A DNA stretch of 64,000 nucleotides from Brugia malayi. Lineage: Eukaryota > Nematoda > Chromadorea > Rhabditida > Onchocercidae. Below the pieces are notes generated by a model. It saw only the letters and a list, made by a program, of their open reading frames with translations, did no database searches and was not told where the DNA came from. The stretch is taken from the NCBI RefSeq assembly GCF_000002995.4, contig NW_025062476.1, positions 5,321,001 to 5,385,000 on the forward strand, given 5' to 3'. Below, piece by piece: positions 1 through 64,000 of this stretch (positions within the stretch are counted from its first letter, which is position 1; each line of letters starts with the position of its first letter). The translations under genes were made by a program, and so were the position numbers.

Positions 1-344
1 ATTCATTCAATCAAAGACGACATATATATTGTTTAGCAATAAACGATACAATGTTAATGCGGCATGTCTACGCTGAAGAGAGTTTTAACAGGAGCAACAT
101 TTGACTATATTACAGCACTGCAAAATATATAGCCTATAGAATTCCGTAAATATCACAATGATTCATTATTTACCTGAACTCTCATATTGTGGACGACCAG
201 CTCGACCAAAAATTTGTTGCACGTCGAGAACACCTATATCACTGAAACCGCCTTTCTGAACATTGAAGATTTCAGTCCCCTAAATGATTTTGCTCGGGTT
301 TGTGAACATCTTACAAATCTTGAAGTTTTTGTTTCAATACATAA

Positions 345-381
<37 letters not shown>

Positions 382-3300
382 CACTTTTAAACTTTTAAAG
401 CTTGCACTTTTAAACAATAATTTTCAATGACTTAACATAACACAGTAAGAAAACTTAAAATCCAGGAAAGAAGTAAATAACTCTAAATGAACAATGGAAA
501 TCTTACTCGAATAACAACAGCATGTGCCGGCAAATTGATACCCCAGGCAAGAGTTGAAGTGCAAAAAAGCACGGTAATATGTCCATTAGCGAAGAACTTT
601 TCAGTCATCAAACGTTCCCGGCGTGGTAAGCCAGCATGGTGAATACCAAAGCCAAGGCGAAAAAATTCCGCTAACATACCATTTCGATAGTTTTGAATCT
701 GAAAAAAAAATATAATTCCTTTATTTGATCTTAGCTTTCGACTGCATTTTTGTGGATTTTATTGCTACCATATTACCAACGGTAAGCTTGCCACGGTTGT
801 TTATTCTGTTAACAAAATAGATTTACTCAAATATTCATTCATTTATTACTACTGCAACAAATATCTTCTAAAACATGGATGAAAAAGAAATTTTATGAAT
901 CACCGATTTCATTGCATTAATGTACTGCACTGAACCATTATTTGTAGGTAAAAAATGACTCAATTCTCCCTGAAAAGATTAACAAAGATTTAAAAAAGTA
1001 TTTGAATAGATTAACAAAAAGTATTGGTTACTTGGAAATCATTAAAATATTTGAAACTATTAAAAGAGGACCTAACGACACAACATATTAAAAAGTATTC
1101 GAGTTTGATGCTGTGTATAATATTGAAGAACTGCAGGAAAGAAACCCTTTTTGCAGCTTCATCTCTGAAGGTTGTCGCTAATTTTGTAGTAGCATTACGG
1201 GCTGTTACAAAGACAAGAACTTGATGTCCTTTGCTCACAAACTGATGCACTTTGTCGTAACACACTTCGTCCATTTCACGCATTATATCTGGTCCCATAT
1301 TTCGTGGATTACGAACACCAATAAAACTAAAAAGAATGTCGTAATATAATCCATAAATGTCGCACTAGTAAGGATTCAACAAATTGGGTGATTTATTACA
1401 TATTACATCAAAAGTTTTCGTACAATTTAATGTATTCTATTGCAATATTTGTATGTTTTGATTTTTTGCATTTTAATTTTCTAATTTAAAATTTTAAAAA
1501 ACTTTACGTTTGTGAAAGTGGAACCGGTCGAAAGCGGCCGTCAAAGAAGAACATCCCTTTATGGGGGTTTACACGCAAAAACCTTGCAACATCGATATAA
1601 TTTGGTAGCGTTGCAGAAAGTCCAATAATCCTAACACATTGCTGACTCATTTCCACCTGAAATTAGGAGCGTAATCCAGTAATTTAAAGTTAAAACAATT
1701 GCAATAGAATATAATGTTTCTACAGGTAATCAATGTCACTACTGACAATTATACAGAATCAATAAAACAAATTAATAAGACAAATATAATGCAAATTTCA
1801 TCAGAAAATAAGGCAAGACTTATATAGTCCAATGGATTTTATAGTTGCATCACTTTTAATAGCTAACAGTTATAAATTATAACATATAAAAGATTAAAAT
1901 TAAAATTAAAAAGAAAACGCAAATAATACACGTAAAACCTGTCGAAGTGTTCTAGCAACTATGGTTTCAATTACCGGTCCTCGATCATCGTGTAATAAAT
2001 GAATTTCATCTATAATCAATAGCCGTACCATTTTTGACAGTGGTAAATCGATAGCTTTTCTCGTCACAACATCCCATTTTTCTGGAGTTAGGACAAGCAT
2101 CTAAATAAATACTTCAAACATAAATTTCTGTCACGTGAAAAAAAATTGATAATTCTTCCACAACTATTACTAGTAACATGAGTACAAGCCATTGAAGTAG
2201 ACTTTCTAGTGCTGAATGGCAAATGCATAAAAAATGGACCAATAAATAAACTGAAAAGGTACCTTTAGGTTTACCGTCAGCATACTTAAAGATGCCAATA
2301 ATTTCACTATAACTTTTTTTTTTCTTTTATTCTCTCAACCGTCTTCAAAATATAAGTATATTTCCTTCGTTTAAATATTACATCTACCCGTATTTAGTTT
2401 CAATTTCTCGAGCTATAGAAAAATGTCTCTCCACCTGTGTTTCGGCAATTTGTTTCCTTGAAAGTGTTGTGTCACCGGTTAATTCACGTACATGTAAATT
2501 TAGTGGAGCTAATCGCTTAGCAAAATTCATCGTCATTTCAGTTGCCAGTGCTTTCATTGGTGCGATATAAACAATCTGTGACAGTTTCACATAATGCAAA
2601 CATAGTGAACAAATTTTCAGATGCAATGAACTTCACAAAAGGATTACGATGTAACGATAATATTTTTGATGCAAAGAACTGGATTACTTTTATAAGCATC
2701 ACAACTGTAATTTGTGTTATTTTATCAGTTAACCAAGCCGTACTTTGAAATCATTTTTGTGAATCACACCATTATCCATGTAAGCATGTATCGTGTTTAA
2801 TATTGCCAATAGTGCAATATTCGTCTTACCTAAATTTTTGGCACATTAGTTCAAGTTCGTCCTAATTACAGATATTAAAACTTGTCAGCCCTTCTGGATG
2901 GGTCTACAACAAATGTAAACAAACATTATCACACCTGCACCAGTTGGAGCACAAATCAACAAATTTTCTTGTGATTTGTAAGCTTGCGTAAACACCAATG
3001 ATTGAATGACATTAAGTTTTTCGAAGCCAATAAAACACTTCTTTCCTAACTGAAACCACAAAAAATATCAAATTCTGTACAAAATAGGAATTGAACCAAC
3101 AAAAAATACAAACATTTTTCTAGGTGCATCATCTAAACAAATTTTGATGAAGCAAAACGTATTTCTGCTAAATAAATAAAAGAATATCTCCGACCTCATC
3201 AAAATCCTCGATATTAATTTGTTGCACTGCTGTGACCTGAGATCTATCCATTGCAGGAACATAAACTTCTTCATAAGTGTCGCGAATTACACGAGAAGAA

Positions 3301-5456
3301 TTTGCCGGTAAACATCGCTTAAAAAATATATAGTTAAATTCACATCATTCTAGCCTTTCTTTTCTCTTTTAATTAGGTGACAACTCCCACTAGGCAAAAT
3401 AAACCATGAAAAACAATTAACTAGTATGCCCAATATTTTAATTACGGGGTTTTAGGACTTACTTAATTCGGAATTGCAGTAATTTGTAAAATAAAAGGAA
3501 AGCCTGCCATACTTCTTCCTTTACCATTTTTTCGCATAAATATAATTACGTATTACTGAACAAACAAAACCTTTGACCCGTCAACAGTGATAAAAATATG
3601 TTCGGATTCGGTTAACGCATCGTATACATATGGAAAACGTTCACGTGGAATAGTTCGTCGATTTTCATGCAGTGTTTCCAACCACCGTTCCGCCTCCAGT
3701 TCTTGAAACCTGGCATAAAAGTAAAATTTAATGTGTCCCACGACATCGAATTACCACTGAAAAAAGATTTTCCTCAGAAAACAAACCTCTCTTTAAGCAT
3801 TTCGTTTTGGACCTGTTTCAACTCAAGCTTTTCACTTTCGCTTAGATTTTGTGTAATTTTATTTAGCTGTTTAGCAGCACGTTTCTGCTCTCGCTTTGCC
3901 ATTTTGCGCATGTTTACATCGGCATTTGACTGAACTATTACCTGTTGACAATACAACGGCTGTTCCCTTTGCTTTTGTGATTGTTGCTAAATTTGATATG
4001 AACTGTCAGGGCTTTCTCGAAAAATTTAAAACAGAATTTTTGCTTAAATTTCAAATTAGATGAAAATTGTAATAGTCAAAAATTTTAAATGAAAACTTCT
4101 ATTTATTATGTTATTTGCGGCAGCAAGCAGACAATCCTTGCAAATTGTAAAGCTTCAAATACTAGAAAAGAAAAAAGAGTTTATCTCATTATTTCCTTAA
4201 GACAATTAAATAAATTGAACTTTTTTCATATCAGTGTTATACCAATATTCTCTCCAGTTTCGTAGTTTGAGCAATATCCTGACGAACTGAGTTATAAGAA
4301 TTTAACAACTCCTCTCTCGATGACAATATTTTGCTAACTAAATCAAACTGCTCAAATCCAAGTAAATCGATAAGCTGGAAAAGAAAGAAGTCAATTACTG
4401 GACTAATTAGTCTGCAGAAATGAAGCAGCATTTTTCAGTCAACTATTTCCAATCGCTGTGAAGTACAGAAAATGAATTCAGATTTTGGCACAAAATTCTG
4501 CATTAGAAAAATATACGAAACCACTCTGCTTCTACAGTAACCTCATATCTCAGCACTGTATGAAGTATCTGTTGCAGACCAAAGCACTACATGCTTGCAA
4601 AATGTAAATGCTTCCTTCTTATAAATTCTGTCCTGTTTTGAAGAAAGGATGTACTTCGCCTTGTATATCGTCATCTTCATTTGGAGAACGCAATAAATCA
4701 AATAAATGCCGACTGACTGATTCTGGGTCGTCATAAATTCCGTTGATTGCCGAAATAATATCGCCACTTGTCATAATCTCCTGATGATTTTATATTTTAT
4801 AAAAACATTTCTACCATAATTTGACCGAAATGCATCAATTGTTCACAGTTGTTGTCACAAGTAAAGTTATAAAAGATAACGCGTCACAATTTATAAAACC
4901 TTGGAGGAAAATATCCACTACAACACTTGAAGAATAATGGAAAAGAATTAGTCCACTCATCAGAACCTTTGATGAAGATGGTGCATTATTGATGGTGGTA
5001 CTGGGAATTGTTATAACGGTATCATCAGATTGTGCAGTGCTAGAATGAAGCGCTTGTTCGACGAATCGTTTTCTCCAGTAGACATGTCGTGTCGTACTAA
5101 ATTATCTTTGCAAACCCGTTAAAATCAGTGTATATAAAAAGCGACGAAAACTTATAAAAAGTGAATGTTTAGAACAAATTATTCCTTTTGTCTAATAACT
5201 TTAACACATTCATGATAGGACTAATATTCTTGAAAAAGGTTTTTATTAAACATTTCGAAAAACTTCACATTAATATCTAACATTTAATTGTTGTCATCAA
5301 TAACAGTAGATAATAATAGTAACAGCTCTTCCAACATCGGCTTTCTGACTTTCTGAATATTTTATTTTCGAAATGTTTATTAACTAACCGTGGACCATAT
5401 TCGTCTGCAGGAGGATTTATCGTGCCTGTGCTATATTTTTCAACGAATTCTTTCAT
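1..5456 (-). CDS. ascc3: ASCC3-type RNA helicase (Ski2-like), N-terminal part, continues past the left edge
   Basis: ATP-dependent helicase of the ASC-1/RQT complex, which acts on collided ribosomes and in alkylation repair (family knowledge). Sixteen exons join in frame: 5456-5389, 5096-4967, 4780-4655, 4374-4243, 3986-3787, 3709-3571, 3317-3195, 3049-2935, 2829-2744, 2575-2435, 2100-1939, 1656-1508, 1326-1146, 969-904, 698-507, 279-174. Seen in order: a helical N-terminal region, Walker A APTGAGKTN split across the 2935/2829 junction, [23 protein letters not shown], the DEIH box ([15 protein letters not shown]), [52 protein letters not shown] and [12 protein letters not shown]. All belong to the first of the two cassettes expected in this family. 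The start is the ATG at 5456, just after a possible trans-splice acceptor. Walker A lies near residue 340, versus about 500 in vertebrates, so the N-terminus is shorter or exons are missing. Confidence 0.93.
349..380. repeat. (AT)n microsatellite
   Basis: A run of alternating A and T about 32 bases long inside a helicase intron. Confidence 0.9.
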
Positions 5457-5539
5457 ACTTCACTGCAGCTTTTTCCTATAAATCACTTCATGATTTTCTT
5501 AAAACTTACCCTTGCAGTAAACCGTAAATAATAAGCACT

Positions 5540-5946
5540 TCATATTATAACTGATGAAGACATCAATAAGTGAAGGTCTATCGCAATATTGTTCTATATA
5601 ACATTTAGCAAAAAAGGTGCCTATAAAATCCCAATGATCGGAGTACCCCAAAACCATTGTCTTGTTTGTTTTGTTTCACTTATAAACTTCATGAAATGCA
5701 AAACTGCTTTACATTACATATACAACCTTCTGCAATGCAACTATCATACAATTAGCTTCTCTATATCTGCGTGCAAAACATTTCTGCCCCTCAACAACAA
5801 CTAAGAGAAGTCCTATTTGCATTAAGTAACCACTAAGTGATAACATAATAGGGTCATCGTTGCACAGTATTACTCCGAAAATTTTCAGCAAACCATTGGA
5901 AAACCTTGGGTTTGCTAATGGTTTGCTATATAATAGGATAATCTCG
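5540..5946 (-). CDS. 3' exons of an unrecognised gene upstream of the helicase
   Basis: Two exons on the helicase strand, 5946-5727 and 5593-5540, join in phase between a CTAG acceptor, a GTTGTA donor and an ATAG acceptor. They encode about 90 residues ending in a TGA at 5542-5540. Hydrophobic helix-like stretches are visible (IFGVILCNDDPIMLSLSGYL, QIGLLLVVVEG), then a basic QKCFARRYREAN. I do not recognise the family. The stop lies about 85 nt before the helicase ATG, and a TTTATAGG...GCTGCAG acceptor precedes that ATG. This resembles the roughly 100-nt spacing within nematode operons, where downstream genes are trans-spliced. The 5' exons were not found. Another acceptor would give a different tail, and the exon contains a perfect inverted repeat, so coding status is uncertain. 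Confidence 0.35.
5888..5926. repeat. Short inverted repeat (10-bp arms, 19-nt loop)
   Basis: The arm gcaaaccatt at 5888-5897 is exactly complementary to aatggtttgc at 5917-5926. Inside the loop aaacc and gggttt are also partly complementary. It lies within the predicted exon at 5727-5946. Confidence 0.85.
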
Positions 5947-6421
5947 CTAGAAAACTTTGTTTGATGTTTTTGCGGTTACAATGAAAATATTAGGCTTTTT
6001 ACTTGTTTAAATTATATGGGCCTATTATTAGCTTCTTTCTGTAGATAACGAATGAATGGGAGTTTAGAGTGGTCTGATAAGGCTGATGTAAATGTAGTAT
6101 AAGGATTCTGATATATTAGCTATCAGATAGTTAAGCCAGGAGGAAAAGAATGATACTGTGGATGGAGAGAAGGAGGGTCAAAGGGCACGCTGTGTAACTT
6201 CGAGAACGGAGTTTCACTGACCGATGAATATTTAGTTGAAGGTATTGCAGGGCATTGTATTTGGAATTTTGTTCGATTTGTAGAATATCTGTATGTGAAG
6301 AATGAACTTGTTTTCAGTTCTCATTTTTACTTCTGTTTCTTGTATTTTTTTTTCGCTTTTTCTTTTACTTCTAAAATACTTCACTTTTTATAAAATATTG
6401 TAGATAAAGTTCGCTTCAGCT
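5947..6421. promoter_or_regulatory. Divergent intergenic region between the helicase operon and cct-2
   Basis: No convincing exon is seen on either strand. This stretch separates a leftward transcription unit from the rightward cct-2 gene, so it probably holds both promoters. The T-rich stretch at 6341-6400 just before the cct-2 start codon could also serve as a trans-splice acceptor. I see no specific promoter motif. Confidence 0.4.
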
Positions 6422-9400
6422 ATGCTTCCAGTACAAATATTAAAACAAAATGCTCATGAAGAACGAGGTGAAGGAGCACGTTTATCATCATTTGTTGGTG
6501 CAATCGCAATTGGTGATTTAGTAAAGTCTACATTGGGACCGAAAGGAATGGTTAGTTAATTGTTTCAAAATGCAAAATGTTAAGAGAATTTTATATTTTT
6601 TATGTCGTTTTTGTATGGATATTGAGAATTTATTGCAGACAATTTGACAGTTTGTCTATGATAATTCTGATGATTGTGTTAAGTATTTCTTGTAAAGCTT
6701 CTTCCATTACATGATGCATTAATTGTTTAAAAACAGGAAGTCTTTAGGGTTCAAGGTTCAGTTGTTTTGTGTATGTGTTTTTCTTCTTTTTTCTCATACT
6801 CGTGGATCTCGAATTTATAATACATTTAAGGATAAGATTTTGTTGTGTGGTGAAGGTGACTCACAGCAAGTGCAGGTAACAAATGATGGAGCTACTATTT
6901 TGAAAGCTATTGGTGTTGACAATCCAGCTGCGAAAGTTCTCGTCGGTAAGTGAATGAGGTTATTAGTAGTTAATTTTCAGAGTGCTCTCTTTAAGGCAGA
7001 AATTCTGGTGGATTATGACCGTTACTGAGCATAATACTGATATTGAGGATAAACTCGTAATTTGGAAATCATAGTCATCCATCAGTCTCTACTTTTTTCA
7101 CTTTCATCTGTGCTTTTTTTTTCCTGGCAATATGAAGTTCTTATTACTTAGAAATTTCGATGACACAAGATTCGGAAGTGGGTGATGGAACAACATCAGT
7201 GACCGTTCTTGCTGCTGAGCTATTGAAAGAAGCCGAACGACTGGTTGCTGCCCGAATTCATCCACAGACAATTATTGCTGGCTATCGACGAGCTTTAAAA
7301 ATAGCCCAAGATGCGCTCCGAGCATCGGCTAAAACTTCTAGTCCAACAGATATGCGTGATGACTTGTTGAAAATAGCTCGAACAACACTGGGTTCCAAGA
7401 TTTTAGCGCAACATAAGGAACATTTTGCTCAACTTGCCGTTGATGCTGTGTTGCGTCTGAAAGGTTCTGGATGTCTGGAATCAATTCAGATTATCAAAAA
7501 ACTGGGTGGTTCGATGGATGACAGTTATCTGGATGAAGGTTAGAGTAAAAGATATGATGTGGAAAAAATTATGTCAGTTATTATGAGACTGGATTATGGA
7601 ACTGTTGTTTGGTAAGGATATTTAATTCCCTTTCCAAGAGCAGACCCTTGTTGATGACTTCATCTATAAGATCGATTCTCTTGGTAAATTGTATACTTCT
7701 CATTGTATTCGCTATTCGTATCAAAGGCGATAGTGATTGCTTAACAGAAGTGACACTATTATTTCCTAGCAATTTCTTTTTTTTTTAGTTTTTTTTTTAG
7801 TTTATTTCTTTTTAGTTATTAAAACATTGCTGCATGCGGTTCATTTCCCATTTTAAGGGTTTTTGCTTGAAAAACGTCCAGGCATGTACCAACCAAAAAA
7901 AGTTGAAAATGCAAAAATTCTGATTGCTAATACGCCGATGGATACCGACAAGGTTTGTTTATGCACTGTTTAGTGGATGGGGCTGAAAGTCTTAAGTAAA
8001 TAGAAGTAGTATTGCTATCATTTTGAACGCAAACAGCGAAATTACTATTCCATTATCTCATAGTTCAGTATGCATTTTTTTGTATTTGCTTGAATATATC
8101 TACTATAATTAGGTGTATCTTTGCTCAGGTAGTTCCGAATTTCTAGAATTTGTAGTTTACGGAACGCATCCACTGTTAGTGGCGCTTGCCGTCCTTGAGT
8201 CAATCTGGGACTTTTTTTTGGATCTTAGGAATATATAAATCTGTTAGAAGGAAACAATTTAATTTCTAGGTGAAAGTATTCGGTTCAAGAGTGCGTGTTG
8301 ATTCTGTAGCTAAAGTTGCAGAACTGGAAGTTGCTGAAAAACAAAAAATGAAGGACAAGGTTGGTTTACGAATTAGACAGTTTAGTTTGTACTATTAGCA
8401 ATAGCATTTTCAAAAATCATCCTTCACGTCAATTCAGATGGTCTGAAATCAAATTCCTATTGCAGGTAAATAAAATCCTAGCACATAAAATTAACGTATT
8501 TATCAACCGTCAGTTGATATACAATTATCCGGAGCAGCTCTTTGCTGATGCTGGTATCATGGCCATCGAGCATGCCGATTTTGAAGGAATAGAAAGACTC
8601 GCTCTTGTTCTTGGTGTGTTTTCATGACCTTTCAATTCAGCAGATTCTATTTTTACCTGTTAAAGGTTCTATTTCATTATTTATAGGTGGTGAAATCGTG
8701 TCAACATTTGATTCACCTGAATTAGTTAAACTTGGTTCTTGTGATCTCATCGAGGAAGTTATGGTTGGTGAGGATCGGCTGCTGCGATTTTCTGGTGTTC
8801 CTATTGGTATGAGTAGATCTTTGTGAAGTATCTTTAGCGACTTTTTTTATTGTCTTTTCCTGACAGTTGAATTCATTTTCTATTTTTATCAGTATTTGAA
8901 AATATATTTAGTTCTTTTTTTGTGATTTACTGGATTGCACAAATTATTGCTTTATTACTCTTTGTAGGTGAGGCTTGCAGTATTGTTGTCCGTGGTTCTA
9001 CTCAACAAATTCTTGATGAAGCGGAAAGATCACTTCATGACGCGTTATGTGTCTTAGTGACTCATATTAAGGAAGCACTCACTGTCGCCGGCGCAGGAGC
9101 GTCCGAAATTTTGATGAGCACTGCAGCGATGTCCGAAAGTCAGAAGGTATCAATAACAATTAAATTGAAATATACTCAATTCATCAATAGCTGAAATAAA
9201 GATTTTAAAACTGAGGATGATTTGGCTACTTTTTCTAATGTTTCGTATAGTAAGTTTCTCAAATTAAGATTGCTGGGAAGGAGTCGCTTGCTGTAGAGGC
9301 ATTTGCTCGTGCACTGGCACAATTACCAACTTACATTTGCGATAATGCTGGTCTGGACAGTGCAGAAATCGTATCAAAGTTACGTGCTTACCACAGCAAT

Positions 9401-9993
9401 AATAATCATAGCATGGGAATTGGTTAGTTCGTGTGTTTTCTTGATCATGCATGGTCAGTGTCTGATTTTTAGATATATTGGAAGGCGAGATAACTTTTGA
9501 TCTTTTCATCTATAAAATGTATACATGACACATCACTTCGAAAAAAATGTTATGCACACGTAAAAGAGATATTAAATGGAAAATGAGGTAGTAATGAGGT
9601 GTCTTTGATTACAGTTACTTAGAATAACTGTTCGATACCTTTTATTTTCAGTTATCAACAATAGCATACTGCGAAACACATGATTTCGTTCGAAGTTATT
9701 GCCGTGTACAAATTTTCAGATATTGAAAAAGGGGAGCCAACGGACGTTATTGAAAAAGGTCTGATCGAGTCGTTCAGTGTAAAGTTGTGTATGGTTTCCA
9801 GTGCAGCAGAAGCGGCTGAGCAGGTAAAATGTTTGAATTGCAATTATTTCTGAAGGACTGTGTGCAATATCATATTGTCACCGTAACTTTAAGTTTGGAA
9901 ATAAAACTGTTTTATAACTTACAGATTCTTCGTGTGGACAATATCATCAAAAGCGCACCACGACAACGAGCGCGCGATCGTAGACCTTGTTAA
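6422..9993 (+). CDS. cct-2: T-complex chaperonin subunit beta (CCT2)
   Basis: Beta subunit of the cytosolic TRiC/CCT ring, which folds actin, tubulin and WD-repeat proteins using ATP. Eleven exons: 6422-6550, 6831-6945, 7152-7538, 7858-7952, 8270-8359, 8466-8613, 8687-8806, 8968-9146, 9269-9422, 9720-9823, 9925-9993. All phases agree and give 529 residues (family about 535). Seen: [11 protein letters not shown] and TNDGATIL in the N-terminal equatorial part, the ATPase motif [30 protein letters not shown] and a short basic C-terminus. [16 protein letters not shown] is the beta-subunit N-terminal signature and separates it from the other seven CCT paralogs. The start ATG begins [11 protein letters not shown], matching where beta subunits begin. 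No break or odd residue was seen. Confidence 0.97.
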
Positions 9994-10704
9994 ATCTCAA
10001 CAAAAACTGATTCTATTGTTTGTTGACTGCTAAAATTTATGTGAGTTAAGTAATACTATAGTAAATCCAAAGGATCGTTTTCATAACTCACCAATTTTCA
10101 AATTCAAAAATTTGGTGAGCTAAGAAATGAATCACCTGTTTGATTCTTTCTCTGCTTTTGAATTCGATATCTTTAGTCGCTATTTTTTCAGCTGAACTGT
10201 TTGATATAAAGTTTGAGTTTTGTGAGATATTACTGCTGAATTGCCTATGATTATTTGGAAAATAAACCTTTTCTTGATTTTAGTTTGATGCACATTAATG
10301 ATTTGCATTTTCTAAGTCTCAAATTTCCAGCTGTATGCTGCAATCTTTTTGTTTTTAAGCAAATCACGCGCAAAATCGTTTGTGCGTTGATTTTTGCTGC
10401 GCAATAACTTTTAACATCTAACAAGCACAAAGCCTTTAATCTTTCTTCCGTTGACCCAGGCATAATCAGCTTCTCTAACCAAATTATTCTTTGATATTTA
10501 ATCAATCGAATAAACATGTGTTTATATGTTCTGAAATACTTAGCAAACAGTTTGCATTATTCTCAATTTGGAATCGAACTACACATAATAATTCTAATTT
10601 CAAAATGCCAATGCTACTGTGAAGCAGTCATTTTGATTATTTGTGTTCATTTGGAACGGTCTCTGATAGCTGTTAAGTGATATAAACGTGAAGTATCAAT
10701 ATTA
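9994..10704. other. Intergenic: cct-2 3' region and upstream of the kinase gene
   Basis: AT-rich, with no exon on either strand that joins a neighbour. Open frames here are short and lack family character. It should hold the cct-2 3' UTR and the kinase promoter. Confidence 0.5.
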
Positions 10705-13107
10705 ATGGGGAGTGAGGATAGTGATGATAAGATGCCAACTGTTGGTTCAGAGGTCACATTAAAAGGCAAACAGTATCATATTCAATCAGAGCTGTATGAT
10801 GGGCCTTTTAGCAAAGTTTATGCTATCAATGAAGGTTGTATGCAATATGCTATGAAAATTGAACGAAGAGCAGGATCAAAAAGGTAATTTTGTTTTTTCT
10901 TGCACCGAAGCTATTTATATTGTTGGAATATTACAAATAACTGCAATAAAGAAAGACGATGAAATGCTTGTGACACTATGAACATTCAAATAATGAAAAT
11001 TAATTATGGAAGGAAAATGTTACCTTTGTTTTTAGAAAAATATGTTCTTTATTTAATCTAGAATCTAATGCAAAATTCGTTAAATTAAATAGTGTCATTG
11101 TTCTTTTTTTGGATAAAAACTTTTAAAATGTGTTTTAATGAATGAATTGATTATTTCTACTCTTCAATGAATATGCTGATTTTAGTGCAATATACATATA
11201 TATGTATATGATGAAACAAAGATAATTTTATCTATTAATAGGCCTGTATTGAAACTAGATGCATTAGTGCTAAAGCAACTAAATCGTCAAAATATTACTG
11301 CTGGTTTTCCACGTTTAATTGCTGCTGGTAGAACACCACTTTATAAATATATTATAATGGAATTGGTTGGCCCAGATTTACAACGTTTAAGACGCTCAAT
11401 ACCAACAAAAAAGTGAATAAAAATTTTCATTTATTACTAAAAATTTTGACTCAAATATTATTAGATTTTAGTGAAGTTGTTATACTTCATTTTCATTTCA
11501 TCATTTTCCTTCATTAAATTTTTCAGTGTAGTAAAATAAAAGTATTAAACATATCGTAAATTGAAATAGTATGAATGAACTATCTTATGAAAAAAAAGCA
11601 CAACAACGTTATGTGACTTCTAAAATACTTGACCTTTTTCTTATTTTTAATAATTAAGATTTCAATTAAACTACTACTCTCAACAACGTTCAATTATTGT
11701 TTTCAGTTACACTAAGGAATTATTCCCTTTTTTATATCTTTATAATGAAAGAAATTTGGGAAACATAATTTGATCATCATCTTTCGCATTTTTTTTTTCT
11801 TTTGTTTCAGATTCAGTTTGTCAACAGCGCTTAAACTTGCATCTCAAACACTGAGACGTATCGAAGCGCTTCACGATAGCGGTTGGCTTTGTCGTGATGT
11901 TAAGGCAAATAATTTTTGCATTGGAAAGAAAAATATGGGATTAATTTATATGCTTGATTTCGGTTTTGCACGAAGATTTATGTTAGTCTGATATGTTAAC
12001 TAATCTTACTTTATATATGATAATTAATCTTATTTTATAATTAATTAATTAATATCCTATTAGCTTGGAACTGACCCTTTATAATGAAATAACAATATAA
12101 ATATAATCATTCTATTATTAAAATTAATGTAGTCGTGAAAATGGTACATTGATTGAGAGACGAAATGCGGCCAGTTTGATGGGTACAATATATTATGCAC
12201 CGATGAGTGCACATAATTTTTCGGAACAATGTCGAAAGGATGACCTGGAATCATGGTTTTATATGATTATTGAGATGGTTGTAGGTAAGCAACATAAGTT
12301 ATATCTACAATTAATATAATTAATAAAAATAATCCTTTATTAAATCAAAAAAATTCAAATTTGTCAAAGTAGTTTTCAAATTCCTTATTTGTTAAAGAGA
12401 AAAAATAAAAATAAAAGAGAAATATGAAAAATGAACAAATTGAGCAGCTGAACGTTTATTTTGTAGGAAATTTGCCATGGTTTATCCATGATCCCAAACG
12501 AGAGTACTTGTTAGTTGGTGAATGGAAAAAATTTGCACGTGGTCCTGGTAGAAAGTTGTTGCTTGGTGATTCACCTCAGGAATTTGAGAAAATTCTTGAT
12601 ATCATCGACCAAACTGCGTATTTTTTCCCCAAATTTCTTATTTTATTCCAGAAAAAGACTTTGTCCCTTTGATTTCCTTGAGAATTTCTACAAAATTATA
12701 GAAATATTTCAAAATACTTTGAAAGGTTTAGATTTAATGCCCGACCGCGATATCGTGTTATTCATGCTTTTATCAATCAAGCAATGGATCGCCTAAAGGT
12801 ACAAAAATTGTCAGCAATGTTAACAGTATAAAAAACTTCCGAGGTTCAAAGTGCTCCAAATTGTACTTGATAATTACTAGCATGAAAAACTCTTGGAATG
12901 AAATCCTGCACTCTTCGGAAAATCAATCCTCTTTTAAGATGTGATTTGCATATTCAGATTGACAAAACTAAACCATTTGAATGGCAAGAAGACCCGAAAG
13001 TGCTGAGAAAAATTGCTATGATTGGTGGGCACGATGAATCCAATTTAGACAGTTCTTCTGAAGAAACAGATGAAGGAGACGGACCTTTAAATGTGTCGAA
13101 TAGCTAA
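10705..13107 (+). CDS. CK1-superfamily Ser/Thr kinase, TTBK-like, with a Cys in place of the HRD His
   Basis: Protein kinase of the CK1/tau-tubulin kinase group, which is expanded in nematodes. Exons: 10705-10883, 11242-11412, 11811-11981, 12133-12284, 12467-12617, 12702-12798, 12958-13107. They sum to 1071 nt, 356 residues. Seen: a degenerate glycine loop (LYDGPFSKVYAI), the ATP-binding Lys in YAMKIE, MELVGPDLQRLRR, the catalytic loop CRDVKANNF, LDFGFARRF, then MGTIYYAPMSAH and KDDLESWFYMIIEMV, the CK1-type replacement for the APE region. The catalytic Asp and DFG Asp are present, so activity is plausible despite Cys for the HRD His. The last exon adds an acidic Ser/Glu tail beyond the kinase fold. 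Substrate unknown. Many nematode paralogs of this group are germline or sperm genes (family knowledge). Confidence 0.92.
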
Positions 13108-13775
13108 CAACCAGAAAGTATCACATTTCCCGTTGTAAGAAACTACTCAATTTCATAAAAAAATTTGTGAAACAGCCAAGTTTGATTTGTACAGTATCAC
13201 TTTTGTAATGCGTCTTATATCAATCACCAGTCTCTAAGATGTACATATTTATATTGCGTTTGATTATAAATTTCAACTTTACATTATTATAGTGCGGTAA
13301 GAACCATAATATAATTTTTATAGCTCGTTAATAAGCTCTGTTCTCAATCAACTCATAATGAACATCTATTCTACATTTGTCTAGTCCTAAGTAATGATCT
13401 AAGCGACTCGTAATCACTTAACAAAATTTGCAAAATAACTGACCTAATGTAACAATTTATTTGGTGTAATAACAACAAAACATGAATGCGCAGGCATTAC
13501 TGAACACAAAAAATACAGAGGACATAATTCTGTTCAGCAAGAAAGAGAAAGAAATAGTTTCTTTTCCTTTAAATGAGAAATCGTTCGTCCAAAAAATTAG
13601 AGAAACATGCAATTGAAGGAACGAATTTTACTGAACACTGCCTCTAAATAGAAAACACAAGAATTCTACTTATTCTCCTGCTTCAATTACATATTCACTT
13701 CACTTGTTTGAAGTGAATATGACCCTGTCTTCTTAACAACTGAATACTATCTAAAAAAAATAATATTGTGAAAAT
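13108..13775. other. Intergenic between two convergent genes
   Basis: This stretch holds the 3' ends of the rightward kinase and the leftward DCAF13 gene. No further exon is visible. Confidence 0.5.
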
Positions 13776-16177
13776 TCACGATGCCGTAAATTCTTTTGCC
13801 ATATGTTTCAAGTGTTCCGGGATATATGGAACAGCACCAGGTTTCGAATGCTTTCTTCTATTTTCTTCCTTGCGCCGCTGCGATAAATTTATTGCCTTAT
13901 GCTCTTTTGTAGCACTAAAATTGAGAAAATCTTTTGAAAGCATAGGTGTTGAATTGGGAATTTGTAACCAAATATATGACTTTTTGTCACAAGATTAAAA
14001 ACTCGAAGTTTACGCATTATTTTTGTAAATGGAATTAGGTATCATAATGCAAATATGTTAAATCTCCTTAAAAAAAAAAAAAAAAAATACGTGTAAATTG
14101 ATCTCGGAACGAAACGACGCTTCACAATTCGCCTAACTTCAGGGTGTTCACCATATACTTCCAACAGTCGCGCATTGTAATTAAGTGTTGCACGTTCACG
14201 TCGGTGTAGCTAGAGTAAAATTAATTAAGATCTTATAGAACGTTTTTGAAATCAAAATTTTAACGAGTGCCAAAACTGACTAAACGGAAAAAAAATAAAA
14301 TAAAACACCTACTGGGCCTAATTTTTCACTTGCATTTGCTTTCCATAAGCGAATGTTCATTTCATCAGAGCCAGACAGCACGAACTTATTATCTAGTGAC
14401 CACAGCACAGAAAGGACTTGCTGCATTCGCTTCGTGTGATATATTTCCCTTAAAAGCATTCGTTAATTTTAATCCTAATTAGCAGCGAACGAATTGCTAT
14501 CACTAAATGTTTCAATTTTTGAACAGAAAGAGCAAACCAAATGAAATTATACCGGCTGCTAAATGACTCCACGGGAAATATTCTTAATGAACGATCGTAG
14601 CTTCCAGAAACAAATTCAGTTCCTGTCGGTGAGTAGTCGACATCCATCACTGCATTTGTATGACCTTTGTATACGCGCCGAGGATCAGTCAGTTTTCGAA
14701 TATCAAAAGTATATAAGCTAAAAAAAAAAAATTCCAAGCAAAATTAATGTTGAACAACAATACTGAAATAAAAATAATAAAAAGGAAATTCCAAGTAATA
14801 ATAAAAGAAAAAATTACTTGTAGTCTTCGTTTGCGGCAGTGAATGTAAAAGCTTCCATTGGATTCCAGCTTATCGCATTTGGACGCAATTTCATTGTCAC
14901 CTGAATGAATCTCATGTTGAAAATAGCGGGTGACGACAACAACAATAACACCAATATCCTCAATTGGTCATTTTGCCTCTTTTATTAAACTGCTCAAATT
15001 CAATTAACGAAGCCAAGTCAAAATTCAAAAGGAAAAAAACTCACTTTTTTTAATGGACATTTCTGTCTTGTATCCAATAATACAATCGTCCGATCACTAC
15101 CACAACCGACTATAATCTCTGGTTCGACAGGATTACATTTGACTGTGTAAACTGAATCAACGCCCAAGTTATATATTCGGATTGGAGAGTCCCTGAAGCA
15201 TAGATATCTTTACATAAATACTCGACATCTTTAAAAAATCGATCGAAAGAGAAAATAAAACATTCTTAGCATTTGTTCAGCTTACCTTAATTTATTCCAT
15301 ACATGGATACCCTCGCCACATGTGACGTAGTCAGTACTATTCACAACATGTGACACGGAATGAGCAACACCATTAAGGGGTATCGAATGTATAGGTTCTG
15401 AGAGATCGCCTTCAACCGGATCGGGACATCGCCAGTGTTTTAGCTGTGAGTCGTGTCCAACAGTTATAACAGTTTCACCCGAAAGATTATCACACGAGAT
15501 CCCTTAAGCCATAAATTATTAAAGACAAAGGGATAAATCACCACTTTCTCCTAACCTACTATCATCCTTAATTAAAAGAAGTTACATGAAATAAAACTGG
15601 TGAAATAAATTTTACTGTCTACTTTGAAGATACCGTAAAGTTTTACCATTAACAGGCCCACTATGCGCTTGTATCGTTGCCAGACATTTATGTAACGGCA
15701 AATTCCATATCCGTATCTGACCATCTCGACCACCAGACAAAATTGTTGACAATCTAAAATGTAATTATTATTTATTCTTAAAACTTACATAAATAAATTC
15801 AATCAAGCAATTAAACCAAGTTTCATCGTTTATAAGAAAATAAAAAAGACAGACCTGAGAGGATGCTTACAAAGCACTGAAACGCCATCATTGTGACCGT
15901 CCAGACTTGAAATGAATGGTTTTGCAAAGACCCTTAAAACAATGAACAGTTTTATTCAGTACAAGTAAGACTCATCATGTATGATAAAGACAATACAAAT
16001 ACATTTTTTATGTTTCAACCTGTTTAGTTTAGCAGCATTGACCGCTCGTGTATACTCTACTTGAACTTGAAACGGATCCTCCGGTAAATTAAAGTTTCGC
16101 GGTGCTGAAATTCTTTGATTTTTACATGCGAATGCCGTCTAGATGTCATAATTTCTCTTTGATTGCTTCACTTTCAT
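13776..16177 (-). CDS. dcaf13: DCAF13/SOF1 WD-repeat protein (18S rRNA processing), with in-frame TAG at codon 13
   Basis: Nucleolar WD40 protein of the small-subunit processome; in animals also a CUL4-DDB1 substrate receptor. Exons: 16177-16020, 15932-15855, 15753-15647, 15502-15286, 15192-15045, 14900-14818, 14717-14553, 14448-14313, 14209-14091, 13914-13776. Together 1350 nt, 450 codons including the final stop (human about 445 residues). Seen: FAKPFISSLDGHNDGV, ILSGGRDGQIRIWNL, GCGSDRTIVLLD, DVDYSPTGTEFVSGSYD, SGSDEMNIRLWKANASE, then the basic SOF1-type tail with RRKHSKPGAVP. All junction phases agree. The defect is a TAG at 16141-16139, between MKVKQSKRNYDI and TAFACKNQRISAPRN, both of which align with the family N-terminus. 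No downstream in-frame ATG precedes the first WD repeat. A 33-nt in-frame intron, an error, a variant or stop readthrough could explain it. Confidence 0.93.
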
Positions 16178-17155
16178 TGTCTTGAATAATATAAAATGAA
16201 GTTGATAATAAGTTGTTTTGTATTTTATTTGTTCGTCCAGCTAATGATTACTTATAACATTTTCTAGGTATTACTTATATCCATAATTCCTCTATTTGGT
16301 AGACATTTACAATACTCAGCTGTATAATCGGATCCATTAATAAACTACAAATGAGATAAAAAGAAAAACCAGGCAAAAGTAGCAATATGTCTACCTTTGT
16401 AAATATCATTTTTTGTCTCACGCTGGTAATCCCTTGGATTTCGTGACAATACTTTCACTCTCATCGAGATGGACCAGCAAAAGAGCACAACTACAGAAGC
16501 AATACCAATTTCTCAATGGAGTCAATTTTTAATAGTGCATTGTTAAAATACATTATGCAACTGATACGCTTCATTCGGTATATCTTCATTCGGTATATGC
16601 AACTGATATATCTTCCAGCAAGTATTGTATAAATCGTCACTCAGTGATAAGCATGATAATAGTTGTTACTGCTGATTGATGGTGAAAGCATTGTTGTTAC
16701 TATCATTATCACCATCAACACTATCTCCTATCATTATCATTATTATCACCATTATCATTGTTATCATCTCATTGAAAAATAAAATCAAAGAAAAATATTT
16801 AAATTTTGAAAAAATAATTGCACGAAAACTGTAATATCGAATTGAATGTTGAAAAATGGTTTTATTGGGTTCAATGTCCCATCTTGCCATCATATTTGTG
16901 AGTTCGATCTTTTTTTCCTTTTTTTTCTCAATCTCTTATACAATGATATTATTAAATATAAAGCCAATTCAACCAAACCATTCTTTTCAATATCAAATAA
17001 ATTCTTTTAATATTTACCATAACTATTCTTAATTATAAAATAATTGCTAGTAATAAATTAACAAATTACATTTATATTCTATTAAATAATCATGGGAGGG
17101 AATATGATTTTCTTCTTCTAATTTATAGGATTTTCATAAATAAATAAATCAACAA
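16178..17155. promoter_or_regulatory. Divergent intergenic region, DCAF13 / ShKT-lectin gene
   Basis: Holds the start regions of two divergent genes. It contains a duplicated 15-mer (cttcattcggtatat, about 16570-16600) and an imperfect atcatt microsatellite. No coding exon was recognised. Confidence 0.45.
16690..16770. repeat. Imperfect (atcatt/atcacc)n low-complexity repeat
   Basis: Repeated tatcattatcaccatcaa-type units between DCAF13 and the ShKT-lectin gene. Confidence 0.8.
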
Positions 17156-19361
17156 ATGCTCTACGAATTAATTTATCTTTTCTTTGCTTCAACAATTCAA
17201 GCAGCTACATCACCATGTTCGGATGAATTTTCTGCAACAAAATGTTTGAATGAGATGGATGATGTGATTTGTCAGGAAACATTTCCAATTAACGAAGCCT
17301 TGTTTGTTTCAATTTTATCTTTCATTGAGTTCTAAATATAAATATTTAGATGAAAATAATTTTGCTAACTTTTCAAAATGATATTATTTATATTTTGTAG
17401 TCCAGTAGTAAATGCACACTGTACAAATTTCAAATCGCACAAAGTTGAAAAGTGTCGGAAACAGTGTCGTAGTTGCTGTCAACATCCAGATTTCATGTGT
17501 ACTGATAAGAAAGGTCCATTTGATTATTATCTAATAGTTTGCTAGATAAAATTCATATGCATAATTTATATGCTAAGATTTTCTGGTTGGCTTAGCAATT
17601 TGACTTCTTCCAATCTTAATTTCATATATCAGACGAAGCAGTAAAAGTTATTTTTCCTATTTATAAAGTTTTAAAAGTGTTTTGAATATTTTTTTATCAT
17701 TCCAGATTCTGCTCTGAATTGTCGTACGATTGCAGAGAAAGGTCACTGTACTACAACAGATGTCACATTTAAAGCGATCCTAGCCGTAGAATGCGCTGGT
17801 AGTTGTGGCTTATGTAGACATGCTGGATGCATGGATAATAACTATTTGTTGTGTTCTATGCTTCAGAAACTCTGTGACCTATCAGATTACTATGAACTTA
17901 TGGTGAAAAAATGCAAGCGTACGTGTAATTCATGCGCTATTGGTTTGTTTATCTTTCGTCTCAATTATGTATCATATTTTTTTCTTTTCTTTTTTTTTTT
18001 TCATTTTGCAAAAATCATGATAATACTATAACATGATAAGGTGAAAAAGAAGTGAAAAAAAGTGACAAAAATAATTTATCCAAATCTAGTCTTTTATGTT
18101 TTCAATAAACTTCTTTTAACTTTCTCCACCATCTATCTCACCAGTTTATTTAAATTGTTGGCTAACTATTTTTAGTGATAATTTCTCCAGGAGGTATCTT
18201 TTCATTCTTCATCTTACAACACATATAATTTTTGTTGCTTTAAGATTACACTTTTTTTTGCAGATATGCAATATCCAGGTTGGGTTTACAATAAAGAAAC
18301 AAAGGCTCATTATAAAGTTAGCTTGCTAAAATTTCTTCCTTCTTTCAGAAATGTAAACTTTTATATAAGTTAAGTTTTTGGGAGTATATTTAAACTCAAA
18401 ATTAGCATCCATTAAATTGAGAATTGAACTCTGTACAAGAAAATATTGAGATGTTCACCTTGCTAAAATTCCTTTACACCTTAATTTTTTTTCAGTTATT
18501 GCCATATTTCGTATTAATAAATTTTTACCTAGTTTATTGACGCGATTTCTCAAAGTGAAAATATCAGTGCAGTAAAATATGAACGGATGTGTGTCGAAGA
18601 GGATGCACATTTGGTCTCAATACATTCCGAAACAGAAAATGCCTTTGTATATGGTATAAACCACACATTTTCAAAATTTTTGCTTTATTAATACTCAAAA
18701 AATAAAAATTACAAAATTATATTATTTATATTACGGTGTTACAAACTAATTTTTGGACAACATCACAAAAATTTTATCTCACGCAATACTGTTATGCTTA
18801 TATACTGCTATAACTTACATAATGAATAGTATAAATTATCAACTTATTGCCAAATGTGATTATTAATGTTATCATTCTCGAATAAGAATAATGAGAATAG
18901 AATCTACTAAATTCAACATTTCAGTGATCCATTAATGAAATTTTAGAGATAAAATATGCCGGTAGGAGACATCGGAATTTCATCATTACTACACTGAATT
19001 ATACTATAAAATGAACAGGATACAAGTTATGATGCGTTATCTATCATGCCGATGAAATTAGTTACAAAATTTCTGATTGTCAAAATCTGTGATTTTTTGA
19101 AAATAAATATGAAATCTCTGTACAATGATTCTTTTCTTATGTTCAGGATTGGCTGGCTGTGAACGAGTTTTCATCGGCTTGCGTGGGCAAACAAGCGATC
19201 AATTTGGATGGTTGGATGGAAGTAGGGTAGATTTCAAAAATTTTTTTCCTGGCTTTCCTCTCGGTACCCAATATTGTGCTTATATGACTGGGGATAGTAT
19301 GTTCTGGTACACGGATTCCTGTTTTACGAAAGGCTGTGCAGTGTGTAAAAAGGTAAATTAA
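17156..19361 (+). CDS. Secreted ShKT-repeat protein fused to a C-type lectin-like domain
   Basis: Six exons (17156-17301, 17401-17513, 17706-17942, 18264-18316, 18533-18653, 19147-19361) join in frame to 885 nt, 294 residues. Residues 1-18 form a signal peptide (MLYELIYLFFASTIQAAT). Three cysteine-rich modules follow. The first, CSDEFSATKC...CRKQCRSC, is atypical; CRTIAEKGHC...AVECAGSCGLC and CMDNNYLLC...CKRTCNSC fit the six-Cys ShKT pattern. The C-terminal ~125 residues look like a C-type lectin-like fold: PGWVYNKETKAHYKF, AHLVSIHSETENAFV, RVFIGLRG, FGWLDGS, FWYTDSCFTKGC. No EPN or QPD calcium/sugar motif is visible, so classical carbohydrate binding is not supported. Probably an extracellular or excreted protein; its ligand is unknown. 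Each domain type is common in nematodes, but I do not know this combination as a standard family. Confidence 0.85.
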
Positions 19362-21689
19362 AGCTTATGTTTAGTGGAATGATTGCTAATTGATAGAGGG
19401 ATGCATCCAGAGTGATTGCAGTGATATGACAAAAAATATTATTGGCTGGTTAATTGCTGTTATTTCTCCCTAGTGAGCAATGATTTACTAAAAAATGTCT
19501 GTCAAAATTCCATATCAGCTTTTCATCTTTACATGTCTCTTATAATTAGAACATGTAATAAAATATCGCATAATTGCTCTTTTGATTAAATTTTGCATAT
19601 ATGTGTCATACATGACAAAAAGTATAAGATACTCCGTATTCAAAATAGTTTTTAAACTTTATTTTGCTGATCTAAAAATTTTTTGACTAAATGGAATAAT
19701 ATGAAAGTGATATCCCATATCTTTTATGCCAGTCATTACGTCGGTTGTATAATTATTCTAAACATATGTTGTTTTGAATAAATGTAAACATCTTAGTAAT
19801 TGTTGCGGTCAAATTTAATTGATATTCGAACTAGATATTTCAAGTTGGAACTCCACCTATACGGCGCTAAAAAAAATATAAGGTACTCCTATTCAAGACA
19901 CTTCTCTTATTTAAAAGAAAAAAATGACGCCATTCAAAAGCGCACATAGATACACCATTCCTCATGAAAGTTTGGTCATTCTTAAAACGATTAAACTCGT
20001 TCTGGTTGGAACACTAAATTCATGCATAATTCAAGTTCATTGCTGGAAGTTAGAGACTATTTGAATTTAAAAAATTGTTTGAAATTAGTTTGTTTTAAAA
20101 TTTATTCAAAATTGTATTGATTAAACCGTATTTTGTTAAAAAACTCAAGTTTTATCCGAGGCAATTGTAAACGAACGAATATTTACTCTAAATTAAGACC
20201 AAAGTTATATTAATTACATAAATTATTTTGCAGTGAAGTCAGTAGTTGACCCAAAACTGGTAAATGTATCTGTGAATACCTTGTCGATTTAGTACTAATA
20301 TTTTTAATGTTATTTATTGCATAGCTATATGTAGATTTCTTCCTCCAAACTAAGAACTCTTTCGTTCCTTCTGTTTCTATAAATATAATAAAATACCAAA
20401 AGATACTCCCTCAATTTCCAATTTTTTATTACTTTATGTTAATCGTAATTTTGGTTACAAATCAATTTTTCAGGACAGACCACAAATGCGTAGTTTTTTT
20501 TATAAGCTTTTACAAATCTCAAATATACCAGAAATTACGCAAACTGCAATGAGGAAGTAAACTCAAAAACTGACATACATTCACGGAAATAAATCCAGCT
20601 AAAATTACGATTCGCTAATTCTAGCAGTATTATACATACGGATAAACAACTGCTTATTAGTTAATATATGCCAAAAGAAGTCAAAGCAGACACTAAAATG
20701 TATATGCATGCAAACTTAAATTAATAATTGTTTAATGCATCATAGCATTAGCTGCTTTGAAAAAACAGTACCGAAAACATCTTACTGCTTGTTACAATTA
20801 ACATCCCAATTATATATTTGCAACATGATTTTGCTTAAATGTAAGTGAAAATAGGGCCCCAATGACTAAATATTCCTTCCTAAATAGTTGCACAGTTTAA
20901 ATCATAATTGAGAAAATATTGTAAACCTAAAACAACTTACAATGCCAAATAATTTTCTTTCCTTGCCACTCTGTTTATTATATGAATAAAGATTCAATAA
21001 TCTTTCTGCGGTTTCATAAACTAAGCGTAACTAACCCCAACAAGTTTGCTTCCATGGTTAACGTAACACTACTGTTATTATATCAATTGAACTGTTTATT
21101 CTACACTTCAAGATAAGCCTTACAAATTCTTGCTTGTTCCTGACCTTCGACAAACCTTGCAAAACAAGGCAAAAATCCAGACGGTAACGGTTCATGCACT
21201 AAATCAGCAACACTTCTCACACCTAATCGCTTGCTAATGATGGCTAATTATGTGTATATGCATTCATTGTAAGTAAAAATCAATTACCTATAGCAAGTGC
21301 TGCGAGCAGGAGCAAGTGGAGCGAATTTCAAATATCATAAACCTCCAACTTATCCCAATAAAAATATTAAAAGATTTATGTACAAGTTATTTACCGTTTG
21401 ATGTTTATCAACCAGATGTCACAAATGTTGGCCACTCCCACTTTCAAGTATATATACGTTATGCAACGACATTCTCCCAGTTTGTTAATAGTTCTCATCT
21501 TCTCTCCATTACAATAAATTTAACATGCTGCTATAGTCGTTAGTAAGATTTTTGTAATAGTACTATGTTGTTTTACATAACTGTGTCGAAATAACTTACT
21601 TCAGGATCAAAGAATAAAGAACCTCTCCTAAAGACGATCAATTGATCCTTACCAAAAATTCGACAGTGCCAAATCAGCCAAGCCAATAA
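19362..21689. other. Gene-poor AT-rich region
   Basis: No exon with family character was found on either strand. Open frames are short and show no splice-joined continuation. From about 21590, a sequence with ttcaggatcaaagaataaag runs into the PBS at 21709 and may be the LTR of the decayed BEL copy that follows. Confidence 0.45.
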
Positions 21690-21708
21690 ATTCTCTAAAA
21701 ATATTTTG

Positions 21709-22560
21709 GTGCCACGAGCCGGGAATGTCAACCATTATAATCGAAGCGCACAAGCGGTAAAAGAAAAATTGCAATTTCTTCTCAAAGATGTCGAAGGGAT
21801 GGATCTAACACCATCGGATCAAATGCTGACCAGAAAAGAAACCTGTCAGCAGCGAGGCCAGAAAAAGAATTATTGAGGAGTAATTAATGCGTCTGGAGCT
21901 ATATCTACTAGCAAAATCGCTCATGCAAGATGGGCAAAATATATCCAACATGTCCCGACTTCATTAAAAAAAAGAGCAAGAAGGAGAAAATATACACAAT
22001 TGGTCGAGGACAAAAAAGGTATTTTAAACGTAATAAATGAAGATAAAGAAATCAGTATAACTTTAACTATGTACAAAATAACTCTGAATTAGTAATCGCA
22101 GGCCTCAAACAAGACAAAACAAAGGATGAATCAACTGATCAAGACGATTCAACCCAATTGACATATTATCCAACGGTAAATTTACCCCAACTATTGCTCA
22201 AATTCAATGGCAATTCAAAACCATGGAGAGGATTTTGAAATAGCTTTAAAGCAGCAGTTCATCTCCAAAATATTCCAGATATCCAAAAATTAAATTACTT
22301 GATGTCTTATCTCAAAGGAAATGCTCTACTAGCCGTAATAGTAAGAGGCTATCATATCGTACCGGAGAATTATGATGTTATAAGAAAGTTTTTTAACAAA
22401 AGTTGATAAATCTTTCATTACAAAGAAACAGCTGTATAATAAATTGTATTCGATCAAAAAGAATAATCGAGAATGAAAATCACTAAAAGTCAAGCTCTGT
22501 CGAGAACAAGCTCGAAATTCCACTAGAAATAATCTTTGTACCGAACAATCGAATTTAGCA
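21709..22560 (+). pseudogene. Decayed BEL/Pao gag fragment (third copy)
   Basis: It starts with the same primer-binding-site-like tggtgccacgagccgggaa as the two larger elements, followed by ATGTCAACC and a gag-like frame that is soon closed by TAA. Further on, parts of the conserved gag region are readable (a PTVNLPQL-like block, then a former Trp codon now TGA, and NYLMSYLKGNALLA-like residues), with several stops and frameshifts. It ends near 22560 where the next LTR begins. Nothing beyond gag is present. An old, inactive remnant. Confidence 0.75.
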
Positions 22561-22580
22561 AAAGGTCAAATTTAAATCAA

Positions 22581-23002
22581 TGTATTTATATTTAAGCAAA
22601 TCATGTTAATCATTTATTGTAAGTTTTATTGTAATTCAAATTCCTTAATGACTCATAGATGGTAATGTGTTAACAAATTCCCATGCTAATCTGTCATATT
22701 ATCTAATGCACATCTGTTCCAATCCTTATTTGTTATCTAATTCCGTTTACAAAAACTATCTTTCCCATAGCCTTCTTGCTAGCTTCCATTTTATCAATCG
22801 CTTTATCTCTCCACCCTCAAATCATCCTATATAAGGGCAATTACCACTCAACTGGGCTGTCTTCCCAGTCTCCCCGTTGCTTAGCTCATCCTCCTCACTA
22901 AATTGTCCTACTACTGATTGCTTGTTTGGGTTTAATTACCCAAGATTGAGCACTCCACTCAATTGTGCAAGTAAACCAACCCAATCCAATCCATTCACAA
23001 CA
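22581..23002 (+). repeat. Probable 5' LTR of BEL element A (boundaries approximate)
   Basis: Between the decayed copy and the primer binding site. It would begin tgtatttata and end ttcacaaca, giving TGT...ACA termini, six bases before the PBS. It contains a TATA-like ctatataaggg at 22829 and a pyrimidine-rich downstream part with the SL1-like sequence. No second copy of this LTR occurs in the window, so the left boundary is a guess. Confidence 0.5.
22929..22950 (+). other. SL1 spliced-leader-like sequence inside the LTR
   Basis: A 22-base stretch starting ggtttaattacccaag and ending attgag equals nematode SL1 except for A instead of T at position 17. It is not followed by the GTAA donor that follows the leader in SL RNA genes; the next bases are cactcc. 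It therefore looks like a mature leader joined to other sequence, not an SL RNA gene. It lies about 100 bases downstream of the TATA-like motif and about 60 bases before the primer binding site. Confidence 0.85.
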
Positions 23003-23008
23003 AATTTA

Positions 23009-23027
23009 TGGTGCCACGAGCCGGGAA
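23009..23027 (+). other. Primer binding site of BEL element A
   Basis: tggtgccacgagccgggaa lies six bases after the probable LTR end. Its complement ends in CCA, as expected for a tRNA 3' end. The same sequence occurs at 21709 and, inverted, at 30937-30955. The tRNA species was not identified. Confidence 0.8.
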
Positions 23028-23028
23028 C

Positions 23029-26000
23029 ATGTCATCCATCATCATCAGAACCGCAGACCAAACAAAACGAAGATTGTGTGAAGTCCTCAACGAAATCAAG
23101 CGTCTGAACTTGGATTCGGTCGACCAAATGACAACAACCGACGAAACAATCCGTCTTCATCAGGAACGGAGAAGGATCACCCAAGAAAAAATCATGCATA
23201 TCCAAATATACATAGAGGCGTTGGAATCGGTCAATACAGAGTGGAAACAATTCATCCAGCAGATTTCAGTCTCAACCAAAAGAAAAGAAGAAGAAGATCG
23301 ATACCTTCAGATAAACGACGATGAATCAGGTATTACCAACTTAATTTTACAAGCAAAACAAACTGTAGTCATTTTAAAAATGTATCAAAATGATTCGGAG
23401 TTCATATTACAACGGCTAAATCAGTCTATGGTAAGGGAGGAAACAACTCAACCCAAGGAACCCACACAAGCGGGTAAATACCCTACAGTAAATCTCCCAC
23501 AACTACCACTGCCCACATTCAGTGGGAATCCAAGACGCTGGAGGGAATTTTGGAATAGCTTTGATACAGCTATACATCAACAAGCAATTCCCGATATCCA
23601 TAAACTAAATTATCTCATCACATGTCTCAAAGGAGACGCCCTCCAAGCTATCAGAGGTTATGACATAACTCCGGAGAATTACAGTGTCGTAAGAAATGTC
23701 CTCGTCGAAAAGTTTGGGCAGCCTTACGCCATCAAACGAGCCTTGTTCACCGAATTATACTCCATCAGAAAGAACGATAGAGAGTGGAAAGCAACGCTTG
23801 AGGCCATTGAGCGAACACTTCGACAATTGGAGGCCATCGGTGAGAATTTAGAGCAGTCCGGTATCGAAATAGCTGTGGAAGGGAAATTGCCAACCTGGAT
23901 CCTAGAACAGGTTTACAGAAGAAAGAGGCAGGAATCGTGGTCTGTCACCAAACTCCGAAACTTCCTCACGGAGCTTGCATCTGTGAACGAAGAAGTAGTA
24001 CAAAGCCAGTCCCTATGGTTTAAAGGGAATAAGGAGAATCAATCTCCAATAAAAGGCAAGCCAAGACCACGACACAATCCCAATGAGACTTCAGCCTTAA
24101 CAACCTCTGTTCCGGAGAAACCCATCATCAAAGCCCTATCAAGACCTTGTGCACTATGCAACAAGAATCACTGGGATGAAGAGTGCCAGATTTATCCCAC
24201 TCTCAAACAAAGGCTGGAACGTCTGAAGAAACTAAACGCTTGCCTCAACTGCTTCAAGATCGGACATATGGCAGCCAGATGCAAAAACAAGAAACGGAAT
24301 TGCTTCCACTGCAAGGGTCAGCACAATTCCGCGCTGTGCCCTAACAAATTCAAGGAAATGCCCAATAAACCAGAGGATCCAGACTCCACTACCACGACAA
24401 ATATAATAGTCGAAAAAGAGAAGAAACGTGACAAGCGCATCCTACTCTTATGCAAGCAGATAAATGTGTTCAACCCAACTAATCCAAATACTCAACAAAG
24501 GGCTTTAGCCCTATTCGACGTTGGATCACAATTATCCTTTGTTTCAAAGAACTTAGCCAAACAACTAATGCTTAACGAAACAGATGAAGGGAAATTAAAC
24601 ATCGCTTCATTCGGCAAAAAGGACCCGAACACGCACCTTACAACCAGAATTGAAATAGGGATAAAAATCGGAAAGGACCGTACAGTGTTGCTCGAAGCGA
24701 ACACCGTGGACTATTTAACAAACAAACTACAAGTAGTCAACTTAAGTGAAAGCGACATACGATCCCTCAAAGGAAGTCCAACAATTGATTTCCACAGTGA
24801 ATGGAAGCAACCGGATATATTAATAGGAGCCAACCACTTCTTTCAATTCATCAATTTCGACAAAGCAGAGAATCTGCAATCGGGATTCACACTGCTCCAC
24901 ACTAAAGTGGGCCCGATCCTGGCTGGGTCTGGCTATACAAAGAAAATTTCTCCCAATTCACGAATGTCCTCACAAATAGTTTACGCCGCTAACACGATCA
25001 ACGTTCCAGATTTAGATCAATTCTGGAAACTGGAACTAATAGGCATACAAGACAAACCCGAGATCAATGACGATGAAGAAGCCTTAAAACAATTTAAGCA
25101 AACGATTAGAAAATCCGATGGACGATACCAGGTCGCATGGCCATGGAAAGACACCAGTTCCAAATTAAGCGACAATTTCGAATTATGTCTCGGACGCTTA
25201 CAGTCGTTAATCAAGCGACTTCACCGCAACCAACATCTACTTACCACATACAATGAAACAATCAATGAACAGTTAAGATCCAATGTCATCGAAAGGGTAA
25301 GTCATTTCACAAACCATCAAGGTATTATCCATTACTTGCCCCATCATGAAGTGGTAAAATCAGATAACACCACGACAAAGGTCAGAATAGTTTATGACGC
25401 TTCCGCTCACCTCAGAGGCAGGAAAAGCTTAAACGATGTCTTGTATCGAGGCCCTATCACCCTTCCCGATTTAGCTGGAATATTAATTCGACTAAGAACA
25501 ATGAAAATCATCATAATAGCTGACGTCGAAAAAGCCTTCCTACAATTAGAGTTGCTGCCAACGGAACGGGACTGCACACGCTTTCTATGGGTAAAAGATA
25601 TTCAGAAACAGGTGGACAGAGATAATTTAATATGCTATCTATTCAAAAGGGTTCCCTTTGGAGTGATATCGTCACCCTTTTTATTATCAGCAACTCTCAA
25701 TTATCACTTGGAACATTATGAGACTGAAACTGCACGTGAAATCAAGAAGAATCTCTACGTCGACAATATCATCTTATCAGCGAGCCATGAAAAGGAAGCC
25801 TTGAATAAATATGAAGAAACAAAATCAATTTTCAAGGATGCGTCAATGAACGTGCGAGAATTCCTCTCAAATAACCAGACATTCAATGAGCAACTACCCA
25901 AGTCGGACCGAGCACGAATGAGTCAAATAAAGAAAATATTAGGGATTAAGTGGAATCCACACAAGGATCATATCCAAATAACACTAAATCCATGGACCGA

Positions 26001-26919
26001 ACAAACAACAACAAAAAGAACTATTCTACGGTTCATCGCCTCACAATACGACCCACTTGGATTCCTAGTACCACTGATAGTACCGTTCAAGATATTTCTC
26101 CAAGAACTCTGGAGAAAAAACATACATTGGGATCAACCCCTCGACAATCAATTGATTGAAATCTGGAACAATCTTGTGGTAGAATGCCCAACTCATATCA
26201 AGGAAATCCCGCGATTCACAATCGATTTATCACAACAAATTACCTTTCATGTTTTCACCGATGCATCTACAGTGGCATATGCTGCAGTAGTATACGCCCA
26301 TCAAAATACGCATACGTCGTTACTCTTTGCTAAATCATGAATAGCACCTATTAAAGGAATGACGATACCAAAGCTAGAATTACTAGCTATTCTCATCGGT
26401 GTACGCGCAGCTCAGTTTGTCATCAAACAAATGGAATTAGAAAATCCAAAGGTAGTGGTATGGTCGGACTCTCGCTGTGCACTACATTGGATACAAAACA
26501 ATTCTCGCCTCCTACCAAAATTTATACAGAATCGTGTGGAAGAAATACAAATGGCGAAATTCGCATATCGGTATATCTCAAGCGAACACAATCCAGCAGA
26601 CATTGCTACCAGAGGAACCATTCCGACTCGTCTAATAAGTTACGAGCCTTGGTGGAGCGGGCCCACATGGATCAATGGTAATGAACCGAATTGGCCTCAT
26701 TGGGAATACGACGTTCCACAAGAAGAGGATAACGAAGAAGATAAGAATATAGTAGCAACAACAACCACAGAAGAAATCATCAATACAAATCGAATCAATC
26801 TCCTGGAGGCAAAACGATTCAGTAAATGGAACGTCAAACTGAACGTCAAGCTCAACGTCAAACTTCATATTAACTCAAGGAGAAATTCTCCTCTACGATG
26901 GAAGAGGGTTAGTCTCTAA
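23029..26919 (+). pseudogene. BEL/Pao gag-pol, element A: open through RT, one nonsense codon in RNase H, integrase absent
   Basis: A single frame runs from 23008 to the TGA at 26338-26340 (1110 codons) and resumes in the same frame to 26919. The TGA sits in a KS-stop-IAP context where an Arg codon is expected, so it is a simple nonsense change. Order: coiled gag N-terminus (start at 23029, or ATG 23008 overlapping the PBS); conserved gag block PTVNLPQLPLPTF; three zinc knuckles including CLNCFKIGHMAARC; aspartic-protease-like LFDVGSQLSF; reverse transcriptase with ADVEKAFLQLEL and YVDN in the active-site box; RNase H with HVFTDAST and WSDSRCALHW. After RFSKW, where the zinc-binding integrase region should begin, there is a triplicated 12-mer and then unrelated sequence. 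The element cannot integrate by itself. GC content is visibly higher than in the env part and in element B. Confidence 0.92.
26830..26865 (+). repeat. Three tandem 12-mers at the pol/env junction
   Basis: aacgtcaaactg, aacgtcaagctc and aacgtcaaactt lie head to tail exactly where family A pol sequence ends and AT-rich env-like sequence begins. Confidence 0.9.
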
Positions 26920-28012
26920 CCTTGAAGATATAAAAGACTGTTCGACACAAAAGGGTGAATGCATAACGAATACTAGCATTATCATATGGAATAGCAATGA
27001 TACGACCAATCATTGTTTATATCGAAAGATCGGAAGATTCAAGGCTACAAAGTATAACAATCACTTCATCATCGATGAGATACAAGCATCGCTTATAATT
27101 GATAAAAACCCCCCTGTATTAAACACCAAAATTTGTAGATTCACCTCTCCAATTTTAATGCAGGGCGATATAGTTATTGAACTAGACGTTGAAGATGACT
27201 CGAACTCTACTACAAAATTCAAACGAAGAGTAACAAATAAACTATTAATGATGGAAAAGTCTCCGGATAGAAAGTACGATCCTGAAAATGTAAAACTTCA
27301 ATACCTTTCTGATTCACTAAGACAAGAATTTCTTCAACAACTGCCAAAACAGAAATAACTTATTACTTTTGATCAAATGGCTATCAATCAGCAATCCTAC
27401 CCTTGCCACGAAACTAATACTTCAAAGAAACGATGTGATAGCTAAAAGAATTAACGGAAATTTGATGGTGGCTCCTTGCAAATCAGAACAATCAACAATC
27501 GAAAATATCGAATTCAAAGGAGATTTAATAAGTAAGTTTGAAATTGAGAGAATTAATGCAGAATTGGAAATCCTAACTCAAACCCAAAAAACAATTAATT
27601 CAATACCACATCAAATGAAGGATGAACTCTTTTGGTAAGAAATCTCTGAAGAAGGAGAAGAAATTATCAAACAAATGGAAAGGGAATTCGATGAAATTGT
27701 TCTACCGATAGAAGAAGAATTTGAAAACTTGATAACAAATTGGAAATTGATTTTTATCTGTATAATAATCGTGACATTATTAACTATTTTAGTTATTATT
27801 AAATGGAAATTTAAATTAGTTCAATCTCTCCTTTGTAATACTTCAAAACGAAATTCAAATCAAACTACCATCATTACTCTCCCTACAGAATCACCACACA
27901 CTCAATTTCTAACTAAAGAAGAAATCCCACCTATTAAACTCCATACATTTAACTATATACCTCAAAATCACTCTCTCAAATTACCTCTTAAAACAATTTC
28001 TCTCCCCCTTTG
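26870..28012 (+). pseudogene. Degenerate env-like reading frame of a BEL/Pao element
   Basis: Broken frames (about 26873-27357, 27369-27638, 27675-28031) interrupted by a stop and a frame change. The first contains several Cys. The last has a membrane segment (LIFICIIIVTLLTILVIIKW) followed by a cytoplasmic-type tail, just upstream of the 3' LTR. Position between pol and LTR plus a C-terminal membrane anchor is the layout of retroelement env genes. I could not match it to a specific envelope family, so env-like is inference. Base composition is AT-rich, like element B. Non-functional as it stands. Confidence 0.6.
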
Positions 28013-28016
28013 GGAG

Positions 28017-28159
28017 TGTCGCGAATTATAATTTCGCAAAAACTTCTAACTAATTTCATACTACCATAAATCATCTCTTCTTTTCGTTGTAAACAATTCC
28101 AATTCTTTACACATATACTTTTTCTGTAAAATTGAAATTAGCTTTCATTTTAATCTTTT
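28017..28159 (+). repeat. 5' 143 bp of a family B LTR, plus orientation, truncated
   Basis: Begins TGTCGCGAATTATAATTTCG directly after tttgggag, as a 3' LTR would. It is nearly identical to the inverted sequence at 31257-31399; the clear difference is actacc versus actatc. The match stops at the shared tttt where the minus-strand element begins. Confidence 0.88.
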
Positions 28160-30935
28160 CGTTCTTTCATATTCATGTAAGGCCTCTTCTGTTCCATTAG
28201 CTGATATAATAACGTTGTCTACGTATAAGTTCTTTCTTATCTCCCATGCCAATTCACTACCATGATTTTCTAGGTGGTAATTTAATGTTGCTGCTAATAA
28301 GAAGGGTGAAGATATTATTCCAAAAGGAACTCTCTTAAATCGGTAACATTTTATATTTTCATTGGTTAGTTCTTTATTAATATCATCTAACCAAAGAAAA
28401 CGTGTACAATTTCTTTCCTCATTTTGTAGTTCTAGTTGTAAAAATGCCTTTTCGATATCAGCGGTTATTACTATTTTCATCATCCGAAAACGTAATATTA
28501 CTCCAACTAAATCCGGTAACATTACTGGACCTCGATATAGTACTTCATTTAAGCTTTTAAAACCTTTGTGATGTGCTGAGGCATCATATACTATTCTTAA
28601 TTTAGTTGTTGATTTACTAGGAGTTAATACTTCATGATGTGGTAAGTAATGAATAACGCCTACCTCATCCTTTGGAGGTACTTCTTCAATTATACCTGAA
28701 TGTAGTTGATCCATAAGTATTTGATGATATGAATGGAGATTTGAATTATGTTGTAGGCGGTTGATCAAATTCTTCAATCGTCCCAGGCATAATCCATCAT
28801 TATTGCTTAATTTTTGTTTGGAGTCCTTCCATGGCCAACAAACCTGATATCTTCCAGCTTGCTTGATGATGGTCCGTTTGAAATGCTTTAAAGCTTGATC
28901 ATCATCATCATCTTGAGGTGATTCTTGGATACCAATCGTCTCTAATTTCCAAAAATTTTCTAGCTCCGAGTTAATATTGGCGTTTGTAGAATATACTACT
29001 TCTTTAGGATATAATTCGTTCTTGCAAAGCTTCTTAATATCTCCACTTCCAACAATCATAGGACCAACTTTTGATTGAACCAACATATGCCGTGATTTCA
29101 ATTCCTTGATTTCTTGTAGACTAATAAATTTGAAAAAATAGTCAGCTCCAATCAATACATCAGGTTTTTTCCAGTAATTTGTTAAATTTTGAATTTGAAA
29201 TTCATTTGATGTCTCCACTACCTGCAATTCGTTCGTTAGATAATCAATTATATTTGCTTGTAGTGGTATGATTTCGCTTTCGGTAGTTAGCACATTTAGT
29301 TGTATGCGAGCAGTGGGACATGATTTCGGTTCTTTCATACCAAATGGAGCTATTCTCATAATTTGAGTTTCTGTTTCGGTTAACTTTAATTGACGTGATA
29401 ATTTTTTGGAGATGAAGGAGAGTTGCGATCCAATATCAAATAATGCAAGGGCATTTTGTTGTAGTTGAGGTTGTGATGGATTAAAAACCTTTATCTCCTT
29501 ACATAAAAGTAAAGTTTCCTTTGTCTGTTTGGATCGAGTTGTTAATGTCGAGTTGTAGAGGGAAGTTGAACAATCCTTTCGTTTCGAAGGTTCAATTCTT
29601 TCTTGCTCTTCATTTCTTTGAGACATTGTATTGTTTAAAGAAAGTGAATTCCTTTTATTACATAAAGCACTATTATGTGAGCTTTTGCAATAAAAACATT
29701 GTTTTTTGACATTACAATTCTGTCCTTTGTGACTGTCTCTAAGATTGAGACGACTAAGTCGAGCATTGAGAGTCGTGTAGTTCACGCAATCGCTGATTGC
29801 AGAATACACATGGTCGTCTTTTCGTTGTTGTAGTTTTTGAAGCATTTTGATTATCCTTTATTGTCGACAGTGCTGAAGTTCCTCCGGGATTGTATCGTTG
29901 TTTTTGTTCCTGTTTGGTAGTTGTAGATTTAATATTGAGTTGAGTGAGTGAATGTTGACAGTTTCTAATCTGTTCATTCACATTAACTAAACTTGTTAAA
30001 AAGTTTCTTAGTTTGAGAATTGACCAAGGCATGTCCTTCTTCTTATGTTTATATATTTTATGTAATATCCATAATGGCAACTTGCTCTCGATCAAGATTT
30101 TAATATTTGAATGCTCAAGGCTTTCTCCTAGAGCTTCTAACTGGCGCAGTACTCGTTCTATATTTTCAATTGTTCCAATCCATTCTCTTTCATTTCGTTT
30201 AATTGATTAGAGTTCGTTGTATAGTAATGTTGTTACTATTGAGTGATCGCCATATTTTTCATTGAGCAGTTTTCTGATGACTTCATAATTCTCTGGAGCT
30301 ATATCATATCCAGATATTGCTTGTAGAGCCTTTCCTTTAAGACATGAGTACATGTAATTCAATTTTTGTATTTCTGGAATCGCTTGTGTGTGGACTGCTG
30401 CGTTAAAACTGCTCCAAAATTGTCGCCATTGTCTAGGGTCTCCATCGAAAGTAGGGAGCGATAAATGAGGAAGATTTACATTAATATTTGAAGAAGGAGT
30501 AAATTTTGCTTCTTCTTTTGTTTGTTTGTTCGTCAACTCCTTTGAGAGTTGTTTTAAGTTTTGGTCGACTTCATCCTTGTGCATTGCCAGTGTTATTACA
30601 GCTTCCTTTCCTTCGTGTAATAATTGAAATATTCCTTAGTCACCTTCTGTTACTGTTTTGTATTTTTCTTCCTCTTCTTCTCTTCTTTTCATCGTGACGA
30701 TTTGTTGAGTATATGTGAACCATTTATCGTTGATAGATTCAAGCGTAGTTACGCATAATTGGATTCTTCGAAGTTTATCTTCTAACACTCTTTTTCTTAT
30801 CACATAAAAATCTTCTTTTTCTTCTATTGTCATACTTGGATCTGGAAATTTGATCTCCAGTTGATTTACTTCTTTAAGAAGACTGACTAACCTTTCCTTT
30901 GCCGGTTGAAAGCTCGCGATAATGTGGCTTGACAT
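28160..30935 (-). pseudogene. BEL/Pao gag-pol, element B, decayed and truncated in RT
   Basis: Reads leftward from ATG 30935 (MSSHIIASFQ), just after the PBS. Gag is broken by a TGA/TAA near 30638, by a stop near 30207 and by frame changes near 29760-29850. The conserved block NVNLPHLSLPTF, one zinc knuckle (CFYCKSSHNSALC) and remnants of others remain. A long frame (29845-28145) holds LFDIGSQLSF and RT motifs ADIEKAFLQLEL and YVDN. The sequence stops shortly after YVDN and abuts the plus-oriented LTR fragment, so the rest of RT, RNase H, integrase and env are missing. It is similar to but clearly diverged from element A, hence a separate subfamily. It is more AT-rich than element A. Confidence 0.9.
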
Positions 30936-30936
30936 G

Positions 30937-30955
30937 TTCCCGGCTCGTGGCACCA
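30937..30955 (-). other. Primer binding site of BEL element B
   Basis: Inverted copy of tggtgccacgagccgggaa between the LTR end (nine bases away) and the gag ATG. Identical to the sites of the other two copies. Confidence 0.82.
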
Positions 30956-30964
30956 AAAAATTTT

Positions 30965-31399
30965 TGTCATGAAAGGTTTGTCTGGTTGATATTCGAATAG
31001 TTGCAATATAGTAGGAAGATTAATAAACCTTTATTTTTCGCAAACGTAGTATTAATAAACAGAGCAATAAAATTAAGAGAGAAAAAATTTATATTAAAGA
31101 AGAAGATCGGAAGAATTGATATTGGTTAACAGAGTAGTAGTCGACAGTGATGATAATGATTTACCTTTTTTTGTTAGAATTGAATTTATATGAGTGAGGA
31201 TTGGGCGTGTCTAGGATAAAAATCATATGTGTAAAGAATTGAAAGGGTTTACAACAAAAAGATTAAAATGAAAGCTAATTTCAATTTTACAGAAAAAGTA
31301 TATGTGTAAAGAATTGGAATTGTTTACAACGAAAAGAAGAGATGATTTATGATAGTATGAAATTAGTTAGAAGTTTTTGCGAAATTATAATTCGCGACA
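30965..31399 (-). repeat. 5' LTR of BEL element B (435 bp)
   Basis: Read leftward it starts TGTCGCGAATT and ends TTTCATGACA, so the termini are TGTC...GACA. It contains a TATA-like CTCATATAAATTC and an AATAAAGG near the end. The first 143 bases are repeated in inverted orientation at 28017-28159. No SL1-like sequence is present here, unlike LTR A. Confidence 0.88.
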
Positions 31400-32330
31400 C
31401 AATTCATATACTATGAGCATCTATCATGTATTGTCTATTACAACTCATAGTAGCCATTTATCATAATGTCTGGACAAACCATTGTACTCTCTTTCGTAAT
31501 ATCCATTCAATTCATTGTGATATCCATTTTTAAACTTATTGTTAAAGTTACTTACTATCATTTTTTGTACAAAAATGTCTTATTATAAACCACTCCCACA
31601 TTTTAACACATATAATGTAAGATAATTGCTACATAAAGATCACCATTGTTAAAAGATTTAGTATATGTGTAATTTATTGCCAAGGACTGACGATTCCACT
31701 TTCAATTGTTTTCTATCAACGTTTTGTCCTATTACTTTGCTAATAAAGAACTTGGATTATATTTCTGTTACCTCACGCATTTACATTTACATCCAAGACA
31801 ATCTCCCTGCGATCAAACACCTCTCCCAATATTATTAATTAAACAATCAAAACCTTCCACGTCAACATACAAGAATTGGAAGATTTACTTGATTGTAGAA
31901 TAAGCACTTCAACTGATGTAGTAACAAAGCTGTTACGTTGGCCGTGGGATCAAGCCGTGGATTTAATCGCTCACTCAAATTATCAAATAAAATATTTATT
32001 GAAACCACTCCTACTTACAATATGTAAATGTGTTTTTCTTTATATATATGAATAAAATTATTGCTTCAGACTGGAGATGTAACTCCTTTTAATTTAACCA
32101 TTATTTCCTGTTCGTTTTACTTTAACCATCACTTGTTGTCCCTTTTTTTATTTTAAAAATCACACATGGTCCTTTATTCTTGCTAATAAATATTTTCAAG
32201 TATTTCTGTGTTGTTTGACACTGCTGTCAACTGCATCTGAACGAATTCCTTCAGGAGCAAAGAATAAGAAAAAAAAAAAATCATTCTTCACCAAATATTT
32301 GACTTGCCAAACCTTAAAAAAAAGAAAATT
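31400..32330. other. Possible diverged LTR-type sequence, otherwise no gene
   Basis: Contains ttcaggagcaaagaataag near 32250, resembling ttcaggatcaaagaataaag near 21600 upstream of the decayed gag copy; later blocks are also vaguely alike. This suggests an old LTR fragment. No coding exon was found. Confidence 0.3.
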
Positions 32331-33879
32331 CACAACTTCAATCTCTAATTATAATAAATTAATTACAAATGCTAATCTATTTGAAATACTGGTTTCCTAG
32401 AATTGATGTGAATTTCCAAGATATATCACACGGATTCTAATTGCGCTTCTGCGAAGCGTTTATTTCCTACAACTTTCATGAAGCATAAAAATCAATATGC
32501 AATTAAGTGAGATCTAATTCAGTCATTTTTTGTATGGAATAATAATAAGTTAACTTGACAAAACGAAAAAAAAAATGCAGTTTGTAAAAGTACAAAAAAG
32601 TGCATTCTTTAATAATGGTGGAAATTACTGCTGTTGGATGGTAAAGTTAACAGAAATTATGCAATAAGTACTGGAAAAAAAAAAACTAAAATATATCCGA
32701 AATAATTCTATATTACAAGACAGTAATTTGTAGTTTAAAAATTTTCTCATTTATATATTCCTTAAACAAATATAAAACTGTTTCAATTTTATATTTCAAG
32801 TGAGAAAACACTTGTGTAGCGTTGATTTTCCAGTTTACAGCTTAGTTGTCTAGAATGTTACAATCTATTAATAAAAAATATGTGCACTGCTTAATATGTT
32901 GAAAATTACTCTTAATTTTGTTGTTAAGACCTTCCAGTCACGTAGTCAAGTTTTCTCGATTGTTAAAAATTATGAACTCTTTTTGTCTAATTTATTCTTT
33001 TCGTTATCAACTAAATCTACCTACAATGTTGAAATTTTGTGGAGCACTTTTAATATGACAGTATAAGCAACTAACGACTGTCACTCGATAGTGGCAGCAG
33101 CTCTTTAATACACTATAATCGTGCCCTTTCTTGTAAGTCAATGTTCACTATGTAAAGAGTTGAATTGTCTTCGCTCAGTTTTTTTCGATTTTGATATCTT
33201 TCAATTCTTTGGATTTGGTTCATTCAGTTAATTTTACTTTCATGAATGATAGCATAATAACAGAAGTAACATTAATGGGACGGAAAAAGAATGACAGTTG
33301 TAGATGGGAAGTACGACATAGCGAAATTTAATGGACTGTTGATACGATATTGTAAAAGAACAATAAAGCTTGTCAACATTATGATAAGAACACCTACTAA
33401 AAAATTTTCCTGACATGTCAAAATGATATATTTCTTGGAAAAAAAAAAAACTTCAAAGAATTTATATAACAAGTTATTTAGTACGTAAATCATTTTCTTG
33501 CTAATCCACAGTCTAATATATTAAACGACTTAAAGGCAACTACGAACAACAAATAATTCAATTTTATTGAAAAATGATCGATGATGCTAAACTGAATAAC
33601 CTTTGTGATTATCTTAATGTCCATCAATATCATAATTCACTAAAAAATTTGAATTAAATGAAATCTGATATAGGTCATTATGTTTATTCAAATTTTATTT
33701 AGCATGCAAACAGAACCCACTACAATGAAAAAAATTGAAAACATTTCAATATGTTGTTTGGTGTTTGGCAAAATATAAAAATTTTGGAATTTATAAAATC
33801 GTATAAAATTCATTCAAATGTTGCTGGATATCAGTTATATGCATTCGCATTCTCTTTTCAAATTTAGCTATTTATTTGA
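32331..33879. other. Gene-poor AT-rich region
   Basis: No exon, RNA gene or clear repeat was recognised here. Confidence 0.45.
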
Positions 33880-34982
33880 TTATGATTGTTCAAAAAATTT
33901 GGGATCACCGCGTTGATATGATACCGATGGGGTTACTCTGTCAAATTTGGGACGACGTATATCCAACAAATAATTCAAATTTCTTGCTTCCACAACCAAA
34001 CAAAATAAATGTTGCACCATGTATCGATAATTTGTATCATGTAAGATCCAAGTGCCGCTTGAATCACAAACAAGCTCACCCATATTACCATTTCCATGAT
34101 GAGCTTTTTCAACAATTATTTGTGGCACAGAAATTTCATTTTTATCAATATACGGCAGCACAAATAAGCCGGTTTTGCTAAAATTATATTATTTCCTAAT
34201 TTACATTTTATGCCACAAATAATCTATTTAATTCATTAAATCATTTCTTCTCTTTCCTCTTAATCAATTTACATTTTCTATTACCGTTTTTTTTTTTCTG
34301 AAACAAAGCAAAATAAGAAGTTCAAAAGCTAGACGCACTGTATTATTAAATCATTTTAGTAATTAAATCTTTGTTTGTTTATAACTTACTTAGCATTCAA
34401 ATCGGTGCCAGTAACAGCTACATACACTGCAACTTCTTTAATGTTTGTCATATTTCGTTGACAATAAACTGTTGCAGTTAAACATCGGCGGTGATAATGA
34501 TATACCTTATATTTGCCACAGGTAAGACCACGTTGTAATGCTGGACAATTCTGAAGCACTGTTTCCGGATTCAGTTCAGTACAATTCCGTTGACATAAAG
34601 GATGCTCATCTGTAATGGATGAAAAAAAAAAATAACTTTTTACTTCATGTTCGTATATTTTAACTATTTATAGATGCAAATGAAATGTCATAGCAAATTT
34701 CAACTTCCCATTAATCATTAGAAATGTTTCTCAGACTCTTTCAGAACCTTTGAATCGCTAAAGACCAATTACTTTCTACATAATTCTCCAAGTTACGCAC
34801 GATCTGATGAAAAATAAACAAATATTCCCTTGTTGTTCAATGCTTTGATATGAACGTAGCAACTGATTGTCCTTCAACTGCCATTCATCCAGGTTTTTGC
34901 CAAATAATACAAATTGATCTGATAGAATTGATTCTTTTAGCAAAATAATTAATAGGCCACTTAGATTCAGGAAGCGCAGCAT
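33880..34982 (-). CDS. Secreted C6-domain (DUF281-like) nematode protein
   Basis: Three exons, 34982-34820, 34609-34390 and 34177-33880, join in phase to 681 nt, 226 residues, with ATG at 34982 and TAA at 33882-33880. The N-terminus [20 protein letters not shown] is a signal peptide. The second and third exons carry Cys spacing like the nematode C6 domain: [39 protein letters not shown] and [12 protein letters not shown], the last resembling the family's closing C-N-S-x-G-x-W motif. About 70 residues follow without further domain signs. C6 proteins are extracellular nematode proteins of unknown function. The first donor (GTTTAT at 34819) is weak, so the exon 1 end could differ. No frame over 100 codons reveals this gene. 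Confidence 0.78.
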
Positions 34983-36240
34983 AACGTACAACTTTTTCTA
35001 GAATTTTCTTAATGCAAGAGTTGAAATTATTAATATTGAATTGCCAGCAGCATCAGTAATAGTATTTATTAAACACAAAAAAAAAGGGGAATAAATAATT
35101 CTAAAAAATTTGAAATTCGTTTCTAACATTCTGAACTTCACTCCCACACTGTGAAACTGAATTTGTCAAATTGAGTTATTCGATGCAAGAAACTAGACCA
35201 AAATGAGAGATAAGTAGATGGACTTTATGTGACAACACTTTCAAATGCAGTGAGAGAAGCGGTTATTTAATAACCTTCATAAAATCAATGACCCTTGACC
35301 TTTCTAAAGACTTCATTTTGCAATAAATTGCAATGATAGTAGAAGAGATTATCATTTCAAGCAAAGGAAAATCAATGATTCAACTTTTACATTCGTCTAT
35401 TTTTTAGTTTAATTCTTTCTGATGATAACATAAGTAATACTATTTCTCACTGACCCAGTACTATCCATTAAATAGTTTAATAGTCATAGTTATTCAAGGT
35501 TCATTTAAAAGTTCGTGATATAAATTTTGCATTTATCAAAGTAGAAAGACAAAACTTAACCATTTGATAACATTATTATTGATAAGGTCCACAAAAATGT
35601 TACTTCAGAAACTATTTTTTTCTCTCCTTTGATATTCAAATTGATATAGAAAATTCATTTTTCTTCATCCTAGCATTTAGTTCTCTATAGGAGATAACTG
35701 CTAAAAGTGATAAAAATGCATAATCTCTTTAAACCAAAGGTAGATAACAGGAAAGTACGAAATTTGAGTATGAAATGATTTTATTGCTCAAATATACGAT
35801 ATGCAATTACTTCTACTTCAGAGTTCTTGTCATCTTAAAATTTCTTAATGATAAGCATAGCTTTATCAAAAGTAAAATGTTTTACTTGAAATCGTACAAT
35901 AATTGTTCTTAGATGAGGCGTTAAAAAAATTCAACTCTTTTCTAAGTAATAATACCTATATTTCCTATATCTAAACATAATCATCATCATCATTCCTTAC
36001 CAAACCTTCATCTGGAACATTTGAATATAATTATGGAAATTTATGGCTTCACTTAAAACCAGCAAATGGTAAGCCATATGGTTTTGAAATTTTATACAAA
36101 TTATATCCTCGAATATTTTATTCTATATTAATTTTTTTAGACTATTTGATTACTTATAATAACAAATTATATTGTTCAATATCTAATTTATTTCACGATA
36201 ATTTGTTACATTTTGCAAGTTGAAGATGATAAAATCTAAT
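34983..36240. other. Gene-poor AT-rich region
   Basis: Upstream region of the C6 gene. No exon could be connected and no RNA gene was recognised. Confidence 0.45.
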
Positions 36241-36646
36241 CTCTGGCGTTCATATTTTTAGAATGATCGTCTAAAACACATTGTAAATATTAAGATTATT
36301 TATGATCACCTATCTGATTTCTCTAAATGTGAAATTCTTCCATTTGTTTACGTGTTTCGGCTCTAATAATATCTCGCGTAATTTCGCGTAATTTCCTTCT
36401 GATAATACCAGGTTATATAAAGGAAAGATTTCTTTAATTTTGTAAAAAATTTGCAAATATTCGAAAAAATCTATTAGTAAAGAAAAACATTTTATAAAAT
36501 TGAAAATGTGGTGAAATAAAATAATATAAACAAATACAGCCTTTCCAGAAGAATCAGGCTTTATATGTAAAACTTAGCTCATCATAAATAATCTTAATAT
36601 TTACAATGAGTTTTAGACGATTATTCTAAAAATATGAACGCCAGAG
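36241..36646. repeat. Foldback / MITE-like element with 66-bp inverted arms
   Basis: Arms 36241-36306 and 36581-36646 are reverse complements with two mismatches (64 of 66), separated by 274 bp. The outer sequence begins ctctggcgttcatattttta. There is no coding capacity. It lies just downstream of the serpin gene's 3' end. Confidence 0.88.
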
Positions 36647-36881
36647 CAGAAATCAGAAAATTACTTAGCAGAATATATTTAGAAGCTTTAAATAAGTTGG
36701 TGCCTTGAAAAAGTGAATAAAAGTTATTAATTTTGTTTACTGCAATTAAAAAAACGATAGCCAATTAGCACTAAATTAATGCATTTTTTATTCAACATCA
36801 TATTTCAAAAATAGACAATTCGCGTGGATATAATCAAATGATATTATCATTGTTCAATCGTTCCTCAAACATTCGTATCTG

Positions 36882-39323
36882 TTATAACCTTTGTCTTTTT
36901 TTCGGTGTTTCCTCACATTGCATAGAGTCATCCGAGTTTTCGACAATTGTTTCTCTGTTTTTTCCGGTGAAACGACCAATCCATAGTACAGTCCCGTGGT
37001 TATCAATGATTGCATAAAGGAAGGGATGATTAGCACGAAATGCTTCTCCTTTATCCATTACCATATCATTTCTTACTGGCATACTTGAATTTTCGTTATT
37101 GATTCCTTTCTCATCAATCTGAACTTTTCTATTATTTGTTTATAGCATTTTTTATGTCCGATAATAAATTATCGATCAATCAGATAACTTAGCCAAGCCT
37201 CTTTTTTGCTAATAATCTCTTTTATGGAAGACAATTGGATTTATCAATCCGAGGAATTAACTGAAGTTAGGCTTTGATTAAAGTTTGGTTTGACTAAAAC
37301 GTATTTAAATTAGGGCAAAATCAAAAACTTTGATATAAGCATGATTTCTGATATCATCCATTGTAAATAACCGCTGCTCAAAAATGCCGGAAAAATCATT
37401 CGATTCGTGGAACATTGATTGCACTCCCATCCTCTTCAATCCATTTAACAAACATATTTGATTTTCGTACTTAAATTTTGGAATTGTAACCTAAAAGAAA
37501 GCTAAAATCCTTTTTATGAATTGAAACATCCAGTATAGGAAAATAAAGTCAGAGACTAGAAATCTAAATGGCTACTAAAATTTCGATTTTGATTATAATC
37601 TGAAAATTTCAAACCATTTGTTTTGTATAAAACCGAAAATCTGTTACTGAGAAAAGAAAAAGTTAAGCAAAGTATCGTAAAGGAACATACGGTAATTTCG
37701 TGAGATGAGTCAAGTGCACTAATATAACTGAATAGTTCCTCTCCCGTAAGTTTATCTTCAAACTTTGCTAGATCAAAGGTTTTTTTGGGCAAAATAATTA
37801 ACATTTGCATTTCGGAATCTTTGAACGGTAGCGACACCGCTTGCATGTGTTGGTTTTCATAGTAAGGAAATTTGGCCGTTCTTTCCATCATTGGCATCTG
37901 AAATTTGAAGTCAGTTATATCCAAAAATAAAATGTCCCTGAAACTTCGCGTGATGTCAAAGCACAAATTCTTTCACTATTATATAACACAGCAATCACAA
38001 GTTGCGACATCATTTATTTCACTTAGCCTTATCAAATCATATCTATTCCTGCCGAATAATAAAGCAAATAAACATTGTTTCACAGTACATCAGTTACACG
38101 TAGCCGTGGTGAATAGAACGGTAATATGTGATTGAGCGGAAGAAATTCGTACATCCAATCATCAGTGAAATGTATTCCATTAAATAAGTTTAATGACTGA
38201 GTGGAAGTGATGCTAGCGATATTACGGGCTCCATAATTCATACTTTTCTTTATCCATTTAATAAATATCTGCAATATATTAAATATGTTTTAATTTTCAT
38301 TGAGAAAAGCACTAAACAAGTTTTAGAAAATTTTATTTATTGATTCATTTATATGTTGAAAAATCTGAAATGCAAAAAAAAAAAAATATCAGAAAAATAT
38401 TTTTTTCTAAATAGGTTTTTTTTTTTTTAAATCATTAAAGATGTAGTAGTACTTCTCTTATACTCTTCACTTGCAGAGGTGAAGCGAAATTGATTTGTGT
38501 CAACTCATAAGGATATCGTCGACGAGTAATATCTTTAAAATCAGACTTCAAAGAATTTTGTTGCACAAAAAATTTGGTTAAATAGTACAAAGAATAATCA
38601 TTTCGCTTTGATTGCTTGTGAATATTTTTGATAGCGCACTCTATGTAAGCTCCAAATGCATTTTTTGGTTGATCTGAAACCTTTATAGCAGAGTTCTCAT
38701 TAAGTTGTTAAGTTTAAAAGTGGAATTTTGAACTTCAATTCTCTTTTATCACAAGTGAATCATTACAGTGAAATTTGTCAAAGTTTCTCCATTATGACTT
38801 AACATCGTCTCAAACATTCATAAGCATTTATATTTTGAAGAGTTTTTCAAATTTACGTTACCTGCTGAAAGCACCCTCCCCATCTCACGCTCAGTTTCAC
38901 CTCTGGCTCCTTCATATAATAATGACATTACGGAAGCGATTGCAAATGGCGATAATAGCGAGGTTTCATCAGCTTGCGAAGAATAGCGCAATAGTTCCAA
39001 TGCGAAATTCATTTGCGCCTTAGTTATCAGTAGCCTATAGCATTTGATTAGCTTTCAGGCATCCCATAATAAATGTATTGAATTTATGCTTGCCATAAAA
39101 AAATTTTCTTCCATTGTTTAGATTACATAATTAAGTTCCACTGAATATTCTCACGACATTTGAGCAATTTTAATTGGTTTGTAATTAGTAGATTAAAATA
39201 GCGATTAGCGACTTACTTGTTTGAATCATCATTGTTTTCAGAACAATGGTTTAAAGTACTGTTAGCACGGGAACTACCACCGAGTACTGCCACCACAATA
39301 AATATTACTTCGAAAAGCTTCAT
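36882..39323 (-). CDS. Secreted serpin with atypical reactive-centre hinge
   Basis: Seven exons (39323-39217, 39034-38862, 38673-38471, 38268-38098, 37897-37691, 37490-37329, 37118-36882) give 1260 nt, 419 residues, all phases consistent. Signal peptide MKLFEVIFIVVAVLGG. Serpin landmarks: SLLSPFAIASVMSLLYEGAR, LFNGIHFTDDWMYEF, FPYYENQHMQAVSLPF, MLIILPKK, VTIPKFKYE, DFSGIF, FRANHPFLYAIID. The strand after HAYIKIDEKG reads INNENSSMPVRND; inhibitory serpins instead have a Thr/Ser at P14 and small Ala-rich residues at P12-P9. The loop up to FRANHPF is also a few residues short. After GRF there are about 30 extra residues ending KKRQRL. Probably extracellular and perhaps not a classical protease inhibitor. 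Loop identity prevents naming a target. Confidence 0.94.
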
Positions 39324-41979
39324 GAGGATAATTGCGAATTGCCAATATTGAATAACCTATTGGAAATCGGTTATTTTTGAATATAGGAATTATTTTTCCG
39401 AAACATTGAAAATAAGTGACTCATCTTACGATATATAAATTATTTCCAAACTGTTCGCTCTTCCGGTTTCTTCAAAAAAAAAAAAAAAAAAAAGAATATG
39501 GATAAGAAAAGAGGGAAGAAGAAACTTTTAAATTAAAGTAACTTCCAGTCTGACATTTATTCAACAACTGACTTAAATCTTTTCAGTTCTATTTTTGAAC
39601 CGTATTAACCAGTTTAAGGCTATGTGTTGCACATTTATGGAATGAAATGATAAACTGAAACGGCGCAATTTTTAATGCCTTTGAGTAAAAGTAAATGCTG
39701 TCATCTGATTATCAAAAATCAATTGCAAATCTGCAACTTAAAAAATAAATTTAATTTTTGATCGTCATTTGATAAAAAACAAAAATATGAAAATCAAAAA
39801 TAAATGAATGCATCAAAGCATTGTGTCAGTTTTGTTTATCAAAAAAAAAGTATGAGTTTAATAATTGCTTTTGAAAGTAACACCAGCAAACCTTTGAAGT
39901 TCATTAAGCTTATAACATCATAGTAATATTTTCTCAACATGCAATAATTTAATCTCTACACTGATAACGCAAGAAATTAGTGTGGACGTTTTAAAGTTGT
40001 GCAGCCAAATTTTCAACTTGAAATATCGTTATGATTAAATTGTGACAAATTTATAGGAAAAAACTGGATTATATATGATCAATATAAATTCAAAATTTTA
40101 CTGATACTTTTGATTTCAATACTAAATTGTTTACAAATTTGACTTTGGTTTACACATAATCTCTGCGACATAAAAAAAACTTTGGCGAAATAATTTTTGC
40201 TCCAATATAATAACTTTTTAATGCAATCCTTTCATATGACATGATCATACGAAAAAGCACATATTTTATTGAGATGGAAACACATTTTTCAATCTCTTTT
40301 ACGGTAATTTTGATTTCAATGACAAATGCTAATTAAGTTTACCAAAACTGTCAAAATTCAAAATTTTTTGCTATTGGAAAGAAAAGAATATGTGACAATG
40401 CGACAACGAAATGAAAGATGTGACAACGATTAATTTTGTTCGATTATTATTTCATGTAAGATAAGATACTATAATCAGTACTACAGCATTTGATTGGATC
40501 ATGTAATTAATACTTACATCAGAGATGCTGAAATTAGCTTTTTCAGAATATTAGCATCTTTTTCATTTAAATGAGATCTGAACACTTTGGAAGTAGTAAT
40601 AATGCAGCAATTAATAAACATTGCAACCTTAATTAAAATATGCAAAACGGTCGGCCAAAATGCACTTCAATAAGTAACAGTTATACATGCACTGCGGTTA
40701 ACTGTGCAGTTTTGAAAGAATCAGAAGAACTGATTCATTATAGGTAAACTTACCTATTCTTTTCTCGCTTTATTAACTTCTAATTTTGTAATTTGTGGCA
40801 AATTCGTTTTTTCGAGAGATTTTTTTGCAAGCAAGCATTCAAGTTTTTTGATTTCAGGATTCAAAGATTAAATTGATGCAGCTGTGAATGATACGGATTT
40901 GCATTTGCAACAGAAACAGAAATAATGGAGCTTATGGAAGCGGAAACAGAAATTGTTTTTGTTTATTTTTCCTTCATATTGAGGATTAATTCAGCAAATA
41001 TAACCTGCTAATTCATAAATTAGATCACATATTAGATCATTTTGCAAATTGGATCTAATTCTAATTCACAAAACTTTTAAATTGTAAAGCAAATTAATAC
41101 ACATTTAAACCACTTTACGAATGCAGCTATATCGTAATAATTACTAGGCGAAAGCCAAAAAATCATGTATTATATCATGTATAAAAATCATGTATAAAAA
41201 ATCATGTGCCACATTTAATTAAATATAGAATTAATTAGAGTATAATCAAATGAAACATTGCATCCATTAATGATATGAAATTTCAAGCAAACTATTCATC
41301 AGTTTCCATTTATGCAAAATATCATATCATCTCCACCATTCAAAATTTTAAATTTTGTTGCTTCTTTCGGCCTAAATTGAAATTCATTCTCAGAACAACA
41401 CAGGTAATAGTTATGAATGTATGTCGAGTTGAAACTACTATTTGCTAAAATTGAAGTATTTCAATTTACTCCATCTATACACTGAAGATTTGCGACTTTA
41501 CTAAATGTACCAAATTACGTGCTCTTCTAGTAATTCACAACAGTTAAAGTAAATTGCATAAACAGTGGATACAGTCAATTAGAGAAAAATTACGTCGAGT
41601 TTGATGTGAACTTAAATTTCATTTGTTTTTGTTAGTTCCAGAAAAATGAGTTTTTAATAATGGAATTAGCAAATTACTGGCAAAGACGTCCTGGATCATT
41701 ATTTGTTGAAAGTCAAATATCGTAGCTGGAGGTCAAAGGTAAAGAATTGTGGTCAGGAAGTCTCCTAAGCATCATAAGCATTGCCAATATTTCTTGGATG
41801 GAATCCTTCACCTCTATTTTTTTTTTTTTACATTTAATTTTAAACAAAATATGAATTTCGTTTATAGTTGTAATATGTGATGTTTATTTCTGCTTATATC
41901 AGCCTCACGATTTTAATTAATATTATCAGCCAGTTTCGCTATGTTATTTTAATCAGTATTATCAATTGCAATCCCGTAA
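39324..41979. other. Gene-poor AT-rich region upstream of the serpin
   Basis: No exon was recognised on either strand. Contains a poly-A tract (about 39473-39492) and short atcatgta repeats near 41165-41210. Confidence 0.45.
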
Positions 41980-44900
41980 TTATTGCGCAATCTGTTCTCG
42001 CCAAGCTGACGCTACTTCCGGAGGTACTTTCTGTTTGCTTATCTGAATAAAATTATAAAATATGATTTCAATAAATCACTTTTTTATTTCGTAAGATTGA
42101 ACTGCAACATTGGTCTAAGAAATTAGCTAGACTTCATCTTGCTTATTCAATGAAAACGACGCATAAGTATTTTCCGTAAAAGGAAGTCGTACCCGTACCA
42201 ATTTGATCAGTTGTAAATAATTGTTTCAAAGTTGATTCCAGTTGCACTTGTTTTGTCAATACTTTCCGATTCCATATTTTCAAATACGATTTCATAACTT
42301 CCACTCTTTCCGTGAATGGTTTTCGATTCGTCACTTCTGTGGTTGATACTATTTCCTTATTCATATTCATTTGCGCTGAAAACGCTCATAATCGATGAAT
42401 TCTTTGCTGAAAGTGAGAAATTCTAATTATTGTAAATTCTTATCGGTTTTACGAGCAAGTTGTTGAGAAGAAAAGTTCTCCAAAAAATTAAATTAAAATG
42501 AAAACTAACTCCCAAATGCGACAAAATATTGATGGAAATTATTTTGTAGTACATCGCTCTTAATGTAAACAACGTAACGTCCGCTTGACTGTACGTAGTG
42601 TATCGGAACGGTCGGTAGCAAAAATTTGAATGTGAAATATGTGCAATCGTAGGGAGTTTGCAGTTCGTATATGTCATCTGCGGCGAACACACCGTCTATC
42701 TCTAAGTCATTTACTGCATTCTTATCCATGAATACCTGGAAATTTCTTTGTTTGAATCTTTTGAAACGAAGTTTTTTGAGAACCATCGAAAAATGATGAT
42801 TTCAGGGGAGAATTATGATAAATTAGGACATATGAAGCACTCACTGTAAATACCCCAGTCAACCAGCCAATCTGCCAGGATAATCCGTTCTGTTTTTTCT
42901 CCCAAAAAGGATAGAAAAGGATGGAAACGGAAAGAACATTTGCGGTAGTTAAAAGGAAGAATGCTTCACTACACCAAAGAAGCATTACATCAAGTGAGAT
43001 TTTCAATTTTATGATTTCTTGCATGAATTATTATCCTAATAAACTGTTAATGAAATTTTACGTAATGTTATTATTATTTTAGCTTACGATAATTAAATTC
43101 CTGTAGTGATGAACAGCAAAATGACTTCTTCCAGTAACATATTGTGCTGCAATTGGAATAAAATTGGTGTAGCTACCATTGTAATTAGAGATACCGGAAG
43201 TTAAATTTGAATATAATCATTTCTTAATCATTCCACGTAACAAAAATAGGTGTCTGAATGGTTGTGCATGATAACTTGTAAAACTGTCATGAATAGTTAC
43301 AAAAAATAAGAAAATAAATTATTTGCAAAACAAAGTATTCATTCAGAAAGTAATTGGACTAAGACCAATAAGTTAGCGTAAGGTAAAATCAAACAGAAAT
43401 GAATTACCTGCAATGAAACGTTGTGAAAAAGTCAAAAGCTCTCCGAGATAGTTGAAAATAATGTTACATATTCGCTGGTTCAAATGCAAACTGTCCACTG
43501 TCAAATTGCTTGTTGATTTTTGACTTTTGCCTTTGAAAAGTATTTGCCTGATACGTTAAATAGTTGCTATCTGATAATACTATGATGAAGAGTCTTTTGT
43601 TCAAAAAATTGTCAACCGAATCTCATTTGATATATTATGGAATGATCCATAATTTTAGGAAAACAAATTAGTTAATATTAATAAAAATTCCAAAGATATT
43701 AACTGCTCGCTTGAAGGAACATTGGACAGTATTGAATCACATGCAAATGACATTTCTAATATGAATTGCTGAAGGAAATTACTGATATTAGTGTAACCAA
43801 TGCCATTTTGCACTGAAGGAATTCCCATTTCGCAGCCAAAATCTGCGCGGCTATTAATGCTTAAAGTATTATTAGCGAATAGTAATTGTTGTATGATTAT
43901 AATCACTTGAAATGGATTATCACCCAATAAATTCAGCGACAGTTCTTTGGCAAATCCATAATATGCAAAAATAGAAGAATTTTTTTCTGCCTGGAATTTT
44001 GTTGAAAAAAAAATTCAATTTTAGTACCAAAATTATTAAAAATACTTGAAATTAATTAGTCTTAGCTTGAAATATACACTAAGTTATGCCTTAAAGAGTA
44101 CTCATGTTCATGAACCGTTTATCAAGTGATAACTCTAATCAGCTATTAAATTTGTCAGCAAGAAGTGATCATTAAAAATCAGTTCGCAAAAAAGTTCTGT
44201 CCAAGTTAGTGTCAGTTTAATTTCACATTCTTCAAATTGACCCAAATCGATGCAATAACACAGAGGAAAGAATACCTTAGCTTCAATTTCATGAAACCTT
44301 TCCTTCCCATCAAATTTTGCTACGATTGATATTTTTGTCGTTTGATTAGAGGGTAAGAAATATATAGTTATATGGCTATTATTGGCAATTGATTTGGGTA
44401 ACAAAAATGAATACTTCTGGTCAGCCATTCTTAGAGGTAACACTGAAACGATTCTCCAACAAAACTTTATTCTTCTGAATATTCTTTTTTCTTTTAATAA
44501 ACAAAAAAATAAGGGAAGAAATTCCGCAGTTTTATTAAATATCAAATTATATTACGCTGAAGAAATTAGCATAATATTACCTACAAAACTTTCACCAATT
44601 TCGCCACCAAAGAAACAGCTCTGTGTGACAGATACTGGCATAGAAGATTTTATTGCAATTCGAGAATCGTGGTTACTCTTATAAATAGTATCACTGTACG
44701 CAGCATAGAGCTTTGTCACCATTTTTTCATTTATTTCGAGCTGTAAATAAAAGCTTTGCTAAGCTCATCAACGAACAAAAATTATTAATTTTGCTAATTG
44801 AACAGCTTAATTATATTTAATTGAAAAGAAAGAACGAATAATAAAATATATTTCTCAATAAATTATAAAAACAAAGAAAGAAAAATGAAAGATAGAAATT

Positions 44901-45195
44901 TCACAATGGTTAAAGTCATTATTCACCTTACGGTGTGTGTAAGGTATAATGTTGTATGTCTTTTCAATTAAATTTCCTTTGATTTCACTGAGGTAACTAA
45001 TGTTAACTTCCGCCACCATATATGGATGTGGGTTGAGAATTTCGAGTGTTAGAACGGTGGCTGAGTCGTCATTATTGTCTTCGATTGTAATCCACGGAAA
45101 TAAAGTCATGAACGAGGTGCCAAAAATATCATAACGGTATGAGTGAAAATTATTTTCAACGATCCATTTTGAAGTTTCCATCGCATAAGCTACAG
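41980..45195 (-). CDS. IgGFc-binding-like secreted protein, tandem copy 2 (5' exon not found)
   Basis: Eight exons join in phase: 45195-44937, 44740-44581, 44442-44276, 43990-43704, 43547-43408, 43017-42845, 42735-42510, 42375-42143 (TAA). They give about 548 residues without the first exon. GTSFMTLFPW opens the domain; later SRIAIKSSMPVSV and LPLRMADQKYSF match the order of the IgGFc-binding N-terminal domain (target...F, IxSxxPIxV, LP...xxxYxF). Human FCGBP carries such a domain in a mucin; nematode members have unknown roles. The start is missing: the first exon needs one leading base, and I found no open signal-peptide exon in the 215 bp before gene 1. An alternative last exon, 42042-41980 (KQKVPPEVASAWREQIAQ, stop), could replace the final codons. 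The 43017-42845 exon is the least certain. Confidence 0.72.
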
Positions 45196-45409
45196 CTGTT
45201 AACAATTTAAAACTTCCGAGTTATTCTGAGTGGCAAACTATCTAATTAATCTAATATTCACTTTTCAAGTTATTAATTAGATTACATGTGAATAGCATAA
45301 ACTTGAAATGCTGTTTATAGCTCAATTTTCTAATTCTAATTGTACGAGTACTGTCATATTTTAATAATCAAAAAACGATTACCTAACAGTAAAGAAAAGT
45401 CAGAAAAAG

Positions 45410-48400
45410 CTAACTGTTGAAAGCTGGCGCATAGCCATACATTTTTTCACTTCCACCGAAAATAAAAAGCAAATAGCGACCTTTTGATTCCAAACAATGC
45501 AATCCACGTGCTAACTTTTTTGTATTAATTTTACGCATAGTAATATAACGGAATGAATTCTCGAAATGTTGGATATATTCCACGTCCAATGCTTTCCCAT
45601 CTAATAGGAAAGTATCCGACTGACGTGGCACATCGTAGAGCTGAAATAGCGGGTCATCCTATCAATCAAATGCTATAATGTTTGAATTGAAATTTTAAAG
45701 ATCGGCTCATTACTTTCATCTTTCCTAATCAATCAATAAAACTTGGATCAAAGCAACTTCTTTACCTTCGAAAGCTGGTCAATTATTTTTGGTATATACT
45801 TTTTTATTGTGTCGCACACTATGTTATTAAATTTAATATTTTATCGCCTTTCCACTTCTCTTCTGTCATCTTTTTGACAAAGGGCTAAATTTTAAAAGTA
45901 ATCAAACTGTGCCGCTTGTGCTCCAGTAACTCAGTCACATTGTTATTATTCATTAATTTGTTTAATATCATTTTCGCCTGTTGAAATTGATATAAATTGC
46001 AGAAATACTAACAAATAAACGTTCACTTTCATTTTCAAAAATAAAACACATTCGACCGGTCAGATATTGCGAATAAGCCGGTATAATATCCAGAAATGAA
46101 CTGATGTTTTGGTAGGTTTCAAAACGAAGTAACTGGAAGAGAGTATTGCTGAAAGATAAAATAGTCAAACTGCTTCACTTTCTAAGTCCATACTTTCATT
46201 TCACTGCACAGATAAAAATCTTTGTCATTTTCTAATTAAGATCAAATATTTATTGTTAACCAATTAACCATTTATCAGTGAAATAGCTTATCTTTGGAAA
46301 TTTCGAAATAAAAAAGTGTCATTGCTTTTTTCCACAGATCTTAAAATATAATTATTTTTTTCTCAAATTTTATTAAACTGAATGATTTTAATACTATTTA
46401 GAAGTATCTTTGAAGATTTCGAATAAATTTCATATAGCGATATAATATCGGCATAACATTTGTCATTTTTCTTGAAATTTCAAGTTCTCGTGGATTCGAA
46501 GAAATCTCGATTAGGTAGTCTCTCTCTCTCTCTCTTTCTCTCTCTATCGATTAGGCAGCATTTAGTAATACTATGATGAAGAGAAAGATGAAATGCAAAA
46601 TAATAGGCTAAAGTATAACAAATGTAAAAGTAAGCCTTGAAGCATAGCCAACGATTGCATCATTGGCTCGATGACCCCATTCCATGGCAACGTCATCGGA
46701 GATCACGTCGGGTTTGACGTCAATTAGCTTTGTGCTATTGGGACGAAATGTAATAACGGTGAAAGACTGACAATTTTGCATTGGTGCTGCTAAGAAGAGT
46801 TCAGTTCGGTAATCCTTTGAAGAATCCAACGGAGCAAAATGAGCGTTAAAATCATCTCGAAGTGCTATTTGAGAATAAGCTAGAACAACGCACAATATGA
46901 TATGAAAAGGTGATTCAAAACTTTTTCAATCACAGTTCAATCAGAAAACTTCCGTCTATTAATGTCACATATATTTTTTAATACATAATAAGTACGCTGT
47001 TTCAAAATTAATTCTAAGTTACGTGAAAATATTTTGCCATTCACGATTAATTTGTATTCATTGAGTTCATCGTTTCAAATTGATTTCAAATTAGAGAATG
47101 GAAGCAGTGTAAAATACCTTCATTTGGCAGTGGCATAAGCATCGTACAAGCAAAACTTTCGTAAGGGATTTGTTTCAAATGTGTTCGCATCGATAACAAA
47201 ATCAGAAATGGCGATGCGCCCGATATGTACATTGTAGAGGGATCGTTGATCGAACTGTTATAAGCATAAATCATCGATCCGCGATAAAACTAAACATAAA
47301 ATGGAAAATATGAAGAAAGTAATAGACTTGAAAGCTTGAAATAGATGAAATTAGAAGGTTCATGATTAAATTCATAATTAATGCAACCATCCATTTTCCT
47401 GCTAATTACTCGAATCTTCTAGGCATGGCCCCTGACATACTACATTTTACCTTACTATGTTTCATTTTGGACTGCAAATATATTTCCATAACAGATATGT
47501 GTCATTTTTTAATGAAAATCTGAATAAAAAATCAATCAATTAATTTCTTTTTTTATCACAAAGTCTACTCTTACACGTGAAATCGTACTGATCCGTTGCA
47601 AACCTTTCCTTGTGACAGATGTAATGCTTATATGTGAATCGGTAAATGTCGGTATGAAATATGCTGTGAATATACCGCTGAATATAGATGGCGCAATTGA
47701 GAACGAATACCGATTTGCAGCCATTGTTACCGGTAAAACTGAAAAAAGAGACGGGAAATTCGGTACGATTAAAGGTATCGCAGTGATAATCGAATTAAAT
47801 TCTCTCTTAGAGCATAAAACTATGGTCTTTCATGGAGTTACTTCATTTGAACATTATTGCTAGCATTAGGAGAGAAGTCATTTTGATAACTGAAATCAGT
47901 AAAGTTTGAAATACTAACTGTTATCTGAATAATAAAATTAGATTAATCGTGTCTTTTTCTATTTTAAAATATATCATTGGGCAGAAAAATGCATGCCTGT
48001 GAAACAATCACCAATTTGATAAGAGATAAAAATACATTCTACGATAGAAACAGGTGAGCTGGAAGAAAGGTAAATTCTAGATGAACTGGATCGGATCAAA
48101 CTTTTATTTGCTTCGTGTGATTGTGCCATCATTTTCGCACAAAATTTATGCTAAATAGATTATAAACAATTATAACAAATTTGCGGCCAGATTTTTGAGC
48201 ACAAATTTCTAAGTTTTTAACTGAATGGTTGTAAGAAGATGATTTATTAACTAATTTTTATTTAATTAAATAAAAAAATGCTAACCGTAGTATAGGAGTT
48301 TGGTTGAACATTTAAAATTTCTCGTCGCATTTGTGTTTTGTTTTTCAGCTTTTCCATGCCATCGTCGTACTCAATGACAACTTTTGCTGTTTCATTCATC

Positions 48401-48551
48401 GACGCATTAATAATTTGAAAAGTGAGATTGCTGTTATTTGATATTCTTTTGCTCCAAGGAAATAATGTCACAAATTTAGTGCCAAAAGTACTCGGTTCAT
48501 TTCTAATATTTTCCAATATTGTCGTTGGTAGTATTACTAAAAATGTTTGCC

Positions 48552-48582
<31 letters not shown>

Positions 48583-49158
48583 CTTATTAGATTAATAAAT
48601 AAATGCTTTTAATAAATGTTATAAATTTATGCGATTTACTTAATAGAGTTAATTAATATTTACATTATTCATAAGGTTGACGTAACATTTGTATATTAGC
48701 TATTAACTCTTCTTTTTACTAAATAACCCATTTCTTAAGCAAAAATTTATCTGAGTTTGAAATTTGGTGATAATTTAATATATTTTGTCATATTGAATGA
48801 CAGTTATTAGTATCAGGCAACACTGCATGTCTCACTTATCAGTTATCAGAATGATTTTGAGAAAGTTCCACCCTTATCGATAAATCATGCTGACTGTTCA
48901 CTAAAAATATTTTCAAACCAAATTTGTTTTAAATCGAGAATAATTGCATTTCACATTCTTCTGTCACATTCTGTGCTCCCAGAATGCTCGCAGAATATTT
49001 TAACAAACTCCCCTGAATTCAATTTTTCCTTCATTCCCTCAGTAGTTTATAATTTCAGTTCATCGAATCTTCAATACTTTCTTATTGCATTTCTTTAATT
49101 TAAGGAAGATTACTCACATACCTGAGAAATAAGTGATTATTTCAAATTTTCCAGGCAT
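45410..49158 (-). CDS. IgGFc-binding-like secreted protein, tandem copy 1
   Basis: Exons: 49158-49122, 48536-48286, about 47826-47575, 47289-47118, about 46878-46620, 46148-46013, 45658-45410 (TAG). The start MPGKFEIITYFSVILPTTIL could be a signal peptide split by the first intron. Matching landmarks with copy 2: FGTKFVTLFPWS, LPVTMAANRYSF, a Tyr/Asn-rich block, SQYLTG, then SKGRYLLFIFGG close to the C-terminus. An exon equivalent to copy 2's 44740-44581 was not clearly found. One junction near 46620 needs either a GC donor or an alternative acceptor. The two genes lie in the same orientation 215 bp apart, so they are a tandem duplication, well diverged. Likely extracellular; function unknown. 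Confidence 0.68.
46519..46547. repeat. (CT)n microsatellite
   Basis: Nearly uninterrupted tctctctc run in an intron, flanked by a repeated cgattaggyag motif. Confidence 0.85.
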
Positions 49159-50310
49159 ATTACAAATTAATTTAAATCCAAACAAAACGTACACTGAAAA
49201 TTTGTTTAAATCTCCCATACTTTTCTTAAAGGCCGTTATTTTTTCCATAAATTTTTATCAAAATGTTGTGCTTGTAAGAAAAAAGAAATAGGCTAAATTC
49301 ATGTTTTATGTGAAAATTTATTATATTTTTATATTTTGGCTTCTCAAATTCCTTTTTAAAAGCAACATTTAATTATTGGTGAAAGGTTGCAACAATGAAA
49401 GTTATAACACTTTTTATCTTTTCAACTTTTTTTTTTTTGTTACTGCAAATTAATTTAAAGGATAATTAAGTGAAACAAACGAATAAATTTCACTCGGATG
49501 TATCCAATTCAAAGCCTTGCTAAGGAAAAAATAAAACAACTAGTTAACAAAGTGTAAAAGTAATAATAAAGTTTGAAATGATAATAATCAAATTTTTATA
49601 ATGCATTCAAAAAAAAACATTTTCAAATTTAATTTAATCAGTTACTGAGAACAAAAAAAGGCATAGAAAAATGTATATTTTAAAAAAGAAATAAATAAAT
49701 AAACTTAAAACAATATTCATCTCAACGATACTGTATAAGTTATCATAATTATACTACAATGACTGAAAATAGTCTGAAAGAAAAAAACTGAAAATAATCT
49801 TTGCTAAAATATTTTTAGATTTCAAAAAAATTTTTAGGGAGCTACAAATGAAAAAGGATAGTGATATGAGAAATAAAATTCTGCATTAAATTAAACATTA
49901 AAAATAAATAAATAAATATGAAATACAAATAACTAAAGAACTAATTAATAGCAAATTATATACCATCAAAAAATAAAGGCGTTCATACGAAAATATAATT
50001 AAGAGAAATGAAATATGCAACTAATTTGAAGCTTAAATTTAAATATGAAAAGTTCATTTGATAAAAAAACAAAAGCAATGAATTAAATGATTGAAAATAT
50101 TAAAAAATATCTTTACATTATTTTTTAATATTATAAAGATATTTAAAAGACAAACATTCTCAGTAAAATATAAAATGTAAAAGTTTGCAAAAATATAAAA
50201 ATAAACTTAGCAGAATGAAGTGGTTTTTTTCTTGAAATATTATCAGATTGAAATATGCTTATCTCACAACAAACAATAATTTAATTTCAACTTAAATCAA
50301 TGATGAATTT

Positions 50311-50344
50311 ACAAATAATAGCCCTTTAAGGGGCTATTATTTGT
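50311..50344. repeat. Perfect 14-bp stem hairpin with 6-nt loop
   Basis: acaaataatagccc at 50311-50324 pairs perfectly with gggctattatttgt at 50331-50344 around tttaag. It stands alone in AT-rich DNA, without a T-run or gene end beside it. Confidence 0.9.
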
Positions 50345-51874
50345 TTCAGCAATTTAAGTTTTGTGTGATTGTTGGATATCGTAACGTGACGAATTTTATT
50401 CATTTTCCTGATCCAATTAATTCATTGTAACTACGTGGATCGGAATCAAAAAATTATCATTTTCAAAATTTTGCCATTTCGACTGCCTGAAATACAATCT
50501 GATTGGCGAATAGAGATTGTACAGTCAAACTGAAGCAGTAGTTTATAGCAAAATAATTTTATGATTAAGGAGGTCAACTGAACGAAGAATTCTTAATCTT
50601 GTCAAATTAGGAAATCGTTTACGGAGCCGACAAGCAATAAAACATCAAAAGATGTTAACTAAGTAATAAGTTGATAATTTTAACAGTATTCGAATCGGGG
50701 ACAGTGGTGATTCTTGTTTGTAACGACAGCACTACTCATGTGATAAGTGTAGTGGATTAGGATGTGAGGAGGCAGCACTGATGGAAACGTTCATGAGTTG
50801 CAGATGATGGCGAGGTTGATTTCTACAATTTAGATTTGTATATGAGAGTAGACACTATAAATGTCTTTGTAGTGTTTTTTTATATTTGCTGAATGTTCTG
50901 GATGCGTTTGCTACTCTTTTGTAAAAATCCATAAGCCAAATATATATCTGTTTTAAATGACATAACATAAAAGCATTACAAATAAAATAAAAACTAAACA
51001 ATCATACATGTGCCAATAGGATTTTCATACCTTCAAATCAAGACGAAACTTATTCACTAACTTGAAAAAAATTGCAGCAGAGTATGATCTGCTGGATCCA
51101 GCCGATTATTCCAGCCCTTGAGCTGAACGTGGCTGCATTCTTATGGGCGTTTTTTATTCGAAATACATTTTATTCATTTTTATTCGAAACATCAATTTGA
51201 AGATTATCTTTTTTCGCAAAAAATGTAAAATTATTCTTCCTGAAATGTGCATTTTAGCATAACTGAATATCATAAAGTAATAGAAATGTAAAAAATTTTT
51301 ATGGTAATTTCCTAGTTTAAAATTAACTAAATATAAGCTTTTTTAAATTATCATTTATATCATTTCTTGTTTTCTTTGTTTATAATTTAAAACAAGTATT
51401 CAAATTTGCTTATAATGATTAATATCTTTTTAAATTGATTGAATAAATTAATATCCTTTGTATGACTGCAAAAGATTTTTTTCATACAAAATAATTATCA
51501 ATTTTTATTTGCAGGTTTAATAAATTTGTAATTTTTGATAGCAATAAAATGCTATTTAATTAAAACAATTTTATCTGTCAACTCTTCGAAAAGAGTTCGT
51601 TGGTATTATGGTTGATGAAAATCACGGTGAGAGAAATGTTCGAGAGTCTCTTGAAGCATTAGCATATTCATAATAGGATGTTTAAAATTTAAACATACAT
51701 TTATAAGCTTAAGGAAAAATAATAGTAAATTTCATGATCTCTAAAATGTTAGATTTTACTGAAATTAATGACCTTTATCCCAGTAAATCTATAAAATCCA
51801 TGTGCAACTGAATCGTTCGAGATAACAAATAATTGAAAGATTTAAATAAACGAGTGGGATTTTAAATTTTCATT

Positions 51875-52000
51875 TGGACCCCGGGAGATGATGTAAAGTT
51901 GGGAAAGGTTAGAGGGGTCGATGGTTTGTTTGGTCTATTCTCTTCCTGAGAAACGCCGGGGTTTCTGGGAGTAACTTAGTGTGGGGCGTGCAGTAGAATT
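51875..52000. other. GC-rich non-coding patch, possible structured RNA gene
   Basis: About 125 bases of clearly higher GC content than the surrounding AT-rich DNA, with no usable frame. accccgg at 51878-51884 can pair with ccggggt at 51956-51962, and a T-run follows at about 52026-52045. I do not recognise a tRNA, snRNA, SL RNA or 5S sequence. Confidence 0.3.
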
Positions 52001-52407
52001 TCTACTTTATTTTCTCCCTTTGTAATTTTTTTAATTTTTGAATTTTTGTAATTTTAAAATTCATTCTGGCAAAAGCTTGATATTATTATTATTTAACTAT
52101 GGAATGGTTTTGTATGATTATTCTCGAATATTTAAGCAAATAAATTTTCACTAAAATAGTGCTAGCATTGTGATTGTAATTTTTTCAAAAAGAAAAAAAG
52201 AACAAATTTAATAGTGGAACAGTCAGGTTTTATACAGTTATGTACGAATTTCAAGTTAAATTAAATTGAAATAAACGGAATAAGCGAAATGTCGTGATGT
52301 ATAAGTAGCAGATGATTATATATTTTTTTTTAATATTTTTTAATATATTTTTTAAGCATTTACAAATACTAATAAAATTTGCTGTATAGTTATTCCTTCT
52401 CTTCAGG

Positions 52408-55040
52408 ATGGAATTATTTGAAAGTTTGGAAGAGGAGGCATTACTTGCAATGGTGGATAAATATTGCTCGGAATCAGTCGATAATCCTTTCGAATCAGAT
52501 ATTAGAAAGTTTGATGCTACGGTTATCAACGAAAAAGTAAATTCGAAATTTGCTTTTCATTTCAGATTAATCGTTTCACATAAAATTCGTTCAGGGGCAC
52601 TATGATATGCTGTCCCATGATCTGTGTTTTTTGGTTTAATAGAAATTGATGCTAGTCAACATGTTCGATATTTTTTATTTTTTTTTCAAACTCGTTTTTT
52701 TTAAAAAAGAAAAAAAATGTTTTTAAAATAAGCGCTATAAAATGGGACCAGATTTAAAATTTTCAGTTTAAAACGGGCATTAGTCTTCGAAAGCTTTTTA
52801 TTACAAAGTCTCGAAGTAGTTTATATTTCAAAATTACTTTCTTCAGGCTATTATTGACAAACTGATTGATATTTATCCTAATTCTGTTGCACCACAATCC
52901 GTTGCAATACTTGATGCACTGGTCTATAAAATGAGTGGTCCATACAGGTTATCAATTTTTTAATCTTTATATAAATAAGCAACACATTAGAAATGCGATT
53001 TAATTTATATTCACTTTTTTTTTTTGAATTAGAAGCTCTATTCAGAAATGTAAAAATTATCAAATCTTTCATATATGACACCATAAAGCTGGTAATTATT
53101 TTTAGGCATGCCAAATTTTGGAGGTTCACTCGTCGTGTCTTAAAGGAATTAAACAAGTTGAATTCATTGAAACTCAACAAATATTTGAAAAATATCTCAA
53201 AGGTACTTCGTTGCATTTTTTAATGTTTATTTTTTACACGGTTAACTTTCTGTTATCATTGTTGACTATGATATTAGAAGATCTTTATGTTTTCGTTTTC
53301 TCACTGAATGTTGGAGAATTCAACGGAGACACCAGTACTGAGAGAATAGGAATTTCTTATTTTCAATGATTCTGTTCTTAAACATAACCTCTATCGATCA
53401 TGATATTCAATAATTGACATTGCATTCTTACAATGGAGTTTTTTTTTTTGATTTCTTTTTTCTTGGTAAGCTTTACATTCTTTACGTAGTACATTCATTT
53501 AGCTATTTATTATTTGGGGAATCTCAAAAGATGCCTAAATTCAAATTCTTACTTATAGGATATGCTGAAATCAGAGATGCATTACAGTTTGAATGTTTGT
53601 GCAAAACGGTACATAGTAGCAGTGTTAATTTCCAGAGCAATCCGTAGTTGCAGGCTTCGAAATCTCTGTGAACAGGCTGCCTCACACTGTCTTCAGCATA
53701 TACAGACCGGCCATCTGGTATATATACATTTTTTTTTTTGGTGGGATAGATACAAAACACTATTCTGTACTAAATATACAAAATGTTAAATATAGAGTAA
53801 CAAAACGATGTTAGATATATGGTAACAAAACTGCTTTTTTTTCCGAAGTGGAACTTATAACTATTTATTTTTTGCCATCGATACTTAGTGTATAAATTTT
53901 CTAATATAAAAATATAATAGCTATTTTTTTTTTTTTTTCTTCGAAATGAAACTTAACGAATGTTTGCTTTCTGTAATGTTCCTGGTGGCTTTTTAGTTAC
54001 AATCAAATTTACTGTTGTTGGCACTGAATGCAGATGTGTATGATGCTCTCAAGAAGAATATGGCCAAAATAGTAGAATGTTATGATTGCTTGCAACCGTT
54101 TCTTACCGATTTGAAGTATGAGTTGTCTAGTGAGAAGAAAGTTTTCATGGTTTCCGTGCGTAGCTTTCAGAAATAAATCTGCTGGTAAAAAAATGTCGCA
54201 AAAAATATATCTAGGACTAAATGATTAAACAGGTTGAGAATATCGTTTTAACCCTCATCGGTTAGATATTTCCTTTTTCAGTCTGCTACATATCAGAAGA
54301 TTATTGGTGGCAGCAAATAATACATTTCAAAGTAGCAGATATTTGATTTCAACACTAAACTCCTTTCGCTCGATTGCTGGGATATGTGGTATTGAAGAAA
54401 ATGAATATACTGATTTATTAGCTTCCACCAGTACATCAAAGACAAGCAAGTGGTACTTTTAGTTCTCAAATTATAATTATATGTAGATATTACATTCATT
54501 TATTCTTTTACAAAAATTATTTGCTTTGAAAGTCACATCATAATTTCTTTTTTTAAAGGGTTTTTTTTTAATTAGTAGCATGACTCTTACACAAACCGAT
54601 GGTTCGATGATTCAGCTGAATTTATGATTAATTGAAGTGTCTTTCATTCACCCTATCTCACTTCAGTGGTAAAATATCTCCGTTATTTATCAGTATGATT
54701 CAGTGTGACGAAGTATGTACAAAACTGAAAAAAGATTAATAAAATTCCTTTTAAAATTTGTTGTTGGATGTTTAATGTTGTTAATGCTATGTTCATAAGT
54801 TAGTTGTGTAAATTTGTTAATAAAATTTTTGAGGCTTTGTTTTTTTATATATTCATACATTCGTTAAACTTTCGTTGTAAAGTAAATTAGTTCTTGGCAT
54901 ACATTTACTACAGGATATTAGATGCTTTACGTATACTGAATTTAAGTGGTGAATGTGATATAGACTTTTCGGATTTCGTCTTAATGGAATACAGAGTTTT
55001 CGTCTCAGTAACGGCTGAACGGAAACTGGTTTTAACATAA
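52408..55040 (+). CDS. Conserved-looking 300-residue protein, possibly NEPRO-like
   Basis: Seven exons (52408-52536, 52847-52947, 53106-53202, 53559-53717, 53997-54115, 54282-54452, 54914-55040) join in phase to 903 nt, 300 residues. The ATG follows a cttcag acceptor by one base, as in trans-spliced genes. No signal peptide or membrane segment. Mostly helical: acidic start MELFESLEEEALLAMVDKYC, a basic block GPYRHAKFWRFTRRVLKEL, Cys-rich helices (CAKRYIVAVLISRAIRS), then leucine-rich stretches and an acidic ECDIDFSDF end. The YR-x-FxxxRRVLKxL region reminds me of the nucleolus and neural progenitor (NEPRO) domain linked to RNase MRP; this is a weak recall, not a match. Exon structure is more certain than function. 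It lies 106 bp upstream of the SPTLC1 gene on the same strand, so an operon is possible. Confidence 0.7.
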
Positions 55041-55146
55041 ACAAGGAACTAGTGGTCCACGTTTGGTATGATTAGAATAATTGAATATTGTTGATGTGAT
55101 GGATAATTAATAATCGTTTTAATGAGTTTTGGACTTGCTTCAAAGG

Positions 55147-57013
55147 ATGCCAACATATCATGAAGAAGACTATAACCACTATTTCAGCAATCACCTCAGT
55201 AGTCATATTTCCACCTCTGTAAGTTTTTTGGCTATTAATTTGAACACAGTTTCTATTTCTTCCGGGTGCTACTTTGTGTTCTAATGAACATCTACTTTTG
55301 TTTCTGTTGTAACTTTATAATTTAACGTCGGAAGTTGGTATACATTGCCTACAACAGCATAATAATCAAAGTGTAATGTAATCTACATGTTATGGGGATC
55401 GATCAACGGTAGACAAATGCATATTTAGGCATTATGTAGATCTAGCTTTATGAAATATAGGATCATTAGAACAAATATTTGGGAAAAAAAGATCACCATA
55501 ATAATCATAGTGTTCTCTGATAAACTGGAAATTAATCAGATCATGACTAAAATATTTTTCATTCTTATAGAGTTACAAACAATTGATCACTGAAAGTGTA
55601 ATATTATCTGTAATTATCTACGGTGTAATCGTCTTGAAATTCCGGAAGCAGAAACATACATGGTTAACTGAACAAGTAACTTTTTTAATGTTTAATAAAG
55701 TATTACATATTAAATGTTCATTGCTGTACATTTCTTAATATTGTTCAATATATTGCTGAAATATTATAGCAGAAAGAGAGAATAATCGCAGAATGGAAAC
55801 CAGAGCCATTGGTGCCAGAAATTCCAACAGAACATTCAGCCCTAGAAACACATTACTTTGATGGGTTGGATATTTTTTTGTTTGATATGTATAAACTATA
55901 AGTGAAATACGCATTTATAATTGTATCTGTATTGTCATTAAATTTCACGAATATTTTATTGTACAGTGGTCATAGCTGAATTGAATCTATTATATGGAAT
56001 ATTATAGTAGTTCATTTGTAGGAAAGTGAGCAAATTCGTTATCTATGATGGTAAGGAATATTTGAATTTAGCGACAACAAATTTTTTGGGATTGATTGGT
56101 GACAAAACAGTTGAGGTAATTGATAGTTTCAATTTTGCAGTTATTGTTGTATTTGGAAATGTCTGATGAACTTTTATTTAAATACTTCACTATTTTGCAG
56201 GAAGTTGCAAAAGAAGCAATTGCAAAATATGGCGTTGGTTCATGCGGACCACGTCATTTTTATGGCACGGTGGATGTGCATCTTGCATTAGAGAAGCAAC
56301 TTGCCGATTTTTTAGGATGTGAGGAAGCGGTGCTTTATAGTTATGGTTTTGTAACTATTTCCAGTGCTATACCATCATATGCAAAAAAAGGAGATGTTAT
56401 TTTTGTAGACAAAGGTAATCTCTTTTATCGCTACATTCTCTAAACACTTATCTGTGAGTAATAATTTAAGATTGAAATTAGTCTCAAATTGCTTTATCAC
56501 ATGAAATCCCACTGCTAAAAATGGCTTTAAAAAAATGTTAGAAAAATACATTAATAGAAGTTTGGAGGCAAAATGCAAAAACACTGTTAGCTATTAGCCA
56601 AAATAAATGTTAGAGATTACAAGCATATCCTTAGTTGCTACAGTCTTGCCACTTTTGGAAAATATGTAATGTTAGTGGTATTCTTAATAAACTGGCGATT
56701 ACAAAATTCTTTTTTATTTGCGCTGAAATTGAATAAATTAAATTATAATGAGTGAATTGATTTTGTTAGGTTTCATGACATTTAGGAGTGAATTTTGCAA
56801 TACAAGAAGGACTCAAAGCATCTAAAAGTCGTATTGAATGGTTCAATCACAATGATGTCAACGATTTAGAGAGATTATTAATGGAACAGGCTGAAAGAGA
56901 CCGTAAAGTTCGTAATTCACATTGATATACTGTGCTATTTTTTAACATTTCTATAGCATTTTTTTACAATTCTACTATTTACTAACTTTACTTTTAGAAG
57001 GCTTCCATCTTCT

Positions 57014-57057
<44 letters not shown>

Positions 57058-57231
57058 AGTTTCCAAAATTAGCATCAAAAACAAGACGATTTATGGTGGT
57101 CGAAGGACTTTACATGAATAGCGGTGATTTGTGCCCATTGCCAGAACTTATGGCTTTGAAATGGAAATATAAAGTACGTATCTTTATTGATGAATCATTA
57201 TCCATTGGTGTTATTGGCAAAACAGGAAGAG
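55147..57231 (+). CDS. sptl-1: Serine palmitoyltransferase subunit 1 (SPTLC1/LCB1), N-terminal half only
   Basis: Non-catalytic, PLP-fold subunit of the ER enzyme that condenses serine with palmitoyl-CoA, the first step of sphingolipid synthesis. Exons: 55147-55218, 55571-55675, 55770 (or 55773)-55879, 56022-56115, 56201-56414, 56786-56907, 57060-57231. Seen: one membrane segment ([16 protein letters not shown]), [95 protein letters not shown]. That is about 295 of roughly 470 residues. After the donor at 57232 the remaining C-terminal part is not found in the 820 bp before the trehalase gene on the opposite strand, nor to the end of the window. The exons present have no stops. Either a very large intron contains the trehalase gene, the gene is truncated, or the assembly is wrong here. 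Confidence 0.93.
57015..57055. repeat. Poly-T tract of 41 bases
   Basis: Uninterrupted T-run just before the TTTGCAG acceptor of the last visible SPTLC1 exon. A second run of about 21 T follows the exon (57240-57260). Such runs are error-prone in sequencing. Confidence 0.95.
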
Positions 57232-58053
57232 GTTAGTTCTTTTTTTTTTTTTTTTTTTTTCTGTTTCTTAAATAATTAATTGATAATTTCAGTAGAAACA
57301 GTATTCTTCATTCTATTTTTTTTTTTTTTTTTTATTTGTTTTCTAAATGGTATAAATCAAAACAATGTAAGAAAAGCGAGGAGTGCTAGAAATGGAATGA
57401 AATTCGCAAAATTTGTTGAAAAAAACAATTAGATTCTTTTAGTTATAATGTATTATTTATGTTAACTTTCATAGATTGTGCAATCGATTCAAACTAAATT
57501 ATTAATGAAGTTGGAAACTCTTCATTAACAAAATGAGTATGCTATTAGCATAGCATAGCTTATGATACAAAACTAAAATGCAAGAATAAGATCACCATAA
57601 TTGTTTTTAAATACAAAGATATGAAAAAATATATGTAATATATCTTAGCGGATGAAAGGAATGTCGCATTTGAATGACTCCTTTCTAAGATTGTGTCTTC
57701 GGACTGCATTTATCATATTCACTTGTGTTTGTAAGGAATGGAGTGTTTAAATTGAAAAAATAAAAAAAAAAAAAAACGGAAAAAAGACATTCTTTACAAA
57801 TGATATGATAGTGTGTTTTGAATCGATGATACAAATTTAGATATTAACAGGTTTTATTCAGTTAGGCTTATATCTTGCAAAACTTTATCGAAATTCGAAA
57901 TGAGCTGGGATTCTGTCAAGTTTCTCTTTTTTGGATTTCCAGAACATTTTAATAGTAAATTTAAAACATTGGATAATGACTTTTTTTACGGATTTCATAG
58001 TAGAAATATCAGTTGAGAGTTAGATGTAACCTATCAGTTGAATCAGATATAAG
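57232..58053. other. Interval between SPTLC1 exon 7 and the trehalase 3' end, no exon found
   Basis: I looked here for the SPTLC1 C-terminal motifs (VTEHYG, GGFC-type and SGxGYxFSASxP) and saw none. AT-rich with several homopolymer runs. Confidence 0.5.
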
Positions 58054-61000
58054 TCAGATGTAACTTAACCAAATTACGTCATCTTTGGCTAGTAGAAGAA
58101 GTGGCAAAGCTAATAATAAAACTGAACTGAGAGAAATAGTAATTGTACTTGAAGCAGTTTTATCTTTCATTTCATCTTTAAATGTTAATAATTTTCCATA
58201 GGTGACTAATAAATCAAGTGCTACTCCATTCGTCCAACCAAAGCCATCCTTAAAAATTAGTTTGTGTGAATTTTGTTTATTTACACTTGATAAATTTATC
58301 GATCGTGTAAGTTAAATTATCAAATTTAGTAGAGATTTTTCAAATATGTCAAAAAAAGTGCACTATTAAAAATTCCTAAAATGTCAAATTAAAATTTCCT
58401 ATTTTTTTTTATTTGATAAATTCAAATGTCAGAAAATTTATCCTACTTCTAAGCAAATAAATTTTTTAACCTGTATTTCATATTCACCGCCTTCAGCTTT
58501 ATGCACGTACGCTTTAGTAACATCATATTTCTCCCACATTTTACCATCTTTTAAGTAAGCTCGATAGTTTAAGTTGATCCATTTTTGTGCAATATCAAAC
58601 GCTTTTTGTTGCATCCTATGAAATTCATTTTGTTCATTCGTATATATTATTATTTAAGTGAATATTTTAAAGTAAACATTCTTACTGTGACTTGAGCATT
58701 TCAAATATGGGTATATAATAAGATTTAGTTTTCATAGAAATATGACAGTACAAATGTATCAGCAAGTGCTTTCAAATAACCAACGAAGATGGAGCCATGC
58801 CAACAATATTAAATAGTTGAATGGATTGTTTAGGATTATATAATAAGCAGTATAATATAAAGATGCAACATATCATAAGTAACATAATATATACTTATAC
58901 TGTTAAGATGAGAAATGACAAAATAATTCTAATAATTTATTTCATTTTTATCACTGATATCATATATGTGTTAATATTAACATTGATAACATGAAAATAT
59001 GAAAATTTCAGATTTCTATTCAATAGTAGTAATATTAATTATATGAAATTGAAAATTACAATTCTAGAATAATATTTTAATGATATATCTATAAATACCT
59101 GTAATAATTAGATCTTCGTAATCCTTCAATAATCATATGATTTACATTTGCCCATCCATTTGGAAAATCCCATTGTTGATTTGTACCATTGATTAAACTA
59201 AACATTTCAAGTTATTTAATTTCATTTAAGTTGTTTTATAATTGAGATTAGTCTAATAATTTTGTAATATTTATCCCTATTTTTCATATTAAAATATTCC
59301 AAATTATTTATGAATTTTTTTTTTCTCTTTTTCGAAAACTATAATAACCAGATAGAATATAGATTTAATAATAAAATAGAATAATAATTAAATATTTTAA
59401 AAATGGAGTTATAATTTATTTATGTATACCTAACAGGAATTCCAAAGGGAAAATTTAAAAGTCCACTACGTTGTAATGTATTAAGTACATCAGTCATCAT
59501 TCGTGTATCTAATCGTCGATAGCATTCAGCAAATAATGGTATTGCGATGGAAGGATATGCTTCATAATTTCGTTTACCAGTTCGTATATTTACATCATAC
59601 CATGCTTTTTCTGTTTTATCATAAAATACATCAGTAAATGTATCGATGAACATACTCCGTTCTTTGTTTAGCTCATTTCGACGTGTTAAATTCCCTTAAA
59701 ATTAATCTTCAATAAATGATTTTTTTGAGTTTTTACATTTTTTATATTTGTTAACTTTTGTTTTACTCATGGTTTCTAGATTTGCAATCTTTTTGGTTCT
59801 TTTTTTTTTTCTTTTTCCTTTTTGAGGAATCAAATATTTAAGATTTAATTATTGATTTATGAAATATTTTTGTGAAATATTATATTTGTCGCTAAACATT
59901 TAAATTTCTAATTTTATATTTAAAAAACAAATTTCACCTAATACTTAAATTTTATCAAATATAAAACTAACCAAGATGACCATGTATATGTGATAATATA
60001 GCCATATTCCAGCACATAAATGCATTTAAGTCAACTGGTGCTATGTTTGATGTCTCACAAGTTTCCATTGTTTTTTGATCAGCAAACCACCGACTACTGA
60101 AATCCCATCCTGATTCAGCTGCACTTGCTATATCACGCCAAAGAGCACGTTTTTTTGACGGTAGTACATGCTCAGTTGTTACGTAATCTTCACGATATGA
60201 TTCTGGTCTAGAAGAAAACTCAAAATTTACACTTAACTTATGCTTTTTTTTCTTTTTTTTGTTTAATGATTCATATGGAATAATAAAATTTTTTTCTTCT
60301 TTTTTTCTTTTTTTTTTTCGCATTTGAGAAATTAGATAATTAATTATGATCATTTGTAACGTAAATCATAAAGAGATATAATAGTTAGAAATAATGTTGT
60401 GGACGGTGGATTTTTTATGTTCATTAGATATTTTTATAATTGAAGTTTTCCGAGATTTTCAAATTTTTATTTAAAAAAACGAGCAGCAAATTTTTAGGTA
60501 ATTTTAGCCACAAAATGAACTACAATTATTAGATAGTAACAAAATTATGAATCATTATATATAAAAATATGTAGATAATAGTAATGTTACTGTAGGTAAA
60601 AATGTGTCTGCTACCAGACAGCAATCTGATAACATAAATAGATAACTAAATGATAATTGGGAGAAAGGAAAATATCAAAATTATTCATAAATTTTTTTAA
60701 AATATATATTTATCTATTTATTAAATACTAAAATTATTCTAAATGATGAGAAAATGATAAGATGCAAGAAAAATCTATTCATATTTTACCTTGGTACATT
60801 ACTATCAGCTCGATAACGGAATACTGTATAGTTTCGACCATTCTTTTCTATTATTACTGTACGTCTTGTCTTCCAAAAGAATAACTCCTGAAATTGCTGA
60901 TAAAGATTTTATACATTATTCTAATTTATTTAAATTTTTGTTTGTAAAATAATTTATTATTTTATTCATTGTATCAGTGATTTGAATGGTTGTTTTTGGA

Positions 61001-63258
61001 TTAATTTTGAAAGTTAGTTTTGAAATGAAACAATGAACAGATCTTTCTTATGGCTATGATCGTCCCAAATAGTAGATCTACGATAGATTTAAGGATTAAG
61101 CATAATTTAAAGTATTTCTAATTGTGAATAATTATCAGTTAAATTTACTTTTTCCATAGTTTCAATTACTGAAGCCAAGAAATCATCATTTTTTGTGGCT
61201 GCATAATATTCGTAAACCATTGGTATGAATAGTGGTGGTTGTGATCGTCGTAAATAGTAGATTCGTCCACCATTTGGTATAAAACCAAAAGTATTTATTA
61301 GATAGGCAAAATTTTCAATCATTCGACGAGTTGTATTTTGCATACCTAAAAATGAAATAGATATCAAGCGCACTTTATATATTTAATTCTAGATAATAAA
61401 TTTTATCTAAATTATAAAATTTATGATTCTAAACTTCATCATTGACACAGTAGACATTTAGATCAGAAGTAGTATATAAAATATTAAGTTAAGCATTATT
61501 TCTAATTTCATCTTGTTGAATTTATATTCTACAAAAATATGAATTCTCTTTCGTAGTTTTTCTAAAAGAAAAAATTGAAGTATTGAATGGAGAAGTTTAC
61601 TATTAGAAATTAAAATCTTTTAAAAGCAACATTGTAACACGTCTCACCAATAGTTTTTCAGTTTATTGATAATCTTGATTATCAGCTAACCTGATGCCAG
61701 AAGTCCTTTTATAATCCAATAACCATCCCAATAGTAATATTCACGGAAACGTCCACCTGGCACAATGAATTCATTCGGTACATAAATTAGCGAATGTCTT
61801 TGTGGTTGTTCTTTAACCTAACAATAAAAATTTGATGAATTTGTTTAAGTGTAAATTGATTGTAATCTTAAATTAAATGTTATATCATAATAATGAAAAC
61901 CTTTGACAAAAAAGTATAACTTAGGTTGAAAAAAAATTCAAAGTTTAAAAATTTTTCTTTCAGCCATATTAATTATTAAACCAAATAATCTTAGGGTTGA
62001 AATATTTACAACTTTTGTAATTATTCCATCTATCGATATTATTATTATTCGAAAGAAGAAATAACCATAGAACGTTTTTATATAATTTACAAAATAACAT
62101 CCTTTAAAATTTCCTATTATTAATTATCTATCAAATATTAGCAATTGTTAGATTTGTAAAAGTTTCAAAGTAATTCTTGAAATTTATGTAAAAGATGAGA
62201 ATTGTTAAAAGAAGAAGATATTGATCATTTTCAGTTTGATTTTTTTTCCTTGATTTCTGAATTTCAATTCATTATGAAAGATTGTGAAAGTCATTGGAAT
62301 GAAAAACTTTTATAAAAAAAATAACTAACTTCTTTTTTTACAGTTCTGCATAAATCTTTCCATATGTAATTAATTTGAAGTGCAAACTTTCGTAAAGCAT
62401 TATTTTCGATAGTAAGCAATCGTTCAGGTTCCTCTTTCCAGTCTGACAATTCACACCTGTGAGATAATTGATATTTTGATTGGGAAGAAAAGAAGAAAAA
62501 AATTCTTTCTATTTTGAACAGAAAAAATTTTTTTAAGTCGTGAAATTGTTTTTAAATTTAAAAAAAAATGCAAATTAAAAATGCAAAGGAAGGAGACAAA
62601 AAAAAGTTCTTTCTAATTAATTAATTATTTAAGAATACTTTTCAACATTATATGGTAAAAAAAAAAAAAAAAGGAAAGAATAAAGTATTTACTCATTAAG
62701 CTCTTCTCCTTCAGCGCCAAAGTTATCTTCAATGAATTGTTTCACATTTTCACGATCGTCTTCTGTGATTGCTTTTGTAAAACGTTGTTGAAAATTAGCA
62801 ATTACCTCATTTGGATCTTTTTTTAATGGCTTATCAACAAATGTTTTTGAATCCTTATATAAGCCAAGCATCATTACTACATGTAATATATCTCCTTGAC
62901 AATAAATTTCTGCTGCATCAGAATGATTTCTATCACATGCAAATTGTGGTATTTCAAATTCTGAACTTAAAATATCATTTTGATTCAAAATTTTTTCCTT
63001 TAATAACTCAGTTGAGATTATCGTATCATTATCATCAGCATTAATTGTTGTTTCAATTATTTTAAATTGATCAGGAAATATATTTGTTGTTGTTAATGTT
63101 ATCGTATCATTCTTTGTAATATTATTAGCTCGTCGTTTAATTCGTTTTACAATACAGTATTTGTCACAAAAGAATTTCTTCTCGTTATATGCACTATTAG
63201 CGATGAATAGTTGTTGGAGCAAAATGATATATGATATTAGGAACAATATTAAATACAT
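58054..63258 (-). CDS. Trehalase (GH37), secreted, probably GPI-anchored
   Basis: Hydrolyses trehalose to two glucose molecules outside the cell. Ten exons (63258-62693, 62456-62330, 61817-61691, 61345-61149, 60887-60790, 60207-59972, 59694-59430, 59197-59099, 58615-58471, 58248-58054) sum to 2055 nt, 684 residues, with every phase consistent. Signal peptide MYLILFLISYIILLQQLFI; then a ~100-residue basic/acidic extension before YCQGDILHVV. Catalytic-domain marks: signature 1 PGGRFREYYYWDGYW, IPNGGRIYYLRRSQPPL, ESGWDFSSRWF (expected acid Asp), signature 2 QWDFPNGWANVNH, WEKYDV (expected base Glu), DGFGWTNGVAL. The C-terminus has a hydrophobic run (SSVLLLALPLLLLA) as in GPI-anchor signals or a membrane anchor. 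Only a short hydrophilic tail follows. Nematodes carry several trehalase paralogs; which one this is cannot be said. Confidence 0.97.
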
Positions 63259-64000
63259 TTGATCTGAAAATTAATATTCAAAAAAAAAAAAATACTATTT
63301 GATCAAATTTTATCAAATATACGAGACATAGAAATTAAATAATATATATATATAATGACAAGATTATGTCATTATTTCATTACATCATTGATAAATGGAT
63401 CGATTATCTAAATGCATGATTTGACATAATTAGTAATGGGAATGTTTTCAATCAAAAATTTGTTTTTAATATGAAATGATCATTATAACAGTTATTAATA
63501 TTTAATATGAAATGATCATTATAACAGTTATTAATAGATGATTAATATTTGTAATATATCATAATGATAAGATTATTTCAATGCTTCATGAATTTTTCAT
63601 CAAAAACTAGAAAATAAGAAAGATTGCTAAGAAAGAAAAATTGATATAATAAATGAAAAGTAAATTAAAATTAAAAAAAAGTGAACAAACAAACAAAAAT
63701 TCGATGAGAATATACAATGATGGAGGATAAACTTTTTTTGGTAAGGTAAATAAAACAGTATGTAATGAATTTTTTCTCTTAAAATTTAATTCTGAATTTA
63801 GCATAATAGAGTTGTAAAAAAAGAAAGAGAAAATAATCTGAGCTATTTTGCCATATAATTTGAGTTTTAATTATAAAATATATGAATTGTGCATTTATTT
63901 ATAAAATTGGAATGAAATTAAAGCAATAAAATTTGTAAGAAAAAAAATTTTGATGTGAGTTTTTCAATCCATTGCCATAACTTTAGAGACTTATGGAATA
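63259..64000. promoter_or_regulatory. Upstream region of trehalase, AT-rich
   Basis: Probable trehalase promoter and 5' UTR. It holds a short (TA)n run about 63341-63354 and a 36-bp duplication. No exon was recognised. Confidence 0.4.
63465..63536. repeat. Perfect tandem duplication of 36 bp
   Basis: 63465-63500 and 63501-63536 are identical (unit starts tttaatatgaaatgatcatt). The unit contains the palindrome aatgatcatt. Confidence 0.92.

Follow-up and report, generated by a model that had tools for sequence, protein, structure and literature searches.

The 5′ long terminal repeat (LTR) of a BEL/Pao retrotransposon in Brugia malayi contains a 22-nt stretch that matches the nematode spliced leader SL1 at all but one base. 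We consider it probable that the element captured a host spliced leader through reverse transcription of trans-spliced genomic RNA, and that the stretch is the fossil of that leader, fixed in the R region. Capture fits best since the leader is present in both LTRs, lacks the donor of an SL RNA gene, lies downstream of a TATA box and recurs in other LTR families. The initial annotation had offered this explanation together with a second, that the element keeps the leader to gain SL-dependent cap and translation functions in every new RNA. The former remains the best reading; the latter finds no support in family A, to which this LTR belongs.

The leader and its retrotransposon

The leader-like 22-mer, GGTTTAATTACCCAAGATTGAG, occupies positions 22929..22950 on the + strand of the window, that is the whole 64 kb stretch of DNA analysed, and differs from SL1 solely by T17A. 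It is the only match to SL1 at three or fewer mismatches in the window, for which 100 shuffles gave a mean of 0.01 matches, a single shuffle having one. When LTR A was Markov-shuffled 1000 times and both strands searched, the best score was 17/22, reached in one shuffle only, and 1000 shuffled leaders attained a maximum of 16/22 against the + strand of the LTR. The bases following the leader are CAC, not the GTAATTG that follows the leader of a true SL RNA gene (L001), and the combination of 22-nt leader, GT donor and SL RNA remainder that marks such a gene is not present here. Searches of the window gave no Rfam matches at the gathering threshold and no tRNAs, and exact SL1 had no occurrence in IMG/VR viral contigs. 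The 21 identities, the missing donor and the low likelihood of chance similarity, all put forward from the letters of the window, are thereby confirmed.

Indeed, chance resemblance to SL1 is a reading to which we give next to no credence. Variation of the final six leader bases within family A would favour it, but the shuffled sequences already contradict it. Across the genome the exact first 16 bases followed by a base other than T at position 17 occur at 29 places, 25 with A and four with C; by their coordinates all of the former lie within LTR A copies found by similarity search, and the latter are LTRs of family S, described below. The reversed pattern, even with one mismatch allowed, occurs at one place in the genome.

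LTR A (TGTCGAGAA..TTCACAACA) spans 505 bp at 22498..23002 (+) and the leader starts at its position 432. A TATA box, TATATAA, is located 101 nt upstream of the leader (22828..22834, +), and a pyrimidine-rich tract, GATTGCTTGTTTG, lies directly 5′ of it (22916..22928, +). Given a transcription start approximately 30 nt downstream of the TATA box, as is the rule, the leader would be positioned where the outron of a trans-spliced RNA ends, and the tract may represent that place; there is no AG at the border between tract and leader. The primer binding site (PBS), TGGTGCCACGAGCCGGGAA, follows at 23009..23027 (+), with the earliest ATG 3′ of it at 23029. The gag-pol frame extends from stop to stop over 22975..26340 (+), the closing stop at 26340 falling inside the Peptidase_A17 match. 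One frame after the PBS holds DUF1759, DUF1758, RVT_1 and Peptidase_A17, which assigns the element to BEL/Pao. The window copy has the 5′ LTR only, no second LTR A copy being found within the window; TG..CA LTR pairs with 5-bp target duplications are seen in other copies. The presumed 5′ LTR is therefore genuine, a sequence repeated in the genome and not a gene fragment inserted once, and the leader does lie, as had been described, between a TATA-like box and the PBS.

Two neighbouring LTRs are without SL1. The LTR region upstream of the PBS of element B (21707..21725, +) gives a best SL1 match of 13/22, in agreement with the earlier remark that this related LTR lacks the leader, and a C-type BEL LTR at 30965..31399 (−) gives 12/22; shuffles of LTR A mostly score 12-14. 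Window positions 28016-28163 and 31253-31400 hold the beginning of a C-type LTR as two copies of 148 bp (99%) in inverted orientation. One of them lies immediately beyond the 3′ side of element A, and the element therefore looks rearranged. The start of Trehalase (PF01204) is matched weakly (E 1.5e-05) by an open frame at 62689-63270 (−).

Family A across the genome

The genome searched comprises 86.8 Mb in 139 contigs. A 501-bp LTR A query gave 44 matches (40 of the 44 candidates being scored), among them 23 near-full copies, every one of which keeps the leader. Bases 1-16 are exact in 22 of these 23, L030 carrying one change, and base 17 is unlike SL1 in all. The last six bases define two subfamilies, ATTGAG in nine copies and ATAAAG in 14. 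We infer an exact 22-mer as the ancestor of the family A leader. Degenerate pieces of LTR A are present in C92 (GGTTTAATTACCTCACCTCGAG).

There are seven candidate LTR pairs, and in five (L018/L026, L019/L029, L020/L028, L010/L015 and L033/L035) the 5-bp target duplications match and the leader is found in both LTRs. The four of these five that were aligned have 499-509 identical bases out of 507-511. For L023/L024 the 3′ flank reads N and 494/509 bases are identical. The pair L011/L025 (477/506 identical), considered as one insertion with discordant leaders, was rejected because the target duplications differ. The 5′ flank of L011 is that of L010 and the 3′ flank of L025 that of L029; contig C19 (L011/L025, C19:35043-41748) joins the ends of two insertion sites (L010/L015, C138:9479844-9487847; L019/L029, C138:13429347-13436087), by rearrangement or as an assembly effect. 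The solo LTRs L016 and L017 share the duplication CTAGG and have identical flanks, and are probably one locus present twice. Two checks had been proposed for the 22-mer, its presence in other copies of this LTR and in both LTRs of full-length copies, and both were answered in the affirmative.

Mean diversity per site among the 23 copies is 0.040 for the LTR, 0.0054 for leader bases 1-16, 0.166 for bases 17-22 and 0.049 for the whole 22-mer. Since 33% of 16-nt windows along LTR A are as little variable as leader bases 1-16, and bases 17-22 are fixed differently in each subfamily, retention for cap or translation functions is unsupported here. Judged by this variation the family A leader is a fossil, which varies and is inherited like the remainder of the LTR with no renewal in each cycle, and this speaks against its being replenished from host SL RNA in that family.

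SL1 in other LTR families

The genome contains 303 exact SL1 22-mers, in 212 of which the third following base is A. Ninety of the other 91 loci were fetched and they comprise 64 P- or R-type LTR ends, 16 S, seven Q and three others (L073 and L122, T-like, and L109, U). The P and R LTRs read TGTCGTGAAA..TTTCACGACA, 11 nt usually separating the end of SL1 from that of the LTR, and identical 5-bp duplications on both sides occur at 21 of the 90 loci, in P- or R-type LTRs. Six tandem P-type LTRs with exact SL1 and 2031-bp spacing are found at C136:10316015-10326170 (L067-L072). Searches by similarity gave 43 matches for S LTRs (40 of 82 candidates scored), 56 for T relatives (40 of 86) and 43 for U LTRs (20 of 20).

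The copies chosen to represent A, A2, P, T1, S and U, one for each, all have a TATA-like box 101-216 nt upstream of SL1. P has a further box at −35, and with the pattern used none was seen in the R and T2 representatives. The motif AATAAA stands just before SL1 in P and starts 9 nt past its end in S and T1. A shuffle test places SL1 in mutually unrelated pre-leader contexts, exact in the R/T/S group and in U, inexact in A. Pre-leader similarity exceeds that of shuffles for R-T1 (0/1000) and T1-S (0.001); no support emerged for A sharing its pre-leader origin with R, T1, T2 or S, the shuffle fraction being 0.07-0.74.

The U LTRs (L109 and L189-L202, for example at C139:8844372 and C138:4081610-4081790) represent a further BEL-like SL1 family, lying in one copy behind the DUF5641 end of a pol frame. 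SL1 is exact in L109 and L199; in L109 the distance from the LTR start to SL1 is 275 nt, and TATATA occurs at −207 and −216. Six of 14 further U copies read (L190, L192, L193, L195, L198 and L200) contain, at a distance of 47-57 nt, another SL1-like stretch, whose local score is at least 12, a level reached by 6/1000 shuffles of L199. Two separate captures were rejected since both stretches are preceded by GACAACAACGG-like bases, which suggests, as the simpler reading, that some 51 nt were duplicated in tandem.

Two further signs of repeated splicing were considered. The CTTTC joint of L108 was rejected as a separate splice because the presumed partner, L107, has GTTTC, and it is probably a point change. 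An extra TTTGAG is carried by one of the 64 P-/R-type ends, and follows SL1 in L042 (C4:36481, P) and L158 (C136:1012121-1012351, S). It would be the expected remnant had another leader been spliced to the AG within the first, with slippage as likely an origin; as proof of such a splice these duplications are weak, the presumed partner of L042, L043, being without TTTGAG.

The leader decays in these families also. In 37 S copies (out of the 43 matches, two being unfetched and the remainder excluded as repeats or fragments) the leader has 0.047 substitutions per site, compared with 0.083 over the 22 nt that precede it and 0.036 over the 22 nt that follow, and 12 leaders are exact. From 19 T copies fetched of 56 matches, with L176 excluded from both T sets, the corresponding values are 0.027, 0.084 and 0.014 in T3 (ten copies, five exact) and 0.071, 0.096 and 0.096 in T1 (nine copies, the one exact leader being that of the query itself). 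The rate for the leader is thus between or near the values for the flanks in S, T1 and T3, and the idea that it is kept for function gains no support from these rates. The majority base equals SL1 at 22/22 sites in each of the three, so the S and T founders probably carried exact SL1 that later decayed in the copies, with the caveat that S, R, P and U were found through an exact-SL1 search and the sample is biased towards exact founders. Mutated leaders are shared, T17C by four S copies (L129-L132) and TTATCC by four S copies. A search with P flanks that ignored the leader found 62 places (control, one), 54 without any listed change and five with changed leaders, namely a 14-nt deletion, a TTTGAG duplication, two 1-nt insertions and one substitution; at the borders there are two cases of an extra A on the left and one of C for G immediately after the leader.

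Certain LTR borders coincide with SL1. The seven Q LTRs are chimeras that combine a C-type first 34-35 nt, the P-type LTR 5′ end through SL1 and a C-type U5, which begins right after an AG. None of 15 aligned C-type LTR ends (14 fetched and that of the window) has SL1. C-type and Q LTRs were considered as a clean pair without and with SL1, which was rejected because Q is a chimera with P. Ahead of SL1, R (L048) and T3 (L187) are identical at 40/40 nt, and beyond it they diverge from the second base; six further T3 copies match R at 57-93% in the stretch before SL1. The Q, R and T3 borders suggest that SL1 was a crossover point between LTR families. Strand transfer between trans-spliced RNAs would give such borders, and so could microhomology (AGGTTT) or deletion.

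Origin of the leader and known systems

Under capture, an ancestral genomic RNA would have started near the TATA box and received SL1 by trans-splicing at a point not far 5′ of the PBS. Reverse transcription, primed by the tRNA, would copy U5 and next the leader, and at the first strand transfer the leader-bearing cDNA would join the 3′ R of an RNA, so that the leader became fixed between the outron remnant and U5. Once within R it would be propagated by normal LTR replication and need no new trans-splicing. Reverse transcription with strand transfer into R places the leader in both LTRs, which a joining outside the element would not. Family A would then be an old case, the other BEL/Pao-type LTR families in B. 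malayi being more recent or independent. Some observations count against capture. No AG acceptor, as the original splice would have required, can be seen at the border, base 17 departs from SL1 throughout the 23 family A copies, and the TATA-like boxes of P (the second, at −35), R and T2 (none by pattern) do not conform. In addition no leaderless relative occurs among the matches of the 501-bp genome search, so the pre-capture state of LTR A is unseen.

The leader might instead stem from an SL1-bearing host mRNA, or from SL RNA, to which reverse transcription switched template, with no splicing of the element's own RNA. This would likewise yield a mature leader without donor, but in family A the leader is followed by the element's own U5 and PBS with no host mRNA or SL RNA sequence, and we regard such a route as highly improbable. 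Selection for the stretch as a promoter, cap-function or translation element, whether its origin was a leader or convergence, also deserves consideration, given that in Ascaris SL RNA genes the SL sequence itself is a promoter element. The majority identity to SL1 in S, T1 and T3, where other parts differ, is in keeping with selection, with the caveat that S was found by exact-SL1 search, and so is the pre-leader similarity of R-T1 and T1-S beyond shuffles. We consider it improbable nonetheless, as family A displays no excess conservation of the leader and P has a changed leader at 5/62 exact-flank places against about two exact-SL1 P copies with changes in the flank words (L060 +, L114).

A different proposal is that SL1 works as R, the genomic RNA receiving SL1 at its 5′ end in each cycle and pairing at strand transfer with the SL1 of the 3′ LTR, so that the leader is renewed from the host and a naive element could take the U3 of another family. 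The Q chimeras with their joint at SL1, the R/T3 match that ends there, the AATAAA positions in P, S and T1 and the per-column majority in S, T1 and T3 (22/22) agree with this. It appears unlikely, because mutated leaders are common to several copies in A (ATTGAG, ATAAAG) and in S (T17C, TTATCC), leader decay within families is about equal to that of the flanks and the Q joint is also explicable by the shared 6-bp AGGTTT. The nematode splice acceptor consensus is TTTTCAG, and the TTTGAG/G and AATAAAG/G sites make poor acceptors. Moreover, the 8 kb genomic message of Cer1 in Caenorhabditis elegans is described as not trans-spliced at its SL1 site, which the spliced mRNA can be (PMC3315495). An extension of the proposal, which we hold to be doubtful, is that the host leader serves as a shared R repeat with leader-to-leader pairing at the first strand transfer. 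BEL/Pao families would renew the leader and exchange U3 promoters among themselves, the crossovers falling precisely at SL1 as at the Q, R and T3 borders, and family A would be a lineage fallen out of the cycle. Capture of a host leader followed by inheritance is the reading that we prefer.

Where exact SL1 near PAO elements is concerned, the central idea has been published before. Foster et al. (2020, PMC7181701) describe SL1 22-mers outside SL RNA genes beside PAO elements in B. malayi, which they occasionally flank on either side in one orientation, with 316 SL1 signatures in approximately 81 Mbp assembled, and they infer leader addition and integration. Their paper also counts 120 integral SL1 and names public SL1-primed reads of B. 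malayi (PRJNA525735). The window copy lies, like theirs, within 1 kb of a PAO element, but at 21/22 it is not the exact SL1 that they sought and that we find in other LTR families; their Nucmer search probably left family A uncounted, T17A leaving a 16-nt exact run. The passages of that paper dealing with SL1 neither place it inside the LTR nor account for its presence in both LTRs. Our analysis adds the place inside the LTR, the occurrence in both LTRs and in unrelated LTR contexts, the decay in copies and the borders exactly at SL1. No paper on SL1 inside LTRs was evident from titles and abstract openings among the matches listed for open-licence papers, which does not imply absence from print, and in a search there on Tas and SL1 the phrase Tas retrotransposon was absent among the matches listed.

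In one nematode the leader thus has a defined place between the TATA box and the PBS, is present in both LTRs of an element and occurs in unrelated LTR contexts, and trans-spliced genomic RNA as a template for reverse transcription becomes testable. There is also a warning for sequence reads, since those that derive from LTRs and contain SL1 may have it from the genome itself. Cer1 of C. elegans is similarly a nematode LTR retrotransposon with an mRNA able to receive SL1, but it is of the Gypsy/Ty3 class, SL1 is on the spliced mRNA and not the 8 kb message, and the account in PMC3315495 describes no SL1 in the Cer1 LTR. Relict leaders in dinoflagellates offer the other parallel, since in the hypothesis of Slamovits and Keeling, as cited in PMC3229502, a leader returns to the genome via cDNA and then decays. 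That case concerns host mRNAs, whereas in B. malayi it is an LTR retrotransposon that would have taken up the leader and multiplied it inside its LTRs.
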